44,052 nucleotides of DNA from Candidatus Saccharimonadota bacterium. Its GTDB lineage: Bacteria; Patescibacteriota; Saccharimonadia; Saccharimonadales; Saccharimonadaceae. Each line of letters starts with the position of its first letter. The first letter of the stretch is position 1. Below are positions 1-44,052 of this stretch, one piece after another. The translations under genes were made by a program, and so were the position numbers. The stretch lies in NCBI GenBank assembly GCA_017511205.1, contig JAFWLE010000006.1:1-44052 (forward strand), written 5' to 3'. The notes beneath the pieces were generated by a model. That model was not told the DNA's origin. It did not search any database and was given only the letters and a program-made list of their open reading frames with translations.

Positions 1-30
1 CATCCTGAGCCAGGATCAAACTCTCCATTA
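1..30 (-). rRNA. rrs: 16S ribosomal RNA, 5' end only (partial)
   Basis: Read on the minus strand, this end gives AGAGTTTGATCCTGGCTCAG, the universally conserved start of bacterial 16S rRNA. The gene runs off the left edge of the window. The mature 5' end is estimated a few bases before the AGAGTTTGAT block, so the boundary near 30 is approximate. Two upstream promoters at 63-92 and 154-182 point into it. Confidence 0.95.
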
Positions 31-62
31 TAGTAATGTTAAATTTGTTCAACTCAACATAA

Positions 63-92
63 ATTATAAACTGACGATGATTAATTGCACAA
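63..92 (-). promoter_or_regulatory. Candidate proximal rRNA promoter P2
   Basis: On the minus strand a perfect -10 hexamer TATAAT (63-68) lies 18 nt downstream of TTGTGC (87-92). It is about 35 nt upstream of the 16S start. The -35 is only a partial match, so this is the weaker of two tandem candidates. Confidence 0.5.
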
Positions 93-153
93 CTAAATTG
101 TTAAAATATTTCTAAAGACTGGTAAAAAATACTCGCAGTTTTAGACTGTTCCC

Positions 154-182
154 ATTTTATCGCATATTCCCTTCTTTGTCAA
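154..182 (-). promoter_or_regulatory. Strong rRNA promoter P1 inside the end of the upstream gene
   Basis: Minus-strand TTGACA (177-182), a 17-nt spacer and TAAAAT (154-159) form a near-consensus sigma70-type promoter directed at the 16S gene. The -35 lies in the last codons of the surface-protein gene at 157-1482, and the -10 includes its TAA stop. Transcription would start near 147, giving a 16S leader of roughly 115 nt. Confidence 0.8.
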
Positions 183-1482
183 GCCTTTTTTCGGACTTTT
201 TTGGCCAGAAAAACCACATTATGATGGCATCACAGACCGCAACTAGTATAATAAACCACCACGGAAAAATGATTTCCCTTTCACATTTGCCAGATTTTGG
301 GAGTTCGACGCTCGATGTACTAGCTAAAGGCTCAGTTTTCTCCGTAGATTTGTCGGAGCCTGTAGAATCTGTAGATTTTTCAGTAGAGGTTGAGTTGGTA
401 GATGAATTTATGGTTCCTGTGTTTTGAGACTTAGCTTGACCAGTTTTCTTATCAACCTGAATGATAACTGGTTTAGAAGTAGCCAGTAGTGGATTTGTCT
501 CATTGGTTGAAACTACGGTCTTCACTATAGCCTCAGTGGTTTTTTCAGTTTTGGCGTTAGTTTTTGAATCTGTATCGTCTGTTGATATTTTTCCTACGTC
601 TGTGGAACCAGCTGAATCCTCGGTAGTGGGAGTGGGTGTAGCATTACTGGGCTCGTTTGATGGTTCATTATTTGTTTCGCTTGTAGAGGGGGACGTAGAC
701 TCCTCTGGTTCTGTAGTCAAAAACGGGAAATAGCGAGAGGAACCATCTTCACCATACATAAAACGACATTCCATCCCTTCTTGGTAATCTGCATCAAAAC
801 AAGAGCGATAGTCTTTTATACCGTTAGTACGCCCACCGTTATCCTCTTTAAGAGAATAATAGAACATGCCTCTGGTGTTATTTTTAATATTACCACCCGA
901 AATCTGATATTCACGTTCAACGTTAGGAGTGAACCACTTTTCGCCCTTGGTAGCTTTATTCTCATCAATTAGCAGGTGGCTGGCAGATTCGACGGTCTCT
1001 TTCTCACCAAGAAAATAAGGATAGCGCTCTCCATAGACAAGCCAAGAACCGTTTTTGAAGGGGTTACCCAACCATTCCTCTACCCATAGCAAATAAAAAT
1101 CCTCGATACTACTGGTTTGAGGTCGACCTAGCATATAGGCAAGCATAGTATCCTCGTTTTGATAGAACAGCTTAATAGTATCTGTGCTTGGGTTGATAGA
1201 GGTAGGGATCATTTTATCCATCTGAAAAGTTTCGAGGGCACGATATTGGCTACTCCCTTCAAGATGTTCATAAAACCAATCTTGTCTGCAACGATAGTCA
1301 TCGCCGCAAGCGGCAACCTGCTCCTTCTCGACCACAGTTTTGAATTCCAACATCTCTGGAACCGACCAATAACTAATGCCATTTTTGATCTCTTTGGCTG
1401 AAACTGAAGAGGCGTCAAAAACTACCGCTCCCGAGATGACAGTGGTTAAAGTTAATATTGAAAGTGCAAATTTCTTACGCAT
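157..1482 (-). CDS. Secreted cell-surface protein with LPXTG-like (LPKSG) anchor
   Basis: This 441-residue protein has an N-terminal signal peptide (positively charged start, hydrophobic segment to about residue 25, Ala-x-Ala-type end). A globular ectodomain follows to about residue 255, then a Ser/Thr/Pro/Glu-rich linker to about 390. The end is LPKSG at 394-398, a hydrophobic segment and a Lys/Arg tail. That order is the classical sortase sorting signal, with Ser in place of Thr. The ectodomain belongs to no family I recognise. The start has a good ribosome-binding site (GAAAGGAG). No terminator separates it from the rRNA gene, whose promoter overlaps its stop codon. Surface attachment is inferred; the sortase itself is not in the window. 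Confidence 0.8.
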   Translation of the reverse strand: MRKKFALSILTLTTVISGAVVFDASSVSAKEIKNGISYWSVPEMLEFKTVVEKEQVAACGDDYRCRQDWFYEHLEGSSQYRALETFQMDKMIPTSINPSTDTIKLFYQNEDTMLAYMLGRPQTSSIEDFYLLWVEEWLGNPFKNGSWLVYGERYPYFLGEKETVESASHLLIDENKATKGEKWFTPNVEREYQISGGNIKNNTRGMFYYSLKEDNGGRTNGIKDYRSCFDADYQEGMECRFMYGEDGSSRYFPFLTTEPEESTSPSTSETNNEPSNEPSNATPTPTTEDSAGSTDVGKISTDDTDSKTNAKTEKTTEAIVKTVVSTNETNPLLATSKPVIIQVDKKTGQAKSQNTGTINSSTNSTSTEKSTDSTGSDKSTEKTEPLASTSSVELPKSGKCEREIIFPWWFIILVAVCDAIIMWFFWPKKSEKRLDKEGNMR

Positions 1483-1536
1483 ATACTCCTTTCTCGCTGG
1501 CTTTTAAAACCTGCGCGATTAAACTTAAATTGGCGG

Positions 1537-1566
1537 AGTATAGGCACAAAGCGTTAGAAAATGCAA
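1537..1566 (-). promoter_or_regulatory. Promoter of the LPKSG surface-protein gene
   Basis: Minus-strand TTGCAT (1561-1566), an 18-nt spacer and TATACT (1537-1542) lie about 50 nt upstream of the start codon at 1482. They sit in the 161-nt gap after gyrA. No clear gyrA terminator hairpin is seen in that gap. Confidence 0.55.
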
Positions 1567-1643
1567 CCCCCCTCACGATTTTCGATGAACTTAAGCCAAA
1601 TGACCTCTGGAAAAATGAGTATTATGCTATTGGTAAAAGAGTG

Positions 1644-4217
1644 CTATTTTGAATTTTTGTTGTCTTTTTCGGCTTTTTCTTCAGGTTCTTCTTCAGGAAG
1701 GACAATGCCGATAGAAGCTACTGAATCTCCTTCGCCCATCTTCATAATGCGGACACCCTGAGTGGCGCGGCCAAGCGTCGGGATTTCTTTCATGGCTACA
1801 CGGATAGCTTGACCTTTAGTGGACATCATGATGACTTCTTTAGCTAATGGGTCTAAGGTATGAACGGCAACAATTGGACCAGTCTTCGTGGTTACAGCGG
1901 CGACTTTAATGCCAACACCACCACGTTTATGAGGTGGAAAGTTGGAAACTAGAGTAGCTTTACCATAGCCGTTGGCAGAAATAGCTAATAGTTTTTGCTT
2001 AGGATCAGTCACAACATCCATACCGACGATTTCATCTTTCGGACGGAGACGCATACCACGGACACCCATAGCCGCACGGCCCATAGCACGAACATCTTTT
2101 TCGTTAAATCTGGTAGCCTGACCAGCAGAGGTAGAAATTACTATATCATTCTCTCCGGTAGTCTCTTTGACCCACTTTAATTCATCACCACTATCAAGTT
2201 TGATAGCGATGAGACCGTTAGAACGTACATTGAAGAAATCTTTGATAGCTGTTTTCTTGATGGTTCCCTTCTTAGTAGCCATAAAGAGGAATCCATTAGC
2301 GCCAGCGTCTCCTTGTTTAATAATGGCAGTAATCTTTTCTTCTGGATGCATGTTGAGCATATTTACCGCAGCCGTACCTTTGGCAGACAGAGAAGCTTGC
2401 GGTACTTCGTAGGCGCGGGCTCGGAATAACCTACCTTGGTTGGTAAAGAATAATAGATAATCATGGGAATTTGCCGTCAAAATTTGAGCAATAACGTCCT
2501 CTTCCTTGGTGGTCATACCACGTTTACCCTTACCGCCTCGGTTCTGCTTTCTGAAATCAGTTTGGGCGACCCGTTTCATGTAATTCTCGGCTGTTAAGAG
2601 AATAACGCTCTCCTCTTCTGGGATTAATTCTTCCTCTGAGAACTTGCCAACTTCGTGGTTAATAATTTTAGAGCGGCGAGGATCATCGTATTTCTCTTTA
2701 ACGGCAATAAGCTCCTCTTTAACTACGCGCAAGACTTCCTTTTCGTCAGCGAGGATGGCCTCTAATTTCTTAATCAGTTCGTGAAGTTCTCTCAATTCGT
2801 CTTCTATCTTGTCTCTTTCTAGGCCTTGGAGACGGCGGAGCTGCATCTGCAGAATAGCGTTAGCCTGGATTTCTGAGAGGCCGAAGCGTTTCATGAGCTG
2901 CTGATCGGCATCATCGTAAGAGGCACGAATCACCTTGATGACTTCGTCGATATTATCTAGGGCAATCTTTAAGCCTTCGAGGATATGAGCACGTTCTTTG
3001 GCTTTCTTCAGATCAAATTCGGTGCGACGACGAATAACTTTCTGACGGTGCTTAATAAACTCAGCTAGAATTTCTTTCAACCCAAGAATGCGTGGTTGGA
3101 TACCATCGATTAGAGCCAGCATATTATAGTGGAATGAAGTCTGAAGTGGGGTTAATTTATAGAGCTGGTTCAAAATTTTCTTCGGGAAGGCATCCTTCTT
3201 GAGCTCTACCACTACCCGAATTTTGCCTCTAGCGGATTCATCACGGGCATCAGCGATATGATCGAGTTTCTTGGCTAAGACTAAATCACGAACTTTATCG
3301 ATGAAGTCTTCCTTGCTCATACCGTATGGTACTTCGGTAATAACGATGTTATAACGGCCGTTTTTGCGCTCTTCGATATTGGCAACAGCCCTGATAGTGA
3401 CAGAACCTTTACCAGTAGCATAAGCCTGTTTCATCGGTGCACCACCGTAAACTTCGGCACCAGTTGGAAAATCCGGGCCTTTGACGTATTTCATGAGGCC
3501 TTCAAGGGTAATATCAGGGTCATCAATCTGAGCAACGGTGGCGTCGACCAATTCACCAAGGTTATGTGGTGGAATATTAGTGGCCATACCGACGGCAATA
3601 CCCATCTGACCATTTAAGAGAATATTGGGTACAGCAGCTGGGAGAACGGAAGGTTCTTTCTCGGTACCATCGAAGTTATCACGAAAATCTACGGTTTCTT
3701 TATCAATATCGGCAAGGAGTTCAGCACCAACCTTATCGAGGCGAGCCTCGGTATAACGAGAAGCAGCCGCTTCATCGCCATCCATAGAGCCGAAATTACC
3801 TTGACCCTCTACTAGGGTATAGCGCATTTTCCAAGGTTGAGCAAGATTTACCATAGCCTCGTAGATAGAGGAATCACCATGTGGGTGATACTTACCCATT
3901 ACCTCACCGACAATACGAGCAGACTTAACAGTGGCGTGAGGAGCTTTCCAACCATTTTTATTCATTGCATAAAGGATACGGCGGTTAACCGGTTTAAGCC
4001 CATCGCGAACGTCTGGGAGGGCGCGATCTACAATCACTGAGAGCGAATAGCGAAGGAAGTAATCCTCCATAGTGTTTTCGACGGTTCGCAATTCTATACC
4101 GTCTTCGGTGACTGTTTCACCATCGGTAGCTTTGACGGCATCTACTTGTTCGATGTCGTCGCCGAAATCAATGTGCTTACCAGTTTCATCAATGTTGTCT
4201 TTATTATCTTCTGCCAT
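1644..4217 (-). CDS. gyrA: DNA gyrase subunit A
   Basis: This is the breakage-reunion subunit of gyrase, which introduces negative supercoils as an A2B2 complex. The 857-residue length is normal. The active-site tyrosine is Y155 in the motif SRYTEARL. The HPHGDS quinolone-pocket motif is at about 111-116, with Ser and Glu at the two classic resistance positions, as in quinolone-susceptible Gram-positive enzymes. The C-terminal beta-pinwheel carries a GyrA box (QNRGGKG, about residues 555-561), which distinguishes it from ParC. A strong Shine-Dalgarno (AAGGAGG) precedes the ATG. It lies 8 nt after gyrB, so the two form one operon. The acidic N-terminal extension of about 40 residues and the Glu/Lys-rich tail are lineage-specific. 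Confidence 0.98.
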
Positions 4218-4225
4218 GTTCCTCC

Positions 4226-6211
4226 TTAGAAGTCCAAATCATCTAGGTCAACAGATGCTGCCCTCGATTGAATAAAGTTTTTACGAAGTTCGGCTTGATC
4301 GCCCATGAGTTTAGAGAAGATGGCGTCGGCCTTCTCGGCATCTTCAATATTTACTCTAATTAATACGCGATTTTCTGGTTTCATAGTAGTTTCCCAAAGC
4401 TGGGAGGCATCCATCTCACCAAGACCTTTGAAGCGCTGCTGAGCAGTGTAACCAGCTTGCTTAAAGCGTTCGTCTTCGGGATTGACCTTTACGCCCTGTT
4501 TTTTGCGCTCTTCAATTTTTTCAGTCAGAGTGCGTTCCAAGGCTTCTTCATCATAGATGTAATCGATCTTGCGGCTATTCCCTGTACCTTTAATCAGACC
4601 AAAGAGCGGTGGTTTAGCCAGATAAACATGACCAGCTTTAATTACCTCTGGCATATAGCGGAAGAAGAAAGTTAAAAGAAGCGTAGAAATATGCGAACCA
4701 TCGACATCGGCATCGGTCATAAAGACAATCTTATGATATCTCAAACCATCGATGTTAAACTGATCACCAATACCAACACCAAGACCTTTGATAAGGGAGA
4801 CTAACTCGGCGTTTGCTAACATTTTATCGAGACGCGCACGCTCGGTATTAAGAACTTTACCTCTTAAAGGCAAGATGGCCTGGATCTTAGAATCGCGACC
4901 TTCCTTGGCGGAACCAGCAGCGGAATTACCCTCTACGATAAAGAGTTCACAATCTTCAGCGTTTCTAGAGGAACAATCGGCAAGTTTGGAAGGAAGATTG
5001 AGTCCTTCGAAAGCACCCTTTCTGATGACATTATCGCGAGCGGCCCGAGCTGCCTTACGAGCTCTAGCGGCCAGAGTAGCTTTACCAACGATTTTTTTGG
5101 CAATAGCGGGATTTTCTTCGAGGTAGTAGCCAAAATATTCAGTCATAACTTTGTCGACATAGCCGCGTACTTCTGGATTGCCGAGTTTATTCTTAGTCTG
5201 ACCTTCGAATTGAGGATCTGGGAGTTTAACTAGGATAACAGCGGTGAGGCCTTCTTTGATATCATCACCAGTGAGATTATCTTCTTTCTCTTTTAACAGA
5301 CCATTTTTTCTAGCATAATCATTAATAACACGGTTCAAGCCGGTACGAAAACCTATTACGTGCATACCACCATCAGGGGTAAGGACGTTGTTGGCAAACG
5401 GTTTCATAATTTCGGCGTAAGTATCGTTATATTGAAGAGCGATTTCAATGCCGGCTTCTTGAACCTGCTTTTCAACGTAAAAGATATCATCAGAGAGTAA
5501 TTCCTTGCCCTGATTGAGACGTTTGACATAGCTTTTGATACCGCCTTCGAAGTAAAATGACTCACTAGCACCGGTACGCTCATCTTTAACGATGATTAAG
5601 ATGCCTTTGGTTAGATAAGCTTGATGACGGGCATAACTTGCCACCCAGTTATAATCGAAAGTGGTGGTTTCTTTGAAAATATTAGGGTCAGGATAGAAAG
5701 TAATAGAGGTACCATGCTCGCGAGGAGCGCCACTGGTGACTTTTAGCTCCATGGTGGGTTTACCGACGTCGAATTCAATATGATGAGTCTTATCATCTCT
5801 ATAAACCTCGGCCACCATATGAGTAGAAAGGGCGTTAACTACAGATGAACCGACGCCGTGAAGCCCAGAGGAGACCTTATAGCCGCCATCACCGAATTTA
5901 CCACCGGCGTGAAGCACAGTGAGAACGGTCTCTAGAGTAGACTTTTTGGTTTTGGGGTGGATATCTACAGGGATACCACGGCCGTTATCGTCTACGCGAA
6001 CACCTCCATCTTTCAAGATGGTGATTTCAATACGATTAGCAAAGCCAGCGATGGCTTCATCGATAGAGTTATCGGCAATCTCTTTGATCAGATGATGTAA
6101 ACCATCATAACCGGTAGAACCGATATACATACCTGGCCTTAACCTGACTGGTTCGAGGCCCTCGAGTACCCGAATTTCGGACGAATCGTAGTTTTCAGCT
6201 TTTTCAGCCAT
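4226..6211 (-). CDS. gyrB: DNA gyrase subunit B
   Basis: This is the ATPase subunit of gyrase. It has a GHKL ATP-binding domain with NSIDEA and glycine-rich lid motifs, a transducer domain, and a TOPRIM domain with the EGNSA motif and the metal-binding DADVDGSH motif. The C-terminal Trp/Lys-rich region is of GyrB type. The 661-residue length matches the short Gram-positive-type GyrB, lacking the proteobacterial insert. It is followed immediately by gyrA. The ribosome-binding site is AGAGGT, and a TACAAT -10-like hexamer lies about 35 nt upstream. Identity is firm because its partner is a clear GyrA rather than ParC. Confidence 0.97.
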
Positions 6212-6276
6212 TTCTTTACCTCTTCTTTCTTATTCTCTATCTATTGTACACCTAAAACCTAAAAAAAGCAAGCAAT

Positions 6277-8925
6277 TTACTTATTTTGGTTGAACCAGGC
6301 ATCCAAAAATCCCGTCTGAGGCTCATTAGAAGCGCTAGAAGCAGGTTCTTTAGCGTTAGACGTGTGTTTTATTGGCATTTGAACGTGGGCGCCTTGTAGA
6401 GGTTCTGAAGTGGGTTTTGGGGCAGGTTCTGGGGTCGTATCTAGAATAGGCTCTGGAGCGGGTTTTTCGGGTGTTTGCTCTGCGCGCGTCCAGCGCTCAT
6501 TGATTTCTTTTTCAACTTCGGCACGAGTTTTACCATATTTAGTGGCAGAGTAAGCCTTGAGAGACTCCATTAACTGATCATTTGGTTCACCCATCGGAGG
6601 CGGAAGCTGCATGGTAAACGGCGCAGATGGCATATCAAACATCATGACCTTGGCAACAGCTGCATGATTTGGTGTCTTGGTAAGATCTTCGGCGGTAAAG
6701 GTAGGCGTGAAGGCCTTAACCATAAGATCAGCATCTGTCACACCAATACGGCCACAGATGATAGAGCCAACGTTGCCAAGGAGAGCCTCTCTGATTTTAT
6801 CGGTAAGCTGAGTCATAAACTGGTTAGCCACGATGAGGTTGAGGCGATACTTACGGGCTTCAGAGAGGATAGACTCAAAACTATCGGTAGCAAAGTTCTG
6901 GAACTCGTCTACATAGAGGCAGAAGTCCTGACGCTGATCTTCAGGGATATCTTGTCTCGACATAGCGGCTTGTTGAAACTTCATCACGAAAATCATACCG
7001 AGAAGATTAGCGTTGACGTCACCGAGACGACCTTTTGAGAGGTTAACGAGGAAGATTTTCTTATTATCCATGATTTCGCGGATGTTGAAACCAGATTTCA
7101 CCTGACCGAGAGTGTTTCTCATGATGGTGTTAGAAATAAATGGGCCCCATTTAGAAGCAAACCAAGAGGTCACTTGGCCGGCATCACTAGATTTTTGCGA
7201 AGCTGGGAATTCTTTGGTCCAATAATCATAGAGAGCTTTATCTGTGACGTATCTGAGTTTAGATTTAACAAATTCAGCATCTGTAAAACACTGAGGGATA
7301 TCGATGAAGGTGGCTCCTTTAGGATCTGCCATCAGTAGAAGAGCAGCATTCCTAAACATATGTTGACCAACTGGGCCGAAATAACCTTGGTTGTTCGGGT
7401 CGAAGAGAGATTGGAGCATACTAATTCCCTCTTGAACGATAAAGTCTTTCTGGTCTTCGTTAGTAAATTCAAACATATTCATACCAACTGGATGTTCGAT
7501 ATCAGCAGGATCAAAATAGATGACATCATCGATGCGTTCTTCTGGAACGCGTTTCAAAATAGCTTCTACGGCATCGCCGTGCGGATCGATAAAGGCGAAG
7601 CCTCTGCCATCACACATATCTTGGAAGGCAAGATTCTCGAGGAAGACGGATTTGCCCATACCGGTTTGACCAATGATGTACATGTGACGTCGGCGGTCAT
7701 CCTCCTGTAGATAAATGGCTTTCTTCTGACCACGAAACTCGTTTGTACCCAAGAATAATCCTTCAGTAGCTAGTTTAGCTGGACCATCAACCTGTTTAAC
7801 AAGCTGACGTTCAACAGAGGTGCTTGGAATGGCGCTTTGCTCTGGCAAGTGAAAAATTGATGCTAATTCCACGCTGTTTAAGACGTTTTCCTTGGTACCT
7901 ATTGGGAAGAAACGGAAGGTGTAGTCTATCACAAGCTTTTTGACGTCCCTGGTTGGCTCAACTTTAAAGCTGTTTAACTCTGGAGAATTAAACTGGGAAA
8001 ATGAAGAGATAATACTGTTGGTGATGGCTTGAGAACGAGGTTCAGTTTCGGCGCTGGAAATAACTCTCACTAAAGTTTCGAAAACTGGGTAGCGCATTTT
8101 GTTGGTAATGGCGTTGATTTCGTCTTGTTTTACACCAGAAATTGGTTCGGCAGCTTTTTGCTCTTTCTCATGCTCGCCTGGTACCTCAAATGGAGCCCTA
8201 ATAAGATCAGCAGCAAAGTTGCCAAAATCGGCTTTGAAGTCTTTTTTGACTTTTTTGCCGGTTTGGAGATTTTCGATGTACTGTTTAGCGCTGTCAAACC
8301 AAGTTTTTTGTGCAGGGCGGAACAAAAGTTGAACAGTAGCGCCTTCTCCTTTGTTCAAGCCAGACAAGGCATTGAGGAGTGCCGTTTGAGCGTCCCGTTT
8401 GGTATCCTCGTAAGTTGCAATCGGTAGGTACGATTCCTTATTAAGGCTTAATTCTGCCCCTGTAACAGCATCGATACCACCACCGCCTTTAAAGATGTTA
8501 TCTTCTCTCTTTTCCTCGAGGCGGGCCGTTGGATAAGCCGATTGGACCGCTTGAACGACTGTCTCAGTGAGAACGGCTGGGACGATAGCGTAATACCTGA
8601 CCATATCACCGGTGGCAATGATTTCAAATGAAAAGTGCCTCTGGCCGTAAATTCTGGTTTTAAACCCTTTGGTGATGGTGGAGGAAAGGATGGAATACAT
8701 TACTTGAGCTTTAGAGATAGCTTCGTTGGCGATATCCCTTTCGTCGCGACTACCAGCTTCGATGTCTTCGGTAGGTGGAGGCAAATGAATGAGTAGAGGT
8801 ACCATCTTGAGACCGCGCTCATACTTCTTAGCTTTACGCATTTTAGAAATCCTGGCGCCAAAAATAATAGAGGCGAGCAAGACCGCTGCGACAAACATAA
8901 TCAGAATCACCACCCTAGAATCCAT
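6277..8925 (-). CDS. Membrane-anchored VirD4/HerA-type DNA-translocase ATPase
   Basis: One N-terminal transmembrane helix (about residues 3-23) is followed by a long alpha/beta region. A RecA-like motor follows with Walker A GQTGMGKS near residue 421 and a Walker B-like motif ending in VDEFQNF near 671. This is the layout of type IV secretion coupling ATPases (VirD4/TraD/TraG) and HerA-type pumps. The C-terminus is a Pro/Glu-rich disordered tail. I chose the ATG at 8925, preceded by GAGAGGG, over an in-frame TTG 21 nt upstream. No relaxase or other type IV secretion genes are nearby. It may therefore be a stand-alone DNA pump, for example in DNA uptake or chromosome transfer; the substrate is unknown. 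Confidence 0.8.
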   Translation of the reverse strand: MDSRVVILIMFVAAVLLASIIFGARISKMRKAKKYERGLKMVPLLIHLPPPTEDIEAGSRDERDIANEAISKAQVMYSILSSTITKGFKTRIYGQRHFSFEIIATGDMVRYYAIVPAVLTETVVQAVQSAYPTARLEEKREDNIFKGGGGIDAVTGAELSLNKESYLPIATYEDTKRDAQTALLNALSGLNKGEGATVQLLFRPAQKTWFDSAKQYIENLQTGKKVKKDFKADFGNFAADLIRAPFEVPGEHEKEQKAAEPISGVKQDEINAITNKMRYPVFETLVRVISSAETEPRSQAITNSIISSFSQFNSPELNSFKVEPTRDVKKLVIDYTFRFFPIGTKENVLNSVELASIFHLPEQSAIPSTSVERQLVKQVDGPAKLATEGLFLGTNEFRGQKKAIYLQEDDRRRHMYIIGQTGMGKSVFLENLAFQDMCDGRGFAFIDPHGDAVEAILKRVPEERIDDVIYFDPADIEHPVGMNMFEFTNEDQKDFIVQEGISMLQSLFDPNNQGYFGPVGQHMFRNAALLLMADPKGATFIDIPQCFTDAEFVKSKLRYVTDKALYDYWTKEFPASQKSSDAGQVTSWFASKWGPFISNTIMRNTLGQVKSGFNIREIMDNKKIFLVNLSKGRLGDVNANLLGMIFVMKFQQAAMSRQDIPEDQRQDFCLYVDEFQNFATDSFESILSEARKYRLNLIVANQFMTQLTDKIREALLGNVGSIICGRIGVTDADLMVKAFTPTFTAEDLTKTPNHAAVAKVMMFDMPSAPFTMQLPPPMGEPNDQLMESLKAYSATKYGKTRAEVEKEINERWTRAEQTPEKPAPEPILDTTPEPAPKPTSEPLQGAHVQMPIKHTSNAKEPASSASNEPQTGFLDAWFNQNK

Positions 8926-8983
8926 TATACCGTTCCCTCTCTGCAATTATTGTTGTAAAAAATACTAAAACAGATTAGATATT

Positions 8984-9535
8984 TCATGCTGCCAACTTTC
9001 TGTGGTAAGAGTTATTGAGATTATCTTCCATGGCTTCTCTAGCTAAATCATAGGACGCTGCTAGCTCTTCGCCAGTTCTAGCTTGTTTTATCTTATCTAT
9101 GATGACATCGGTTTCTTTGATGCCTTCGTCATTTAAGGATTCGGTGGTCTTGAAAGCGGATCGATTGACACTATTATCGGCAATCCTAGTGGCGGTCTCT
9201 TCTGCACTCGGTGGCATCTCCATATCGACGACTTGCCCCATAGGTTGATCAAAATTAGATTTTACGTCGGCAAATTTTTCCTTGACCTTATCTTCTGTTT
9301 GGGAAGTTTCTAAAGTTTTGGCACCACGTAAATCGTTCGGTCGTCCAAGCAGATCTTTTTCATGGTCATCCGTATTCGCTTCGTCTTTTGTAGTTTCTTC
9401 CCCCCAAAAGGTATTTTGATTGGTCAAATCCAGGTTGTGATTGTTTGGGTCTTTTTCTTTGTCAATAGGAAGGGTGGTACCTGAAGTGGCAGGCGCTGAC
9501 TTGAGAGTTGGAATCGTGCTTTGACCATTGTCCAT
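8984..9535 (-). CDS. Hypothetical acidic soluble protein
   Basis: I do not recognise this 183-residue protein. It is hydrophilic and acidic, with no signal peptide or membrane segment. The N-terminal 90 residues look disordered (Thr/Asn/Asp/Lys-rich) and the C-terminal 60 look helical. It lies just upstream of the VirD4-like ATPase on the same strand and could be its partner, which is inference from position only. The ATG has no Shine-Dalgarno but lies 6 nt after TAAAAT, consistent with leaderless transcription. Confidence 0.65.
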   Translation of the reverse strand: MDNGQSTIPTLKSAPATSGTTLPIDKEKDPNNHNLDLTNQNTFWGEETTKDEANTDDHEKDLLGRPNDLRGAKTLETSQTEDKVKEKFADVKSNFDQPMGQVVDMEMPPSAEETATRIADNSVNRSAFKTTESLNDEGIKETDVIIDKIKQARTGEELAASYDLAREAMEDNLNNSYHRKLAA

Positions 9536-9553
9536 ATGCTTATTTTACCACAT

Positions 9554-9907
9554 TTAGACTTTTTTGTAGACAAAAAACTCAGCCAAAATAATAAAAACCG
9601 TAATCAGCCCGATAGTCCAGAGATTAATAGCGCCAAAAGAGCGCGCCATAAGGAACATAATCGGTCCAAAAGAAATGATAGCGGCATAAAGGTAGTCTTT
9701 GCCACGGAAAGTTTTGCGTTTGAAGGCAATTCGTTCAAATAAAAAAACCAAAAACGCTACAAAACCGAAAACAGAGATATAAACTGTTGTAAAAAATAAT
9801 AAAACTCCGAACGGTCCAATTTCCGTCGGAGATATTAAATTCATCATAAGGATAAGTGCTGCGAGTGCTAAGATACTTATGATAAGTAGAATTCGGTTAT
9901 GCTTCAT
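9554..9907 (-). CDS. Small integral membrane protein, unknown function
   Basis: This 117-residue protein has four predicted transmembrane segments, two before and two after a short basic loop at about 60-70. No catalytic motif is visible and I do not recognise the family. The frame stays open upstream to 10123, but that extension is low-complexity and crosses a promoter. The ATG at 9907 lies exactly 6 nt after a perfect TATAAT on the minus strand and has no Shine-Dalgarno, so a leaderless start is the best choice. Confidence 0.7.
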   Translation of the reverse strand: MKHNRILLIISILALAALILMMNLISPTEIGPFGVLLFFTTVYISVFGFVAFLVFLFERIAFKRKTFRGKDYLYAAIISFGPIMFLMARSFGAINLWTIGLITVFIILAEFFVYKKV

Positions 9908-10147
9908 AACCTTATTATAACATAGATTGGTTGGTGCCCCCAAGTTTTTTTGGAAGGGGGCGGGGGTTATCCGGTACCTAAATAGATTAAATATTGACCG
10001 CAACCCTAATCCGCCTACCCTTTTTGACCGCTTCACATAAGGTGAAGCATGTCCTTGTTGCTTATTTCTTTCACTCTTGTTTATGTATTTGTTTTTGAAA
10101 GGTGCTAGTGAAAGATTTTTCAACGCGCTCGACGTTTAGGCCGAAAC

Positions 10148-10225
10148 CTTCGCGGAGCTCTAGGTAATTCCTATGATTGTAATTTATGGCTAGAAATTAC
10201 CTTTTCGCCCGCCAAGGTTTATGGT
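10148..10225. repeat. Degenerate structured repeat, copy D
   Basis: AAACCTT pairs with a distal AAGGTTT, and AGGTAATT pairs with AATTACCT inside. The order CGGAGCTC, variable stem, TTCGCCC resembles the three better copies at 10930, 32840 and 39945. A T-run follows on the plus strand, so it could also act as a terminator. Membership in the family is tentative. Confidence 0.4.
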
Positions 10226-10402
10226 TTTTTAATTCTCTTTCTTTTCATTTTGGCTCCTTTTTTTTAGTTTTTGTTTTAGTCATCACGACTGTTTTTATAC
10301 TAGCATAATTGGTTTAAAAAAGCAATAGATTTATTCAAGTTTATTGATGTAATTTTTACAATTTTGCCCTCAATTATTCCCTGTTCAAAAAACTTATACA
10401 TT

Positions 10403-10423
10403 TTGTTGTATTTTTTACAACAA
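10403..10423. repeat. 21-bp inverted repeat upstream of tmRNA
   Basis: Arms TTGTTGTA and TACAACAA surround a run of five T. It lies about 75 nt before the tmRNA promoter region. It could be an operator for a repressor or a weak terminator; the sequence alone does not decide. Confidence 0.45.
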
Positions 10424-10498
10424 TCATGTGTTTACGCGTAGTTTTGGATCAGCTTCTTGTTGTGTTTTTAAGGGATTTATGGTAGAATATGGTTAGTT

Positions 10499-10852
10499 GG
10501 GGCTGAATTCAAGCTTAGACGGGATATTAACAGTTACAAGGCGTACCGATCAAATACCGTAAGTATTAATAAGTGCTAAAAACACGAAAACCGCGCATGT
10601 TTTATACATGCCGGCATATGCCTAATTTTTATAGGCTGGTCTTAGTTTGAGGTTTCGTAGAGCTAAGATTATCATACAACGAGAATAAGGTTATTTAAAC
10701 GGCGAGAAATGACACGAAAATTAGCCATGGTGTCTATTAGTTTCGTTTTCTGCAGCTGATAGAATAAACCAAGACAAAACAGAAGACTATGTGCGTAGAA
10801 TTGTAACCAGGTGGTATTTCGGACCCGGAGGCAGTATCCGGCAGCTCCACCA
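10499..10852 (+). ncRNA. ssrA: Transfer-messenger RNA (tmRNA)
   Basis: tmRNA rescues stalled ribosomes and tags the nascent chain for proteolysis. The 5' end GGGGCTG pairs with CAGCTCC before ACCA at the 3' end, forming the alanyl acceptor stem with encoded CCA. The 5' block AGACGGGAT and the 3' block ATTTCGGAC match the conserved tRNA-like domain of one-piece tmRNAs. The tag frame is at 10575-10625 and encodes AKNTKTAHVLYMPAYA followed by TAA; the stop falls in a GCC/GGC hairpin as in helix 5. The T-loop is GGCAGTA instead of the usual TTC-type loop. A TAGAAT -10 precedes the gene and a terminator follows. Length 354 nt is typical. Confidence 0.95.
10575..10625 (+). other. tmRNA proteolysis-tag reading frame
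   Basis: The resume codon is probably GCT at 10575, giving the 16-residue tag AKNTKTAHVLYMPAYA and TAA at 10623-10625. The tag ends in AYA rather than the common LAA. A hairpin with arms GCATGT/ACATGC lies inside the tag-coding sequence. The resume codon was placed by analogy with E. coli; a shift of one codon cannot be excluded. Confidence 0.7.
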
Positions 10853-10870
10853 AACTATTAATGCAACAAT

Positions 10871-10893
10871 AATGCTCTATTTGGGCATTTTTT
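10871..10893 (+). terminator. tmRNA rho-independent terminator
   Basis: AATGCTC pairs with GGGCATT (one G-T pair, 5-nt loop) and is followed by a run of T, 18 nt after the tmRNA CCA end. Confidence 0.7.
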
Positions 10894-10929
10894 GTGCTTA
10901 ATTGTTACGTAGTGCATCATACATAATCC

Positions 10930-11030
10930 ATTCATATCTCAGGAGCTCCGCGACACGTGGTAAATAAAATTTTACCACGTCGCTTCGCCCTTGTGGTGGC
11001 ATTATATAGCGAAGTCTTAGTTTGATGAAT
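10930..11030. repeat. Structured interspersed repeat, copy A
   Basis: It contains TCATATCTCAGGAGCTCCGCG, then a hairpin with arms ACGTGGTAAA/TTTACCACGT (10955-10980), then GCTTCGCCC. It is the most diverged of the three clear copies: the second half of the element (the GGCAAAATC hairpin) is degraded to GGCATTATATAGC and the outer arms match only partly (CATCA/TGATG). Confidence 0.7.
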
Positions 11031-11136
11031 TCCTTATTTTACGTTGTTTCGGATGTGTTGCGATCTAAATGTTTTGCTAAACAAAAATTGAAATAAAATT
11101 CACTTCCATTTCAATTTCCATATTATTTTCTTTTGC

Positions 11137-11163
11137 TGGACTTTTTTCTAAAAGAAAAGTCCA
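11137..11163. repeat. Hairpin TGGACTTTT/AAAAGTCCA
   Basis: A perfect 9-bp inverted repeat with a 9-nt loop in the tmRNA-comM gap. With the adjacent hairpin at 11173-11207 it could be part of a small RNA or a two-way terminator. Confidence 0.55.
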
Positions 11164-11172
11164 AGTATAAGA

Positions 11173-11207
11173 ATAAGACCGGTAACTGCGAGGAAAACCG
11201 GTCTTAT
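11173..11207. terminator. Hairpin with 11-bp stem, possible terminator or ncRNA
   Basis: ATAAGACCGGT pairs perfectly with ACCGGTCTTAT around a 13-nt loop. No strong U-tract directly follows on either strand, so it may belong to a structured transcript rather than be a simple terminator. Confidence 0.5.
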
Positions 11208-11550
11208 ATAAGTAGAGTGTGGAGTTATTTTGGCTAAATTTTTGTTTTGACCTTCTGAATAATTTTTTTATTCAAAAGCTATCCCTATAATAGCGCGAAA
11301 AAATGCTAATGTCAATAGATTTTTTGAACAATTTTTGTATTTTTTTGCCGAGTTTTCCACAACCTTTACAATCTGTTGACTAGATATAGTTTGTTGAATC
11401 AAAAAATGAAAAATCATTATTTTTTATAAATAAAAGACGGACGACTTGGCAAATATTATTTGGCTTTAAAACTATTTTGGATGTAGAAATTAAGCATAAG
11501 CAAACGTGTGGGGGTTGAAAGTAAATGTGATTCGTGCTACCAAAGTGGCC

Positions 11551-13065
11551 ATGACAAGTAAAATTCATTCAATGGTGCCATACGGTTTTGAAGGAAAGTT
11601 GGTGGAAGTGGAAGGTGATATGAACCGTGGACTTCCGGCCTTCAATATTGTGGGCATGGCCAATAAAACAATCAACGAAGCCAAAGAACGAGTGCGAAGC
11701 GCCATCACCAATTCTGGGTTTTCGTTTCCTGACAAGAAAGTAACCATTAATTTGGCGCCAGCAGAGCTTTTAAAAGACGGTACGTATTTGGATTTGCCGA
11801 TTGCATTGTCCGTTTTGTTACTTTCGGAACAATTGGTAAAAAGTGACGTTTCTAACAAAGCGTTCGTGGGAGAGTTATCATTAAATGGTGAAATTAAGCC
11901 AGTGAGAGGCATTATAAATATCGTAGAAACGGCGAAACATGCAAATTATAAGGAAATCTACGTGCCAATTAAAAACCTACCACAGGCATTACTAGTATCT
12001 GAAATCACGGTTTATGGAGTAAAAACCCTACAAGAGCTGTATATGGCATTAAAAAACCAGGTGGATTTAGATACATCGCCAGGAGGTATGGTGACTGCAA
12101 GCGGCAAGAAACAAGAACCAGAGAGCCCAATCCTGGATCACATTCGTGGGCAAAAACAGGCGAAGCGGGCGATGGAAATTGCCATCGCAGGACACCATAA
12201 CATTTTAATATCAGGTCCACCGGGAGCTGGAAAAACTTTATTAGCTAAAGCCGCCGCTAATCTGCTACCAGATTTAACGCCGGAGGAAATGATAGAGATC
12301 ACAAAGGTTTATTCTATCGCAGGACTGTCGACAGACGAAGTGGTGAAAAATCGCCCGTTCCGGAATCCGCATCACACGGCTAGTTCGATTTCTATCATCG
12401 GTGGTGGGGCTGCGGCGACACCGGGCGAGATTTCTTTAGCTCATAAGGGAATATTATTTCTTGATGAGATTCCGGAATTTCCGCGTTCGGTGCTAGAGGC
12501 TCTGAGACAACCACTAGAAGATAAAGAGATTGCAATTTCGCGTGCTAATCACAAGTCAATTTATCCGGCGGATTTTATGCTGGTTGCAACAATGAATCCC
12601 TGTCCTTGCGGCTACTTAGGTGACCCCACACATGAATGTAAATGCACTGAGACGCAAATTCAGAATTACCGTAAGAAGCTCTCCGGACCTTTATTTGATA
12701 GAATTGATATGAATATCGAGGTGGAAAAAGTAGATAACGAGGATTTAAGGAAAGCTTTACCGAAGGGCTCCCATGAACATACTGTTGTGAAAAATACTAT
12801 AACAGAGGCAATTATACGGCAACGCAGACGCTTCGGTCGGGATGGGATATATAATAGTTCCCTTTCTTCGTTTGAGGTGTCGCAAAAATTAAAGTTAGAT
12901 CCGGCGGCAGAAAAGCTACTCGCAAAGGCTTCAGAAAAACTGAATTTGTCGGCAAGGTCATATTTTAAAACTATTAAGGTAGCGCAGACGATTGCCGATT
13001 TAGACAAATCGGACTTAATTCTAGCAAAACACCTCGCTGAAGCATTGACTTTTCGGAGGCGATAA
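11551..13065 (+). CDS. comM: ComM/YifB-family AAA+ ATPase
   Basis: ComM-type proteins are hexameric branch-migration helicases that extend integration of transforming DNA. The N-terminal Lon protease-like domain (to about residue 170) is followed by a Mg-chelatase-type AAA+ core. Walker A is GPPGAGKT at about residue 222, Walker B is FLDEIPEF, and a Cys cluster (CPCG...CKC) lies further on. The C-terminal helical domain is present. The frame opens at 11506, but the ATG at 11551 gives the standard family start (TSKIHSMVPYG aligning to the usual AKVHS start), so I chose it. The stop overlaps the infC start by one base (TAATG). If the family role holds, this fits natural transformation in an episymbiont dependent on host DNA. 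Confidence 0.9.
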   Translation: MTSKIHSMVPYGFEGKLVEVEGDMNRGLPAFNIVGMANKTINEAKERVRSAITNSGFSFPDKKVTINLAPAELLKDGTYLDLPIALSVLLLSEQLVKSDVSNKAFVGELSLNGEIKPVRGIINIVETAKHANYKEIYVPIKNLPQALLVSEITVYGVKTLQELYMALKNQVDLDTSPGGMVTASGKKQEPESPILDHIRGQKQAKRAMEIAIAGHHNILISGPPGAGKTLLAKAAANLLPDLTPEEMIEITKVYSIAGLSTDEVVKNRPFRNPHHTASSISIIGGGAAATPGEISLAHKGILFLDEIPEFPRSVLEALRQPLEDKEIAISRANHKSIYPADFMLVATMNPCPCGYLGDPTHECKCTETQIQNYRKKLSGPLFDRIDMNIEVEKVDNEDLRKALPKGSHEHTVVKNTITEAIIRQRRRFGRDGIYNSSLSSFEVSQKLKLDPAAEKLLAKASEKLNLSARSYFKTIKVAQTIADLDKSDLILAKHLAEALTFRRR

Positions 13066-13628
13066 TGTATAATGATCTACAGGTTAATTCAAGAGAAGAA
13101 AGGACTACTATAAAAAACAATTCACGCACTAGGTTGAACGGCGAAATTCGTTACCCTGAGGTGCGCGTTATCGGTTCTGATGGTTCTAAGCTGGGCATTA
13201 TGTCTAGCCGTGAAGCGCAACTTCTGGCGAATCAACAGGGAGTGGATTTAGTGGAGATTGCCGCTAACGCCAATCCGCCGGTCGTGAAAATCATCGATTG
13301 GGGTAAGTTTCAGTACCAAAAGATGAAGGAAGAGGCTAAAAATCGTAAAAAGGCTCGTGAAAAACAATCCGAGTTAAAACAGATGAAGATTGGCCTCAAA
13401 ATTTCCGACAACGACCTTAACATTAAAGTTCGTAAAATGCGTGCTTTTCTGGATGATGGTGATCGCGTCAAAATAATGATTGTTTTCCGCGGTCGCGAGA
13501 TGACTCACAAAGAGCTAGGTTCAGAGCTTTTAAATAAAGTGACGGGGCTACTCGGTGATGATATCGTGATAGAAAGCAAGGCGCAACTAAACGGACGGAA
13601 TCTATCGGTGCAAGTTCGAAAGAAGTAA
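13065..13628 (+). CDS. infC: Translation initiation factor IF-3
   Basis: IF-3 binds the 30S subunit, blocks premature 50S joining and monitors start-codon choice. The 187 residues include the N-terminal domain beginning LNGEIRYPEVRVIG, the lysine-rich helical linker at about 85-105, and the C-terminal domain. The N-terminus has about 20 extra residues, longer than usual. The ATG at 13065 follows GGAGGCGATA, an excellent Shine-Dalgarno, and overlaps the comM stop. It heads the classical infC-rpmI-rplT cluster. Confidence 0.97.
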   Translation: MYNDLQVNSREERTTIKNNSRTRLNGEIRYPEVRVIGSDGSKLGIMSSREAQLLANQQGVDLVEIAANANPPVVKIIDWGKFQYQKMKEEAKNRKKAREKQSELKQMKIGLKISDNDLNIKVRKMRAFLDDGDRVKIMIVFRGREMTHKELGSELLNKVTGLLGDDIVIESKAQLNGRNLSVQVRKK

Positions 13629-13699
13629 TTTCCTACTTTCTAGGCTTCCCGGTTGTACTTTACGAATAATATTAACTATAAATTAAAGGAAAAACTATT

Positions 13700-13894
13700 A
13701 TGCCAAAGTTAAAGACGCATAAAGGTACCGCCAAACGGATTAAGGTTACCGGTTCTGGTAAGCTAGTACGAGAGCGGGCTTTTGGGAATCATATTCTCGC
13801 AAAAAAATCTAAAGCCAGAAAGCGCAACATGAAAACTGCTGCGACGATTGATGGCAAAATTGCAAAAAATGTTAAGAAGGCATTGGGGGTGTAA
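13700..13894 (+). CDS. rpmI: 50S ribosomal protein L35
   Basis: This 64-residue, strongly basic protein begins [14 protein letters not shown], the L35 signature. It sits between infC and rplT as in most bacteria. The Shine-Dalgarno is AAAGGA. The 71-nt gap after infC shows no convincing L20-leader pseudoknot by eye, although autoregulation by L20 is common at this locus. Confidence 0.97.
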
Positions 13895-13896
13895 TT

Positions 13897-14244
13897 ATGA
13901 GAGTTAAAAGAGGAGTCGCGGCACACGCGAAACACAAGAAAATACTAACTGCCGCTAAAGGTATGCAGCACGCCAGGACGCGGAGTTTTCGCCTAGGCAA
14001 GCAAGGCGTAATTAAAGCTTTGCAATATAGTTACAGAGATAGACGTACCCGCAAACGTGATTTTAGAGCACTTTGGATTACGCGCATCAATAATGCTTCA
14101 AGAGAAGAAGGCATTTCTTACTCGCAATTAATTGCTGGGATGAAAGCCAAGAAGATTAACCTCGACCGTAAAGTTTTGGCAGATCTGACTGTGAATAATC
14201 CGGAAGCGTTTAAAGCAATTGTAAAAGCAGTGAAGGAGAAATAA
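13897..14244 (+). CDS. rplT: 50S ribosomal protein L20
   Basis: L20 is a primary 23S-binding assembly protein and, in other bacteria, a translational repressor of its own operon. The 115 residues show the family pattern [17 protein letters not shown] followed by a long basic helix and the globular C-terminal RNA-binding part. It starts 2 nt after the rpmI stop, with the GGGGGTG stretch in the end of rpmI as ribosome-binding site, so the genes are translationally linked. Confidence 0.97.
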
Positions 14245-14245
14245 G

Positions 14246-14470
14246 ATGGCGATTTGTGAAGTTACTGGTAAAGGCAAAATGTACGGTCACAACGTGTCAT
14301 TCTCTCAGAGACATACGCGTAAGGTGTTTAAACCAAATGTGAGCAAGAGGACTCTAGTGATTAATGGACAAAAAGTTAAGTGTAATGTTTCGACTTCGGC
14401 GCTCAGAACGCTTAAGAAGAAAGGCTTAATCGAAAGACCAAAAGCACTGGCCGAGAAAAAGAATAAATAA
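14246..14470 (+). CDS. rpmB: 50S ribosomal protein L28
   Basis: The 74 residues begin AICEVTGKGKMYGHNVSFS and continue KRTLVINGQKVKCNVSTSALRTLKKKG, the L28 pattern. The zinc-type Cys ligands are not complete. Placement directly after rplT is less common than the infC-rpmI-rplT core. The ATG overlaps the downstream part of the GAAGGAG site at the end of rplT. A strong bidirectional terminator follows. Confidence 0.95.
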   Translation: MAICEVTGKGKMYGHNVSFSQRHTRKVFKPNVSKRTLVINGQKVKCNVSTSALRTLKKKGLIERPKALAEKKNK

Positions 14471-14484
14471 TTTATATTGAGAGC

Positions 14485-14513
14485 AAAAACCCACCGTTTA
14501 ACGGTGGGTTTTT
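14485..14513. terminator. Bidirectional terminator between rpmB and rnpB
   Basis: ACCCACCG pairs with CGGTGGGT around TTTAA, flanked by AAAAA and TTTTT. It serves the ribosomal-protein operon on the plus strand and rnpB on the minus strand. Confidence 0.9.
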
Positions 14514-14519
14514 GACAAT

Positions 14520-14852
14520 GAGCCGTCTATAAGCCGGGTTCTGTAATCTCGTAAAGAGACCGGCAATCATCTATCTCGGCGTTACATTGCTATAACGCTC
14601 TAGCGGTGAGCGTGCGTCCTCGAGCAGAGGCTGATAGCACTCCTTGCAACAGGTAGGGTTTGCCGCCATCTCATATCGCTACAAGATGTTGTGAGCTCTT
14701 ACCTCACTCTTTTCACCATCACTCTGCAAACTAACAGGGCAGTTTTGTTTCTGTGGTACTTTCCCTATCCTTGCGGACGGTCGCCGTTAGCGACTACCTT
14801 GCTCTATGTTGCCCGGACTTTCCTCTTTTAAAAGCGACTGCCTTTCAGGCTC
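14520..14852 (-). ncRNA. rnpB: RNase P RNA
   Basis: The catalytic RNA of RNase P matures tRNA 5' ends. On the minus strand it shows GAGGAAAGTCCGGGC near the 5' end and ACAGAACCCGGCTTATAGAC near the 3' end, the two most conserved strands of the P4/core region. The outer GAGCC/GGCTC pairing forms P1. The length of about 333 nt fits a bacterial type A-like RNA. It begins about 13 nt after the stop of the NUDIX-RNase H gene, so the two are probably co-transcribed. No separate promoter is obvious. Confidence 0.95.
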
Positions 14853-14864
14853 CCCTTAATTATA

Positions 14865-15707
14865 TCATTTTCGCAGGATTTCGTCTATGGCATCGTTCGC
14901 TTCAGCATCTGCAGCTAAGTTTTGGCTACGAGGAACATGTGTAAATGATACAGCATCAAACTGTTTAAGATTTTTTTGAATCTCTTGGTAGATTGGCAAA
15001 ATGTCTTGATTTTTGACCTTAAAAATACCGTTTAACTGATTAACCACCATCAAGCTATCAGAAATGAATCGAACGGTTTTTAGACCAAGTTCAATAGCCC
15101 GTTCGATGCCCTTTTTCATAGCGTAATACTCGGCTACTCTAGAGGTTGCAAAGCCAATAAACTCTCCATTTCGCTCGATGATCTTACCAGATTCATCGTG
15201 GATGCAATAACCAATGCCGGAGGGACCAGGATTACCACGTGAGGCTCCATCGACATAAATAGTCACACCGTTAGCGGCAGTGCGAGGTGAAATATGACTG
15301 GCAGTAATTTTATTCCACTCAATTTCAAGAACAGAGATGGTGGTTTCGTCTAATTTGACACCACCAAAGTCTTTGATGTATTTATAGGCCGTGTAGCGAT
15401 CCTTCGGGGTTGGTTTGAGATTTTGACTAACGCCTAATTCGTAAATAATATAGAGGTTACTGAGTTGACTAGATCCCTCAGGAGCTAGAAAAGTGATTAC
15501 ATCTTTTAGCGTGATAGAGTCAGCAACTAGGCCAGTACACTCAGTAAGTGATCTAGCCATAGCTTCTTCGGGTTGTTCGCCAAATCTAATCTTGCCAATC
15601 GGCAATTCCCAAAAAACCGGCGACTCTGAACGTCCCCGGCTGCGTTTCAAAATCAGCACCCCATTTTCGTTCTGTACTAAACCAACTACGCGAATTCTCT
15701 GTTTCAT
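14865..15707 (-). CDS. NUDIX domain fused to RNase HI
   Basis: This 280-residue fusion joins a NUDIX-like domain (about 1-130) to a complete RNase HI domain (about 147-280). The Nudix box at 38-60 keeps G38, E44, R52, E56 and G59, but two catalytic positions are Ser53 and Cys57 instead of Glu. Hydrolase activity is therefore doubtful and the domain may only bind nucleotide or RNA. RNase HI has all four metal ligands (D153, E193, D217, D267) and the GASRGNPGPSG motif, so RNA-DNA hybrid cleavage is expected. The ATG at 15707 follows GGTGGGC; the frame continues upstream to 15791 but only through the structured leader. rnpB follows directly. Confidence 0.9.
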   Translation of the reverse strand: MKQRIRVVGLVQNENGVLILKRSRGRSESPVFWELPIGKIRFGEQPEEAMARSLTECTGLVADSITLKDVITFLAPEGSSQLSNLYIIYELGVSQNLKPTPKDRYTAYKYIKDFGGVKLDETTISVLEIEWNKITASHISPRTAANGVTIYVDGASRGNPGPSGIGYCIHDESGKIIERNGEFIGFATSRVAEYYAMKKGIERAIELGLKTVRFISDSLMVVNQLNGIFKVKNQDILPIYQEIQKNLKQFDAVSFTHVPRSQNLAADAEANDAIDEILRK

Positions 15708-15867
15708 GCCCACCTTTATCTTAAAAGCCCTGCCGGCCTGTTTTCCCCGTAATATATACAAGGTGGGTAAAATCTTATGCGATACACCCACAGGTGTAAG
15801 CCACGAAATCCCTAAAACAAGATTATTCAGGAAAATCTTGCTGCCAACAGGGCTTAGTATTATTATA
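15708..15867 (-). promoter_or_regulatory. Structured 5' leader, candidate riboswitch
   Basis: A perfect -10 TATAAT (15862-15867) would start transcription at about 15855, exactly where AAGCCCTG begins. That segment pairs with CAGGGCTT (15725-15732), closing a 131-nt domain. Inside are a CAAGATT/AATCTTG hairpin and mutually exclusive pairings: ACACC/GGTGT versus GTGGGT/ACCCAC. The segment CCCACCTT (15760-15767) is an 8-nt perfect complement of the ribosome-binding site AAGGTGGG (15709-15716). Such an arrangement is typical of translational riboswitches. It matches no class I know by eye; the ligand is unknown. Confidence 0.55.
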
Positions 15868-15872
15868 GCACA

Positions 15873-16517
15873 TTATTGGCCAACTAATAGATAGAAGAAA
15901 CTAATTATTCCGTTGGCACCATTTACCATTAGAAAAGAAAAGGCTTCACCGAAGAGCAGAATTAAAGCGTAAACGATAAATAGACCATATTGCTCTATTT
16001 GAGCGAGAAAGGAGCGGACAGAGTCGGGGGAAATTGCGTAAAGCACGCGAGAGCCATCTAGAGGTGGTACCGGTATTAGATTAAATAGCATGAAACCGAG
16101 ATTAACGTAAATCAATTCTGTAAAAATAAGCATTACAGTTTTATCGCCAGAATTATAGAGTGCGCCGGAAAAATGTCCAATCAAAAATGACAAAAATGCA
16201 ATGAGAAAATTAGCAAATGGACCAGCCAGGGCTACTAAAACCATGCCCCATTCACGCCATTTGAGATTACGGTAATTCACTGGGACTGGTTTAGCGGCGC
16301 CAAAAACTGGGGCGCCTATGATATAGAGTAATACTGGCACCAGGATCGATAGATAAGGATCAATATGTTTGATGGGGTTTAAGGTCAAGCGACCGGCGTC
16401 TTTGGCGGTACGATCGCCTAATAGATAGGCTACAGCGCCGTGTGAAAGCTCATGCAAAGTCACCGAAAAAAACACAATGACTAAAACAATAATTACATAG
16501 CCAAAATTTAAGTTCAA
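15873..16517 (-). CDS. Site-2 protease-type membrane metalloprotease (M50)
   Basis: This is an intramembrane zinc protease of the SpoIVFB/S2P-like group. HELSHG at residues 22-27 supplies the zinc histidines and catalytic Glu within the first transmembrane helix. NLIPVPPLDGSRV near 147-158 supplies the third ligand, D154. Five or six membrane helices are predicted in 214 residues. There is no PDZ or CBS domain, so this is the minimal form. Its ATG overlaps the stop of the upstream MBL-like gene by 4 nt, showing translational coupling. The substrate is unknown. Confidence 0.9.
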   Translation of the reverse strand: MNLNFGYVIIVLVIVFFSVTLHELSHGAVAYLLGDRTAKDAGRLTLNPIKHIDPYLSILVPVLLYIIGAPVFGAAKPVPVNYRNLKWREWGMVLVALAGPFANFLIAFLSFLIGHFSGALYNSGDKTVMLIFTELIYVNLGFMLFNLIPVPPLDGSRVLYAISPDSVRSFLAQIEQYGLFIVYALILLFGEAFSFLMVNGANGIISFFYLLVGQ

Positions 16518-16960
16518 TTTAGAACCACCACTTCTTTACTTGCGGTTAATGAATCAAGATTCTTGATTTTGAGTTTCTTTTCGGTGCGGGCGGTGAGCTT
16601 GAGTTCTGTGACCATACCGTCAACGTTGCCCATAGAGACTACGAGCTTTGGTTCGATTTCGCGGACGGCACGAACTGAGGAGGTACAGAGGACGTCAGCA
16701 ACAATATCGTCAAGGTTTTCTTCTATGCTGCCAATAATGCCCACATGTACACCACTGATTTCTACGTCGTAAATAGTTTTGCCACTTTCGGTAGCGATAC
16801 CACGAATAGTGGCTTCGCCAATTTCAAATTCTCCTGGGCCAGTAATTTTGCCAACAGCAAGACCAGCGTCTATAACAGCGTCGGCGATATTAAATTTAAT
16901 ATTGGCGCTTTTGGTGATGATCGTAATTTCATCTTGGTCTTTGCTTTCGATTTCGAACAT
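16514..16960 (-). CDS. MBL-fold-like protein lacking metal ligands
   Basis: The 148 residues resemble the C-terminal half of UlaG/COG2220-type metallo-beta-lactamase-fold proteins common in CPR. Hallmarks are GPGEFEI near 41-47, the strand around DVEISGVHVGIIG, and IEPKLVV. The HxHxDH metal motif and the first part of the fold are absent, so hydrolase activity is unlikely as encoded. Assignment to this fold is by pattern only. It has a GGAG ribosome-binding site and is coupled by overlap to the M50 protease gene. Confidence 0.55.
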   Translation of the reverse strand: MFEIESKDQDEITIITKSANIKFNIADAVIDAGLAVGKITGPGEFEIGEATIRGIATESGKTIYDVEISGVHVGIIGSIEENLDDIVADVLCTSSVRAVREIEPKLVVSMGNVDGMVTELKLTARTEKKLKIKNLDSLTASKEVVVLN

Positions 16961-16969
16961 TTTTTACTC

Positions 16970-17575
16970 CTATCTTTTTATTATTTTGTCTGGATCAATT
17001 ATTTCCGAGATTTCCATCTCTAATATTTCTTTAATAAAACGATCGTGTACGCTTTTTCTATACGAAAAATCATCTGGAGACATAATGACATAATTGATGG
17101 GTTTTCCCTGTTTTTTCTCGACAACTTCTGCCCAGTGGGTAAGTTTTTTAGTACGATCATTACCAATGATTAGGAGATCAATACCATCCTGCCCTGGTAA
17201 ACGATTAGTTACAACAAGGCCCTTGAGATAATGTTTGACTGGACGGATATATTCTTCCCACGTGGTTTCTTTGATATCTTTTTCGCGAGTTGTATCAATT
17301 TTTTTTGAGAAGATATCAACAAGCGGGCGAGTAAAAGGATGCTTGCTATTGGCTGAGTAATAAACTTTGTTGTCGAAGGTTTCGTTTTTAATAACACCGA
17401 TGCTTTCAAGATTTAAAAGCTCGCGTCGGACGGAGTTAATCTGCTCGTCAATCACTCGAGTCATCTCGCGTACGTAAAAACTTTTTTCAGGGTTTTCAAA
17501 GAATAACTTGAGGAGCTTAGCTCTAGTCTTCGAGCCAAATAATTTTTCAGTAGGAGAATTATTTTCTTTGCTCAT
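16970..17575 (-). CDS. Winged-helix regulator with nucleotidyltransferase-like C-terminus
   Basis: Residues about 8-75 form an ArsR/MarR-like winged helix (FGSKTRAKLLKLFF, then FYVREMTRVI as the recognition region). The C-terminal half, with VTNRLPGQDGIDLLIIG and NYVIMSPDDFSYR, resembles a nucleotidyltransferase fold without the catalytic GSxxxG signature. Two-domain proteins of this kind are frequent in CPR genomes and presumed to be transcription factors. The gene starts inside the end of miaA (17-nt overlap), so it is part of the thrS-miaA operon. Confidence 0.7.
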   Translation of the reverse strand: MSKENNSPTEKLFGSKTRAKLLKLFFENPEKSFYVREMTRVIDEQINSVRRELLNLESIGVIKNETFDNKVYYSANSKHPFTRPLVDIFSKKIDTTREKDIKETTWEEYIRPVKHYLKGLVVTNRLPGQDGIDLLIIGNDRTKKLTHWAEVVEKKQGKPINYVIMSPDDFSYRKSVHDRFIKEILEMEISEIIDPDKIIKR

Positions 17576-18317
17576 TATGTATATATTTTATCACATATGG
17601 ATAAACTTTTTCAAGCGAGAGCCAAACGATTTCGGGGTTTCTTTTAAACCAAGTCATCTGGCGTTTAGCTAGATGCCAGTCAGCGTAGAAGCTCAAATTC
17701 TTGGCTTCTTTGAGCGAAAGCTTCCCTTCTAGGTATTGCCAAGCATACTGATAAATATCACTTTTCATAGCCTGACTACCCCAACCGTACTGTTTTACGA
17801 GAGCTTCTGTTTCCTTGTATAAATCATCTGAAAACATTGTATCAATACGTTTTTTTAATCTGCTTCGTAGCTCCTCACTTGAGTACTTAATGCCGACTAA
17901 AAGATAATCCCCTTTGATTTCGGTACGATCTGTACAAGTTTTTTGTTCGAAATCACCAATTTTCTCACCGGTGGGGCCTTTGAAATGATAGTCGTAAACT
18001 AAAGCGTCGATGTAGAGACCAGTGCCACCTACAATGATCGGAACTTTGCCACGCGCTTTAATGTCCCTAATTCTATCCTCAGCGTATTCTTTCCAGTCTG
18101 AAACCGTGAACCTGTCGCCAGGCTCAACTAGATCTAGACCATAGTGAGGTATACCGGCTTGTTCTTCTGGCGTTGGTTTGGCAGTGCCGATATCCATGCC
18201 TTTATAAATGGCACGAGAGTCGGCTGAAATAATCTCGCCGTTAATCTCCTTGGCGAGTCTGATAGAGACACCAGTTTTGCCAGAGCCCGTCGGGCCTAGA
18301 ATGACTATTGTTTGCAT
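17559..18317 (-). CDS. miaA: tRNA dimethylallyltransferase
   Basis: MiaA transfers dimethylallyl to N6 of A37 in tRNAs that read codons starting with U. The P-loop GPTGSGKT is at residues 8-15. DSRAIYKGMDIGTAKP is the substrate-tRNA/DMAPP motif, and VGGTGLYIDALVYDY is also conserved. At 252 residues it is 40-60 shorter than usual, mainly through loss of the variable middle insertion. It begins immediately after the thrS stop and ends inside the regulator gene. Confidence 0.93.
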   Translation of the reverse strand: MQTIVILGPTGSGKTGVSIRLAKEINGEIISADSRAIYKGMDIGTAKPTPEEQAGIPHYGLDLVEPGDRFTVSDWKEYAEDRIRDIKARGKVPIIVGGTGLYIDALVYDYHFKGPTGEKIGDFEQKTCTDRTEIKGDYLLVGIKYSSEELRSRLKKRIDTMFSDDLYKETEALVKQYGWGSQAMKSDIYQYAWQYLEGKLSLKEAKNLSFYADWHLAKRQMTWFKRNPEIVWLSLEKVYPYVIKYIHNEQRK

Positions 18318-20063
18318 CTATTTTAGTTCTTTTAGATATTCGGCGAGCTTAGTGAGCTTGACTTTATCTTCTTTGTCGCGAAGACGGATGGAGACGATTT
18401 TGTCTTCGACATCCTTTGGGCCGACTACTAAGACGGCTGGGATCTTCATCGCGGTGGCACGACGAATCTTCTTGCCTAAGGAGTCATCCGAGTCATCCAC
18501 AGTGTAGCGGAGCTCATTATATTTAAGAGGTTTATCGAGAACAATCTTATCGAGGATGTCTGTAATTTTAGTAACGTAATCATTAACTTGATTATTCACA
18601 GTGACGATTCGAACTTGTTCTGGGGCGCACCAAAATGGGAACCAACCACCAGTGTGTTCAATAAAGACAGATAGGAAGCGTTCGATTGAACCAAGGGTAG
18701 CATGATGAATCATCACTGGGCGCTCTTTTTCGCCTTTTTGATTGGTAAATTCTAGACCAAAACGCTCTGGTTGAACAAAATCAAGTTGAATAGTAGCTAG
18801 CTGGTGTTCCCTGCCAAGAGCGTCTTCGGCCATGAAGTCAATCTTCGGGCCATAGAAGGCTGCTTCACCTTCTTGCTCGAAATAATCTAGGTGATTGTCG
18901 ATAGCAGCTTGTTTAATCTGTTTTTGGGACATCTCCCAGAGCTTTTTATCACCCAGGTACTTATCTTCATCGGAACGATAGGAGAGACGGGCGCGAAGTT
19001 TCTGCATGCCCATGGTTTCGTATAATTCCTTAACGATGCCGACTAACTTTTTGACCTCTTCTTTGATCTGGTCGTTGCGGCAAAAGACGTGAGAATCATC
19101 TTGAGTAAGGGAGCGGACCCGTGATAAACCGCCTAGTTCGCCGGTTTTTTCATCACGATAATCAGTAGTGGCCTCCATATAACGCACTGGCATATCGCGA
19201 TAAGTACGCGGACGAGAGGCAAAAATCTGAGCATGATGTGGGCAGTTCATTGGCTTCATGGCGAAGTCTTCCCCGCTAACTTGGGAATGAACCATAAAGA
19301 GTTCGTCACCGAATTTGGCATAGTGGCCAGAAGTTTTATAGAGATCAGTTTTGGTGATGTGTGGAGTCCAAACCTTCTTAAAGCCCTCACGACCACGCAA
19401 GCTCAAAGAATAATTGGCCATTAATTCACGTAGCTCCGTACCACGTGGAGTAAAGAGAGGAAGCCCAGCCCCGACCAAATCCGAAAAGCAGAAGAGATCT
19501 AGCTCTTTACCAAGTTTTCGGTGGTCACGCTTTTTAGCTTCTTCCTGGCGCTTGAGATACTCGTCTAACTCTTTCTCAGTATCAAAGGCTACGCCGTAAA
19601 TCCGGGTGAGCATAGGGCGTTTTTCGTCGCCGCGCCAATAAGCACCGGCGATGCGAACAAGTTTAAATGGACCAATTTCGGATAAATCTTTAACATGGGG
19701 ACCTTTGCAGAGATCGGTAAATAAATCACCCATATCATAGAAAGATATTTCGGCGCTCTCAGGCAATTCTTTGATTAGCTCAATCTTGTAATCCTGCTTT
19801 TCGTCACGAGCCCAGTTGAGAGCTTCGGCCTTAGTGACCACGCGTTTTTCCATTGGGAGCTTGCGGGCAATAATACCACGCATTTTCTTCTCAATTTTGT
19901 TTAAATCGGCATCGGTAATTTTGGTATCACCAAAATCAATGTCGTAGTAGAAGCCATCTTCGATGGCCGGACCAATGCCAAATTTGGCATTCGGATAGAG
20001 TTCGCGTACGGCAGCGGCTAATACGTGACTCAAAGTATGTCTCATCTCTTCAGTTTTTCCCAT
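18318..20063 (-). CDS. thrS: Threonyl-tRNA synthetase without TGS domain
   Basis: This class II synthetase has the N2 editing domain (HTLSHVLAAAV near residues 10-20), then the catalytic core with class II motifs and zinc ligands (MNCPHH and others). The anticodon-binding domain with APEQVRIVTV lies near residue 485. The 581-residue protein starts directly at the editing domain; the usual N-terminal TGS domain of about 60 residues is missing. A Shine-Dalgarno (AAAGGGA) confirms the start, and a TATAAT -10 lies about 25 nt upstream. It is first in an operon with miaA and the wHTH regulator. No T-box leader is seen. Confidence 0.95.
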   Translation of the reverse strand: MGKTEEMRHTLSHVLAAAVRELYPNAKFGIGPAIEDGFYYDIDFGDTKITDADLNKIEKKMRGIIARKLPMEKRVVTKAEALNWARDEKQDYKIELIKELPESAEISFYDMGDLFTDLCKGPHVKDLSEIGPFKLVRIAGAYWRGDEKRPMLTRIYGVAFDTEKELDEYLKRQEEAKKRDHRKLGKELDLFCFSDLVGAGLPLFTPRGTELRELMANYSLSLRGREGFKKVWTPHITKTDLYKTSGHYAKFGDELFMVHSQVSGEDFAMKPMNCPHHAQIFASRPRTYRDMPVRYMEATTDYRDEKTGELGGLSRVRSLTQDDSHVFCRNDQIKEEVKKLVGIVKELYETMGMQKLRARLSYRSDEDKYLGDKKLWEMSQKQIKQAAIDNHLDYFEQEGEAAFYGPKIDFMAEDALGREHQLATIQLDFVQPERFGLEFTNQKGEKERPVMIHHATLGSIERFLSVFIEHTGGWFPFWCAPEQVRIVTVNNQVNDYVTKITDILDKIVLDKPLKYNELRYTVDDSDDSLGKKIRRATAMKIPAVLVVGPKDVEDKIVSIRLRDKEDKVKLTKLAEYLKELK

Positions 20064-20107
20064 TTTGATTCCCTTTTACTTGTATATATTATACCATAGT
20101 TACGCCT

Positions 20108-20133
20108 TTCGATATGAATGAATTATTCAATAA
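20108..20133. repeat. Solitary end of the structured repeat
   Basis: This 26-nt sequence matches the right end of repeat copy C (40054-40079) at 23 of 26 positions (TTCGATATGAAnGAA...ATTCAA). The rest of the element is absent. It lies between the divergent thrS and 20172 promoters. Confidence 0.55.
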
Positions 20134-20171
20134 GGCTAACGAGTGATGTATAATTAAGAAAAGGAGATTTT

Positions 20172-21023
20172 ATGGTAAAAGAAACGAAAAATAGCAAAGG
20201 GGCTGAGGCGCCTAAAAAAACGGTAGAAAAAGCTAAAACGGAAAAACCGAAGAAAGTAGAGGAAAAACCGATAATTGAAAAGGTTGCGGAAAAGCCTGCA
20301 GTTGAGAAAGCCGCTGAAAAACCTACGACGGAAAGAATCGAGGTAAAGCAAAAGTCGAATGGACAGGCAATCGTCATTGCGGTGCTGGCCACGATATTGG
20401 GGTGCGCGATAATTGTATTCACGGTATTATTTGCTACTGGTGTAATCAAATTCGGTAACAGTGAGAGTGATAGTAGCTCGGTGGCTACAGAGGAGGATAA
20501 GGACGAGAAAGATGATAAGCCTACTGATGATGACGATGACGATGACGATAAGAAAGGTGGTTATTCTGACGCTGGAAAAACTAGTACGAGCAATATAATC
20601 GATAATCCGAATAAACAAGTAACGGAAAGTGGCACTTTTGTTAAAGTCGGCGTCCTCGAATTCTACCTGCCGCGTAAATTTGAGTATGGTGGCAAAAACA
20701 AGGATGGCGCGTTTACTTATAATCTAACTAACGACGATGGTTGGGCTCAGGTACTAGTTTACGCAGAAAAAAGCTCGCTGACGCCAGCCAAGTTTCTAAC
20801 TAACCGAGTGAGCTCATACCTAGATATTACTGATAGTGCTTACAGAATGAATGGCACCACTTGGGTACAGGCCGAAAATGCCTATTCCCTGGCTTATGCA
20901 ACTGAACTGGATGGCAAAATCTATGCCGTATATTATAGTGTGAAACTGGATTCTGATGCGACCAGCAAAGCTATGCAGATGATTCCGAAAACTCTGTACA
21001 TGAAGAAAATCTACAAAAACTAG
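20172..21023 (+). CDS. Single-pass membrane protein with charged cytoplasmic N-terminus
   Basis: The first 60 residues are a Lys/Glu/Pro/Ala-rich low-complexity region with repeated KP(x)EKA-like units. A transmembrane helix at about 65-90 follows, then an acidic linker with a run of eight Asp. A folded C-terminal domain from about residue 155 has no recognisable family. With no signal peptide it is likely a type II membrane protein with an outer C-terminal domain. Promoter TATAAT (20147-20152) and AAAAGGAG ribosome-binding site are clear. It converges with the racemase-like gene, and the two stop codons share CTAG. Confidence 0.75.
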   Translation: MVKETKNSKGAEAPKKTVEKAKTEKPKKVEEKPIIEKVAEKPAVEKAAEKPTTERIEVKQKSNGQAIVIAVLATILGCAIIVFTVLFATGVIKFGNSESDSSSVATEEDKDEKDDKPTDDDDDDDDKKGGYSDAGKTSTSNIIDNPNKQVTESGTFVKVGVLEFYLPRKFEYGGKNKDGAFTYNLTNDDGWAQVLVYAEKSSLTPAKFLTNRVSSYLDITDSAYRMNGTTWVQAENAYSLAYATELDGKIYAVYYSVKLDSDATSKAMQMIPKTLYMKKIYKN

Positions 21024-21682
21024 GATTTAGACTTTTTAACTCCACCGCGAATTCTCAAAGCTCTATTTACGTTTTTGATGGTGTCGCTGAAATTGTCGTA
21101 GATGCGAAGTTTGGGGCCGTAGAGCCTTTTGAGGCTTGAATGCAAATCGTAAAACTGTGAACAAGCTAAAATGATGGAATTAAAATGATACTTTTCAAAA
21201 AGTGGCGAGAGGGCTAACCTAATCTCATCATTCTGCAATTCCCCGTCGTCAATTTTAGCTGGCCAAGTATCTAGAGTAAGAGTTTTAGCTTTGAAATGTA
21301 GATGGAAAATATAACTTTGGTATTTAAGAGTTTTGGCGACGGCCCTGGTAGTAAGAATGGGCACTTCGGTGTTTTTCTGAAGCGCTCTTGGGCGATTAAA
21401 AGACATGCCGATAAAAGATTGGTCCTTGTATTTCCGGCGAAAATAATCGAGGCTGGTCAAGGTCAAAAGGTAATTTGCAAAGATAATCAAATCCACTTTG
21501 CCGATGTAAGGACGCAAAGCCTCATCAGCGATTTTTCTAGCAATTCTAGGATTAGATAATAGTTCTTCAGCGTGACGCCAATCGATCACACGAATAATTT
21601 CTATGATTGGCAGTTCATCTGCCAGTTTGTCGGCAAAAAATTCACCACCGTAACCACCGTCAAAAACCACAACCTTCAACAT
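21020..21682 (-). CDS. Glutamate racemase-like protein (Asp/Glu racemase fold)
   Basis: The 220 residues follow the MurI plan: an N-terminal DGGYGG motif (D8, like DSGVGG) and ACSQF at 173-177 in place of the second catalytic motif GCTHYP, with C174. The first catalytic cysteine, normally in ACNTA, aligns to A69 in FANYL. A standard two-cysteine racemase mechanism therefore seems impossible as encoded. It could be an inactive or altered-substrate homologue. A Shine-Dalgarno (GGAGGAGAAAGG) supports the start. Confidence 0.6.
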   Translation of the reverse strand: MLKVVVFDGGYGGEFFADKLADELPIIEIIRVIDWRHAEELLSNPRIARKIADEALRPYIGKVDLIIFANYLLTLTSLDYFRRKYKDQSFIGMSFNRPRALQKNTEVPILTTRAVAKTLKYQSYIFHLHFKAKTLTLDTWPAKIDDGELQNDEIRLALSPLFEKYHFNSIILACSQFYDLHSSLKRLYGPKLRIYDNFSDTIKNVNRALRIRGGVKKSKS

Positions 21683-21836
21683 AAAATAATCCTTTCTCCT
21701 CCGCTGAGGATAGATTTTAACATATTTTCAGAAAATGAGATTTTCGGAATTGCGACATTTGAAACTTTTGTCTCATAAAAAACAATTCTGTATAAAAAGG
21801 GACAGAAATATAAACTATAGGGTTTAGATTTTTATT

Positions 21837-21935
21837 CGGCTCCTACCACGAACGAATCCCTACGGGATTCGCACTCCTCTTAGCAGCATATCATGATAAA
21901 AAATTAAACCCTTACGGGTTTACTTTTTTATCATG
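21837..21935. repeat. Hairpin block downstream of the tRNA-Val(UAC) 3'-end copy
   Basis: CGGCTCCTACCACG (21837-21850) is shared with the tRNA-Val(CAC) locus (35270-35283). It is followed by a GAATCCC/GGGATTC hairpin and then a long imperfect stem, CATGATAAAA...TTTTTATCATG, at 21892-21935. The stem abuts the duplicated tRNA 3' end and looks like its terminator on the minus strand. Confidence 0.55.
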
Positions 21936-21951
21936 GTGGGTTGTGAGGAGC
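21934..21951 (-). repeat. Duplicated 3' end of tRNA-Val(UAC)
   Basis: The 18-nt GCTCCTCACAACCCACCA (minus strand) is identical to the CCA, acceptor and T-stem 3' strand of the intact tRNA at 22056-22132. It lies 122 bp downstream. The match ends in the T-loop, followed by a GCGAGC/GCTCGC hairpin and a T-loop-like TCGAATCC. Confidence 0.8.
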
Positions 21952-22014
21952 GGGGATGTCGCGAGCTTACGCTCGCTCCATTCGAATCCTGGACTCGATC
22001 TCCTCAATATTTAT

Positions 22015-22057
22015 CAAGAATTAAATAAAGACCCTCCGGGTCTTTCTTTAATTCTTG
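22015..22057 (-). terminator. Long hairpin abutting tRNA-Val(UAC)
   Basis: CAAGAATTAAA...AAAGACCC pairs with GGGTCTTT...TTTAATTCTTG, an imperfect stem of about 19 bp with a 3-nt loop. It overlaps the tRNA CCA by two bases. Confidence 0.7.
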
Positions 22058-22132
22058 GTGGGTTGTGAGGAGCTCGAATCCCCGACCTTCTCGGTGTAAA
22101 CGAGACGCTCTAGCCAACTGAGCTAACAACCC
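22056..22132 (-). tRNA. trnV-UAC: tRNA-Val (anticodon UAC)
   Basis: The minus strand folds into a standard cloverleaf: acceptor GGGTTGT/ACAACCC, anticodon stem TCTCG/CGAGA with loop TTTACAC (anticodon TAC), T-loop TTCGAGC, and encoded CCA. A TATAAT lies 9 nt upstream (22142-22147 region). Downstream is a hairpin terminator and a copy of the tRNA 3' end. Confidence 0.96.
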
Positions 22133-22167
22133 GTCTTTGTAATTATATCACAGAGTACGATTATTTG

Positions 22168-22743
22168 TTAGTGCTCCCGGTTAAAATAGACTAGTGGGTC
22201 GAGATGGGAGTGGGCTTCATCAGTTAAAAATAAGATTTTATCAATGGTGCTAGAAATAGTTTTTTTGCTAAAACCGGCTCTTCCCCACCCTTCGATAATG
22301 CCAGCCACTTCTTTAGCGTAAATATTAAAAGCCTCGCCGTCAGAAACTTTTTCTGAAAAAATTATTTTCGGCTTTAAAGCGAAAACGATTCTTTCAAAGA
22401 AATCTTTTTGCCCTTTTTTTAAGATAAGCTCCATTTCTAAGCGGTTAGCGGACATAAAAATAATGATTCGAAGAAATAATGTCTTTAATTCGGAGTCTGG
22501 ACTGCTCATAAGGCGCTCCATAGTCTTCTTGCACTTATGTAAAATGTATTTTTCGTAATCTGGCACTACTTCGTGAAGATTTTTGTGATGACGATAAAAA
22601 GTAGAACGAGAAATTTTAGCTAATTGGATAAAATGTCCTATGCTCAAAAACTCTTTGACGGAAAGAAGGGTGATGACAATTTTCTTTTCGTTTTTAAAAA
22701 ATTTTTGATTTCTAAGTTCTTTTTCGGTAATTCTGTCCACCAC
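22168..22743 (-). CDS. TetR-like transcriptional regulator
   Basis: This 191-residue protein has a helix-turn-helix ending in ISRSTFYRHHKNL (about 44-56), the TetR recognition-helix pattern, and an all-helical C-terminal ligand/dimerisation region without family signature. It starts with GTG (two consecutive GTG codons; the first follows AGGCG). It lies 11 nt after the glycosyltransferase gene, so it is last in that operon and may regulate it. Confidence 0.75.
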   Translation of the reverse strand: MVDRITEKELRNQKFFKNEKKIVITLLSVKEFLSIGHFIQLAKISRSTFYRHHKNLHEVVPDYEKYILHKCKKTMERLMSSPDSELKTLFLRIIIFMSANRLEMELILKKGQKDFFERIVFALKPKIIFSEKVSDGEAFNIYAKEVAGIIEGWGRAGFSKKTISSTIDKILFLTDEAHSHLDPLVYFNREH

Positions 22744-22754
22744 CGCCTGGCCTT

Positions 22755-24380
22755 TTATTTTTTGACGACCTTTTTAGTGACGTCAAATTTCTCCATGTAG
22801 AGACCTAGCATTAGGCGAGTTTGGGCGTAATAGGCAGCAAGGGATTGATAAAGGATAGAAGTGACCGGGATAAGCACCCATTGAAGTACCATTAGAAGGC
22901 TACGTCCTTTGCGGTATTTCTCTGGACGTTTGGGCAAAATACGAAAAGAGACTAATACAGTAATAAAGAGACCGATGGAAGCTGCAGTTTCGATTATGCT
23001 GACAATATTAGGTAAATTATAAGTAACCATATCGTGCGAAGAAACATTCATGATCATCGGTACCCAACCGCCAAAGGTAATAATCGGCGCCATGATAGCT
23101 AAGGTTACGTGGCCATCGAGCAAACGCCAGAACTTAGGAAAGAGGTGCCAGAACGGCATGACACGTTTAGATTTTGGCACAAAAAGCCTTGTGCCGACAT
23201 AGGCTACATCGCTAGCGCCATAATACCAGCGCCGGACTTGGACAAACTGAGCTTTAAGTGTTTTCCAGAAAGTCTCATCAATCACAGCGTCCTGATAAAT
23301 GGGAATGCGAATTGGCAAAACAGCGTAGTCACCGGAAAAGAAGAACAGGCTGCGCCAATACTGGTGCCCATCCTCCACGATAGTGCGCTTGGACCAGAAA
23401 TTCATGGCTTCGAGAGCTTGGAGAGGCTGGGAGTGCGAAGCGAAATTGCGTAAAGCATGCGGTCGCATGGTAGAAATCACATTAAAAAAGGAATTTGAAA
23501 TAGCAATCACACGAGCGGGCGCAGGAGCATCCCAAATATTATTGGTGAAAATTGAGACCGGCTGATAACTAAGCCTCTGGCGGTTGGGATGAACGATAAA
23601 TTCATAGGCGACTGAATCAAGGTATTTGGGTGCCATATGATTATCACTATCTAGAGAAGTAACGATGATATTCTCTACTGGTAAATGTTTTTTGGCAACG
23701 TATTCTTTAACAGCCTGACCGGCGTAAGTGAGATTGGGGCCTTTGCCGATTACCTCACCAGGTAGGTTAGCCGGGTGTTTAACTAGTAGAAAATCTTTGA
23801 AAACACCTTTATACTTTTCGGCTAAAGTTTTGGCGGTGGTATCCATTTCTTCACCGCCACGTTCCTCGTAGGCCAAGACAAAAACGATATGGTCGTTTAC
23901 GAAAGTGTTGTTCTCTACTGCCTTGATGGACGGTGAGAGGACTTCTTCTGCTTCATCATAAGCCGTCATGATAACGACATGATAAATTTCTGAAGGTTTG
24001 GGATACTCTTTTTCCATTACACTTATCATTTTGAGGTTATCTAAGTGTTCATTGAAATGGTAGCTTTTGTTGTCGTCGTCATGCAATCTTTCGTAGGAAG
24101 CGTGGGGAGTTTCCAAATCCATCAGACGACCGTGCCAATCGACACGACCAGCTCGTTTGATAATTTTGTACCCTTGGACAGTGCGATAAGCTACCCCAAC
24201 AGCTTTAACCAGGGTGCTAGAAATCAAAATGAATAAATAAATTGCTCCCCAAACTGGGTCAATCAACGAAATGACAAAAAGCAAAATAATAGCACCATAA
24301 GAAATGGCACCAGGCATAATTTCAAGGAAGCGATAAAGCTTGGTTCGTTTACCTTGGGGTATTTCAAGGTTTTGACGCAT
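22755..24380 (-). CDS. Processive family 2 membrane glycosyltransferase
   Basis: The protein resembles cellulose/hyaluronan synthase-type GT2 enzymes. It has two N-terminal membrane helices and a cytoplasmic GT-A domain with SLDSDNH (DxD metal site, near residue 242). TIVEDGHQYW holds the catalytic Asp, and QVRRW near 380 is the processivity QxxRW motif. Four C-terminal membrane helices follow. The 541-residue protein probably polymerises and exports a surface polysaccharide; the sugar cannot be predicted. There is no PilZ domain. The ATG follows GGAG, directly after the 120-residue membrane gene. Confidence 0.85.
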   Translation of the reverse strand: MRQNLEIPQGKRTKLYRFLEIMPGAISYGAIILLFVISLIDPVWGAIYLFILISSTLVKAVGVAYRTVQGYKIIKRAGRVDWHGRLMDLETPHASYERLHDDDNKSYHFNEHLDNLKMISVMEKEYPKPSEIYHVVIMTAYDEAEEVLSPSIKAVENNTFVNDHIVFVLAYEERGGEEMDTTAKTLAEKYKGVFKDFLLVKHPANLPGEVIGKGPNLTYAGQAVKEYVAKKHLPVENIIVTSLDSDNHMAPKYLDSVAYEFIVHPNRQRLSYQPVSIFTNNIWDAPAPARVIAISNSFFNVISTMRPHALRNFASHSQPLQALEAMNFWSKRTIVEDGHQYWRSLFFFSGDYAVLPIRIPIYQDAVIDETFWKTLKAQFVQVRRWYYGASDVAYVGTRLFVPKSKRVMPFWHLFPKFWRLLDGHVTLAIMAPIITFGGWVPMIMNVSSHDMVTYNLPNIVSIIETAASIGLFITVLVSFRILPKRPEKYRKGRSLLMVLQWVLIPVTSILYQSLAAYYAQTRLMLGLYMEKFDVTKKVVKK

Positions 24381-24743
24381 TTATTTTTCTCCAAGTAGGC
24401 GGATTAATACTAGAGCCGCACCAAAGATTAGACATGAAGTTGTGATCAAAAAGAATTTGGCCATGCCAGCACCACGTTTATGAAAGATGCGAAGGGTAAG
24501 AATGCTGTGAAAAATCCCAAAAACGATAGCAAGAATAGGAAAAGTCAAAAGCCCTACCCAAGTGCCATCGCGATAGCCGCCGATATCGCCATAACCAACT
24601 CTGACTACTGGCGCCTCAGGGTTCAAGGTAATAATTGAAAAAATTAGTAACGCTAGTGCGGCAAAAACATTAAAAACCATCAGGAGTAGAATACCGCGCT
24701 CGGTTTGGTAGATTTTGATAAGGTCTTCTTTCAGAGTTTTCAT
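24381..24743 (-). CDS. Small membrane protein in glycosyltransferase operon
   Basis: This 120-residue protein has three predicted transmembrane helices (about 17-39, 62-87 and 95-116) and no recognised family motif. It sits between the DUF308 and glycosyltransferase genes with gaps under 20 nt. A role accessory to polysaccharide synthesis is inferred from position. Confidence 0.65.
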   Translation of the reverse strand: MKTLKEDLIKIYQTERGILLLMVFNVFAALALLIFSIITLNPEAPVVRVGYGDIGGYRDGTWVGLLTFPILAIVFGIFHSILTLRIFHKRGAGMAKFFLITTSCLIFGAALVLIRLLGEK

Positions 24744-24759
24744 TTTTATTAAGAGCTAA

Positions 24760-25380
24760 TTATTTTTCCGTTGACTTAGCTGAATCAGAGGCTCCAGTTA
24801 ATCGTTCAACAATGGTATTAATATGTTGAATGAACATGGCATCGCCAACCACGCCAATTACACCGGTAGCAATCATCAAGGCGCCTACCAAGGTGATGAC
24901 TGCTCCCTGATAGAAGGTGACAAAAACGCCCATGACAAGCATAAGGAGTGCCAGGATGAGGATATATTTCCAGGTTTCAATTTTGGCATTAGCGAGTTTA
25001 ATAGCGGAGTTGATACGCACTAATGATTCATAAATGATAATGATACCGATGATGATACGAAAAACATTGGTAATATCTTCACCGACGGCTAAAAAAGCTA
25101 CACCAATGAGAACGGAAACTACGCCAGAAAGCAGGTTGTTATTAAAGAAGTCTTTAGGGCCGTTGTCGATAAAATAATTGATGATTTGAAAACCACCTTT
25201 AACGATGAAAAAGGCGCCTACGACATAAGACAGGGCTTCTACCATTGGTTGTTGCAAAATGATAAATAGAAGGCCTATTATAATCAGGGCTAGCGATTCG
25301 AAGATAGAAAGCCAAGCGGTTTTCTTAATCTCGCCACCGACTTGCTCGACTGGCTGTTTAATAATCTCTGCTTTTGCCAT
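24760..25380 (-). CDS. DUF308/HdeD-like membrane protein
   Basis: The 206 residues contain six predicted transmembrane helices in short hairpins, with the GLLFIILQQPM...VVGAFFIVKGGFQI and IIGIIIIYESLVRI patterns of DUF308 (HdeD-related). E. coli HdeD is linked to acid resistance, but the function here is unknown. It is the first gene of the operon with the 120-residue protein, GT2 and TetR. A TATAAT -10 and an AAAGGAG ribosome-binding site precede it. Confidence 0.75.
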   Translation of the reverse strand: MAKAEIIKQPVEQVGGEIKKTAWLSIFESLALIIIGLLFIILQQPMVEALSYVVGAFFIVKGGFQIINYFIDNGPKDFFNNNLLSGVVSVLIGVAFLAVGEDITNVFRIIIGIIIIYESLVRINSAIKLANAKIETWKYILILALLMLVMGVFVTFYQGAVITLVGALMIATGVIGVVGDAMFIQHINTIVERLTGASDSAKSTEK

Positions 25381-25449
25381 AAAAACTCCTTTATTCTGAT
25401 TTATTATATCATATTGTCCTGAAAAATAAAAAACTTATGGTTTTACTGG

Positions 25450-27192
25450 TTACTCACGCGTAGTGTCATCTTCGATTGTATGGTATTTTCTAAATTCTTT
25501 AACCCAACTCTCCTCTGAGCCGAATAAGCTTGCCCACGGTAACAATTTTTCGCGTAATTCTACAACCCCCTTTTCTGACTTTTCAGCCCCCTCTACGGAT
25601 TGCAAAAATATTAGCCTCTCTTTTTCTGCCATTTTAATATATAATTCTAAACCCTCTAAATATCTTACGAGTCTAACTCCTTCGTCAGTATATTTTGCGA
25701 ATTTGCCATATTTAAATTTACAGTATATGTACGCAACTAGGGATAGTATTAAAACTATTAAAAGAATAATAGGAAGATAACCAAGCCCTACCAAGTAATT
25801 GCTACTTAAGCTAATAGAGTATAGAGCTATATAGAAAAGAGTTGCTAGAGGTATTATAATTAAAATGAACATCAATCTACCAATGGCTATTAGAAATTGC
25901 GTTAATAGATTATTTTTTATCTTCGGTCTTTGCGGTATTTTTGAAGCTACCAAATAGCCTCCTTGATCCAATATATATTGAGCATTTCTTTTATATGTTT
26001 TCGCATGCCTTTCAATAAAATCTACCATTTGCCTACTACGCTTTTTGATATTGATAGTTTCTCCTTTTGCAAGGCTTTTACTATCCGCGTTAGCCAGTAG
26101 ACTTAAAAGAGTATATTGTGAAGGACTTAGGTTTGCTTCGTCTGGGTCGACATTTAGTTTGATTGACCACTTATTCTCTTTCGAATCATTTAAGCTTTTG
26201 CCATCTAGAATTGTAATATCGTTTGAGACAGCAAGTTCCAATAAAGTTGCAACATACGACGGTTTGGTCTTTTTTAAGTATATTTGTTTCCCTTCTGCTA
26301 CATGAATAAGAATATCTTCCGGTGGACAGTACTGAGGCGCCACTGGCAAAGAATAGTATAATTTACGCTGCTTATGAGATTCTTTAATTAATAGTAAACA
26401 TCTTATCAGCAAAACAATCGTCGGCACAACAACGGCTAACATTGCCCATATTAAGTAATAATCCTTTTGTGTGCTTACCTCAAATGTGTTAGGGTAAAAA
26501 CGCATATTTAAATGTATATCTTCTGATGAAAGATTTTCTGCTGAGAAGGTAAAGCCATCTTTGTTTTTAGTAATGCTACATCCGTCATCTATTCCACTAA
26601 TTTGGCAGCTTGGACCACCTTTTTTGTGTTGCAAAATTTCATCTGACATGCTTAAATTAATTCTTATTTCATCTACACTAGTACCATAATGCATAAAATA
26701 GCTATTCCATAATAAGAATTGGTCGTCACTGGCATATGGCAATATAGCTACTACGTTTTTAAGTTCATATTCGAAAGAAAAGTTTTGCTCACCAGCGAGC
26801 TCTTCGTGAGTTTTAACGCAGACTTTATAATAACCGAGGTGAAATTCATTCTCTTCTATCTTTTCAACGGTTTGCGATTGTAATGGCGCACCATCATACC
26901 GTATAATAAGATTATCCTTATCTAGATGTTCGAGCACTGTCTCTCCGTCTTTTCTAGTTTGGTAAGGTATTTCCCAGCAAAAGTCGTGGATATTTGATGA
27001 TTCCGGGAACATGATTGTTACATCTTCGTTAACTTTCAGGTGAGAAATGCCACTGTTATCTTTTGATAAGTGAAGATTGCCAAGATAATCTGTAAAGTGA
27101 TAATCGTCTGCTAAGGCATTCGTATTTTTTGGCATTATTATTGTAGTAAAACAGATGATAAGTAAGAGTAAAGCTAGGCGTCTTAAATTCAT
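25450..27192 (-). CDS. DUF2207-type membrane protein
   Basis: A signal peptide (1-27) is followed by an extracytoplasmic beta-rich domain to about residue 240, one membrane helix near 245-267, and a cytoplasmic winged-helix-like region. Two further membrane helices lie near 440-500. The layout matches DUF2207 (YciQ-like) proteins, whose function is not established. The longer frame to 27237 crosses a promoter. The ATG at 27192 lies 6 nt after TATAAT with no Shine-Dalgarno, so a leaderless start is chosen. A/T-richer codon use than the neighbours gives a mild hint of different ancestry. Confidence 0.75.
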   Translation of the reverse strand: MNLRRLALLLLIICFTTIIMPKNTNALADDYHFTDYLGNLHLSKDNSGISHLKVNEDVTIMFPESSNIHDFCWEIPYQTRKDGETVLEHLDKDNLIIRYDGAPLQSQTVEKIEENEFHLGYYKVCVKTHEELAGEQNFSFEYELKNVVAILPYASDDQFLLWNSYFMHYGTSVDEIRINLSMSDEILQHKKGGPSCQISGIDDGCSITKNKDGFTFSAENLSSEDIHLNMRFYPNTFEVSTQKDYYLIWAMLAVVVPTIVLLIRCLLLIKESHKQRKLYYSLPVAPQYCPPEDILIHVAEGKQIYLKKTKPSYVATLLELAVSNDITILDGKSLNDSKENKWSIKLNVDPDEANLSPSQYTLLSLLANADSKSLAKGETINIKKRSRQMVDFIERHAKTYKRNAQYILDQGGYLVASKIPQRPKIKNNLLTQFLIAIGRLMFILIIIPLATLFYIALYSISLSSNYLVGLGYLPIILLIVLILSLVAYIYCKFKYGKFAKYTDEGVRLVRYLEGLELYIKMAEKERLIFLQSVEGAEKSEKGVVELREKLLPWASLFGSEESWVKEFRKYHTIEDDTTRE

Positions 27193-27237
27193 ATCTTTAT
27201 TATAGCACAACCCATTTGAAGGTCGGTGACGAAGCAT

Positions 27238-27260
27238 AAAAAAATAACCTTACGGTTCTT
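27238..27260 (-). terminator. Terminator after the tRNA-Thr 3'-end copy
   Basis: On the minus strand AACC-GTAA-GGTT is followed by seven T. It lies just downstream of the duplicated tRNA-Thr 3' end. Confidence 0.65.
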
Positions 27261-27265
27261 AATAG

Positions 27266-27284
27266 TGGAGCCGATGGCAGGGAT
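27266..27284 (-). repeat. Duplicated 3' end of tRNA-Thr(CGU)
   Basis: Nineteen bases matching the CCA end, acceptor and T-stem of the intact tRNA (27385-27403) recur 119 bp downstream. The intervening insert has two perfect hairpins, AGACTTTTGC/GCAAAAGTCT (27285-27307) and AAATATCGTGAG/CTCACGATATTT. It ends with ATCGAACCT, which restores the T-loop sequence. Confidence 0.8.
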
Positions 27285-27384
27285 AGACTTTTGCTTCGCA
27301 AAAGTCTTTCATCCTCCTCGTTCAAAATATCGTGAGCAAGCTCACGATATTTATTCACTTCGTCGTCTGATCGAACCTTAAAAA

Positions 27385-27460
27385 TGGAGCCGATGGCAGG
27401 GATCGAACCTGTGACCTGCTCGTTACGAATGAGCTGCTCTACCAACTGAGCTACATCGGC
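27385..27460 (-). tRNA. trnT-CGU: tRNA-Thr (anticodon CGU)
   Basis: The cloverleaf has acceptor GCCGATG/CATCGGC, D-arm with TTGG, anticodon loop TTCGTAA (CGT), T-loop TTCGATC and encoded CCA. It is flanked by a degenerate 5'-half copy upstream and a 3'-end copy downstream. Confidence 0.95.
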
Positions 27461-27480
27461 AAATAGTATCTTTTCTAAGG

Positions 27481-27532
27481 TGCATTCGTAGAATGAGCTG
27501 CTCTACTGATAACAACTCGGAGCTACATCGGC
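27481..27532 (-). pseudogene. Degenerate tRNA-Thr 5' half
   Basis: The minus strand reads GCCGATGTAGCTC, an altered D-arm with small insertions, then TAGAGCAGCTCATTC, following the 5' half of the intact tRNA-Thr. It stops after the anticodon region. A TATAAT promoter directly upstream (about 27545) would transcribe both it and the intact tRNA. Confidence 0.75.
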
Positions 27533-27554
27533 ACCTAGGGATTATTATACCACA

Positions 27555-29030
27555 TTATTTGTGTTTTTTCTTGGCAGGCCGATCTGGGATTGTGGAAGGA
27601 CGAAGGGCATGAAGCAACTTAGTGCGGGCATGCGAAGTAATGATACGGTCAAGCCAGGAGGTTTTGGGAGTTTGATTTTTAGAGGTGAGTATCTCAACGA
27701 TGTCGCCTTGTTCTAATTTTTTATTCAAATTGCTCATTTTGCCATTAATTTTAACGCCCACTACGTGATCGCCAATTTCAGAATGCAAACGGTAAGCAAA
27801 ATCAAGCGGTAAAGCACCTTTCGGGAGGTCAATAATGTCTCCTTTCGGTGTATAGACAAATATTTTATCAGCAAACAGATTAATTTTGAGTTTTTTGAGA
27901 TCAACTTTTTTACCTTCGCGAAGCTTGGCAGCAGTCATCTGTAGCTCGGTAATCCAAAGCAGATTAGTAGGGAGATGCTCGATCTTTCCTTTTTTATAGT
28001 TCTCTGTTAATTTCTGCTCATTATAATAGAAGCTGGCAGCGAGACCACGTTCAGCATATTCATGCATTTCTTTAGTGCGAATCTGAAATTCAACCACATG
28101 CTTGTCTTTAGTAATCACAGTGGTATGGATAGATTGATAGCCGTTTTGCTTAGGCATAGCAATGTAATCCTTGATGCGGCCATTCATAGGGGTATAGAGC
28201 GAGTGAATGACACCCATTGCCAGATAACAATCCGTGACGTCATCTACAATCACGCGCAGAGCGGTGAGATCATAAACAGCATTAATATTTTGGTCATATT
28301 TAGCCAGTTTTTTGTGAAGCGAGTAAACTGACTTCACACGACCAGATAGCTCAAACTTGATTTTTTCCTTCTTTAGAGCAGCAGTAACTTCTGCTTCGAT
28401 TTTTTTGAGAGATTTCTCGGCAGATTTGTTGCGAGTTTCAATGAGTTTTTTAAGTTCTTCGAAACGTCGAGGGTCAACATACTTGAAAGAGAGGTCGGAT
28501 AGTTCAACACGAAGGAGCCCCATATTTAATCGGTCAGCGAGTGGAGCGAAAATCTCTAGGGTCTCTTTGGCGATTTTCTTTTGTTTATCTGGTGGAAGAG
28601 CCGAAAGGGTACGGAGATTGTGCAAGCGATCGGCAAGCTTGATAATGAGAACGCGAATATCATCGCCGAGCGCAATCATCAGACGGAGGAAATTGTCTTT
28701 GGTGGCCGGAAGATAGGTATCAATATCTCTCATACCGTCACGAGCAGTAGAAAGTTTTGTCACTCCATCCACTAGAAAGGCCACGGAATCGCCAAATTCT
28801 TTTCTGATATCCTCGAGAGTTAAATCGGTATCTTCGACGGTATCATGAAGGATACCCGCAATGATGGTGTCCTCATCCATGCCCCATTCTTCGAGGATTT
28901 TTTTGACAGCCAAAGGATGTACGATGTACGGTTCGCCAGTTTTTCGAAACTGACCTTCGTGAGCACTTCTCGCTACTTCAACGGCATGGCGAACCCGTTC
29001 AGAATCTGTTTTGGCGGTTTTTTTATTCAT
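27555..29030 (-). CDS. rel: Bifunctional RelA/SpoT-type (p)ppGpp synthetase/hydrolase
   Basis: The N-terminal HD hydrolase domain has GEPYIVHP and HDTVEDTD. The RelA_SpoT synthetase domain has the GRVKSVYSLHKK, YDLTALRVIV and NGYQSIHT motifs, and the TGS domain follows near residue 395 (IFVYTPKGDI). The protein ends soon after the TGS. The helical, zinc-finger and ACT regulatory domains of full-length Rel (over 700 residues) are missing, leaving 491 residues. Both active-site regions look intact, so it should make and degrade (p)ppGpp, but ribosome sensing may differ. The ATG at 29030 is 6 nt after TATAAT (leaderless); an in-frame ATG 15 nt upstream lies on the promoter. Confidence 0.92.
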   Translation of the reverse strand: MNKKTAKTDSERVRHAVEVARSAHEGQFRKTGEPYIVHPLAVKKILEEWGMDEDTIIAGILHDTVEDTDLTLEDIRKEFGDSVAFLVDGVTKLSTARDGMRDIDTYLPATKDNFLRLMIALGDDIRVLIIKLADRLHNLRTLSALPPDKQKKIAKETLEIFAPLADRLNMGLLRVELSDLSFKYVDPRRFEELKKLIETRNKSAEKSLKKIEAEVTAALKKEKIKFELSGRVKSVYSLHKKLAKYDQNINAVYDLTALRVIVDDVTDCYLAMGVIHSLYTPMNGRIKDYIAMPKQNGYQSIHTTVITKDKHVVEFQIRTKEMHEYAERGLAASFYYNEQKLTENYKKGKIEHLPTNLLWITELQMTAAKLREGKKVDLKKLKINLFADKIFVYTPKGDIIDLPKGALPLDFAYRLHSEIGDHVVGVKINGKMSNLNKKLEQGDIVEILTSKNQTPKTSWLDRIITSHARTKLLHALRPSTIPDRPAKKKHK

Positions 29031-29048
29031 AATTCCATTATACAACAG

Positions 29049-29924
29049 TTAGACTGCAATGGATTTTTTATGATGATGTTTTCTAATGAGATGAATGACG
29101 GTCGCAATAATGGCACCGAGAGTGATAAGAACGAGAATTAGGAACCAAATTGGACAGATGATGATATTACCTTCAGAAGTCGAGGTCTTACCTTGATAAT
29201 AAATAGTTTGACTGACTTTGATTACGCCAAGAGCTGGCAGATTGTCAACTTCGCGTTCGATATAACGAGTGGTTTCTGGCATAATAATCTCGGAGTATTG
29301 GCCAGTTTCTTCCTCTGTTGGCAAAATCACATGACCAGTGAAGAAATCGGAAACCGTAATCACAAAGGTGGCATCTTCGTGAACGTTGCCGCCGTTAGAA
29401 ATCATCGCACCAAGAGTGGCAGGGGGACTCATAATGAAGCTAGGAATATTGTTTTCGAGGATTTCCCCTTCGTGTTTGGTTTCACCATCTACGGTAGCAT
29501 AAATAATGCTAGCCATTTCGAAAACATTTTTGACATTGATGCCCTCACTACTCTTAGAATCTTGATTGGAAGAAATCGAAATTGCGGCATATTGACCGCC
29601 GGCAGGTGCGTTCTTTGGTACTTTGATAGTAAAATGAATTTTCTTGGATTCGTTAGGCTTAATTTTGCCGGTTGGCTCGTCGATTTTAATCCATTTGGAA
29701 ATTTGCGTACGAGTTGTTTCACCAGCAAGATCAATCGTATAATCTGCGTGATCATTTTCAATCACACCATAAGGGGCAACAGCAGCTTTGTAGGTAAAAT
29801 CTTCGGTCGCATCGGCAGGATTAACGACGGTTATTTCGCCCTCAGCAGTCTCGCCTGCTTTAAGTTTTATACGCTGGCTCATCGGTAGGACAGTAAACAT
29901 ATTATCGGTTTTTTCTTCTTCCAT
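29049..29924 (-). CDS. DUF916-like membrane protein lacking an obvious signal peptide
   Basis: Residues 8-255 form beta-sandwich-like repeats beginning FTVLPMSQRIKLKAGETAEG, similar to the DUF916/WxL-interacting N-terminal domain. One membrane helix (about 260-280) and a His/Lys-rich tail follow. The family is normally secreted with a signal peptide, but the start here (ATG after GGAGGAATT, stops in frame just upstream) encodes acidic residues instead. It may be a tail-anchored protein or one that has lost its leader. It is followed by rel. Confidence 0.65.
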   Translation of the reverse strand: MEEEKTDNMFTVLPMSQRIKLKAGETAEGEITVVNPADATEDFTYKAAVAPYGVIENDHADYTIDLAGETTRTQISKWIKIDEPTGKIKPNESKKIHFTIKVPKNAPAGGQYAAISISSNQDSKSSEGINVKNVFEMASIIYATVDGETKHEGEILENNIPSFIMSPPATLGAMISNGGNVHEDATFVITVSDFFTGHVILPTEEETGQYSEIIMPETTRYIEREVDNLPALGVIKVSQTIYYQGKTSTSEGNIIICPIWFLILVLITLGAIIATVIHLIRKHHHKKSIAV

Positions 29925-29964
29925 AATTCCTCCACAGTTTTATTAGTTTGATTATATCAGATAA

Positions 29965-30519
29965 CTACTCAATTGCCAAGATGTCACCGGTACCGAGTTT
30001 GAGACGAAGTAGTCTTTGATTCTTGGAACCACGGAAACGCAGGCTGAGGTCACGCTGGCTAAGAATGAAAGGTCCATCAATTAGGACATCCAAGGATTTG
30101 AGGAGTTCCCAAGGAGCGCCACCGTGTTCTTTGATAATCTCGTAAGTAAAACCGGAGAAGCTCCAAATATTCCAGCCAAGTTCCTTACGGCACCAGTCTG
30201 CAATTTCCTTGCAAGATTTAGCCTGAACAAAAGGTTCGCCGCCGCAGAAAGTAAGACCAGCTTGACCTTTAAATTCTCTTAATTCGTTTTTAAGATCATC
30301 AATTTTAACTAAAAAGCCAGCTTCATAGTCCCAAGTCTCAGGGTTTTGGCAACCTTTGCAGTGGTTAGGACAACCTTGTGTCCAAAGAACTACACGAAGG
30401 CCATCACCGTTGACGATATTATCGTGTTCCAGGGGGCCACTAAGCCTGATGTAGCCCTCTGGAGTTTCGAGCTGCTTTGAAATCTTTTCTAAAGAAACTT
30501 TGTGCCAGTCTATATTCAT
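29965..30519 (-). CDS. nrdG: Anaerobic ribonucleotide reductase-activating protein
   Basis: NrdG is a radical-SAM activase that installs the glycyl radical on NrdD. The cluster motif CPNHCKGC gives C50, C54 and C57; NGDGLRVVLW precedes it, and FCGGEPF is the glycine-rich SAM motif. The 184 residues include an N-terminal extension of about 22 residues relative to the usual start. It begins directly after the nrdD stop, with its GGAG ribosome-binding site inside the last nrdD codons. Its cognate NrdD lacks the expected radical loop. Confidence 0.93.
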   Translation of the reverse strand: MNIDWHKVSLEKISKQLETPEGYIRLSGPLEHDNIVNGDGLRVVLWTQGCPNHCKGCQNPETWDYEAGFLVKIDDLKNELREFKGQAGLTFCGGEPFVQAKSCKEIADWCRKELGWNIWSFSGFTYEIIKEHGGAPWELLKSLDVLIDGPFILSQRDLSLRFRGSKNQRLLRLKLGTGDILAIE

Positions 30520-32715
30520 TTATTCTCCTTTAGCGCAGCTGCAAACCTTTTCGAATGGGAGATCACCTTCGAGACGACCACAGTGCGGGCAACGATCACC
30601 AGATATTACTCCAGAAAAACCGCAAACAGGATCACGGTCAACTGGGTGGTTGACGGAACCATAGCCAACACCTTCATCGTGCATTTTGCGAATCACCGCT
30701 TCGAAAGCTGGTAGATTCTGGGATGGATCGCCATCGAGCTCGATATAAGTAATGTGACCGGCGTTACAGAGTGCGTGATAAGGGGCTTCAATTTCGATTT
30801 TTTCAAAGGCAGAAATCGGGAAATAAACTGGCACATGGAAGGAATTGGTGTAGAATTCGCGATCAGTTACGCCTTTAATCTTGCCGTATTCCTTGCGGTC
30901 AAGTTTAGTGAAGCGACCAGCGATGCCTTCAGCTGGGGTGGCAAGTAGACTGAAGTTTAGATGATATTTTTTACAATAGCTATCACATTTTTCACGCATG
31001 TGACTAACGATGTCGAGCCCAAGATCACGAGCGTCTTCGTCTTCACCATGGTGCTTGCCAACCATAGCAACGAGAGTCTCAGCTAGACCAATAAATCCGA
31101 TAGAAAGTGTACCGTGTTTAATGACGTCACGTAAAGTATCGTTTGGACCAAGTTTTTCTGAACCGAACCAATTCCCTTGTCCCATGAGGAATGGGAAGTT
31201 GCGAACGTGCTGGTTAGCTTGGAATTCGAAACGATCTAAGAGTTCATCTTTAACGAGATCCATTTTCTCATCGAGTTCGTGGTAAAAACCGTCCCAGTCA
31301 GCTTCTTTTCTCTCTTTCAAACAAATACCATGTTTGATACCGATACGAACTAGATTAATCGTCGTAAATGAAAGGTTACCGCGACCCGTAACAATACCAT
31401 CAGATTCTGGGAAAACTGATGAGAATACGCGTGTGCGGCAACCCATGGTAGCGATTTCGGTACGGTAATCACCTTTTTTATAGTATTTGAGGTTGTATGG
31501 AGCATCGATGAAACAGAAGTTCGGGAAAAGGCGTTTGGCAGAAACGGCCATGGATTTCTGGAAGAGATCATAATTAGGATCTTCAGGATTATAGTTGACG
31601 CCTTCTTTAACTTTGAAAATTGAAATTGGAAAGATTGGAGTTTCACCTTTGCCTAAACCATTTTCAGTAGCCTCAAGTAAACATTTTGAAACTAGGCGAC
31701 CAGCTGGGGTAGTATCGGTACCGAAATTAATACTAGTGAATGGCACCTGAGCGCCAGCACGGGAGTGCATAGTGTTGAGGTTGTGAATGAAGCCCTCCAT
31801 GGCTTGGAATGTTTCACGTTCAACATCTTCATTAGAAGTTTCAATGATTTCTTTGGGCCATTTGTCCTTCTTAAGTCTCTTGTCGTCACCGTATTCATAA
31901 TCATCTTTGACGGTGAGACTTAGTTTTTTACCGGTGAATTTGTTGTATTTTTCAAGATTCTTCTTTAAAGCTTTACGGAAGGATTTGTGAACGCCTGGCG
32001 CCATAGCGTAATCGAAATTCGGAATAGATTGACCGCCGTGTTGCTCGTTTTGATTGGCTTGGAGTAAGATAGCCGCAAGCGCACCATAAGAAGCGATCGA
32101 ATTTGGAGTGCGAAGATGACCGTGGCCAGTATTAAAACCACCATTTTCGAACATGCGAAAAGGATCGGACTGGCAGCAAGTCAGAGTGCCGGTGGCGTAA
32201 AAATCAAGATCGTGAATATGAATGTCACCATTATCATGAGCGGCAGCGATGTCTGGTCTTAAAAGTAAAGACTTAGCAAAAACTTTGGAGCCTTCAGCGC
32301 CGAATTGAAGCATTTTACCCATGGCGGAGTTGCCGTCAACATTAGCATTTGAGCGTTTAATATCGGAATCTTCGGAGGCGTCAGCATGAGAAATTGTACG
32401 ATAAATCATCATGAGATCAGATTTCGCATCACGGACACGAGAACGCTCTTGGCGATAACGAATGTAAGCCCTAGCCGTCTTTTTGAAGCTGGACTCCATC
32501 AGAACTTCTTCGACGATGTCCTGAATCTGCTCGACATTAGGAGTACGAGTGGTAATTGTTTCATCGGCACGTTTTAAAACTTTTTCGGTCAGAGCTTTAG
32601 CGCGGTCATACTTAAACTCTTCAGTGGCAAGGCCAGCTTTCGCGATGGCCTCGGTAATTTTATCGGGATCAAATTTGACGATTTTACCATCCCGTTTGAC
32701 GATTCTTTTGAACAT
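30520..32715 (-). CDS. nrdD: Anaerobic ribonucleoside-triphosphate reductase (class III), C-terminus atypical
   Basis: NrdD reduces NTPs to dNTPs under anoxia. An ATP-cone domain (residues 1-95) precedes the catalytic barrel, with CCQ near 200 and the conserved blocks QHGGQSIPNFDYAMAP, GKGETPIFPI and ATMGCRTRV. The end keeps part of the zinc site (VCGF, CPHC), but the chain stops at FEKVCSCAKGE. The usual RRxTGY glycyl-radical loop and helix are missing, and no other frame restores them. I start at the ATG at 32715 after GAAGGAGG rather than 24 nt upstream. The promoter carries two NrdR-like boxes. The missing loop would abolish canonical activity unless supplied separately. Confidence 0.9.
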   Translation of the reverse strand: MFKRIVKRDGKIVKFDPDKITEAIAKAGLATEEFKYDRAKALTEKVLKRADETITTRTPNVEQIQDIVEEVLMESSFKKTARAYIRYRQERSRVRDAKSDLMMIYRTISHADASEDSDIKRSNANVDGNSAMGKMLQFGAEGSKVFAKSLLLRPDIAAAHDNGDIHIHDLDFYATGTLTCCQSDPFRMFENGGFNTGHGHLRTPNSIASYGALAAILLQANQNEQHGGQSIPNFDYAMAPGVHKSFRKALKKNLEKYNKFTGKKLSLTVKDDYEYGDDKRLKKDKWPKEIIETSNEDVERETFQAMEGFIHNLNTMHSRAGAQVPFTSINFGTDTTPAGRLVSKCLLEATENGLGKGETPIFPISIFKVKEGVNYNPEDPNYDLFQKSMAVSAKRLFPNFCFIDAPYNLKYYKKGDYRTEIATMGCRTRVFSSVFPESDGIVTGRGNLSFTTINLVRIGIKHGICLKERKEADWDGFYHELDEKMDLVKDELLDRFEFQANQHVRNFPFLMGQGNWFGSEKLGPNDTLRDVIKHGTLSIGFIGLAETLVAMVGKHHGEDEDARDLGLDIVSHMREKCDSYCKKYHLNFSLLATPAEGIAGRFTKLDRKEYGKIKGVTDREFYTNSFHVPVYFPISAFEKIEIEAPYHALCNAGHITYIELDGDPSQNLPAFEAVIRKMHDEGVGYGSVNHPVDRDPVCGFSGVISGDRCPHCGRLEGDLPFEKVCSCAKGE

Positions 32716-32763
32716 TGATACCTCCTTCATTTTGTTCAAATATTTATGTGTTAAATGTTTCAG

Positions 32764-32779
32764 ACGCTACATTTAGTGC
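32764..32779. promoter_or_regulatory. NrdR box-like site 1
   Basis: ACGCTACATTTAGTGC matches the NrdR consensus ACACWATATATWGWGT at 12 of 16 positions. It lies just downstream of the nrdD -10. Confidence 0.55.
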
Positions 32780-32788
32780 TTAGTACTC

Positions 32789-32817
32789 AGTATATAACAC
32801 TAAATATGGAATTGCAA
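32789..32817 (-). promoter_or_regulatory. nrdDG promoter
   Basis: Minus-strand TTGCAA (32812-32817), a 17-nt spacer and TATACT (32789-32794). The spacer is covered by NrdR box 2, so NrdR binding would block RNA polymerase. Confidence 0.65.
32797..32812. promoter_or_regulatory. NrdR box-like site 2
   Basis: ACACTAAATATGGAAT matches the NrdR consensus at 13 of 16 positions. It begins 33 bp from box 1, about three helical turns, the spacing seen in tandem NrdR boxes. NrdR represses ribonucleotide reductase operons in many bacteria. Confidence 0.6.
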
Positions 32818-32839
32818 GACTTTTTATGGTTAATTTTTA

Positions 32840-32967
32840 TTGCATAATTTACTACATCTCAGGAGCTTCGCAATTTAATAAATCACTGATTTATTAAATT
32901 GCTCGCCCCTTCGGCGGCAAAATCATAGATTTTGCCTTTATGTCCTGAGATGTAGCAAATTATGCAA
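32840..32967. repeat. Structured interspersed repeat, copy B
   Basis: This 128-bp element has 25-bp near-perfect terminal inverted repeats (TTGCATAATTT then CTACATCTCAGGA). An inner hairpin has arms CAATTTAATAAATCA/TGATTTATTAAATTG, and a CGCC/GGCG stem and a GGCAAAATC/GATTTTGCC hairpin follow. It lies between nrdD and sufBD and has no coding capacity. Confidence 0.85.
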
Positions 32968-32972
32968 TATAA

Positions 32973-33896
32973 TCATCGCAGAAAACCGTTAATAATTTTG
33001 CTTTCGGCTTCTTTTTTGGTGAGGCCGAGAGTCATGAGCTTTTCGATTTGATCGCTAGCGAGTTTGCCGATGGCGGCTTCGTGAATTAATTCAGCGTCTT
33101 TAGTTCTAGCATCGAGGGCTGGAATGGCATGAACTTTGGCTTCGTCCATAATAATCGCATCGCAAGCAGAGTGACCGCGACATTTATTATTTCCTATAAT
33201 CGTAGCTTTAAAAGTTTGCTGAGAAAAATCTTGCGCAATAGAGCGAGAGGCGATATCGGCAGTAGAATCTTGCCCATTTAAATTAACTTCATAGATGCTT
33301 TCGGCGGTTTGGCGGCCATGAGTAAAGAGACGTTCTTTGACAAAAAGTTTAGCATCGTCAGCTAGGTCAGCGACAGTTTTTCGGATAGTAGAATCTACAC
33401 CTTTGATTTGCTCTAGCTCCAATATGGCTTCCGAACCTTTTTCTAGGTGCACCTCAGTGACAGGATTTAAAATTTTGCCACCGTGGCCGGGACCGAAACC
33501 ATAGTGTTTTTCGACATATTTAACTTTGGAATTTTTGCCGACGAAAAATCGGTGCACGCCATTATGCACGGAGTCGGTAGGGCCGCAATTATAGATACCA
33601 CAACCCGCAATGATTGTGACGTCAGAATTTTCGCCGATATGAAAATCATTATAGACAGTTTCTTCGAGGCCAGTAACGCTAATAGCGACTGGAATATGAA
33701 CGGCTTCATTTTGAGTACCTTTCTTAATATAGATATCCAGACCGGAGCTATTCTCTTTTGGTTCTACGTCGATGTTAGCAGTGGATTTTCGACCGACGGA
33801 TTTGCCGTTGACACGGAAATTATAGGCGCCTTCGGGAATCTGAAAATCACCAGAAACTTCGCAAAAAATTTGCTTTTCTTCATCACTAAGCTGCAT
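32973..33896 (-). CDS. SufB/SufD-family Fe-S scaffold protein
   Basis: This 307-residue SufBD-core protein is a right-handed beta-helix with flanking helices. Diagnostic blocks are CRGHSACDAI, IPALDA and HEAAIGK near the C-terminus, followed by LGLTKKEAESKIINGFL. It is shorter than SufB of full SUF operons and resembles the minimal SufB-like (SmsB) forms. The ATG at 33896 overlaps the end of sufC by 11 nt and has GGAGG within sufC, so the two are translationally coupled. No SufS, SufU or SufE is nearby, so the sulfur donor is not evident. Confidence 0.88.
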   Translation of the reverse strand: MQLSDEEKQIFCEVSGDFQIPEGAYNFRVNGKSVGRKSTANIDVEPKENSSGLDIYIKKGTQNEAVHIPVAISVTGLEETVYNDFHIGENSDVTIIAGCGIYNCGPTDSVHNGVHRFFVGKNSKVKYVEKHYGFGPGHGGKILNPVTEVHLEKGSEAILELEQIKGVDSTIRKTVADLADDAKLFVKERLFTHGRQTAESIYEVNLNGQDSTADIASRSIAQDFSQQTFKATIIGNNKCRGHSACDAIIMDEAKVHAIPALDARTKDAELIHEAAIGKLASDQIEKLMTLGLTKKEAESKIINGFLR

Positions 33897-34584
33897 GACG
33901 GCCTCCTGTGATTTCTGGCAGAATTGTGGCCGGAGTACCGGAATTTTTGATCTTACCGTTTTCAAGAATTACGATTCTATCGGCAATGTTTAAAATACGC
34001 TCTTGATGAGAAACGATAATTACGGTGCGATGATCCTTTTTCATTTTTTTAAAAACTTTAGTCAAATTAGTAAAGCTCCAGAGATCAATACCAGCTTCAG
34101 GCTCATCAAAAATGGTGATTTTAGCATGACGAGCAAGTACCGAAGCAAGTTCAATGCGCTTTAATTCTCCGCCGGAAAGCTTATTATTAACTTCTCTTAA
34201 TAAATACCTAGCCGGCTCTAGGCCAACTTCTTTTAAATATTTACCAGCTTCTTTTTCACTAATTAATTCTCCACTAGCAACGTTCAATAAATCGTAAACC
34301 GTGATGCCCTTGAATTTAACTGGTTGTTGAAAAGACAGAGCGAGACCCTTTTTGGCACGGTCGGTGATGCTGAGATTAGTGATATCTTCTTTATCTAAAA
34401 TGATTTGACCGTCAGTGGGTTTTTTCAAGCCCATAATGATACTAGAAAGGGTGGATTTGCCACTGCCGTTAGGGCCGGTGATAACGGTGAGGCCACTTTT
34501 TATTGTAAGAGAAATATGGTCTAGGATTTTTTGCCTAGACCCACCGGTTTTAACTTCATAACTGATATTTTTCAATTCTAACAC
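33886..34584 (-). CDS. sufC: SufC-type Fe-S assembly ATPase
   Basis: This 232-residue ABC ATPase has Walker A GPNGSGKST, signature LSGGE, Walker B ITIFDEPEAGID and an H-loop histidine in VSHQ. The insert around EVNNKLSGGELKRIELA and the neighbouring SufBD gene identify it as SufC, which drives the scaffold. The frame extends upstream to 34662 across a TATAAT. I start at GTG 34584, 7 nt after that hexamer and without Shine-Dalgarno, as the protein then begins with the standard LELKNISYEV. Confidence 0.9.
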   Translation of the reverse strand: MLELKNISYEVKTGGSRQKILDHISLTIKSGLTVITGPNGSGKSTLSSIIMGLKKPTDGQIILDKEDITNLSITDRAKKGLALSFQQPVKFKGITVYDLLNVASGELISEKEAGKYLKEVGLEPARYLLREVNNKLSGGELKRIELASVLARHAKITIFDEPEAGIDLWSFTNLTKVFKKMKKDHRTVIIVSHQERILNIADRIVILENGKIKNSGTPATILPEITGGRHAA

Positions 34585-34639
34585 TACTTGTATTATAGCA
34601 TATAAATATCCCCGCAAATAATTGCGGGGACTAACGGAC

Positions 34640-35002
34640 TTAATGAAGATCGACATGACCAATGCGGATTATTGCGCCTTGATATTCGATCTCCACGTCC
34701 TGAAGTGTGGCTTTTCCAAAGAGGTTAGACAGGAAGCTTTTTGGTGGTTTTTCGGTTGACCTTTTTGCATTGTCCAATGCTTGAACCTGGGTTCCGTTTT
34801 CACTAAAATCTCTCTTGGCGTTAACTTCTGCGATTACTTTGTCGATATCTTCGTGAAGATATTTGACGCGATAAGCCGCAAGAGTATCCTCCATTTCCTC
34901 TTTAGTGTGATCACCGATGAAACCGATTTCACCGTTTTCCGGTGGATTCTTTGGAAAATTCCTGATTATCCTCTTGATAGTTTTTTTCGTTAATTTTGCC
35001 AT
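34640..35002 (-). CDS. Hypothetical small soluble protein
   Basis: This 120-residue protein has a basic N-terminus and an otherwise mixed charged composition, no membrane segment or signal peptide, and no family I recognise. The ATG at 35002 has an AGAGAGGTG ribosome-binding site and is preferred over the frame start at 35080. A TATAAT about 75 nt upstream leaves a leader of roughly 70 nt. It is monocistronic, next to sufC. Confidence 0.65.
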   Translation of the reverse strand: MAKLTKKTIKRIIRNFPKNPPENGEIGFIGDHTKEEMEDTLAAYRVKYLHEDIDKVIAEVNAKRDFSENGTQVQALDNAKRSTEKPPKSFLSNLFGKATLQDVEIEYQGAIIRIGHVDLH

Positions 35003-35170
35003 GTTTACACCTCTCTCTGGTACAAGAATTAACTGGTTGTAAGGTACAAAAAATGCACACTCATCTATATTATACCACATAATTTAAAAAATGTCAATAT
35101 TGAACTGGGGTGGCCGAACAATGATAAAGCGAGTACGAAAAAACGCCGAGATGGCGCCTTCTGACTCTAA

Positions 35171-35188
35171 TGGTGGGGATTACAGGGC
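35171..35188 (-). repeat. Duplicated 3' end of tRNA-Val(CAC)
   Basis: Eighteen bases identical to the 3' end of the intact tRNA (CCA, acceptor, T-stem) recur 185 bp downstream. The match ends at the T-loop. The following insert has the perfect hairpin ATATTTTTTGC/GCAAAAAATAT, the shared CGGCTCCTACCGCG, and then TTGAACCT, resuming the T-loop. An inverted partial copy (GCCCTGTAAATCC) is at 35302-35314. Confidence 0.8.
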
Positions 35189-35319
35189 GTCATATTTTTT
35201 GCTAGCGCAAAAAATATTCCCGCGGGGCGTCGCCTCAAAAAATCCCAAACTATGTTTGGGATTTTCACTCGGCTCCTACCGCGTTTGAACCTACGGTTCG
35301 CGCCCTGTAAATCCATTTA

Positions 35320-35355
35320 TAGAAAATACCTAACCAAAAGGTTAGGTATTTTCTA
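35320..35355 (-). terminator. Perfect hairpin abutting tRNA-Val(CAC)
   Basis: TAGAAAATACCTAACC pairs perfectly (16 bp) with its complement around AAAA, directly next to the encoded CCA. It probably terminates or helps process the tRNA transcript. Confidence 0.7.
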
Positions 35356-35432
35356 TGGTGGGGATTACAGGGCTTGAACCTGTGACCTTACGAATGTGAA
35401 TCGTACGCTCTAGCCAGCTGAGCTAAATCCCC
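35356..35432 (-). tRNA. trnV-CAC: tRNA-Val (anticodon CAC)
   Basis: Acceptor GGGGATT/AATCCCC, anticodon stem TACGA/TCGTA with loop TTCACAT (CAC), T-loop TTCAAGC and encoded CCA form a complete cloverleaf. It is divergent from prfA; the palindromic TTATAATTATA between them offers a -10 to both genes. Confidence 0.95.
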
Positions 35433-35442
35433 AATAGTATGT

Positions 35443-35454
35443 TATAATTATACC
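35443..35454 (+). promoter_or_regulatory. Leaderless promoter of prfA
   Basis: TATAAT at 35443-35448 is separated from the prfA ATG (35455) by exactly 6 nt, with no room for a Shine-Dalgarno. It is the clearest of eight or nine such starts in the window. Confidence 0.7.
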
Positions 35455-36495
35455 ATGGATTTAGATAAAATTGAAGATGAGCTAAAAGAGATTGAGGAGT
35501 TTCTGGCAAAGCCGGATGCTTATAGTAAACCAGAGTTTGCAGCGAAGTCAAAACGAGCGACAGTGCTTCGTGAGATTATTGATTTGAATAAAAAAATTGT
35601 ACAATATGATAATAATTTGAAAGAGGCAGAATCTCTATTAAACGACCCGGAACTGGGAGAAGTGGCAAAAGATGATGCGGAAAATATAAAAAAACTGCTC
35701 AATGAGTCGAACGAAAAATTGGAAGAATTGCTGGTGCCGCATAACCCAGAAGATGATAAACCGGCTATCATTGAAATTCGTGCAGGAGCGGGCGGTGATG
35801 AGGCTTCCCTTTTCGCAGGCGAGCTGTATCGGATGTATTTGAAATATGCTGAAAAGCACGGATTAAAAGCCGAGCTGATTTCACAAAATGAGAACGAAGC
35901 TGGTGGGATGAAGGAAGTGATTTTTAAGGTTTCAGGTGATGACGCGTATGGTCAATTGAAGTTTGAAGGCGGCGTACATCGAGTACAGCGTATACCAGTG
36001 ACGGAATCACAAGGGCGAATCCATACTTCTACAGCTACCGTGGCAGTTTTACCAGAGGCTTCAGAAGAGGATTTGGAAATCAACCCAGACGATTTAAGGA
36101 TTGATATTTATCGTTCAAGCGGACATGGCGGACAAGGGGTAAATACCACGGATTCTGCTGTAAGAATTACACATCTTCCTACTGGCATCATGGTGGCGAT
36201 GCAGGATGAAAGGTCACAGCAGCAAAACCGAATAAAAGCAATGAACGTATTAAGGTCTAGACTTTTAGAGCGTAAGAAAGAAGAAGAGCTCAAGAACGCT
36301 TCGGAAGCTCGGAAATCTCTGATTGGGACGGGAGATCGCAGTGAGAAAATTCGGACTTATAATTTTCCGCAAGATAGAGTCACCGACCATAGGATTCATT
36401 ATTCTAGATCCAATATTCCAGCGGTGATGGATGGCGATATCGATGATATTGTGACGGAGCTCAAGAAAAATGAACGCGAACTCGCTAAAGAATAA
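35455..36495 (+). CDS. prfA: Peptide chain release factor 1
   Basis: RF1 terminates translation at UAA and UAG. The 346 residues contain the tripeptide anticodon PVT (in [10 protein letters not shown]), which identifies RF1 rather than RF2, and the catalytic GGQ in [11 protein letters not shown]. Length and domain order are normal. The start is leaderless (TATAAT then 6 nt). prmC, the methylase that modifies the GGQ glutamine, begins inside its end. Confidence 0.97.
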
Positions 36496-37117
36496 AACGG
36501 TGAATTTCTATGGTAGAGAATTTGCCGTTAATCCTGACGTTTTGATTCCCCGCCCTGAAACTGAAATGATAATTGACGCAGTGCTAAATTTAGTCGGTAA
36601 ACCATTTTTGCCGGGAATAAAGCCGAACAAAGCTATGTTATCGCTTAATTTGAAAATTGTAGATGTAGGAACGGGCTCTGGATGCATTGCCGTAACTCTG
36701 AAAAAAGAAATACCAGAGGCGGAAATCACTGCGACTGATATTTCTAAAACGGCTTTAAATGTCGCAAAGGAAAATGCCAAGAAATTTGGAACAGACATTA
36801 ACTTTGTAGAGTCTGATCTTTTAGATAAGATTGACTTTGCACCAGATCTGGTGGTAGCTAATCTTCCCTATGTGGATAAAGACTGGGATTGGATTGATAA
36901 AGAAGCTCTGGCTAAAGAGCCAAGTATAGCGCTGTACGCCGAAAATCGCGGGCTGGCACTAATCTATAAGCTAATTGACCAGGTGGCGGAACAGAAGATT
37001 TCTCACTTAATTCTAGAAGCAGACCCGTGTCAACATGAAGCTATCATTAATTACGCGATGGAAAAGAAATACGTCTTGCAAGAGACGCGCGGATTTATAC
37101 TAAATTTCATTTGCTGA
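36470..37117 (+). CDS. prmC: Release factor glutamine methyltransferase, catalytic domain only
   Basis: PrmC methylates the GGQ glutamine of release factors using SAM. The SAM site [12 protein letters not shown] is near residue 64. The substrate motif is NLPY (near 138) rather than the usual NPPY, and VLIPRPETE is conserved near the N-terminus. At 215 residues it lacks the helical N-terminal domain of about 70 residues that contacts the release factor. It overlaps prfA by 26 nt if started at ATG 36470; a GTG at 36500 just after the prfA stop is an alternative. It stops with UGA. Confidence 0.9.
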
Positions 37118-37195
37118 CGGGTTCTGCCGCCACATTTTCCCCCCCAATTTTTTCAAGGAAAACATTTGGGGGGTCCCATGTGGCGTCACCCGTCA
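37115..37195. terminator. Three-tier bidirectional terminator hairpin
   Basis: Co-linear stems TGACGGGT/ACCCGTCA, CGCCACAT/ATGTGGCG and CCCCCCAA/TTGGGGGG enclose a TTTT/AAAA tip. It separates the convergent prmC and HtrA-like genes and begins at the prmC stop codon. Confidence 0.8.
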
Positions 37196-37202
37196 TGAAA
37201 TG

Positions 37203-38411
37203 TTATTTATTGGAGTAGCCTTCGAGCGTGACGTTGACGGCAATTTCTTTGCCATCACGAATCACGGTTAGCTGTACGGTATCGCCGGGTTTGTATTCGC
37301 CAATCAGGTTGGTGAGGGAGCCGGCAGCGCCTACGGAGACGTCATTGACCTTAGTAACGATATCTTTATCTTTCAGGCCACCTTTTTCAGCAGGGCTACC
37401 CTTAACGATAGCGGTGTAGTTAGAAGGACTATAGAGATAGGCACCAGAAGTGACAGGTAGGTTATAAGCTTTAGCAGCTTCAGGAGTGATTTCTATAGCG
37501 TAAACACCCAGATAGGTGCGTTCAGCCTTGCCAGTTTCAGTAAGCTGTTCTAACATACCCTTAACACTAGAAATTGGAATCGCAAAGCCCATATTCTCAG
37601 CTGAGGCGGAAGTAGCAGTGTTAATGCCGATTACTTCACCAGCAGCATTGACGAGCGGACCGCCAGAGTTACCAGAGTTAATGGCCGCATCGGTCTGAAT
37701 CATATCTGACAAGGTCTCAGTGTTGTAACTGCCGTCAGAGGCGGTAACAGAACGACCAGTACCGGAAATAATACCGGAAGTGACAGTGTTTTGGTATTCA
37801 CCTAAAGCATTTCCAATGGCAATGACCTGTTGGCCAACGCTGATAGTCTTGGAATTACCGAGTGTAGCAACTGGCAAATCAGAAACGTCTTTAATTTTGA
37901 GAAAAGCAATATCATTTAATGGATCAGTGGCTACTACTTCGACGTTTTCGTAGGTAGTACCATCGTCTAGAATGACCGTGACCTTATTGGCGCCATTAAT
38001 GACGTGTTTGTTGGTTAAAATGTAACCGTCGCTAGTAACAATAATGCCAGTACCAGCAGCAGAACCATTTAAAGTTTGGCCAAATAAGCCAGTAGATTTG
38101 GTAGAAGTCACGATAGAAACTACGCTTTTAGAAACTTTATCGGCGATATCGGCAATAGAGCCTTCAACGAAGTTGGCAGAATTGCCATCCGTGCCGCCAC
38201 CATTAAAAGTGATAGGTGTACTAGACTTTTGATAGGCAGCAAGACCAAATCCAAAGCCACAACCACCTAAGATTAGTGCTATAACTGATAAGGTTGCAGC
38301 GACTTTACCACCTCTGGATCTAGCAGTTGTTGTCTTTGACTCAGAATCTGTCTGAGTTTCTGTTAGCGCTGTAGAATTTTTTTCATCAACAATTTCACCC
38401 TTTTTTTCCAT
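37203..38411 (-). CDS. HtrA/DegP-like membrane-anchored serine protease with PDZ domain
   Basis: A Ser/Thr-rich cytoplasmic N-terminus and one membrane helix (about 35-58) precede a trypsin-like domain. The triad is His in TNKHVING, Asp in LNDIAFLK and Ser in GNSGGPL. A single C-terminal PDZ domain (about 300-400) includes GSPAEKGGLKDKD. The 402-residue layout is that of HtrA/DegS-type extracytoplasmic quality-control proteases. An AAGGAGG ribosome-binding site precedes the ATG. It follows the membrane-protein gene at 38424 by 12 nt. Confidence 0.93.
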   Translation of the reverse strand: MEKKGEIVDEKNSTALTETQTDSESKTTTARSRGGKVAATLSVIALILGGCGFGFGLAAYQKSSTPITFNGGGTDGNSANFVEGSIADIADKVSKSVVSIVTSTKSTGLFGQTLNGSAAGTGIIVTSDGYILTNKHVINGANKVTVILDDGTTYENVEVVATDPLNDIAFLKIKDVSDLPVATLGNSKTISVGQQVIAIGNALGEYQNTVTSGIISGTGRSVTASDGSYNTETLSDMIQTDAAINSGNSGGPLVNAAGEVIGINTATSASAENMGFAIPISSVKGMLEQLTETGKAERTYLGVYAIEITPEAAKAYNLPVTSGAYLYSPSNYTAIVKGSPAEKGGLKDKDIVTKVNDVSVGAAGSLTNLIGEYKPGDTVQLTVIRDGKEIAVNVTLEGYSNK

Positions 38412-38423
38412 GTTACCTCCTTT

Positions 38424-39206
38424 TTAAATATTAAATATCGGGTTACTGAAACATAAAACAATAATACCAACTAAAATCACACCGAAAGCCACCGGGCCGA
38501 TAATGTGTTTGAATCGGAAATCGTCTTGGTATTTAATCATGGCTTGTCTAGCATAATTATAGACAAACGCAAAAATAGTCAAGATGATGGCGAGCTGAGG
38601 GATTTTGATACCACTGGCGCCAAAGGTGTAAATAATCGCCCAGGAATGACAAAGCCAAGCAATTTCGGCAAAAACCAGACCACAAACCAAGGTTGTAAGA
38701 AGATAGTTTTTGTCGTCGCTTTGAATCAAGACGTGACGGCTGGCAGCATAGCCAATAAAGAAGGCTAGAACCACTATAGCAATACTGTTCAAGCTAGCGG
38801 TCATAATAGTGGCAGCAGACATACCAAGAAAAACTGCAATCAGGGATTGAGCTAGAGTGGCATTCTCACTAGACATTGGCTTGATAATCAGAAGCCAAAC
38901 GCAGTAGAAAAGCATTAAGAGAAAGTCAACAGGAAGAAAGGCGGAACCGGCAGAGTAAGCCAAAAGGACCACACTGACGCCTACAATGAGATCGACAAGA
39001 TTAGCTTGGAAGTTTAGTACAAAGTATCTAGCTCGGACGGCAAAAATGCGCCATTTGGACACTAAAACTAAGACTAGACCAAGTGCTGGGCTATTTGATA
39101 AAACAGTGACCATAATCGCCATCACGCCGAGTAAAATATTTAAGAAAATGTGCACCATGGTGCTCGCTATGTTGCGTGATTTTCTAGCCAATACGAAATC
39201 TGTCAT
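38424..39206 (-). CDS. Polytopic membrane protein, unknown
   Basis: The 260 residues contain about eight predicted transmembrane helices, few charged residues and no family motif I recognise. I start at ATG 39206, 7 nt after TATAAT, rather than at the frame start at 39275, which lies inside the divergent lepB region. It forms an operon with the HtrA-like protease. Its leaderless promoter is back to back with that of lepB. Confidence 0.7.
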   Translation of the reverse strand: MTDFVLARKSRNIASTMVHIFLNILLGVMAIMVTVLSNSPALGLVLVLVSKWRIFAVRARYFVLNFQANLVDLIVGVSVVLLAYSAGSAFLPVDFLLMLFYCVWLLIIKPMSSENATLAQSLIAVFLGMSAATIMTASLNSIAIVVLAFFIGYAASRHVLIQSDDKNYLLTTLVCGLVFAEIAWLCHSWAIIYTFGASGIKIPQLAIILTIFAFVYNYARQAMIKYQDDFRFKHIIGPVAFGVILVGIIVLCFSNPIFNI

Positions 39207-39265
39207 ACTAATTATTATAGCAAAAAACCTGAAACTATGCTTAAAAAATGGTATAATTAGTCTAT

Positions 39266-39937
39266 ATGGAACCAACGTTTTTTCAGAAACATCCTCTATT
39301 TAAGGATTTATTAAGTTTGGCATCTTTCATAATTGCCATTATTCTAGGTACCCTTTTTTTGAACACATTTATTTATCGCTCATATAATGTAGTAGGTAGC
39401 AGCATGGAAAACACCTTGCACGAAAACGACCGGGTAATTGTAAACCGAGCAGCGGTTTCGTGGGCACACTTTACAGGGCAAGAGTATGTACCGGAGCGCG
39501 GGCAAGTGATAGTCTTTTTGAACGAAGATGAAGAAAAGGTCGCGGAGTATAAGGCACAGGGAGTGGAACACCCGATGACTTGCGATGTGCCTTCTAATGT
39601 GAGCGATCAGTATATCATTAAGCGTGTGATTGCTTTCCCTGGTGAAAGGGTGGTAGTAAAAGATGGCGAGATGAAAATCTACCCGGATGAAAACTCTACT
39701 GAAGGAATTGTCTATGATTCAGAGTGGCGAAAGTCGGAAGATGATGGGCCAAAAGAACATACTTCAGGAGAGGTAGATATGGTGGTACCAGAGGGAGAGC
39801 TATTTGTGTCGGGTGATAACCGCGAAGGGTCGCATTCGTGGGACTCTAGAAATGGGCTTGGTACGATTCCCTATTGTCGTGTTGTCGGACCAGTAATGAT
39901 GAGGTTGTTCCCGATTGATAAAATTAGAACATTCTAA
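39266..39937 (+). CDS. lepB: Signal peptidase I
   Basis: LepB removes signal peptides from exported proteins. A single N-terminal membrane helix (about 14-36) is followed by the catalytic domain, with Ser in GSSMENTLHENDRV and Lys in YIIKRVIAFPGERV, the Ser-Lys dyad. Conserved SGDNREGSHSWDSR lies near the end. The 223 residues include a charged insert around 150-170. TATAAT lies 8 nt before the ATG and no Shine-Dalgarno is present. Confidence 0.95.
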   Translation: MEPTFFQKHPLFKDLLSLASFIIAIILGTLFLNTFIYRSYNVVGSSMENTLHENDRVIVNRAAVSWAHFTGQEYVPERGQVIVFLNEDEEKVAEYKAQGVEHPMTCDVPSNVSDQYIIKRVIAFPGERVVVKDGEMKIYPDENSTEGIVYDSEWRKSEDDGPKEHTSGEVDMVVPEGELFVSGDNREGSHSWDSRNGLGTIPYCRVVGPVMMRLFPIDKIRTF

Positions 39938-39944
39938 TATGAGC

Positions 39945-40080
39945 ATTGTTGAATAATTCATTATATCTCAGGAGCTCCGCAATGTGGTAAAGAAATTTTA
40001 CCACATTGCTTCGCCCCTTCGGCGGCAAAATCATAGATTTTGCCTTTATGTCCTTCGATATGAACGAAATATTCAACAAT
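39945..40080. repeat. Structured interspersed repeat, copy C
   Basis: Terminal repeats ATTGTTGAATA/TATTCAACAAT differ in sequence from those of copy B but are again complementary to each other. The inner stem is CAATGTGGTAAA/TTTACCACATTG. The block from CGCCCCTTCGGCGG through GGCAAAATC/GATTTTGCC to TTTATGTCC is identical to copy B. It lies between lepB and parB. Confidence 0.85.
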
Positions 40081-40150
40081 AGCATGCAGGAATTTTCCTG
40101 ATATTTATTCAAACTTTCTCGGGCTTGCTCTATGCTCACTCAGTCTAAGT

Positions 40151-40990
40151 TCATTTTAGCTTTTTGATAAGGTCTTTTAAAGTGGTTTCGTTCTGGCATT
40201 TGAAGGTCAGGCTACGACCGGTGATTTTGACTGGGATATTATACTTGGCGGAAAGAGCGTTCTCGTCTTTGACGTAACCGCTACGCTTGATGGCGGCGGC
40301 ACTGGATTTTTTCTTGTTCACAGTGAAGTAACGTTCGACTTGACGGGCAGTCCAGCCTTCTTTAGCAATCTTTGGCAAAAGCTTTTTGATGGTCGCTTCG
40401 TCACGAGAAACAAGTGGACGCATGACGCCTTCAGTAAGATGCTCTTTGACCATGAATTTCTTAGCATCATCTGGCAAAGTAAGTAGACGGAGAGTATTGT
40501 GCACGGTTTGCTCGGATTTGCCAACTTTGGCAGCAATGTCTTCGGCGCTGAGATTAAACTGATTCTGCAGCTTAGCATAGGCGGTAGCCAACTCGATAGC
40601 GTTCAAATCTTCACGCTGAGCGTTTTCAATGATGGAAAGCTCTAGGCGGTTTTGCGAATCGAGAGTCCTAATGATGGCTGGGATTTTATCGAGTCCGGCA
40701 ATTTTGGCGGCGCGCCAACGACGCTCGCCGGCGACGATTTTGTACTTGCCGTCTTCTTCGGTGACGACAATTGGCTGAAGCACGCCATGCTCTTTGATGG
40801 AAACTGCTAAGGCTTCAAGAGCACCTTTATCAAAATCACGACGGGGCTGGTTTTCATCTCGTACGATGGCGTCTAGCCTCAACTCTTTCAGTTGGCTAGA
40901 TTTTTTGTCTTCTCTCGCGGTGGGGTCAAACTCCTCGTCGATTAGCTCGGTGGGGATCAGACTTTCAAAACTTCTACCTAAACCTTTCAT
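40151..40990 (-). CDS. parB: Chromosome-partitioning protein ParB
   Basis: ParB is a CTP-dependent clamp that loads at parS and spreads. The N-terminal CTPase domain includes RDENQPRRDF and GERRWRAAKIAG. A central helix-turn-helix (SAEDIAAKVGKSEQTVHNTLRLL) is followed by a short C-terminal dimerisation domain. The 279 residues are typical. Its ATG overlaps the parA stop by 4 nt. No convincing parS (TGTTTCACGTGAAACA-like) was seen in the window. Confidence 0.94.
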   Translation of the reverse strand: MKGLGRSFESLIPTELIDEEFDPTAREDKKSSQLKELRLDAIVRDENQPRRDFDKGALEALAVSIKEHGVLQPIVVTEEDGKYKIVAGERRWRAAKIAGLDKIPAIIRTLDSQNRLELSIIENAQREDLNAIELATAYAKLQNQFNLSAEDIAAKVGKSEQTVHNTLRLLTLPDDAKKFMVKEHLTEGVMRPLVSRDEATIKKLLPKIAKEGWTARQVERYFTVNKKKSSAAAIKRSGYVKDENALSAKYNIPVKITGRSLTFKCQNETTLKDLIKKLK

Positions 40991-41760
40991 TTATTAGTCC
41001 TTTCTATTAGCTCTTTGGTAAGTTCTTTATAAGCTTTGGCACCTTTACTGAATTTATCATAAGCACCAATCGGGACACCATGGCTGGGCGATTCAGCTAC
41101 ACGAACGTTACGTGGGATGGTAGTTTTGAAGGTGAGATCCTTGAAGTATTTCTTAATCTCGGCAAGAACCTGGCTAGAAAGGCTGGTGCGTTTGTCATAC
41201 ATAGTGGCAACTACACCTATCAATCTAAGATTTGGATTGGCCTGCTTCATAACTAGCTTCATAGATTCGAGCAATTGTGCGACACCTTCGAGTGCGTAGA
41301 ATTCAGTCTGGACTGGAAGCAAAAGATAATCGCTAGCAATCATGCCGTTAACGGTGAGTAGCGACAAAGATGGCGGAGAGTCAATGATGATATAATCATA
41401 GACTTGCTCAATCGGTTTAATGGCTTCGCGTAAACGGATAAATTTTTTCTGCATACCAGTGATTTCTACTTCGGCATTGGCAAGTTCTGGAGTAGTAGGA
41501 GCCAAATCGAAATCTTTATACTTGGTGCGACGGATAGTGTCTTCTAAGCTAGCGGTACCGAGAATTACTTCGGTCATGGTTGGACCAAGCGTGGAGTTGT
41601 TTTTGTCGACACCAAGCCCAGAAGTAGCATTACCCTGAGGGTCAAAATCAATGAGAAGAGTGCGATATTTAGCCTTGGCTAGGTAAAAACAAAGGTTCAC
41701 AGCAGTAGTAGTCTTCCCTACACCACCCTTTTGGTTTGTGATACAAATTACCTTCGCCAT
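40987..41760 (-). CDS. parA: Chromosome-partitioning ATPase ParA
   Basis: This 257-residue Walker-type ATPase (Soj family) has the deviant Walker A KGGVGKTTT at about 10-18, DFDPQGNAT, and YIIIDSPPSL as Walker B. It forms the ATP-dependent gradient that moves ParB-bound origins. It is paired with parB by an ATGA overlap. TATAAT lies 10 nt before the ATG and no Shine-Dalgarno is obvious. Confidence 0.95.
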   Translation of the reverse strand: MAKVICITNQKGGVGKTTTAVNLCFYLAKAKYRTLLIDFDPQGNATSGLGVDKNNSTLGPTMTEVILGTASLEDTIRRTKYKDFDLAPTTPELANAEVEITGMQKKFIRLREAIKPIEQVYDYIIIDSPPSLSLLTVNGMIASDYLLLPVQTEFYALEGVAQLLESMKLVMKQANPNLRLIGVVATMYDKRTSLSSQVLAEIKKYFKDLTFKTTIPRNVRVAESPSHGVPIGAYDKFSKGAKAYKELTKELIERTNK

Positions 41761-41796
41761 AATACTTAAGATTATAACACATTAATCGTTTGTTGG

Positions 41797-41985
41797 GAAG
41801 CAAGAAATGTTTTTGATGGCTTGGACTTCTAAATTGTAAGACTTGCAGCACAAGGCAAGAAAAAATGTCCTTACTCGCGAACTAAAGTTCGCTTGGGGAC
41901 ATTTTTTCATTGTTGAGTTGCAAAACTTACAATTTAGAAATCTGGTCTAAATCTCATTATGCCATCAAAAACATTTCTTGCTTTC
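41797..41985. repeat. 189-bp nested palindrome between parA and rplU
   Basis: Three nested stems: outer GAAGCAAGAAATG...GATGGC (41797-41820) with its complement ending at 41985; middle TTCTAAATTGTAAG with CTTACAATTTAGAA; inner AAAAAATGTCC with GGACATTTTTT, tipped by GCGAACT/AGTTCGC. It starts at the rplU stop codon. No protein is encoded. It could be a long terminator or a MITE-like element. Confidence 0.85.
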
Positions 41986-42293
41986 TAAGCGATTTTAGTG
42001 ATTTCAATCTCGCTGTATTTCTGGCGGTGACCAGTTTCTTTGTGAACGCGCTTCTTCGCTTTATAACGAATGACACGAATCTTATCACCCTTAATTTCGG
42101 GCGTTTTGACTTTGGCTGAAACTTTTACGCCCTTTACCGTAGGAGTGCCAACAGTGGTTTTATCACCGTCGATTACGAGTAAAGCGTCAAGTTCGAGCTC
42201 TTTAGCGCCTGCCGGGAGGAGGTCCACCCGTAGGGTCTCTTTTTCTTCGACGAGGTATTGCTTACCTCCGACGAGGATGACTGCTTTTTTCAT
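41985..42293 (-). CDS. rplU: 50S ribosomal protein L21
   Basis: The 102 residues follow the L21 pattern: KAVILVGGKQYLVEEKETLRVD at the start, then GTPTVKGVKVSAKV, and KKRVHKETGHRQKYSEIEI near the C-terminus. The usual partner rpmA (L27) is not downstream; a 189-bp palindrome begins at its stop codon instead. The Shine-Dalgarno is weak (AAAGGAAT). Confidence 0.96.
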   Translation of the reverse strand: MKKAVILVGGKQYLVEEKETLRVDLLPAGAKELELDALLVIDGDKTTVGTPTVKGVKVSAKVKTPEIKGDKIRVIRYKAKKRVHKETGHRQKYSEIEITKIA

Positions 42294-42315
42294 ATGATTC
42301 CTTTGTTTACTCTTA

Positions 42316-43638
42316 CTATTTTACCATATTATCTGGTTTTTGGGAAGAGCTCTTAGTTTTAGCCTCTTTTGTGGTAATATCTTCACCCTTTGCAACGTTC
42401 TCGGCGGTTTTCAAAGTGCGTTTAGTACGATAAAGATAATAGCCGCCGCCGCCGATGCCGGCGATAATAATTACTGCCATGACAACCTCAAGCGGACCGG
42501 TGTTTGGAAGCTCCTGACAACCTTCCATCTCGGGATTTGTGGCACAAGTCTTAACGACGACGTTGCAATTGTCGCCAGTAACAGTTAAAGTGAGTCCAGC
42601 AGTTTTGTTGCCATCGTCGGTGCTGACCGTAGCCGCATTGGTAAGCTCTTCACCACAATTAACGTCTTCTCTGACGTGAACCTGATAGGTAACTTCTGCC
42701 CAACCACTACCACCGGCATAATCACCGATATTCATGCCGTTTTCAGAAATGATATCATCGTTAACAGATTTGCCCTCGGTAAGATTATTATTGTAAAGTT
42801 TAGCGCTGCCAGCAACATATTCAAGCCCTTCTGGGAGGACATCCTTGATTACTACCTTGGTTTGGTCCATGGTGCCGGTGTTTTCATAACGAACTTTGAA
42901 GGTTACAATGTCACCAGCCGTAACAGTAGTAGAATCGCCTACAACTGATTTGGAAATATTGAATCCAGGTTTATCAGCAAATAATTGGTAGGTGATGTAC
43001 CCAGCATACTCATTACAACCTGGTAAAATACCGGAAAATTTATTGTAGCCAAGTAAAGCTCCGTCTCCGAATAGATAGTCTGGGCCAATGGACTGTCCAT
43101 TGAGAGCCCCACCGTTATGTATAATAGCGGTACCCGGTATGTAGCGTAAGTATAAGTCTTCCGTAGGTTCTAGATAGGCGCCATCCCATACTTCGAGCGG
43201 ATCGGTATCCGAAGCAAAGATCTTCGCTGTGACGGTAGCTTTTTTGCCGGCTTTGACGGTAGCTGGGAAGCTAGATTTAACCGCTGCACCATCAGCAATA
43301 CCAATAGCAGTTTTTCCTACTTCGTGGGCATCGGCATTGTTATGGTAGTAAATATATACTTCATAGGTTTTGCCAGCTTCGAGTTTAACCGAATCACCGT
43401 ATTTTTCACCGTCCTTAAGCTCACGAACGCGGACAAAATTACGTTCATCGCCTAGTTGTGGATTATCTGTGATAGAGTTAAACGTAGCATAAGGCGCTGG
43501 ATCATCCCACGTAAAGGTAGTACGATCTGGACCCCATGGTGTATCTACTAAGGCAGAGGTTTTTGATTGGTTGATGCCAAAACTGGCAATAAGGGCTAAA
43601 CCTAAAACCAATATGGCTAGTGAAATTTGTCTTTTCAT
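42316..43638 (-). CDS. LPXTG-anchored surface protein with DUF11-like domain
   Basis: This 440-residue exported protein has a signal peptide (about 1-29). An N-terminal beta domain is followed by a DUF11-like adhesin/isopeptide-type repeat near 225-345, with VVIKDVLPEGLEYV. LPNTG at 377-381 is followed by a hydrophobic helix and a basic stretch. The cytoplasmic tail after the helix is about 34 residues, longer than typical sortase substrates. Its ATG overlaps the TAA of the upstream gene (TAATG), and GGAGG within that gene provides the ribosome-binding site. A role in host-cell attachment is plausible but inferred. Confidence 0.87.
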   Translation of the reverse strand: MKRQISLAILVLGLALIASFGINQSKTSALVDTPWGPDRTTFTWDDPAPYATFNSITDNPQLGDERNFVRVRELKDGEKYGDSVKLEAGKTYEVYIYYHNNADAHEVGKTAIGIADGAAVKSSFPATVKAGKKATVTAKIFASDTDPLEVWDGAYLEPTEDLYLRYIPGTAIIHNGGALNGQSIGPDYLFGDGALLGYNKFSGILPGCNEYAGYITYQLFADKPGFNISKSVVGDSTTVTAGDIVTFKVRYENTGTMDQTKVVIKDVLPEGLEYVAGSAKLYNNNLTEGKSVNDDIISENGMNIGDYAGGSGWAEVTYQVHVREDVNCGEELTNAATVSTDDGNKTAGLTLTVTGDNCNVVVKTCATNPEMEGCQELPNTGPLEVVMAVIIIAGIGGGGYYLYRTKRTLKTAENVAKGEDITTKEAKTKSSSQKPDNMVK

Positions 43639-44052
43639 TAGAAATTTCCTCCTTCAACATTACTTTTTTCTTCTGCGTCGCTATAATTATCTCCACCCGG
43701 TTTAGCTTGCTCTTGTGCTACGGCTTGATTGCCATTGCCTTGTTTATCAACTTCTGGATTACCAGCGGGAGCAGCAGTGTTATTACCAGCTATTTGTCCA
43801 TCACTTTGATCATCACCACCAGGTAATCTATCGCTATTGTTATTGTCACTAGGTGAACCTGGCGCGGTCTTAGCATCACCTTCATTGCCTGCGTTGGTAT
43901 TATCGTTCTCTTCCTGAGAGACTTCCGCGTCTGGATCTACTTGATCAGAAGGTTCTACGTCATCGCCACCGTGAGGATCGCCAGATTTGCCCCATTCTTT
44001 CTCTTTTTCTTCTTCCTCTTCTTTCTCTTCTTCTTTTTTCTCTTCTTTCTCC
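43638..44052 (-). CDS. Acidic low-complexity protein, 3' part only
   Basis: An open frame runs from the right edge to TAA at 43638-43640. It encodes a Glu/Lys-rich stretch (about 20 residues), then an Asp/Gly/Asn/Pro/Ser-rich acidic region and ends EEKSNVEGGNF. No fold or motif is recognisable. The start lies outside the window. Translational coupling to the LPNTG protein suggests a shared surface role, for example a disordered stalk or partner. Confidence 0.7.
   Translation of the reverse strand, partial: EKEEKKEEEKEEEEEKEKEWGKSGDPHGGDDVEPSDQVDPDAEVSQEENDNTNAGNEGDAKTAPGSPSDNNNSDRLPGGDDQSDGQIAGNNTAAPAGNPEVDKQGNGNQAVAQEQAKPGGDNYSDAEEKSNVEGGNF

Follow-up and report, generated by a model that had tools for sequence, protein, structure and literature searches.

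The minus strand of the window, by which we mean the whole analysed stretch of 44,052 nt, carries at 15856-15724 an RNA about 133 nt long, between the gene of an M50 peptidase upstream (15873..16517, PF02163), which is its conserved neighbour, and a NUDIX-RNase H gene downstream (14865..15707; PF00293, PF00075 and PF13456), and the question is to which kind of RNA it belongs. The first-pass annotation had described it as a riboswitch-like leader of the NUDIX gene. 6S RNA in other bacteria is a small RNA that grips RNA polymerase, and from sequence comparison we put the probability that the window RNA is the long diverged Saccharibacteria version of 6S RNA (SsrS) at roughly 93%. The orthology is based on covariance models, a common core motif, a common gene neighbourhood and a covarying architecture. 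The genus of the window is, as we infer, Ca. Nanosyncoccus.

The strings on which the earlier description was built are all present on the minus strand. AAGCCCTG (15855-15848) and CAGGGCTT (15732-15725) enclose 131 nt, CCCACCTT (15767-15760) is an exact 8-nt complement of AAGGTGGG (15716-15709), and the ACACC/GGTGT hairpin is found at 15797-15784. Indeed, the NUDIX-RNase H gene is preceded, in the same orientation, by a structured and conserved domain whose 5' end bears a promoter box. In nearly all relatives a TATAAT box lies just 5' of the RNA; in the window this -10 box occupies 15862..15867, has a TGN before it and is kept across the aligned genus loci. The ends of the RNA (15724..15856, minus strand) were placed according to this box and the closing stem, and the RNA is presumably expressed.

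With -53.7 kcal/mol the domain folds far better than its dinucleotide shuffles (mean -33.4 kcal/mol, z -6.0, 0/200 as good). The proposed check for covariation among aligned leaders was positive for the closing stem, the bubble hairpin and the apical stem in the genus alignment A1, from which the truncated L004 was excluded: 96.7% of the cells are paired, and 71 cells are changed on both sides versus 19.3 in shuffles. While the stems vary, the cores ATTTTC, GGGATTTCG and ACCCACC are near-constant in the 33 aligned genus copies, ACCCACC being present in all 33 rows. In the 54-sequence alignment A5 both-side changes occur in 21 of 24 pairs, a number reached by 0/500 shuffles, but since A5 was fitted to the structure of the model R2 described below, these pair counts are biased toward that structure.

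The architecture which emerges is that of a 6S RNA, with closing stem, central bubble, P2 helix, apical arm and a core GGGA...ACCCACCU. The 5' strand of the closing stem (15843..15855) is indicated by fold and covariation, and its 3' strand (15725..15737), which is followed by UU(UU), by the fold. The P2 helix adjoins the bubble and is formed by AUUUUCC (15830..15836; permutation test, covariation of helix 2 in A5) and GGGGAAAA (15741..15748; covariation, permutation test). A 5'-bubble hairpin (15817..15841; genus covariation, permutation test) is in competition with P2, both requiring the same strand. The apical arm GGGA...ACCC (15765..15812) comprises the hairpin 15784-15797 with its tetraloop and is assigned by fold and covariation; its motif is also part of the Rfam 6S consensus. 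On the 3' bubble strand lie the invariant ACCCACCUU (15760..15768), seen in the genus alignment and in that of the Rfam-found 6S RNAs, and a 3'-bubble hairpin (15745..15763; genus covariation).

The longest 3'-end T run is 6 in 10 of 44 non-genus loci and 4 in the window, with means of 3.5 for six genus loci and 4.2 for the 44 others. The U-tract of the genus is therefore not clearly weaker than elsewhere, and a decayed terminator is not claimed. In one genus member only (L026) the stretch that separates the RNA from the NUDIX start contains a hairpin and a T run resembling a terminator.

Blastn against 60 relatives, 36 of them in the genus, detected the RNA in 34 of these 36 with E of about 1e-12 or better; of the remaining two, G014 gave no match and G008 one with E 0.45 only. 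None of the 24 relatives outside the genus gave a convincing blastn match. A covariance model built from 33 genus sequences only, without any 6S sequence (R1), reached further: of 197 genomes of the order 53 gave a match, as did 71 of the 147 sampled in the class, always with a single copy per genome.

The Rfam scan proposed with the first-pass annotation gave a divided answer. At the gathering cut-off, where RNase P, tmRNA and tRNAs of the window were recovered, the window RNA is unmatched, yet orthologs at the same locus in other genomes are recognized as 6S RNAs. In a permissive scan of 601 bases no row for the 6S model RF00013 appeared for the window RNA at E <= 10, and a search of its own whole genome gave no RF00013 match to it; the snR36 and ZNRD1-AS1_2 rows in the 601-base scan are regarded as chance. 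The same kind of permissive scan over 18 distant loci found by R1 placed RF00013 exactly on the RNA in four of them, with 38.2 (E 2.9e-4), 29.8, 27.5 and 23.5 bits against a cut-off of 46.4. Of the 147 class genomes 15 are matched by RF00013, five of them over the cut-off; in the phylum it matches 17 of 192 at E <= 0.1, and two of these exceed the cut-off. Not a single genome of the class sample of 147 is matched by R1 as well as by RF00013. Upstream of both kinds of loci there is, as a rule, an M50 gene, which together with the disjoint genome sets indicates the same gene in different lineages.

This was also seen from the opposite side. The model R2 was built from 22 RNAs found by RF00013 and none found by R1 (alignment A4, 22 of 27 RF00013 loci; L114, L115, L124, L127 and L129 were excluded as partial, near copy or doubtful). 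Applied to 53 sources of R1-found RNAs it gave 49 matches, all of them on the RNA and 35 at E < 0.01, where the E-values of R1 to R3 are, as the tool itself states, rough. In the reverse direction R1 matches just one of the 27 loci found by RF00013. R2 scores the window RNA itself at 14.0 bits (with E 1.6 in 205 kb), and without filters this is the first of 28 places in 2 kb, narrowly ahead of the second with 12.9 bits. Other genus members range from L026 (E 0.031), L033 (0.092), L024 (0.21) and L006 (0.25) to L034 (0.93) and L019 (2.8), and L030 and L031 gave no R2 match. As the window copy is too diverged for RF00013 and its R2 score is low, its 6S identity rests on a chain of relatives.

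The Rfam 6S consensus includes GGGagccc...gggcaCCCACCU...GGuUCaA, and the core common to the Rfam alignments consists of GGGA, the apical arm, ACCCACCU and a GG-UCAA strand which pairs back to the 5' side. CCCAC is invariant in the 22 Rfam-found 6S RNAs; by sequence, the CCCACC that had been named a sequester is this invariant element of 6S RNA. A merged model built on A5 with 54 loci, the sequence of the window included (R3), recovers the RNA, always in exactly one copy, from 134 of 147 class genomes; 91 of these genomes lie outside the training set, and at E <= 0.01 the model matches 70 of 192 phylum genomes, 60 of them outside the training set. On the window RNA the matches cover 15723-15856 (R1 and R3) and 15710-15863 (R2). 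Three genus genomes with a completeness of 97-99% (G207, G270 and G276) gave no convincing match with R1 or R3, for which loss, strong change or an assembly gap are possibilities.

Compared to 6S/SsrS as represented by RF00013, the window RNA has the same closing stem, central bubble, adjoining P2 and apical arm GGGA...ACCC, the same invariant CCCACCU with a small hairpin in the 3' bubble strand, and likewise a single copy per genome with its own promoter box. It differs by its size, with about 133 nt against 187 model positions, by escaping detection with RF00013, by the 5'-bubble hairpin that competes with P2, and by its M50 and NUDIX neighbours. Full-length Rfam-found relatives have 141-172 nt; 6S RNAs usually have about 200 nt, and this length is not strict.

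The 6S-like shape and the strong divergence from RF00013 would also fit an RNA like Ms1, which is 6S-shaped and bound to core polymerase without sigma factor. We regard this as very improbable, because relatives at the same locus exceed the RF00013 cut-off and the 6S core motif is kept, while Ms1 belongs, according to PMC9130861, to the Actinobacteria, another lineage with another gene neighbourhood.

Even less credit is given to a much-diverged SRP RNA, otherwise missing in these bacteria, which had been the first guess from the closing stem and is practically refuted by the 6S match. It would account for the fact that the SRP model RF00169 finds nothing in 40 relatives or in 192 genomes from the phylum, with 11 of 14 controls positive, whereas the window RNA is single-copy and conserved. 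However, no SRP model matches the RNA while 6S models do, and the M domain of SRP54 (PF02978), the expected binder, was likewise found in none of 20 relatives (14 of 14 controls were positive). The signal recognition particle thus seems to be lost or unrecognisable in G000 and its relatives.

The gene neighbourhood bears on the proposal of a leader. Among 50 R1-found loci that were compared (44 outside and six inside the genus) all 50 have an M50 gene upstream in the same orientation, with a larger gap in two. An extra ORF on the opposite strand (361 and 262 aa, respectively) was noticed between the M50 gene and the RNA in L003 and L008. The same upstream neighbour on the same strand was found in 23 of 27 RF00013 loci. 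It was further found in 12 of 20 phylum loci identified by R3 outside the training set, in one of them at about 850 nt; among the others of these 20 it is on the opposite strand in one and absent in seven. The downstream side is less constant: a NUDIX gene or a part of it within 1.5 kb is present in 38 of the 50 loci and without a match in 12, a tRNA gene follows on the same strand in eight of 18 distant loci, and rnpB follows in three distant ones (L069, L080 and L099). The lack of the NUDIX gene in the 12 loci and the adjoining tRNA in the eight indicate that the RNA is older than its tie to NUDIX. Since tRNA or rnpB are often found downstream elsewhere, regulation of the NUDIX gene is no ancestral trait and the RNA is by origin no NUDIX leader.

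In the riboswitch reading, the RNA would sense something and regulate how the NUDIX-RNase H gene is translated, CCCACCTT serving to hide the ribosome-binding site. The site AAGGTGGG (15709..15716) is, as mentioned, exactly complementary over 8 nt to the invariant element, and all 39 loci recovered via the NUDIX protein alone have the RNA immediately upstream. Complementarity is kept in the genus: GGTGG or GTGGG precedes 30 of 32 NUDIX starts in shifting registers, but just 13 of the 123 other starts, and the canonical ribosome-binding core is present at four of the 32 compared to 56 of the 123, where the 32 NUDIX starts represent one lineage and are not independent. L004, truncated and without a NUDIX start, and L014, missed by the script, are not part of this count; by eye the site of L014 reads GGTGGG. 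All 13 matches among the non-NUDIX controls are, by their first residues, starts of M50 genes, and most of them overlap codons of the preceding gene.

A sensing leader of this kind is nevertheless hardly credible to us. The supposed anti-sequester GTGGGT is found in just six of 33 genus sequences. Forced pairing of CCCACCTT with the site costs 9.3 kcal/mol compared to the best fold (-44.4 versus -53.7 kcal/mol), and the pairing probability is about 0. The RNA is orthologous to 6S RNA, its element is invariant in the 6S RNAs of distant genomes, and tRNA or rnpB take the downstream place elsewhere. Because CCCACCTT contains the invariant 6S element, its conservation requires no switch. Thus, from the earlier reading the conserved RNA 5' of the NUDIX gene stands, and its status as a riboswitch-like leader does not, given orthology to 6S RNA and an age above that of the NUDIX tie. 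A new riboswitch class was rejected on the basis of the neighbourhood and the 6S match.

As a 6S RNA, the window RNA would act on the polymerase. According to PMC8876501, the -35-like and -10-like elements of 6S RNAs reside in the apical arm and the 3' bubble strand; a product RNA is transcribed by the polymerase from the 5' bubble on into P2, and P2 then opens. By analogy, the rod with its open central bubble would mimic a melted promoter and probably bind RNA polymerase carrying the main sigma factor, and transcription from ordinary promoters would be lowered by the bound RNA. The RNA would be released as the polymerase synthesizes a short product RNA on the 5' bubble strand and onward into P2; this product is expected to start near 15825 and to read AUUCAGGAAAAUC...

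Both helices that share the 5' strand of P2 are recognized in permutation tests on 50 sequences. For P2 (AUUUUCC/GGGGAAAA) matched strands have a mean of -7.96 versus -7.06 kcal/mol for permuted ones, and for the 5'-bubble hairpin, which is weak or absent in several of the sequences, the values are -3.53 and -2.38 kcal/mol; both differences were reached by 0/2000 permutations in statistics which ignore relatedness among the 50 sequences. That one strand is common to two conserved helices suggests that the 5'-bubble hairpin helps P2 to open. 6S-1 RNA of Bacillus subtilis is similar in the 3'-bubble hairpin of the free RNA and in the breaking of P2 upon product RNA synthesis, and differs in that its 5'-bubble pairing is, according to PMC8876501, only weakly predicted and unconfirmed by probing, while the hairpin covaries here.

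In the genus, to judge from the spacing, a 6S-NUDIX read-through transcript is likely, and the RNA would also form its 5' part. A comparable arrangement is known from gamma-proteobacteria, where ssrS is located within the 5' UTR of ygfA, so that a 6S RNA directly precedes a metabolic gene on the same strand, as stated in PMC4064990. A 6S RNA in front of a protein gene is consequently ordinary; a pairing role would not be. Here, in contrast, the partner is a NUDIX-RNase H gene whose ribosome-binding site is complementary to a 6S element, and we know of no ssrS-ygfA pair with such complementarity. The complementarity of the NUDIX site to the invariant element in 30 of 32 cases makes a second, base-pairing role possible, yet unproven. 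The CCCACC of the genus 6S RNA could pair with GGTGGG of the NUDIX mRNA in cis (on the read-through transcript) or in trans (as free 6S RNA), so that NUDIX translation would track the free versus the polymerase-held 6S RNA; we consider this speculative and rather unlikely. If true, a 6S RNA combining the functions of a polymerase decoy and an antisense regulator would be a novelty.

Saccharibacteria are tiny parasites (epibionts) of other bacteria. If the 6S assignment is right, they retain a global RNA polymerase switch which RF00013 detects in 15 of 147 class genomes and the merged model in 134 of 147, and this would be a ready starting point for studying how epibionts reduce transcription between hosts. 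A search for literature on 6S RNA in Saccharibacteria, the candidate phyla radiation or Patescibacteria found none, most subscription papers being outside that search. New, as far as this search shows, would be a short 6S RNA that is invisible to the Rfam model and has an unusual partner gene.

Some further features may be mentioned. A 148-aa ORF had no Pfam match. The tmRNA gene of the window at 10499-10852 (plus strand) is matched by Rfam with 89.6 bits, yet was not called by ARAGORN. The rnpB gene (14515-14853, minus strand) lies 3' of the NUDIX gene, and across the class M50, 6S, tRNA, NUDIX and rnpB form a shifting cluster.

Follow-up and report, generated by a model that had tools for sequence, protein, structure and literature searches.

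The closest described counterparts of the element analysed here are the Rickettsia palindromic elements (RPE; Ogata et al., 2000, 2002). According to PMC10969869, these are ~100–150 bp long, form several families with many copies and occur in frame inside unrelated conserved genes, where they carry a conserved peptide; in R. conorii nearly half of the RPEs lie in genes. Two further types of small repeat offer points of comparison: ERIC, Correia and similar MITEs, and REP sequences, which are associated with RAYT (Y1) transposases.

The present element, found in Saccharibacteria, resembles RPE in being palindromic and multicopy, in occurring in the small genomes of host-dependent bacteria and in lying in frame in conserved genes with a conserved peptide. 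In contrast to the proportion given for R. conorii, only 10 of the 140 retrieved copies were found in a long open frame within a conserved gene. The copy-by-copy renewal of its arms and its orientation along the GC skew were not found reported for RPE in PMC10969869. Sequence kinship with RPE was considered using an exact pattern of the core, which would miss diverged homologues; across 84,980 bacterial and archaeal species this pattern matched Saccharibacteria alone, and almost all of the matching records carry ruminant gut sites in their titles. The exact pattern, with the same blindness to diverged copies, gave no match in viral contigs, and viral carriage was rejected on this basis. The element has in common with ERIC, Correia and similar MITEs a dispersed, mostly intergenic location, a length in the range of 100–200 bp, inverted terminal repeats and non-autonomy (PMC10969869), and differs from these repeats in its GC-skew orientation, its four stems, its repeated in-frame insertions and the lack of an evident target duplication. 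Like REP (PMC3733652, PMC2817692) it places hairpins in intergenic DNA, but it is ~130 bp long as against 20–40 bp, and the Y1 transposase is absent from element-rich genomes. Searches of the open-licence literature yielded nothing on palindromic elements in Saccharibacteria, and an RPE-like palindromic family is apparently unreported in this phylum.

Copies in the window and distribution of the family

The window, the whole stretch of 44,052 nt that was analysed, is one contig (C3) of a 796-kb genome that is 97% complete. The following features were located in it, with bit scores from the covariance model R1.

10924–11059, minus strand: copy A, decayed element (38.7 bits, E 2e-8; fold z −2.1)
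20100–20133, minus strand: solo arm fragment (CCTTTCGATATGAATGAATTATTCAATAA on the plus strand) without a core, between divergent genes (repeat search, sequence)
32840–32967, minus strand (the given strand being the 'sense', peptide-compatible one): copy B, complete element (126 bits; fold z −12.2)
32840–32864, no strand: copy B, left arm of outer stem P1, a near-perfect inverted repeat with 32943–32967
32870–32902, no strand: copy B, inner hairpin H1, AT-rich variant (fold; covaries with other copies)
32904–32916, no strand: copy B, inner hairpin H2, CGCC..GGCG (fold and covariation)
32916–32936, no strand: copy B, inner hairpin H3, GGCAAAATC-ATA-GATTTTGCC (fold and covariation)
32943–32967, no strand: copy B, right arm of outer stem P1, pairing with 32840–32864
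39946–40079, minus strand: copy C, complete element (142 bits; fold z −9.2)
39979–40009, no strand: copy C, inner hairpin H1 (fold)
40012–40044, no strand: copy C, inner hairpins H2 and H3, with the same sequence as those of B

The complete element (130–140 bp) is built of four stems, a long outer stem P1 followed by the hairpins H1, H2 and H3. The arms of P1 are terminal inverted repeats that often carry a recurrent TTGCATAATTCATC-like end, and most intergenic arms have the consensus ATAATTC in common. The arms are the most variable part of the element and the internal hairpins the best conserved; in most of the copies inside genes the arms are quite unlike the usual arm, yet well paired.

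Copies B and C were present as originally predicted, and their single strands fold far better than shuffled sequences; their family scores are those of copies that themselves helped to build R1. Using Pfam, copy B was placed just 3′ of a SufB/D-family gene (32973–33965, minus strand) and upstream of an anaerobic ribonucleotide reductase gene (30520–32739, minus strand), and copy C between convergent genes of the signal peptidase S26 family (39266–39937, plus strand) and the parB family (40151–40990, minus strand). Copy A, located 3′ of the tmRNA gene (10499–10852, plus strand), had also been taken for a clear copy. Its score identifies it as a member of the family, but it is decayed, with H1 intact and both P1 and H3 broken. 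A further, degenerate copy proposed at 10148–10225 was at chance level (9.6 bits and E 2.3 in an unfiltered scan; fold z −1.7). The solo arm, which the original prediction did not list, is probably the remnant of an element.

Two other observations were made in the window. The tmRNA gene gave an Rfam match of 89.6 bits and was missed by ARAGORN. Two tRNA-Val genes have inverted repeats of 35–44 nt (21877–22081 and 35295–35380) overlapping or next to their 3′ ends, and these look as if the tRNA end had been copied in reverse just downstream.

A DNA search combined with model R1 gave 21 strong copies, B and C among them, and the decayed copy A in the 796-kb genome, and the covariance model detected the element in 38 of the 174 species of the genus; the family is therefore not confined to the copies on which the prediction was based. 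Positive species contain from one to at least 19 copies, many having one and several at least 19, a lower bound set by the 19 candidates scored per genome. No other genus was positive among 156 genera sampled from the order with the covariance model, under stricter filters that lose weak matches, and no Rfam family matched the element. The copies are dispersed singly, with no cassette arrays of the kind formed by integron attC sites, the substrates of integron integrases, which have variable, self-complementary arms and conserved boxes. The reading that best explains the observations as a whole, and is probably correct, is that of a short mobile palindrome restricted to a single genus of Saccharibacteria.

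One copy in this genome (L050:1528–1624) has an extra hairpin of ~65 bases within the H3 loop, seen at no other examined locus. Other palindromes were also encountered in the genus. A second family was identified at L159:804–919 (minus strand), inside ORF 437–1744 and in frame in a methyltransferase gene. The gene in L159 bears both this family and the present element, and the second family occupies the position at which L073 carries the present element; matches occur in 52 of the 174 species, with three in this genome. A third structured family (L229:288–388; 50 of the 174 species, two matches in this genome) occupies in G175 a spacer that holds the present element in the closely related G174. 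At a site that the present element occupies in G164, the genomes G174, G175 and G079 have a hairpin-rich element of 206 bp (L230:234–439), partial copies of which are found at other examined loci.

Pairing in paralogous and orthologous copies

Covariation between paralogues was examined in 20 copies of this genome over 47 pairs. Standard pairs made up 97.4% of the pair cells, and 24 of the 47 pairs had changes on both sides. Two-sided cells numbered 96 compared with 25.5 expected from shuffles, a value reached by 0 of 500 shuffles, and pairing fell to ~37% when the partner was slid by one column as a control. These values confirm that the stems vary between copies while staying self-complementary. 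G-T pairs were rare over the retrieved copies (0.4–3.4% per helix), and at three pairs of H1 the G-C and A-T alternatives occurred at 12:7, 11:9 and 14:6 with zero wobble intermediates.

Orthologous copies were compared 13 times, giving 649 pair comparisons, with the better-folding copy as reference and with flanks that were mostly 90–99% identical. Here 53 pairs were altered in one partner only, of which 34 were broken and 19 became G-T, against one that was compensated. The change per site was 4.5% in the stems, 7.0% in the unpaired parts and 6.8% in the flanks. At this low divergence only ~1 double change would be expected by chance, so slow compensation may still occur in resident copies. 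The one-sided changes indicate that resident copies drift, and therefore that the pairing seen between paralogues is made or restored as copies arise; both patterns were observed directly, and pairing would be renewed at copying, not maintained in place. The original prediction had invoked selection for, or mechanistic maintenance of, base pairing. Maintenance was supported in the form of renewal at copying, while selection on resident copies was not, and the covariation expected in related genomes was obtained between paralogues but not between orthologues.

Insertion sites, orientation and host genes

The site of copy B is empty in the relatives G180, G060 and G072, and the sites of L033, L037, L038, L040, L070, L132 and L133 are likewise without the element in relatives. 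As the same sites lack the element in related species, the element is mobile, and it is very probably a mobile element of the RPE type. The original prediction had proposed comparing occupied and empty sites, and several of those that hold the element in this genome or in a relative proved to be empty elsewhere. Its suggestion of a non-autonomous mobile element agrees with these differences between relatives, with the patchy distribution and with the lack of a coding partner in the element. TA abuts both ends of copy B, and no clear or consistent target-site duplication was seen across the sites compared.

Traces of the arms were sought at 15 sites in element-free relatives, and 13 gave no significant match, so that at these the arms were rejected as pre-existing target sequence. 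At two in-gene sites one arm resembled the element-free site of the relative, with 0 of 100 shuffles as good for L126 against L178 and 1 of 100 for L075 against L189, which would fit arms derived from the target. In L186 a single arm-like stretch stands alone at the site of L066.

The orientation of the element was analysed in three genomes. The sense strand was the strand of negative GC skew in 36 of 43 copies (P 9e-6), with GC skew over 20-kb stretches being partly driven by genes, while the orientations of the flanking genes were even (13/11/10/9 for the same copies). A single orientation was found in 23 of the 28 contigs with at least two listed copies, compared with 10.4 expected, copies on one contig being not fully independent. 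Orientation is presumed to be linked to the direction of replication, as read from the GC skew. Many copies lie at gene ends, some of them between convergent genes; a role as terminator was rejected, as the orientation of the element is unrelated to genes.

The host genes of the in-gene copies, identified using Pfam and NCBIfam, encode the GTPase YchF, valine-tRNA ligase (ValS), dihydrouridine synthase (Dus), TruB and a methyltransferase weakly related to TIGR01177. The copies are always inserted in one orientation and one frame, the coding strand corresponding to the minus strand of the copies in the window, and they add a recurring peptide of about HKGKISDFAAEGAKQCDKISDLSH (HKGKI-DFAAEGAK-CDKI). 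In homologous genes free of the insert the reading frame continues on both sides of the insertion point. Translation of the peptide within the host proteins is predicted from the open frames. Of 116 copies tested, 55 have an open core frame, which does not exceed the figure for one antisense frame, and there is therefore no sign of selection on coding ability. Because its core can offer one stop-free frame, the element would at times be tolerated by essential genes as an in-frame insert.

Multiplication of the element

The search for an enzyme covered the flanking genes, Y1_Tnp and reverse transcriptase, and gave no cognate enzyme, transposase or source gene. A parent gene beside single-copy elements was rejected, as the flanks differ between species and none resembles a shared mobile gene. 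Y1_Tnp (PF01797) is present in only 8 of the 174 genomes of the genus and absent from G000 and from the element-rich G079, G157, G174, G126 and G078, with a fragment only in G175. Reverse transcriptase domains (PF00078) occur in 98 of the 174 species, often several per genome. Reverse transcriptase was rejected as the mover, as many of these genomes are element-free; PF00078 is also missing in the element-rich G078 (77% complete) and, among the matches listed, in G157.

The element is likely to be a small selfish palindrome, RPE-like and residing mostly in gene-end and intergenic DNA. Its copying may, tentatively, be templated by its own hairpins. Resident copies would be idle; when an active element is copied its complementarity would be restored, as a folded single strand could let one arm template the other. 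The single strand is perhaps exposed at the replication fork, and more so on one strand. A doubtful extension is that the element needs no transposase of its own and increases in number through the replication fork, the folded strand being copied with freshly matched arms, either because one arm templates the other or because the target flank is copied back. If true, fork copying would give both strand-biased insertions and many perfect stems.

Two other readings are each possible but unlikely. The element could be a classical MITE that descends from a DNA transposon and relies for its movement on a DDE transposase, supplied in trans and recognising the ends of P1. The inverted terminal arms with their recurrent TTGCATAATTCATC-like end, the dispersed copies, their presence or absence between relatives and the TA at both ends of copy B are consistent with this, but the arms, the expected target of such a transposase, are the most variable part and in most in-gene copies quite different, the best conserved part is the internal hairpins, and no consistent target duplication was seen. 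Alternatively, fold-back copying of the target flank during insertion could generate the arms, giving each copy its own target-derived inverted repeat. This is suggested by the well-paired but unusual arms of most in-gene copies, by the matches of L126 and L075 to element-free sites and by the lone arm-like stretch in L186, and is opposed by the 13 sites without a significant trace of either arm and by the ATAATTC consensus common to most intergenic arms.

Transposition in the IS200/IS605 group proceeds through single strands and is expected to yield an orientation linked to GC skew. Both the hairpins and the strand bias would thus be explained if the element were of the REP/IS200 type and moved by a Y1 (HUH) transposase, but the near absence of Y1_Tnp, above all from element-rich genomes, disfavours this reading, which is regarded as highly improbable. 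A structured regulatory RNA or terminator, with pairing selected at each site, is highly improbable. It would account for the covariation between copies and for the many copies at gene ends and between convergent genes, and is contradicted by the single compensated pair among orthologues, the copies inside coding genes, the independence of orientation from genes, the lack of an Rfam match and the rarity of G-T pairs. The last three points likewise disfavour the RNA motif offered in the original prediction, and its option of a nucleoid or recombination site is conceivable but lacks support.

Covariation between paralogues combined with decay between orthologues makes it possible to tell selected structure from structure that the copying mechanism produces, and calls for caution in covariation-based discovery of RNAs when the sequences are repeats. 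That a palindromic element behaves like RPE in a distant phylum whose genomes are reduced points to a recurrent outcome in host-dependent bacteria, and to such elements as suppliers of new protein segments to essential genes.
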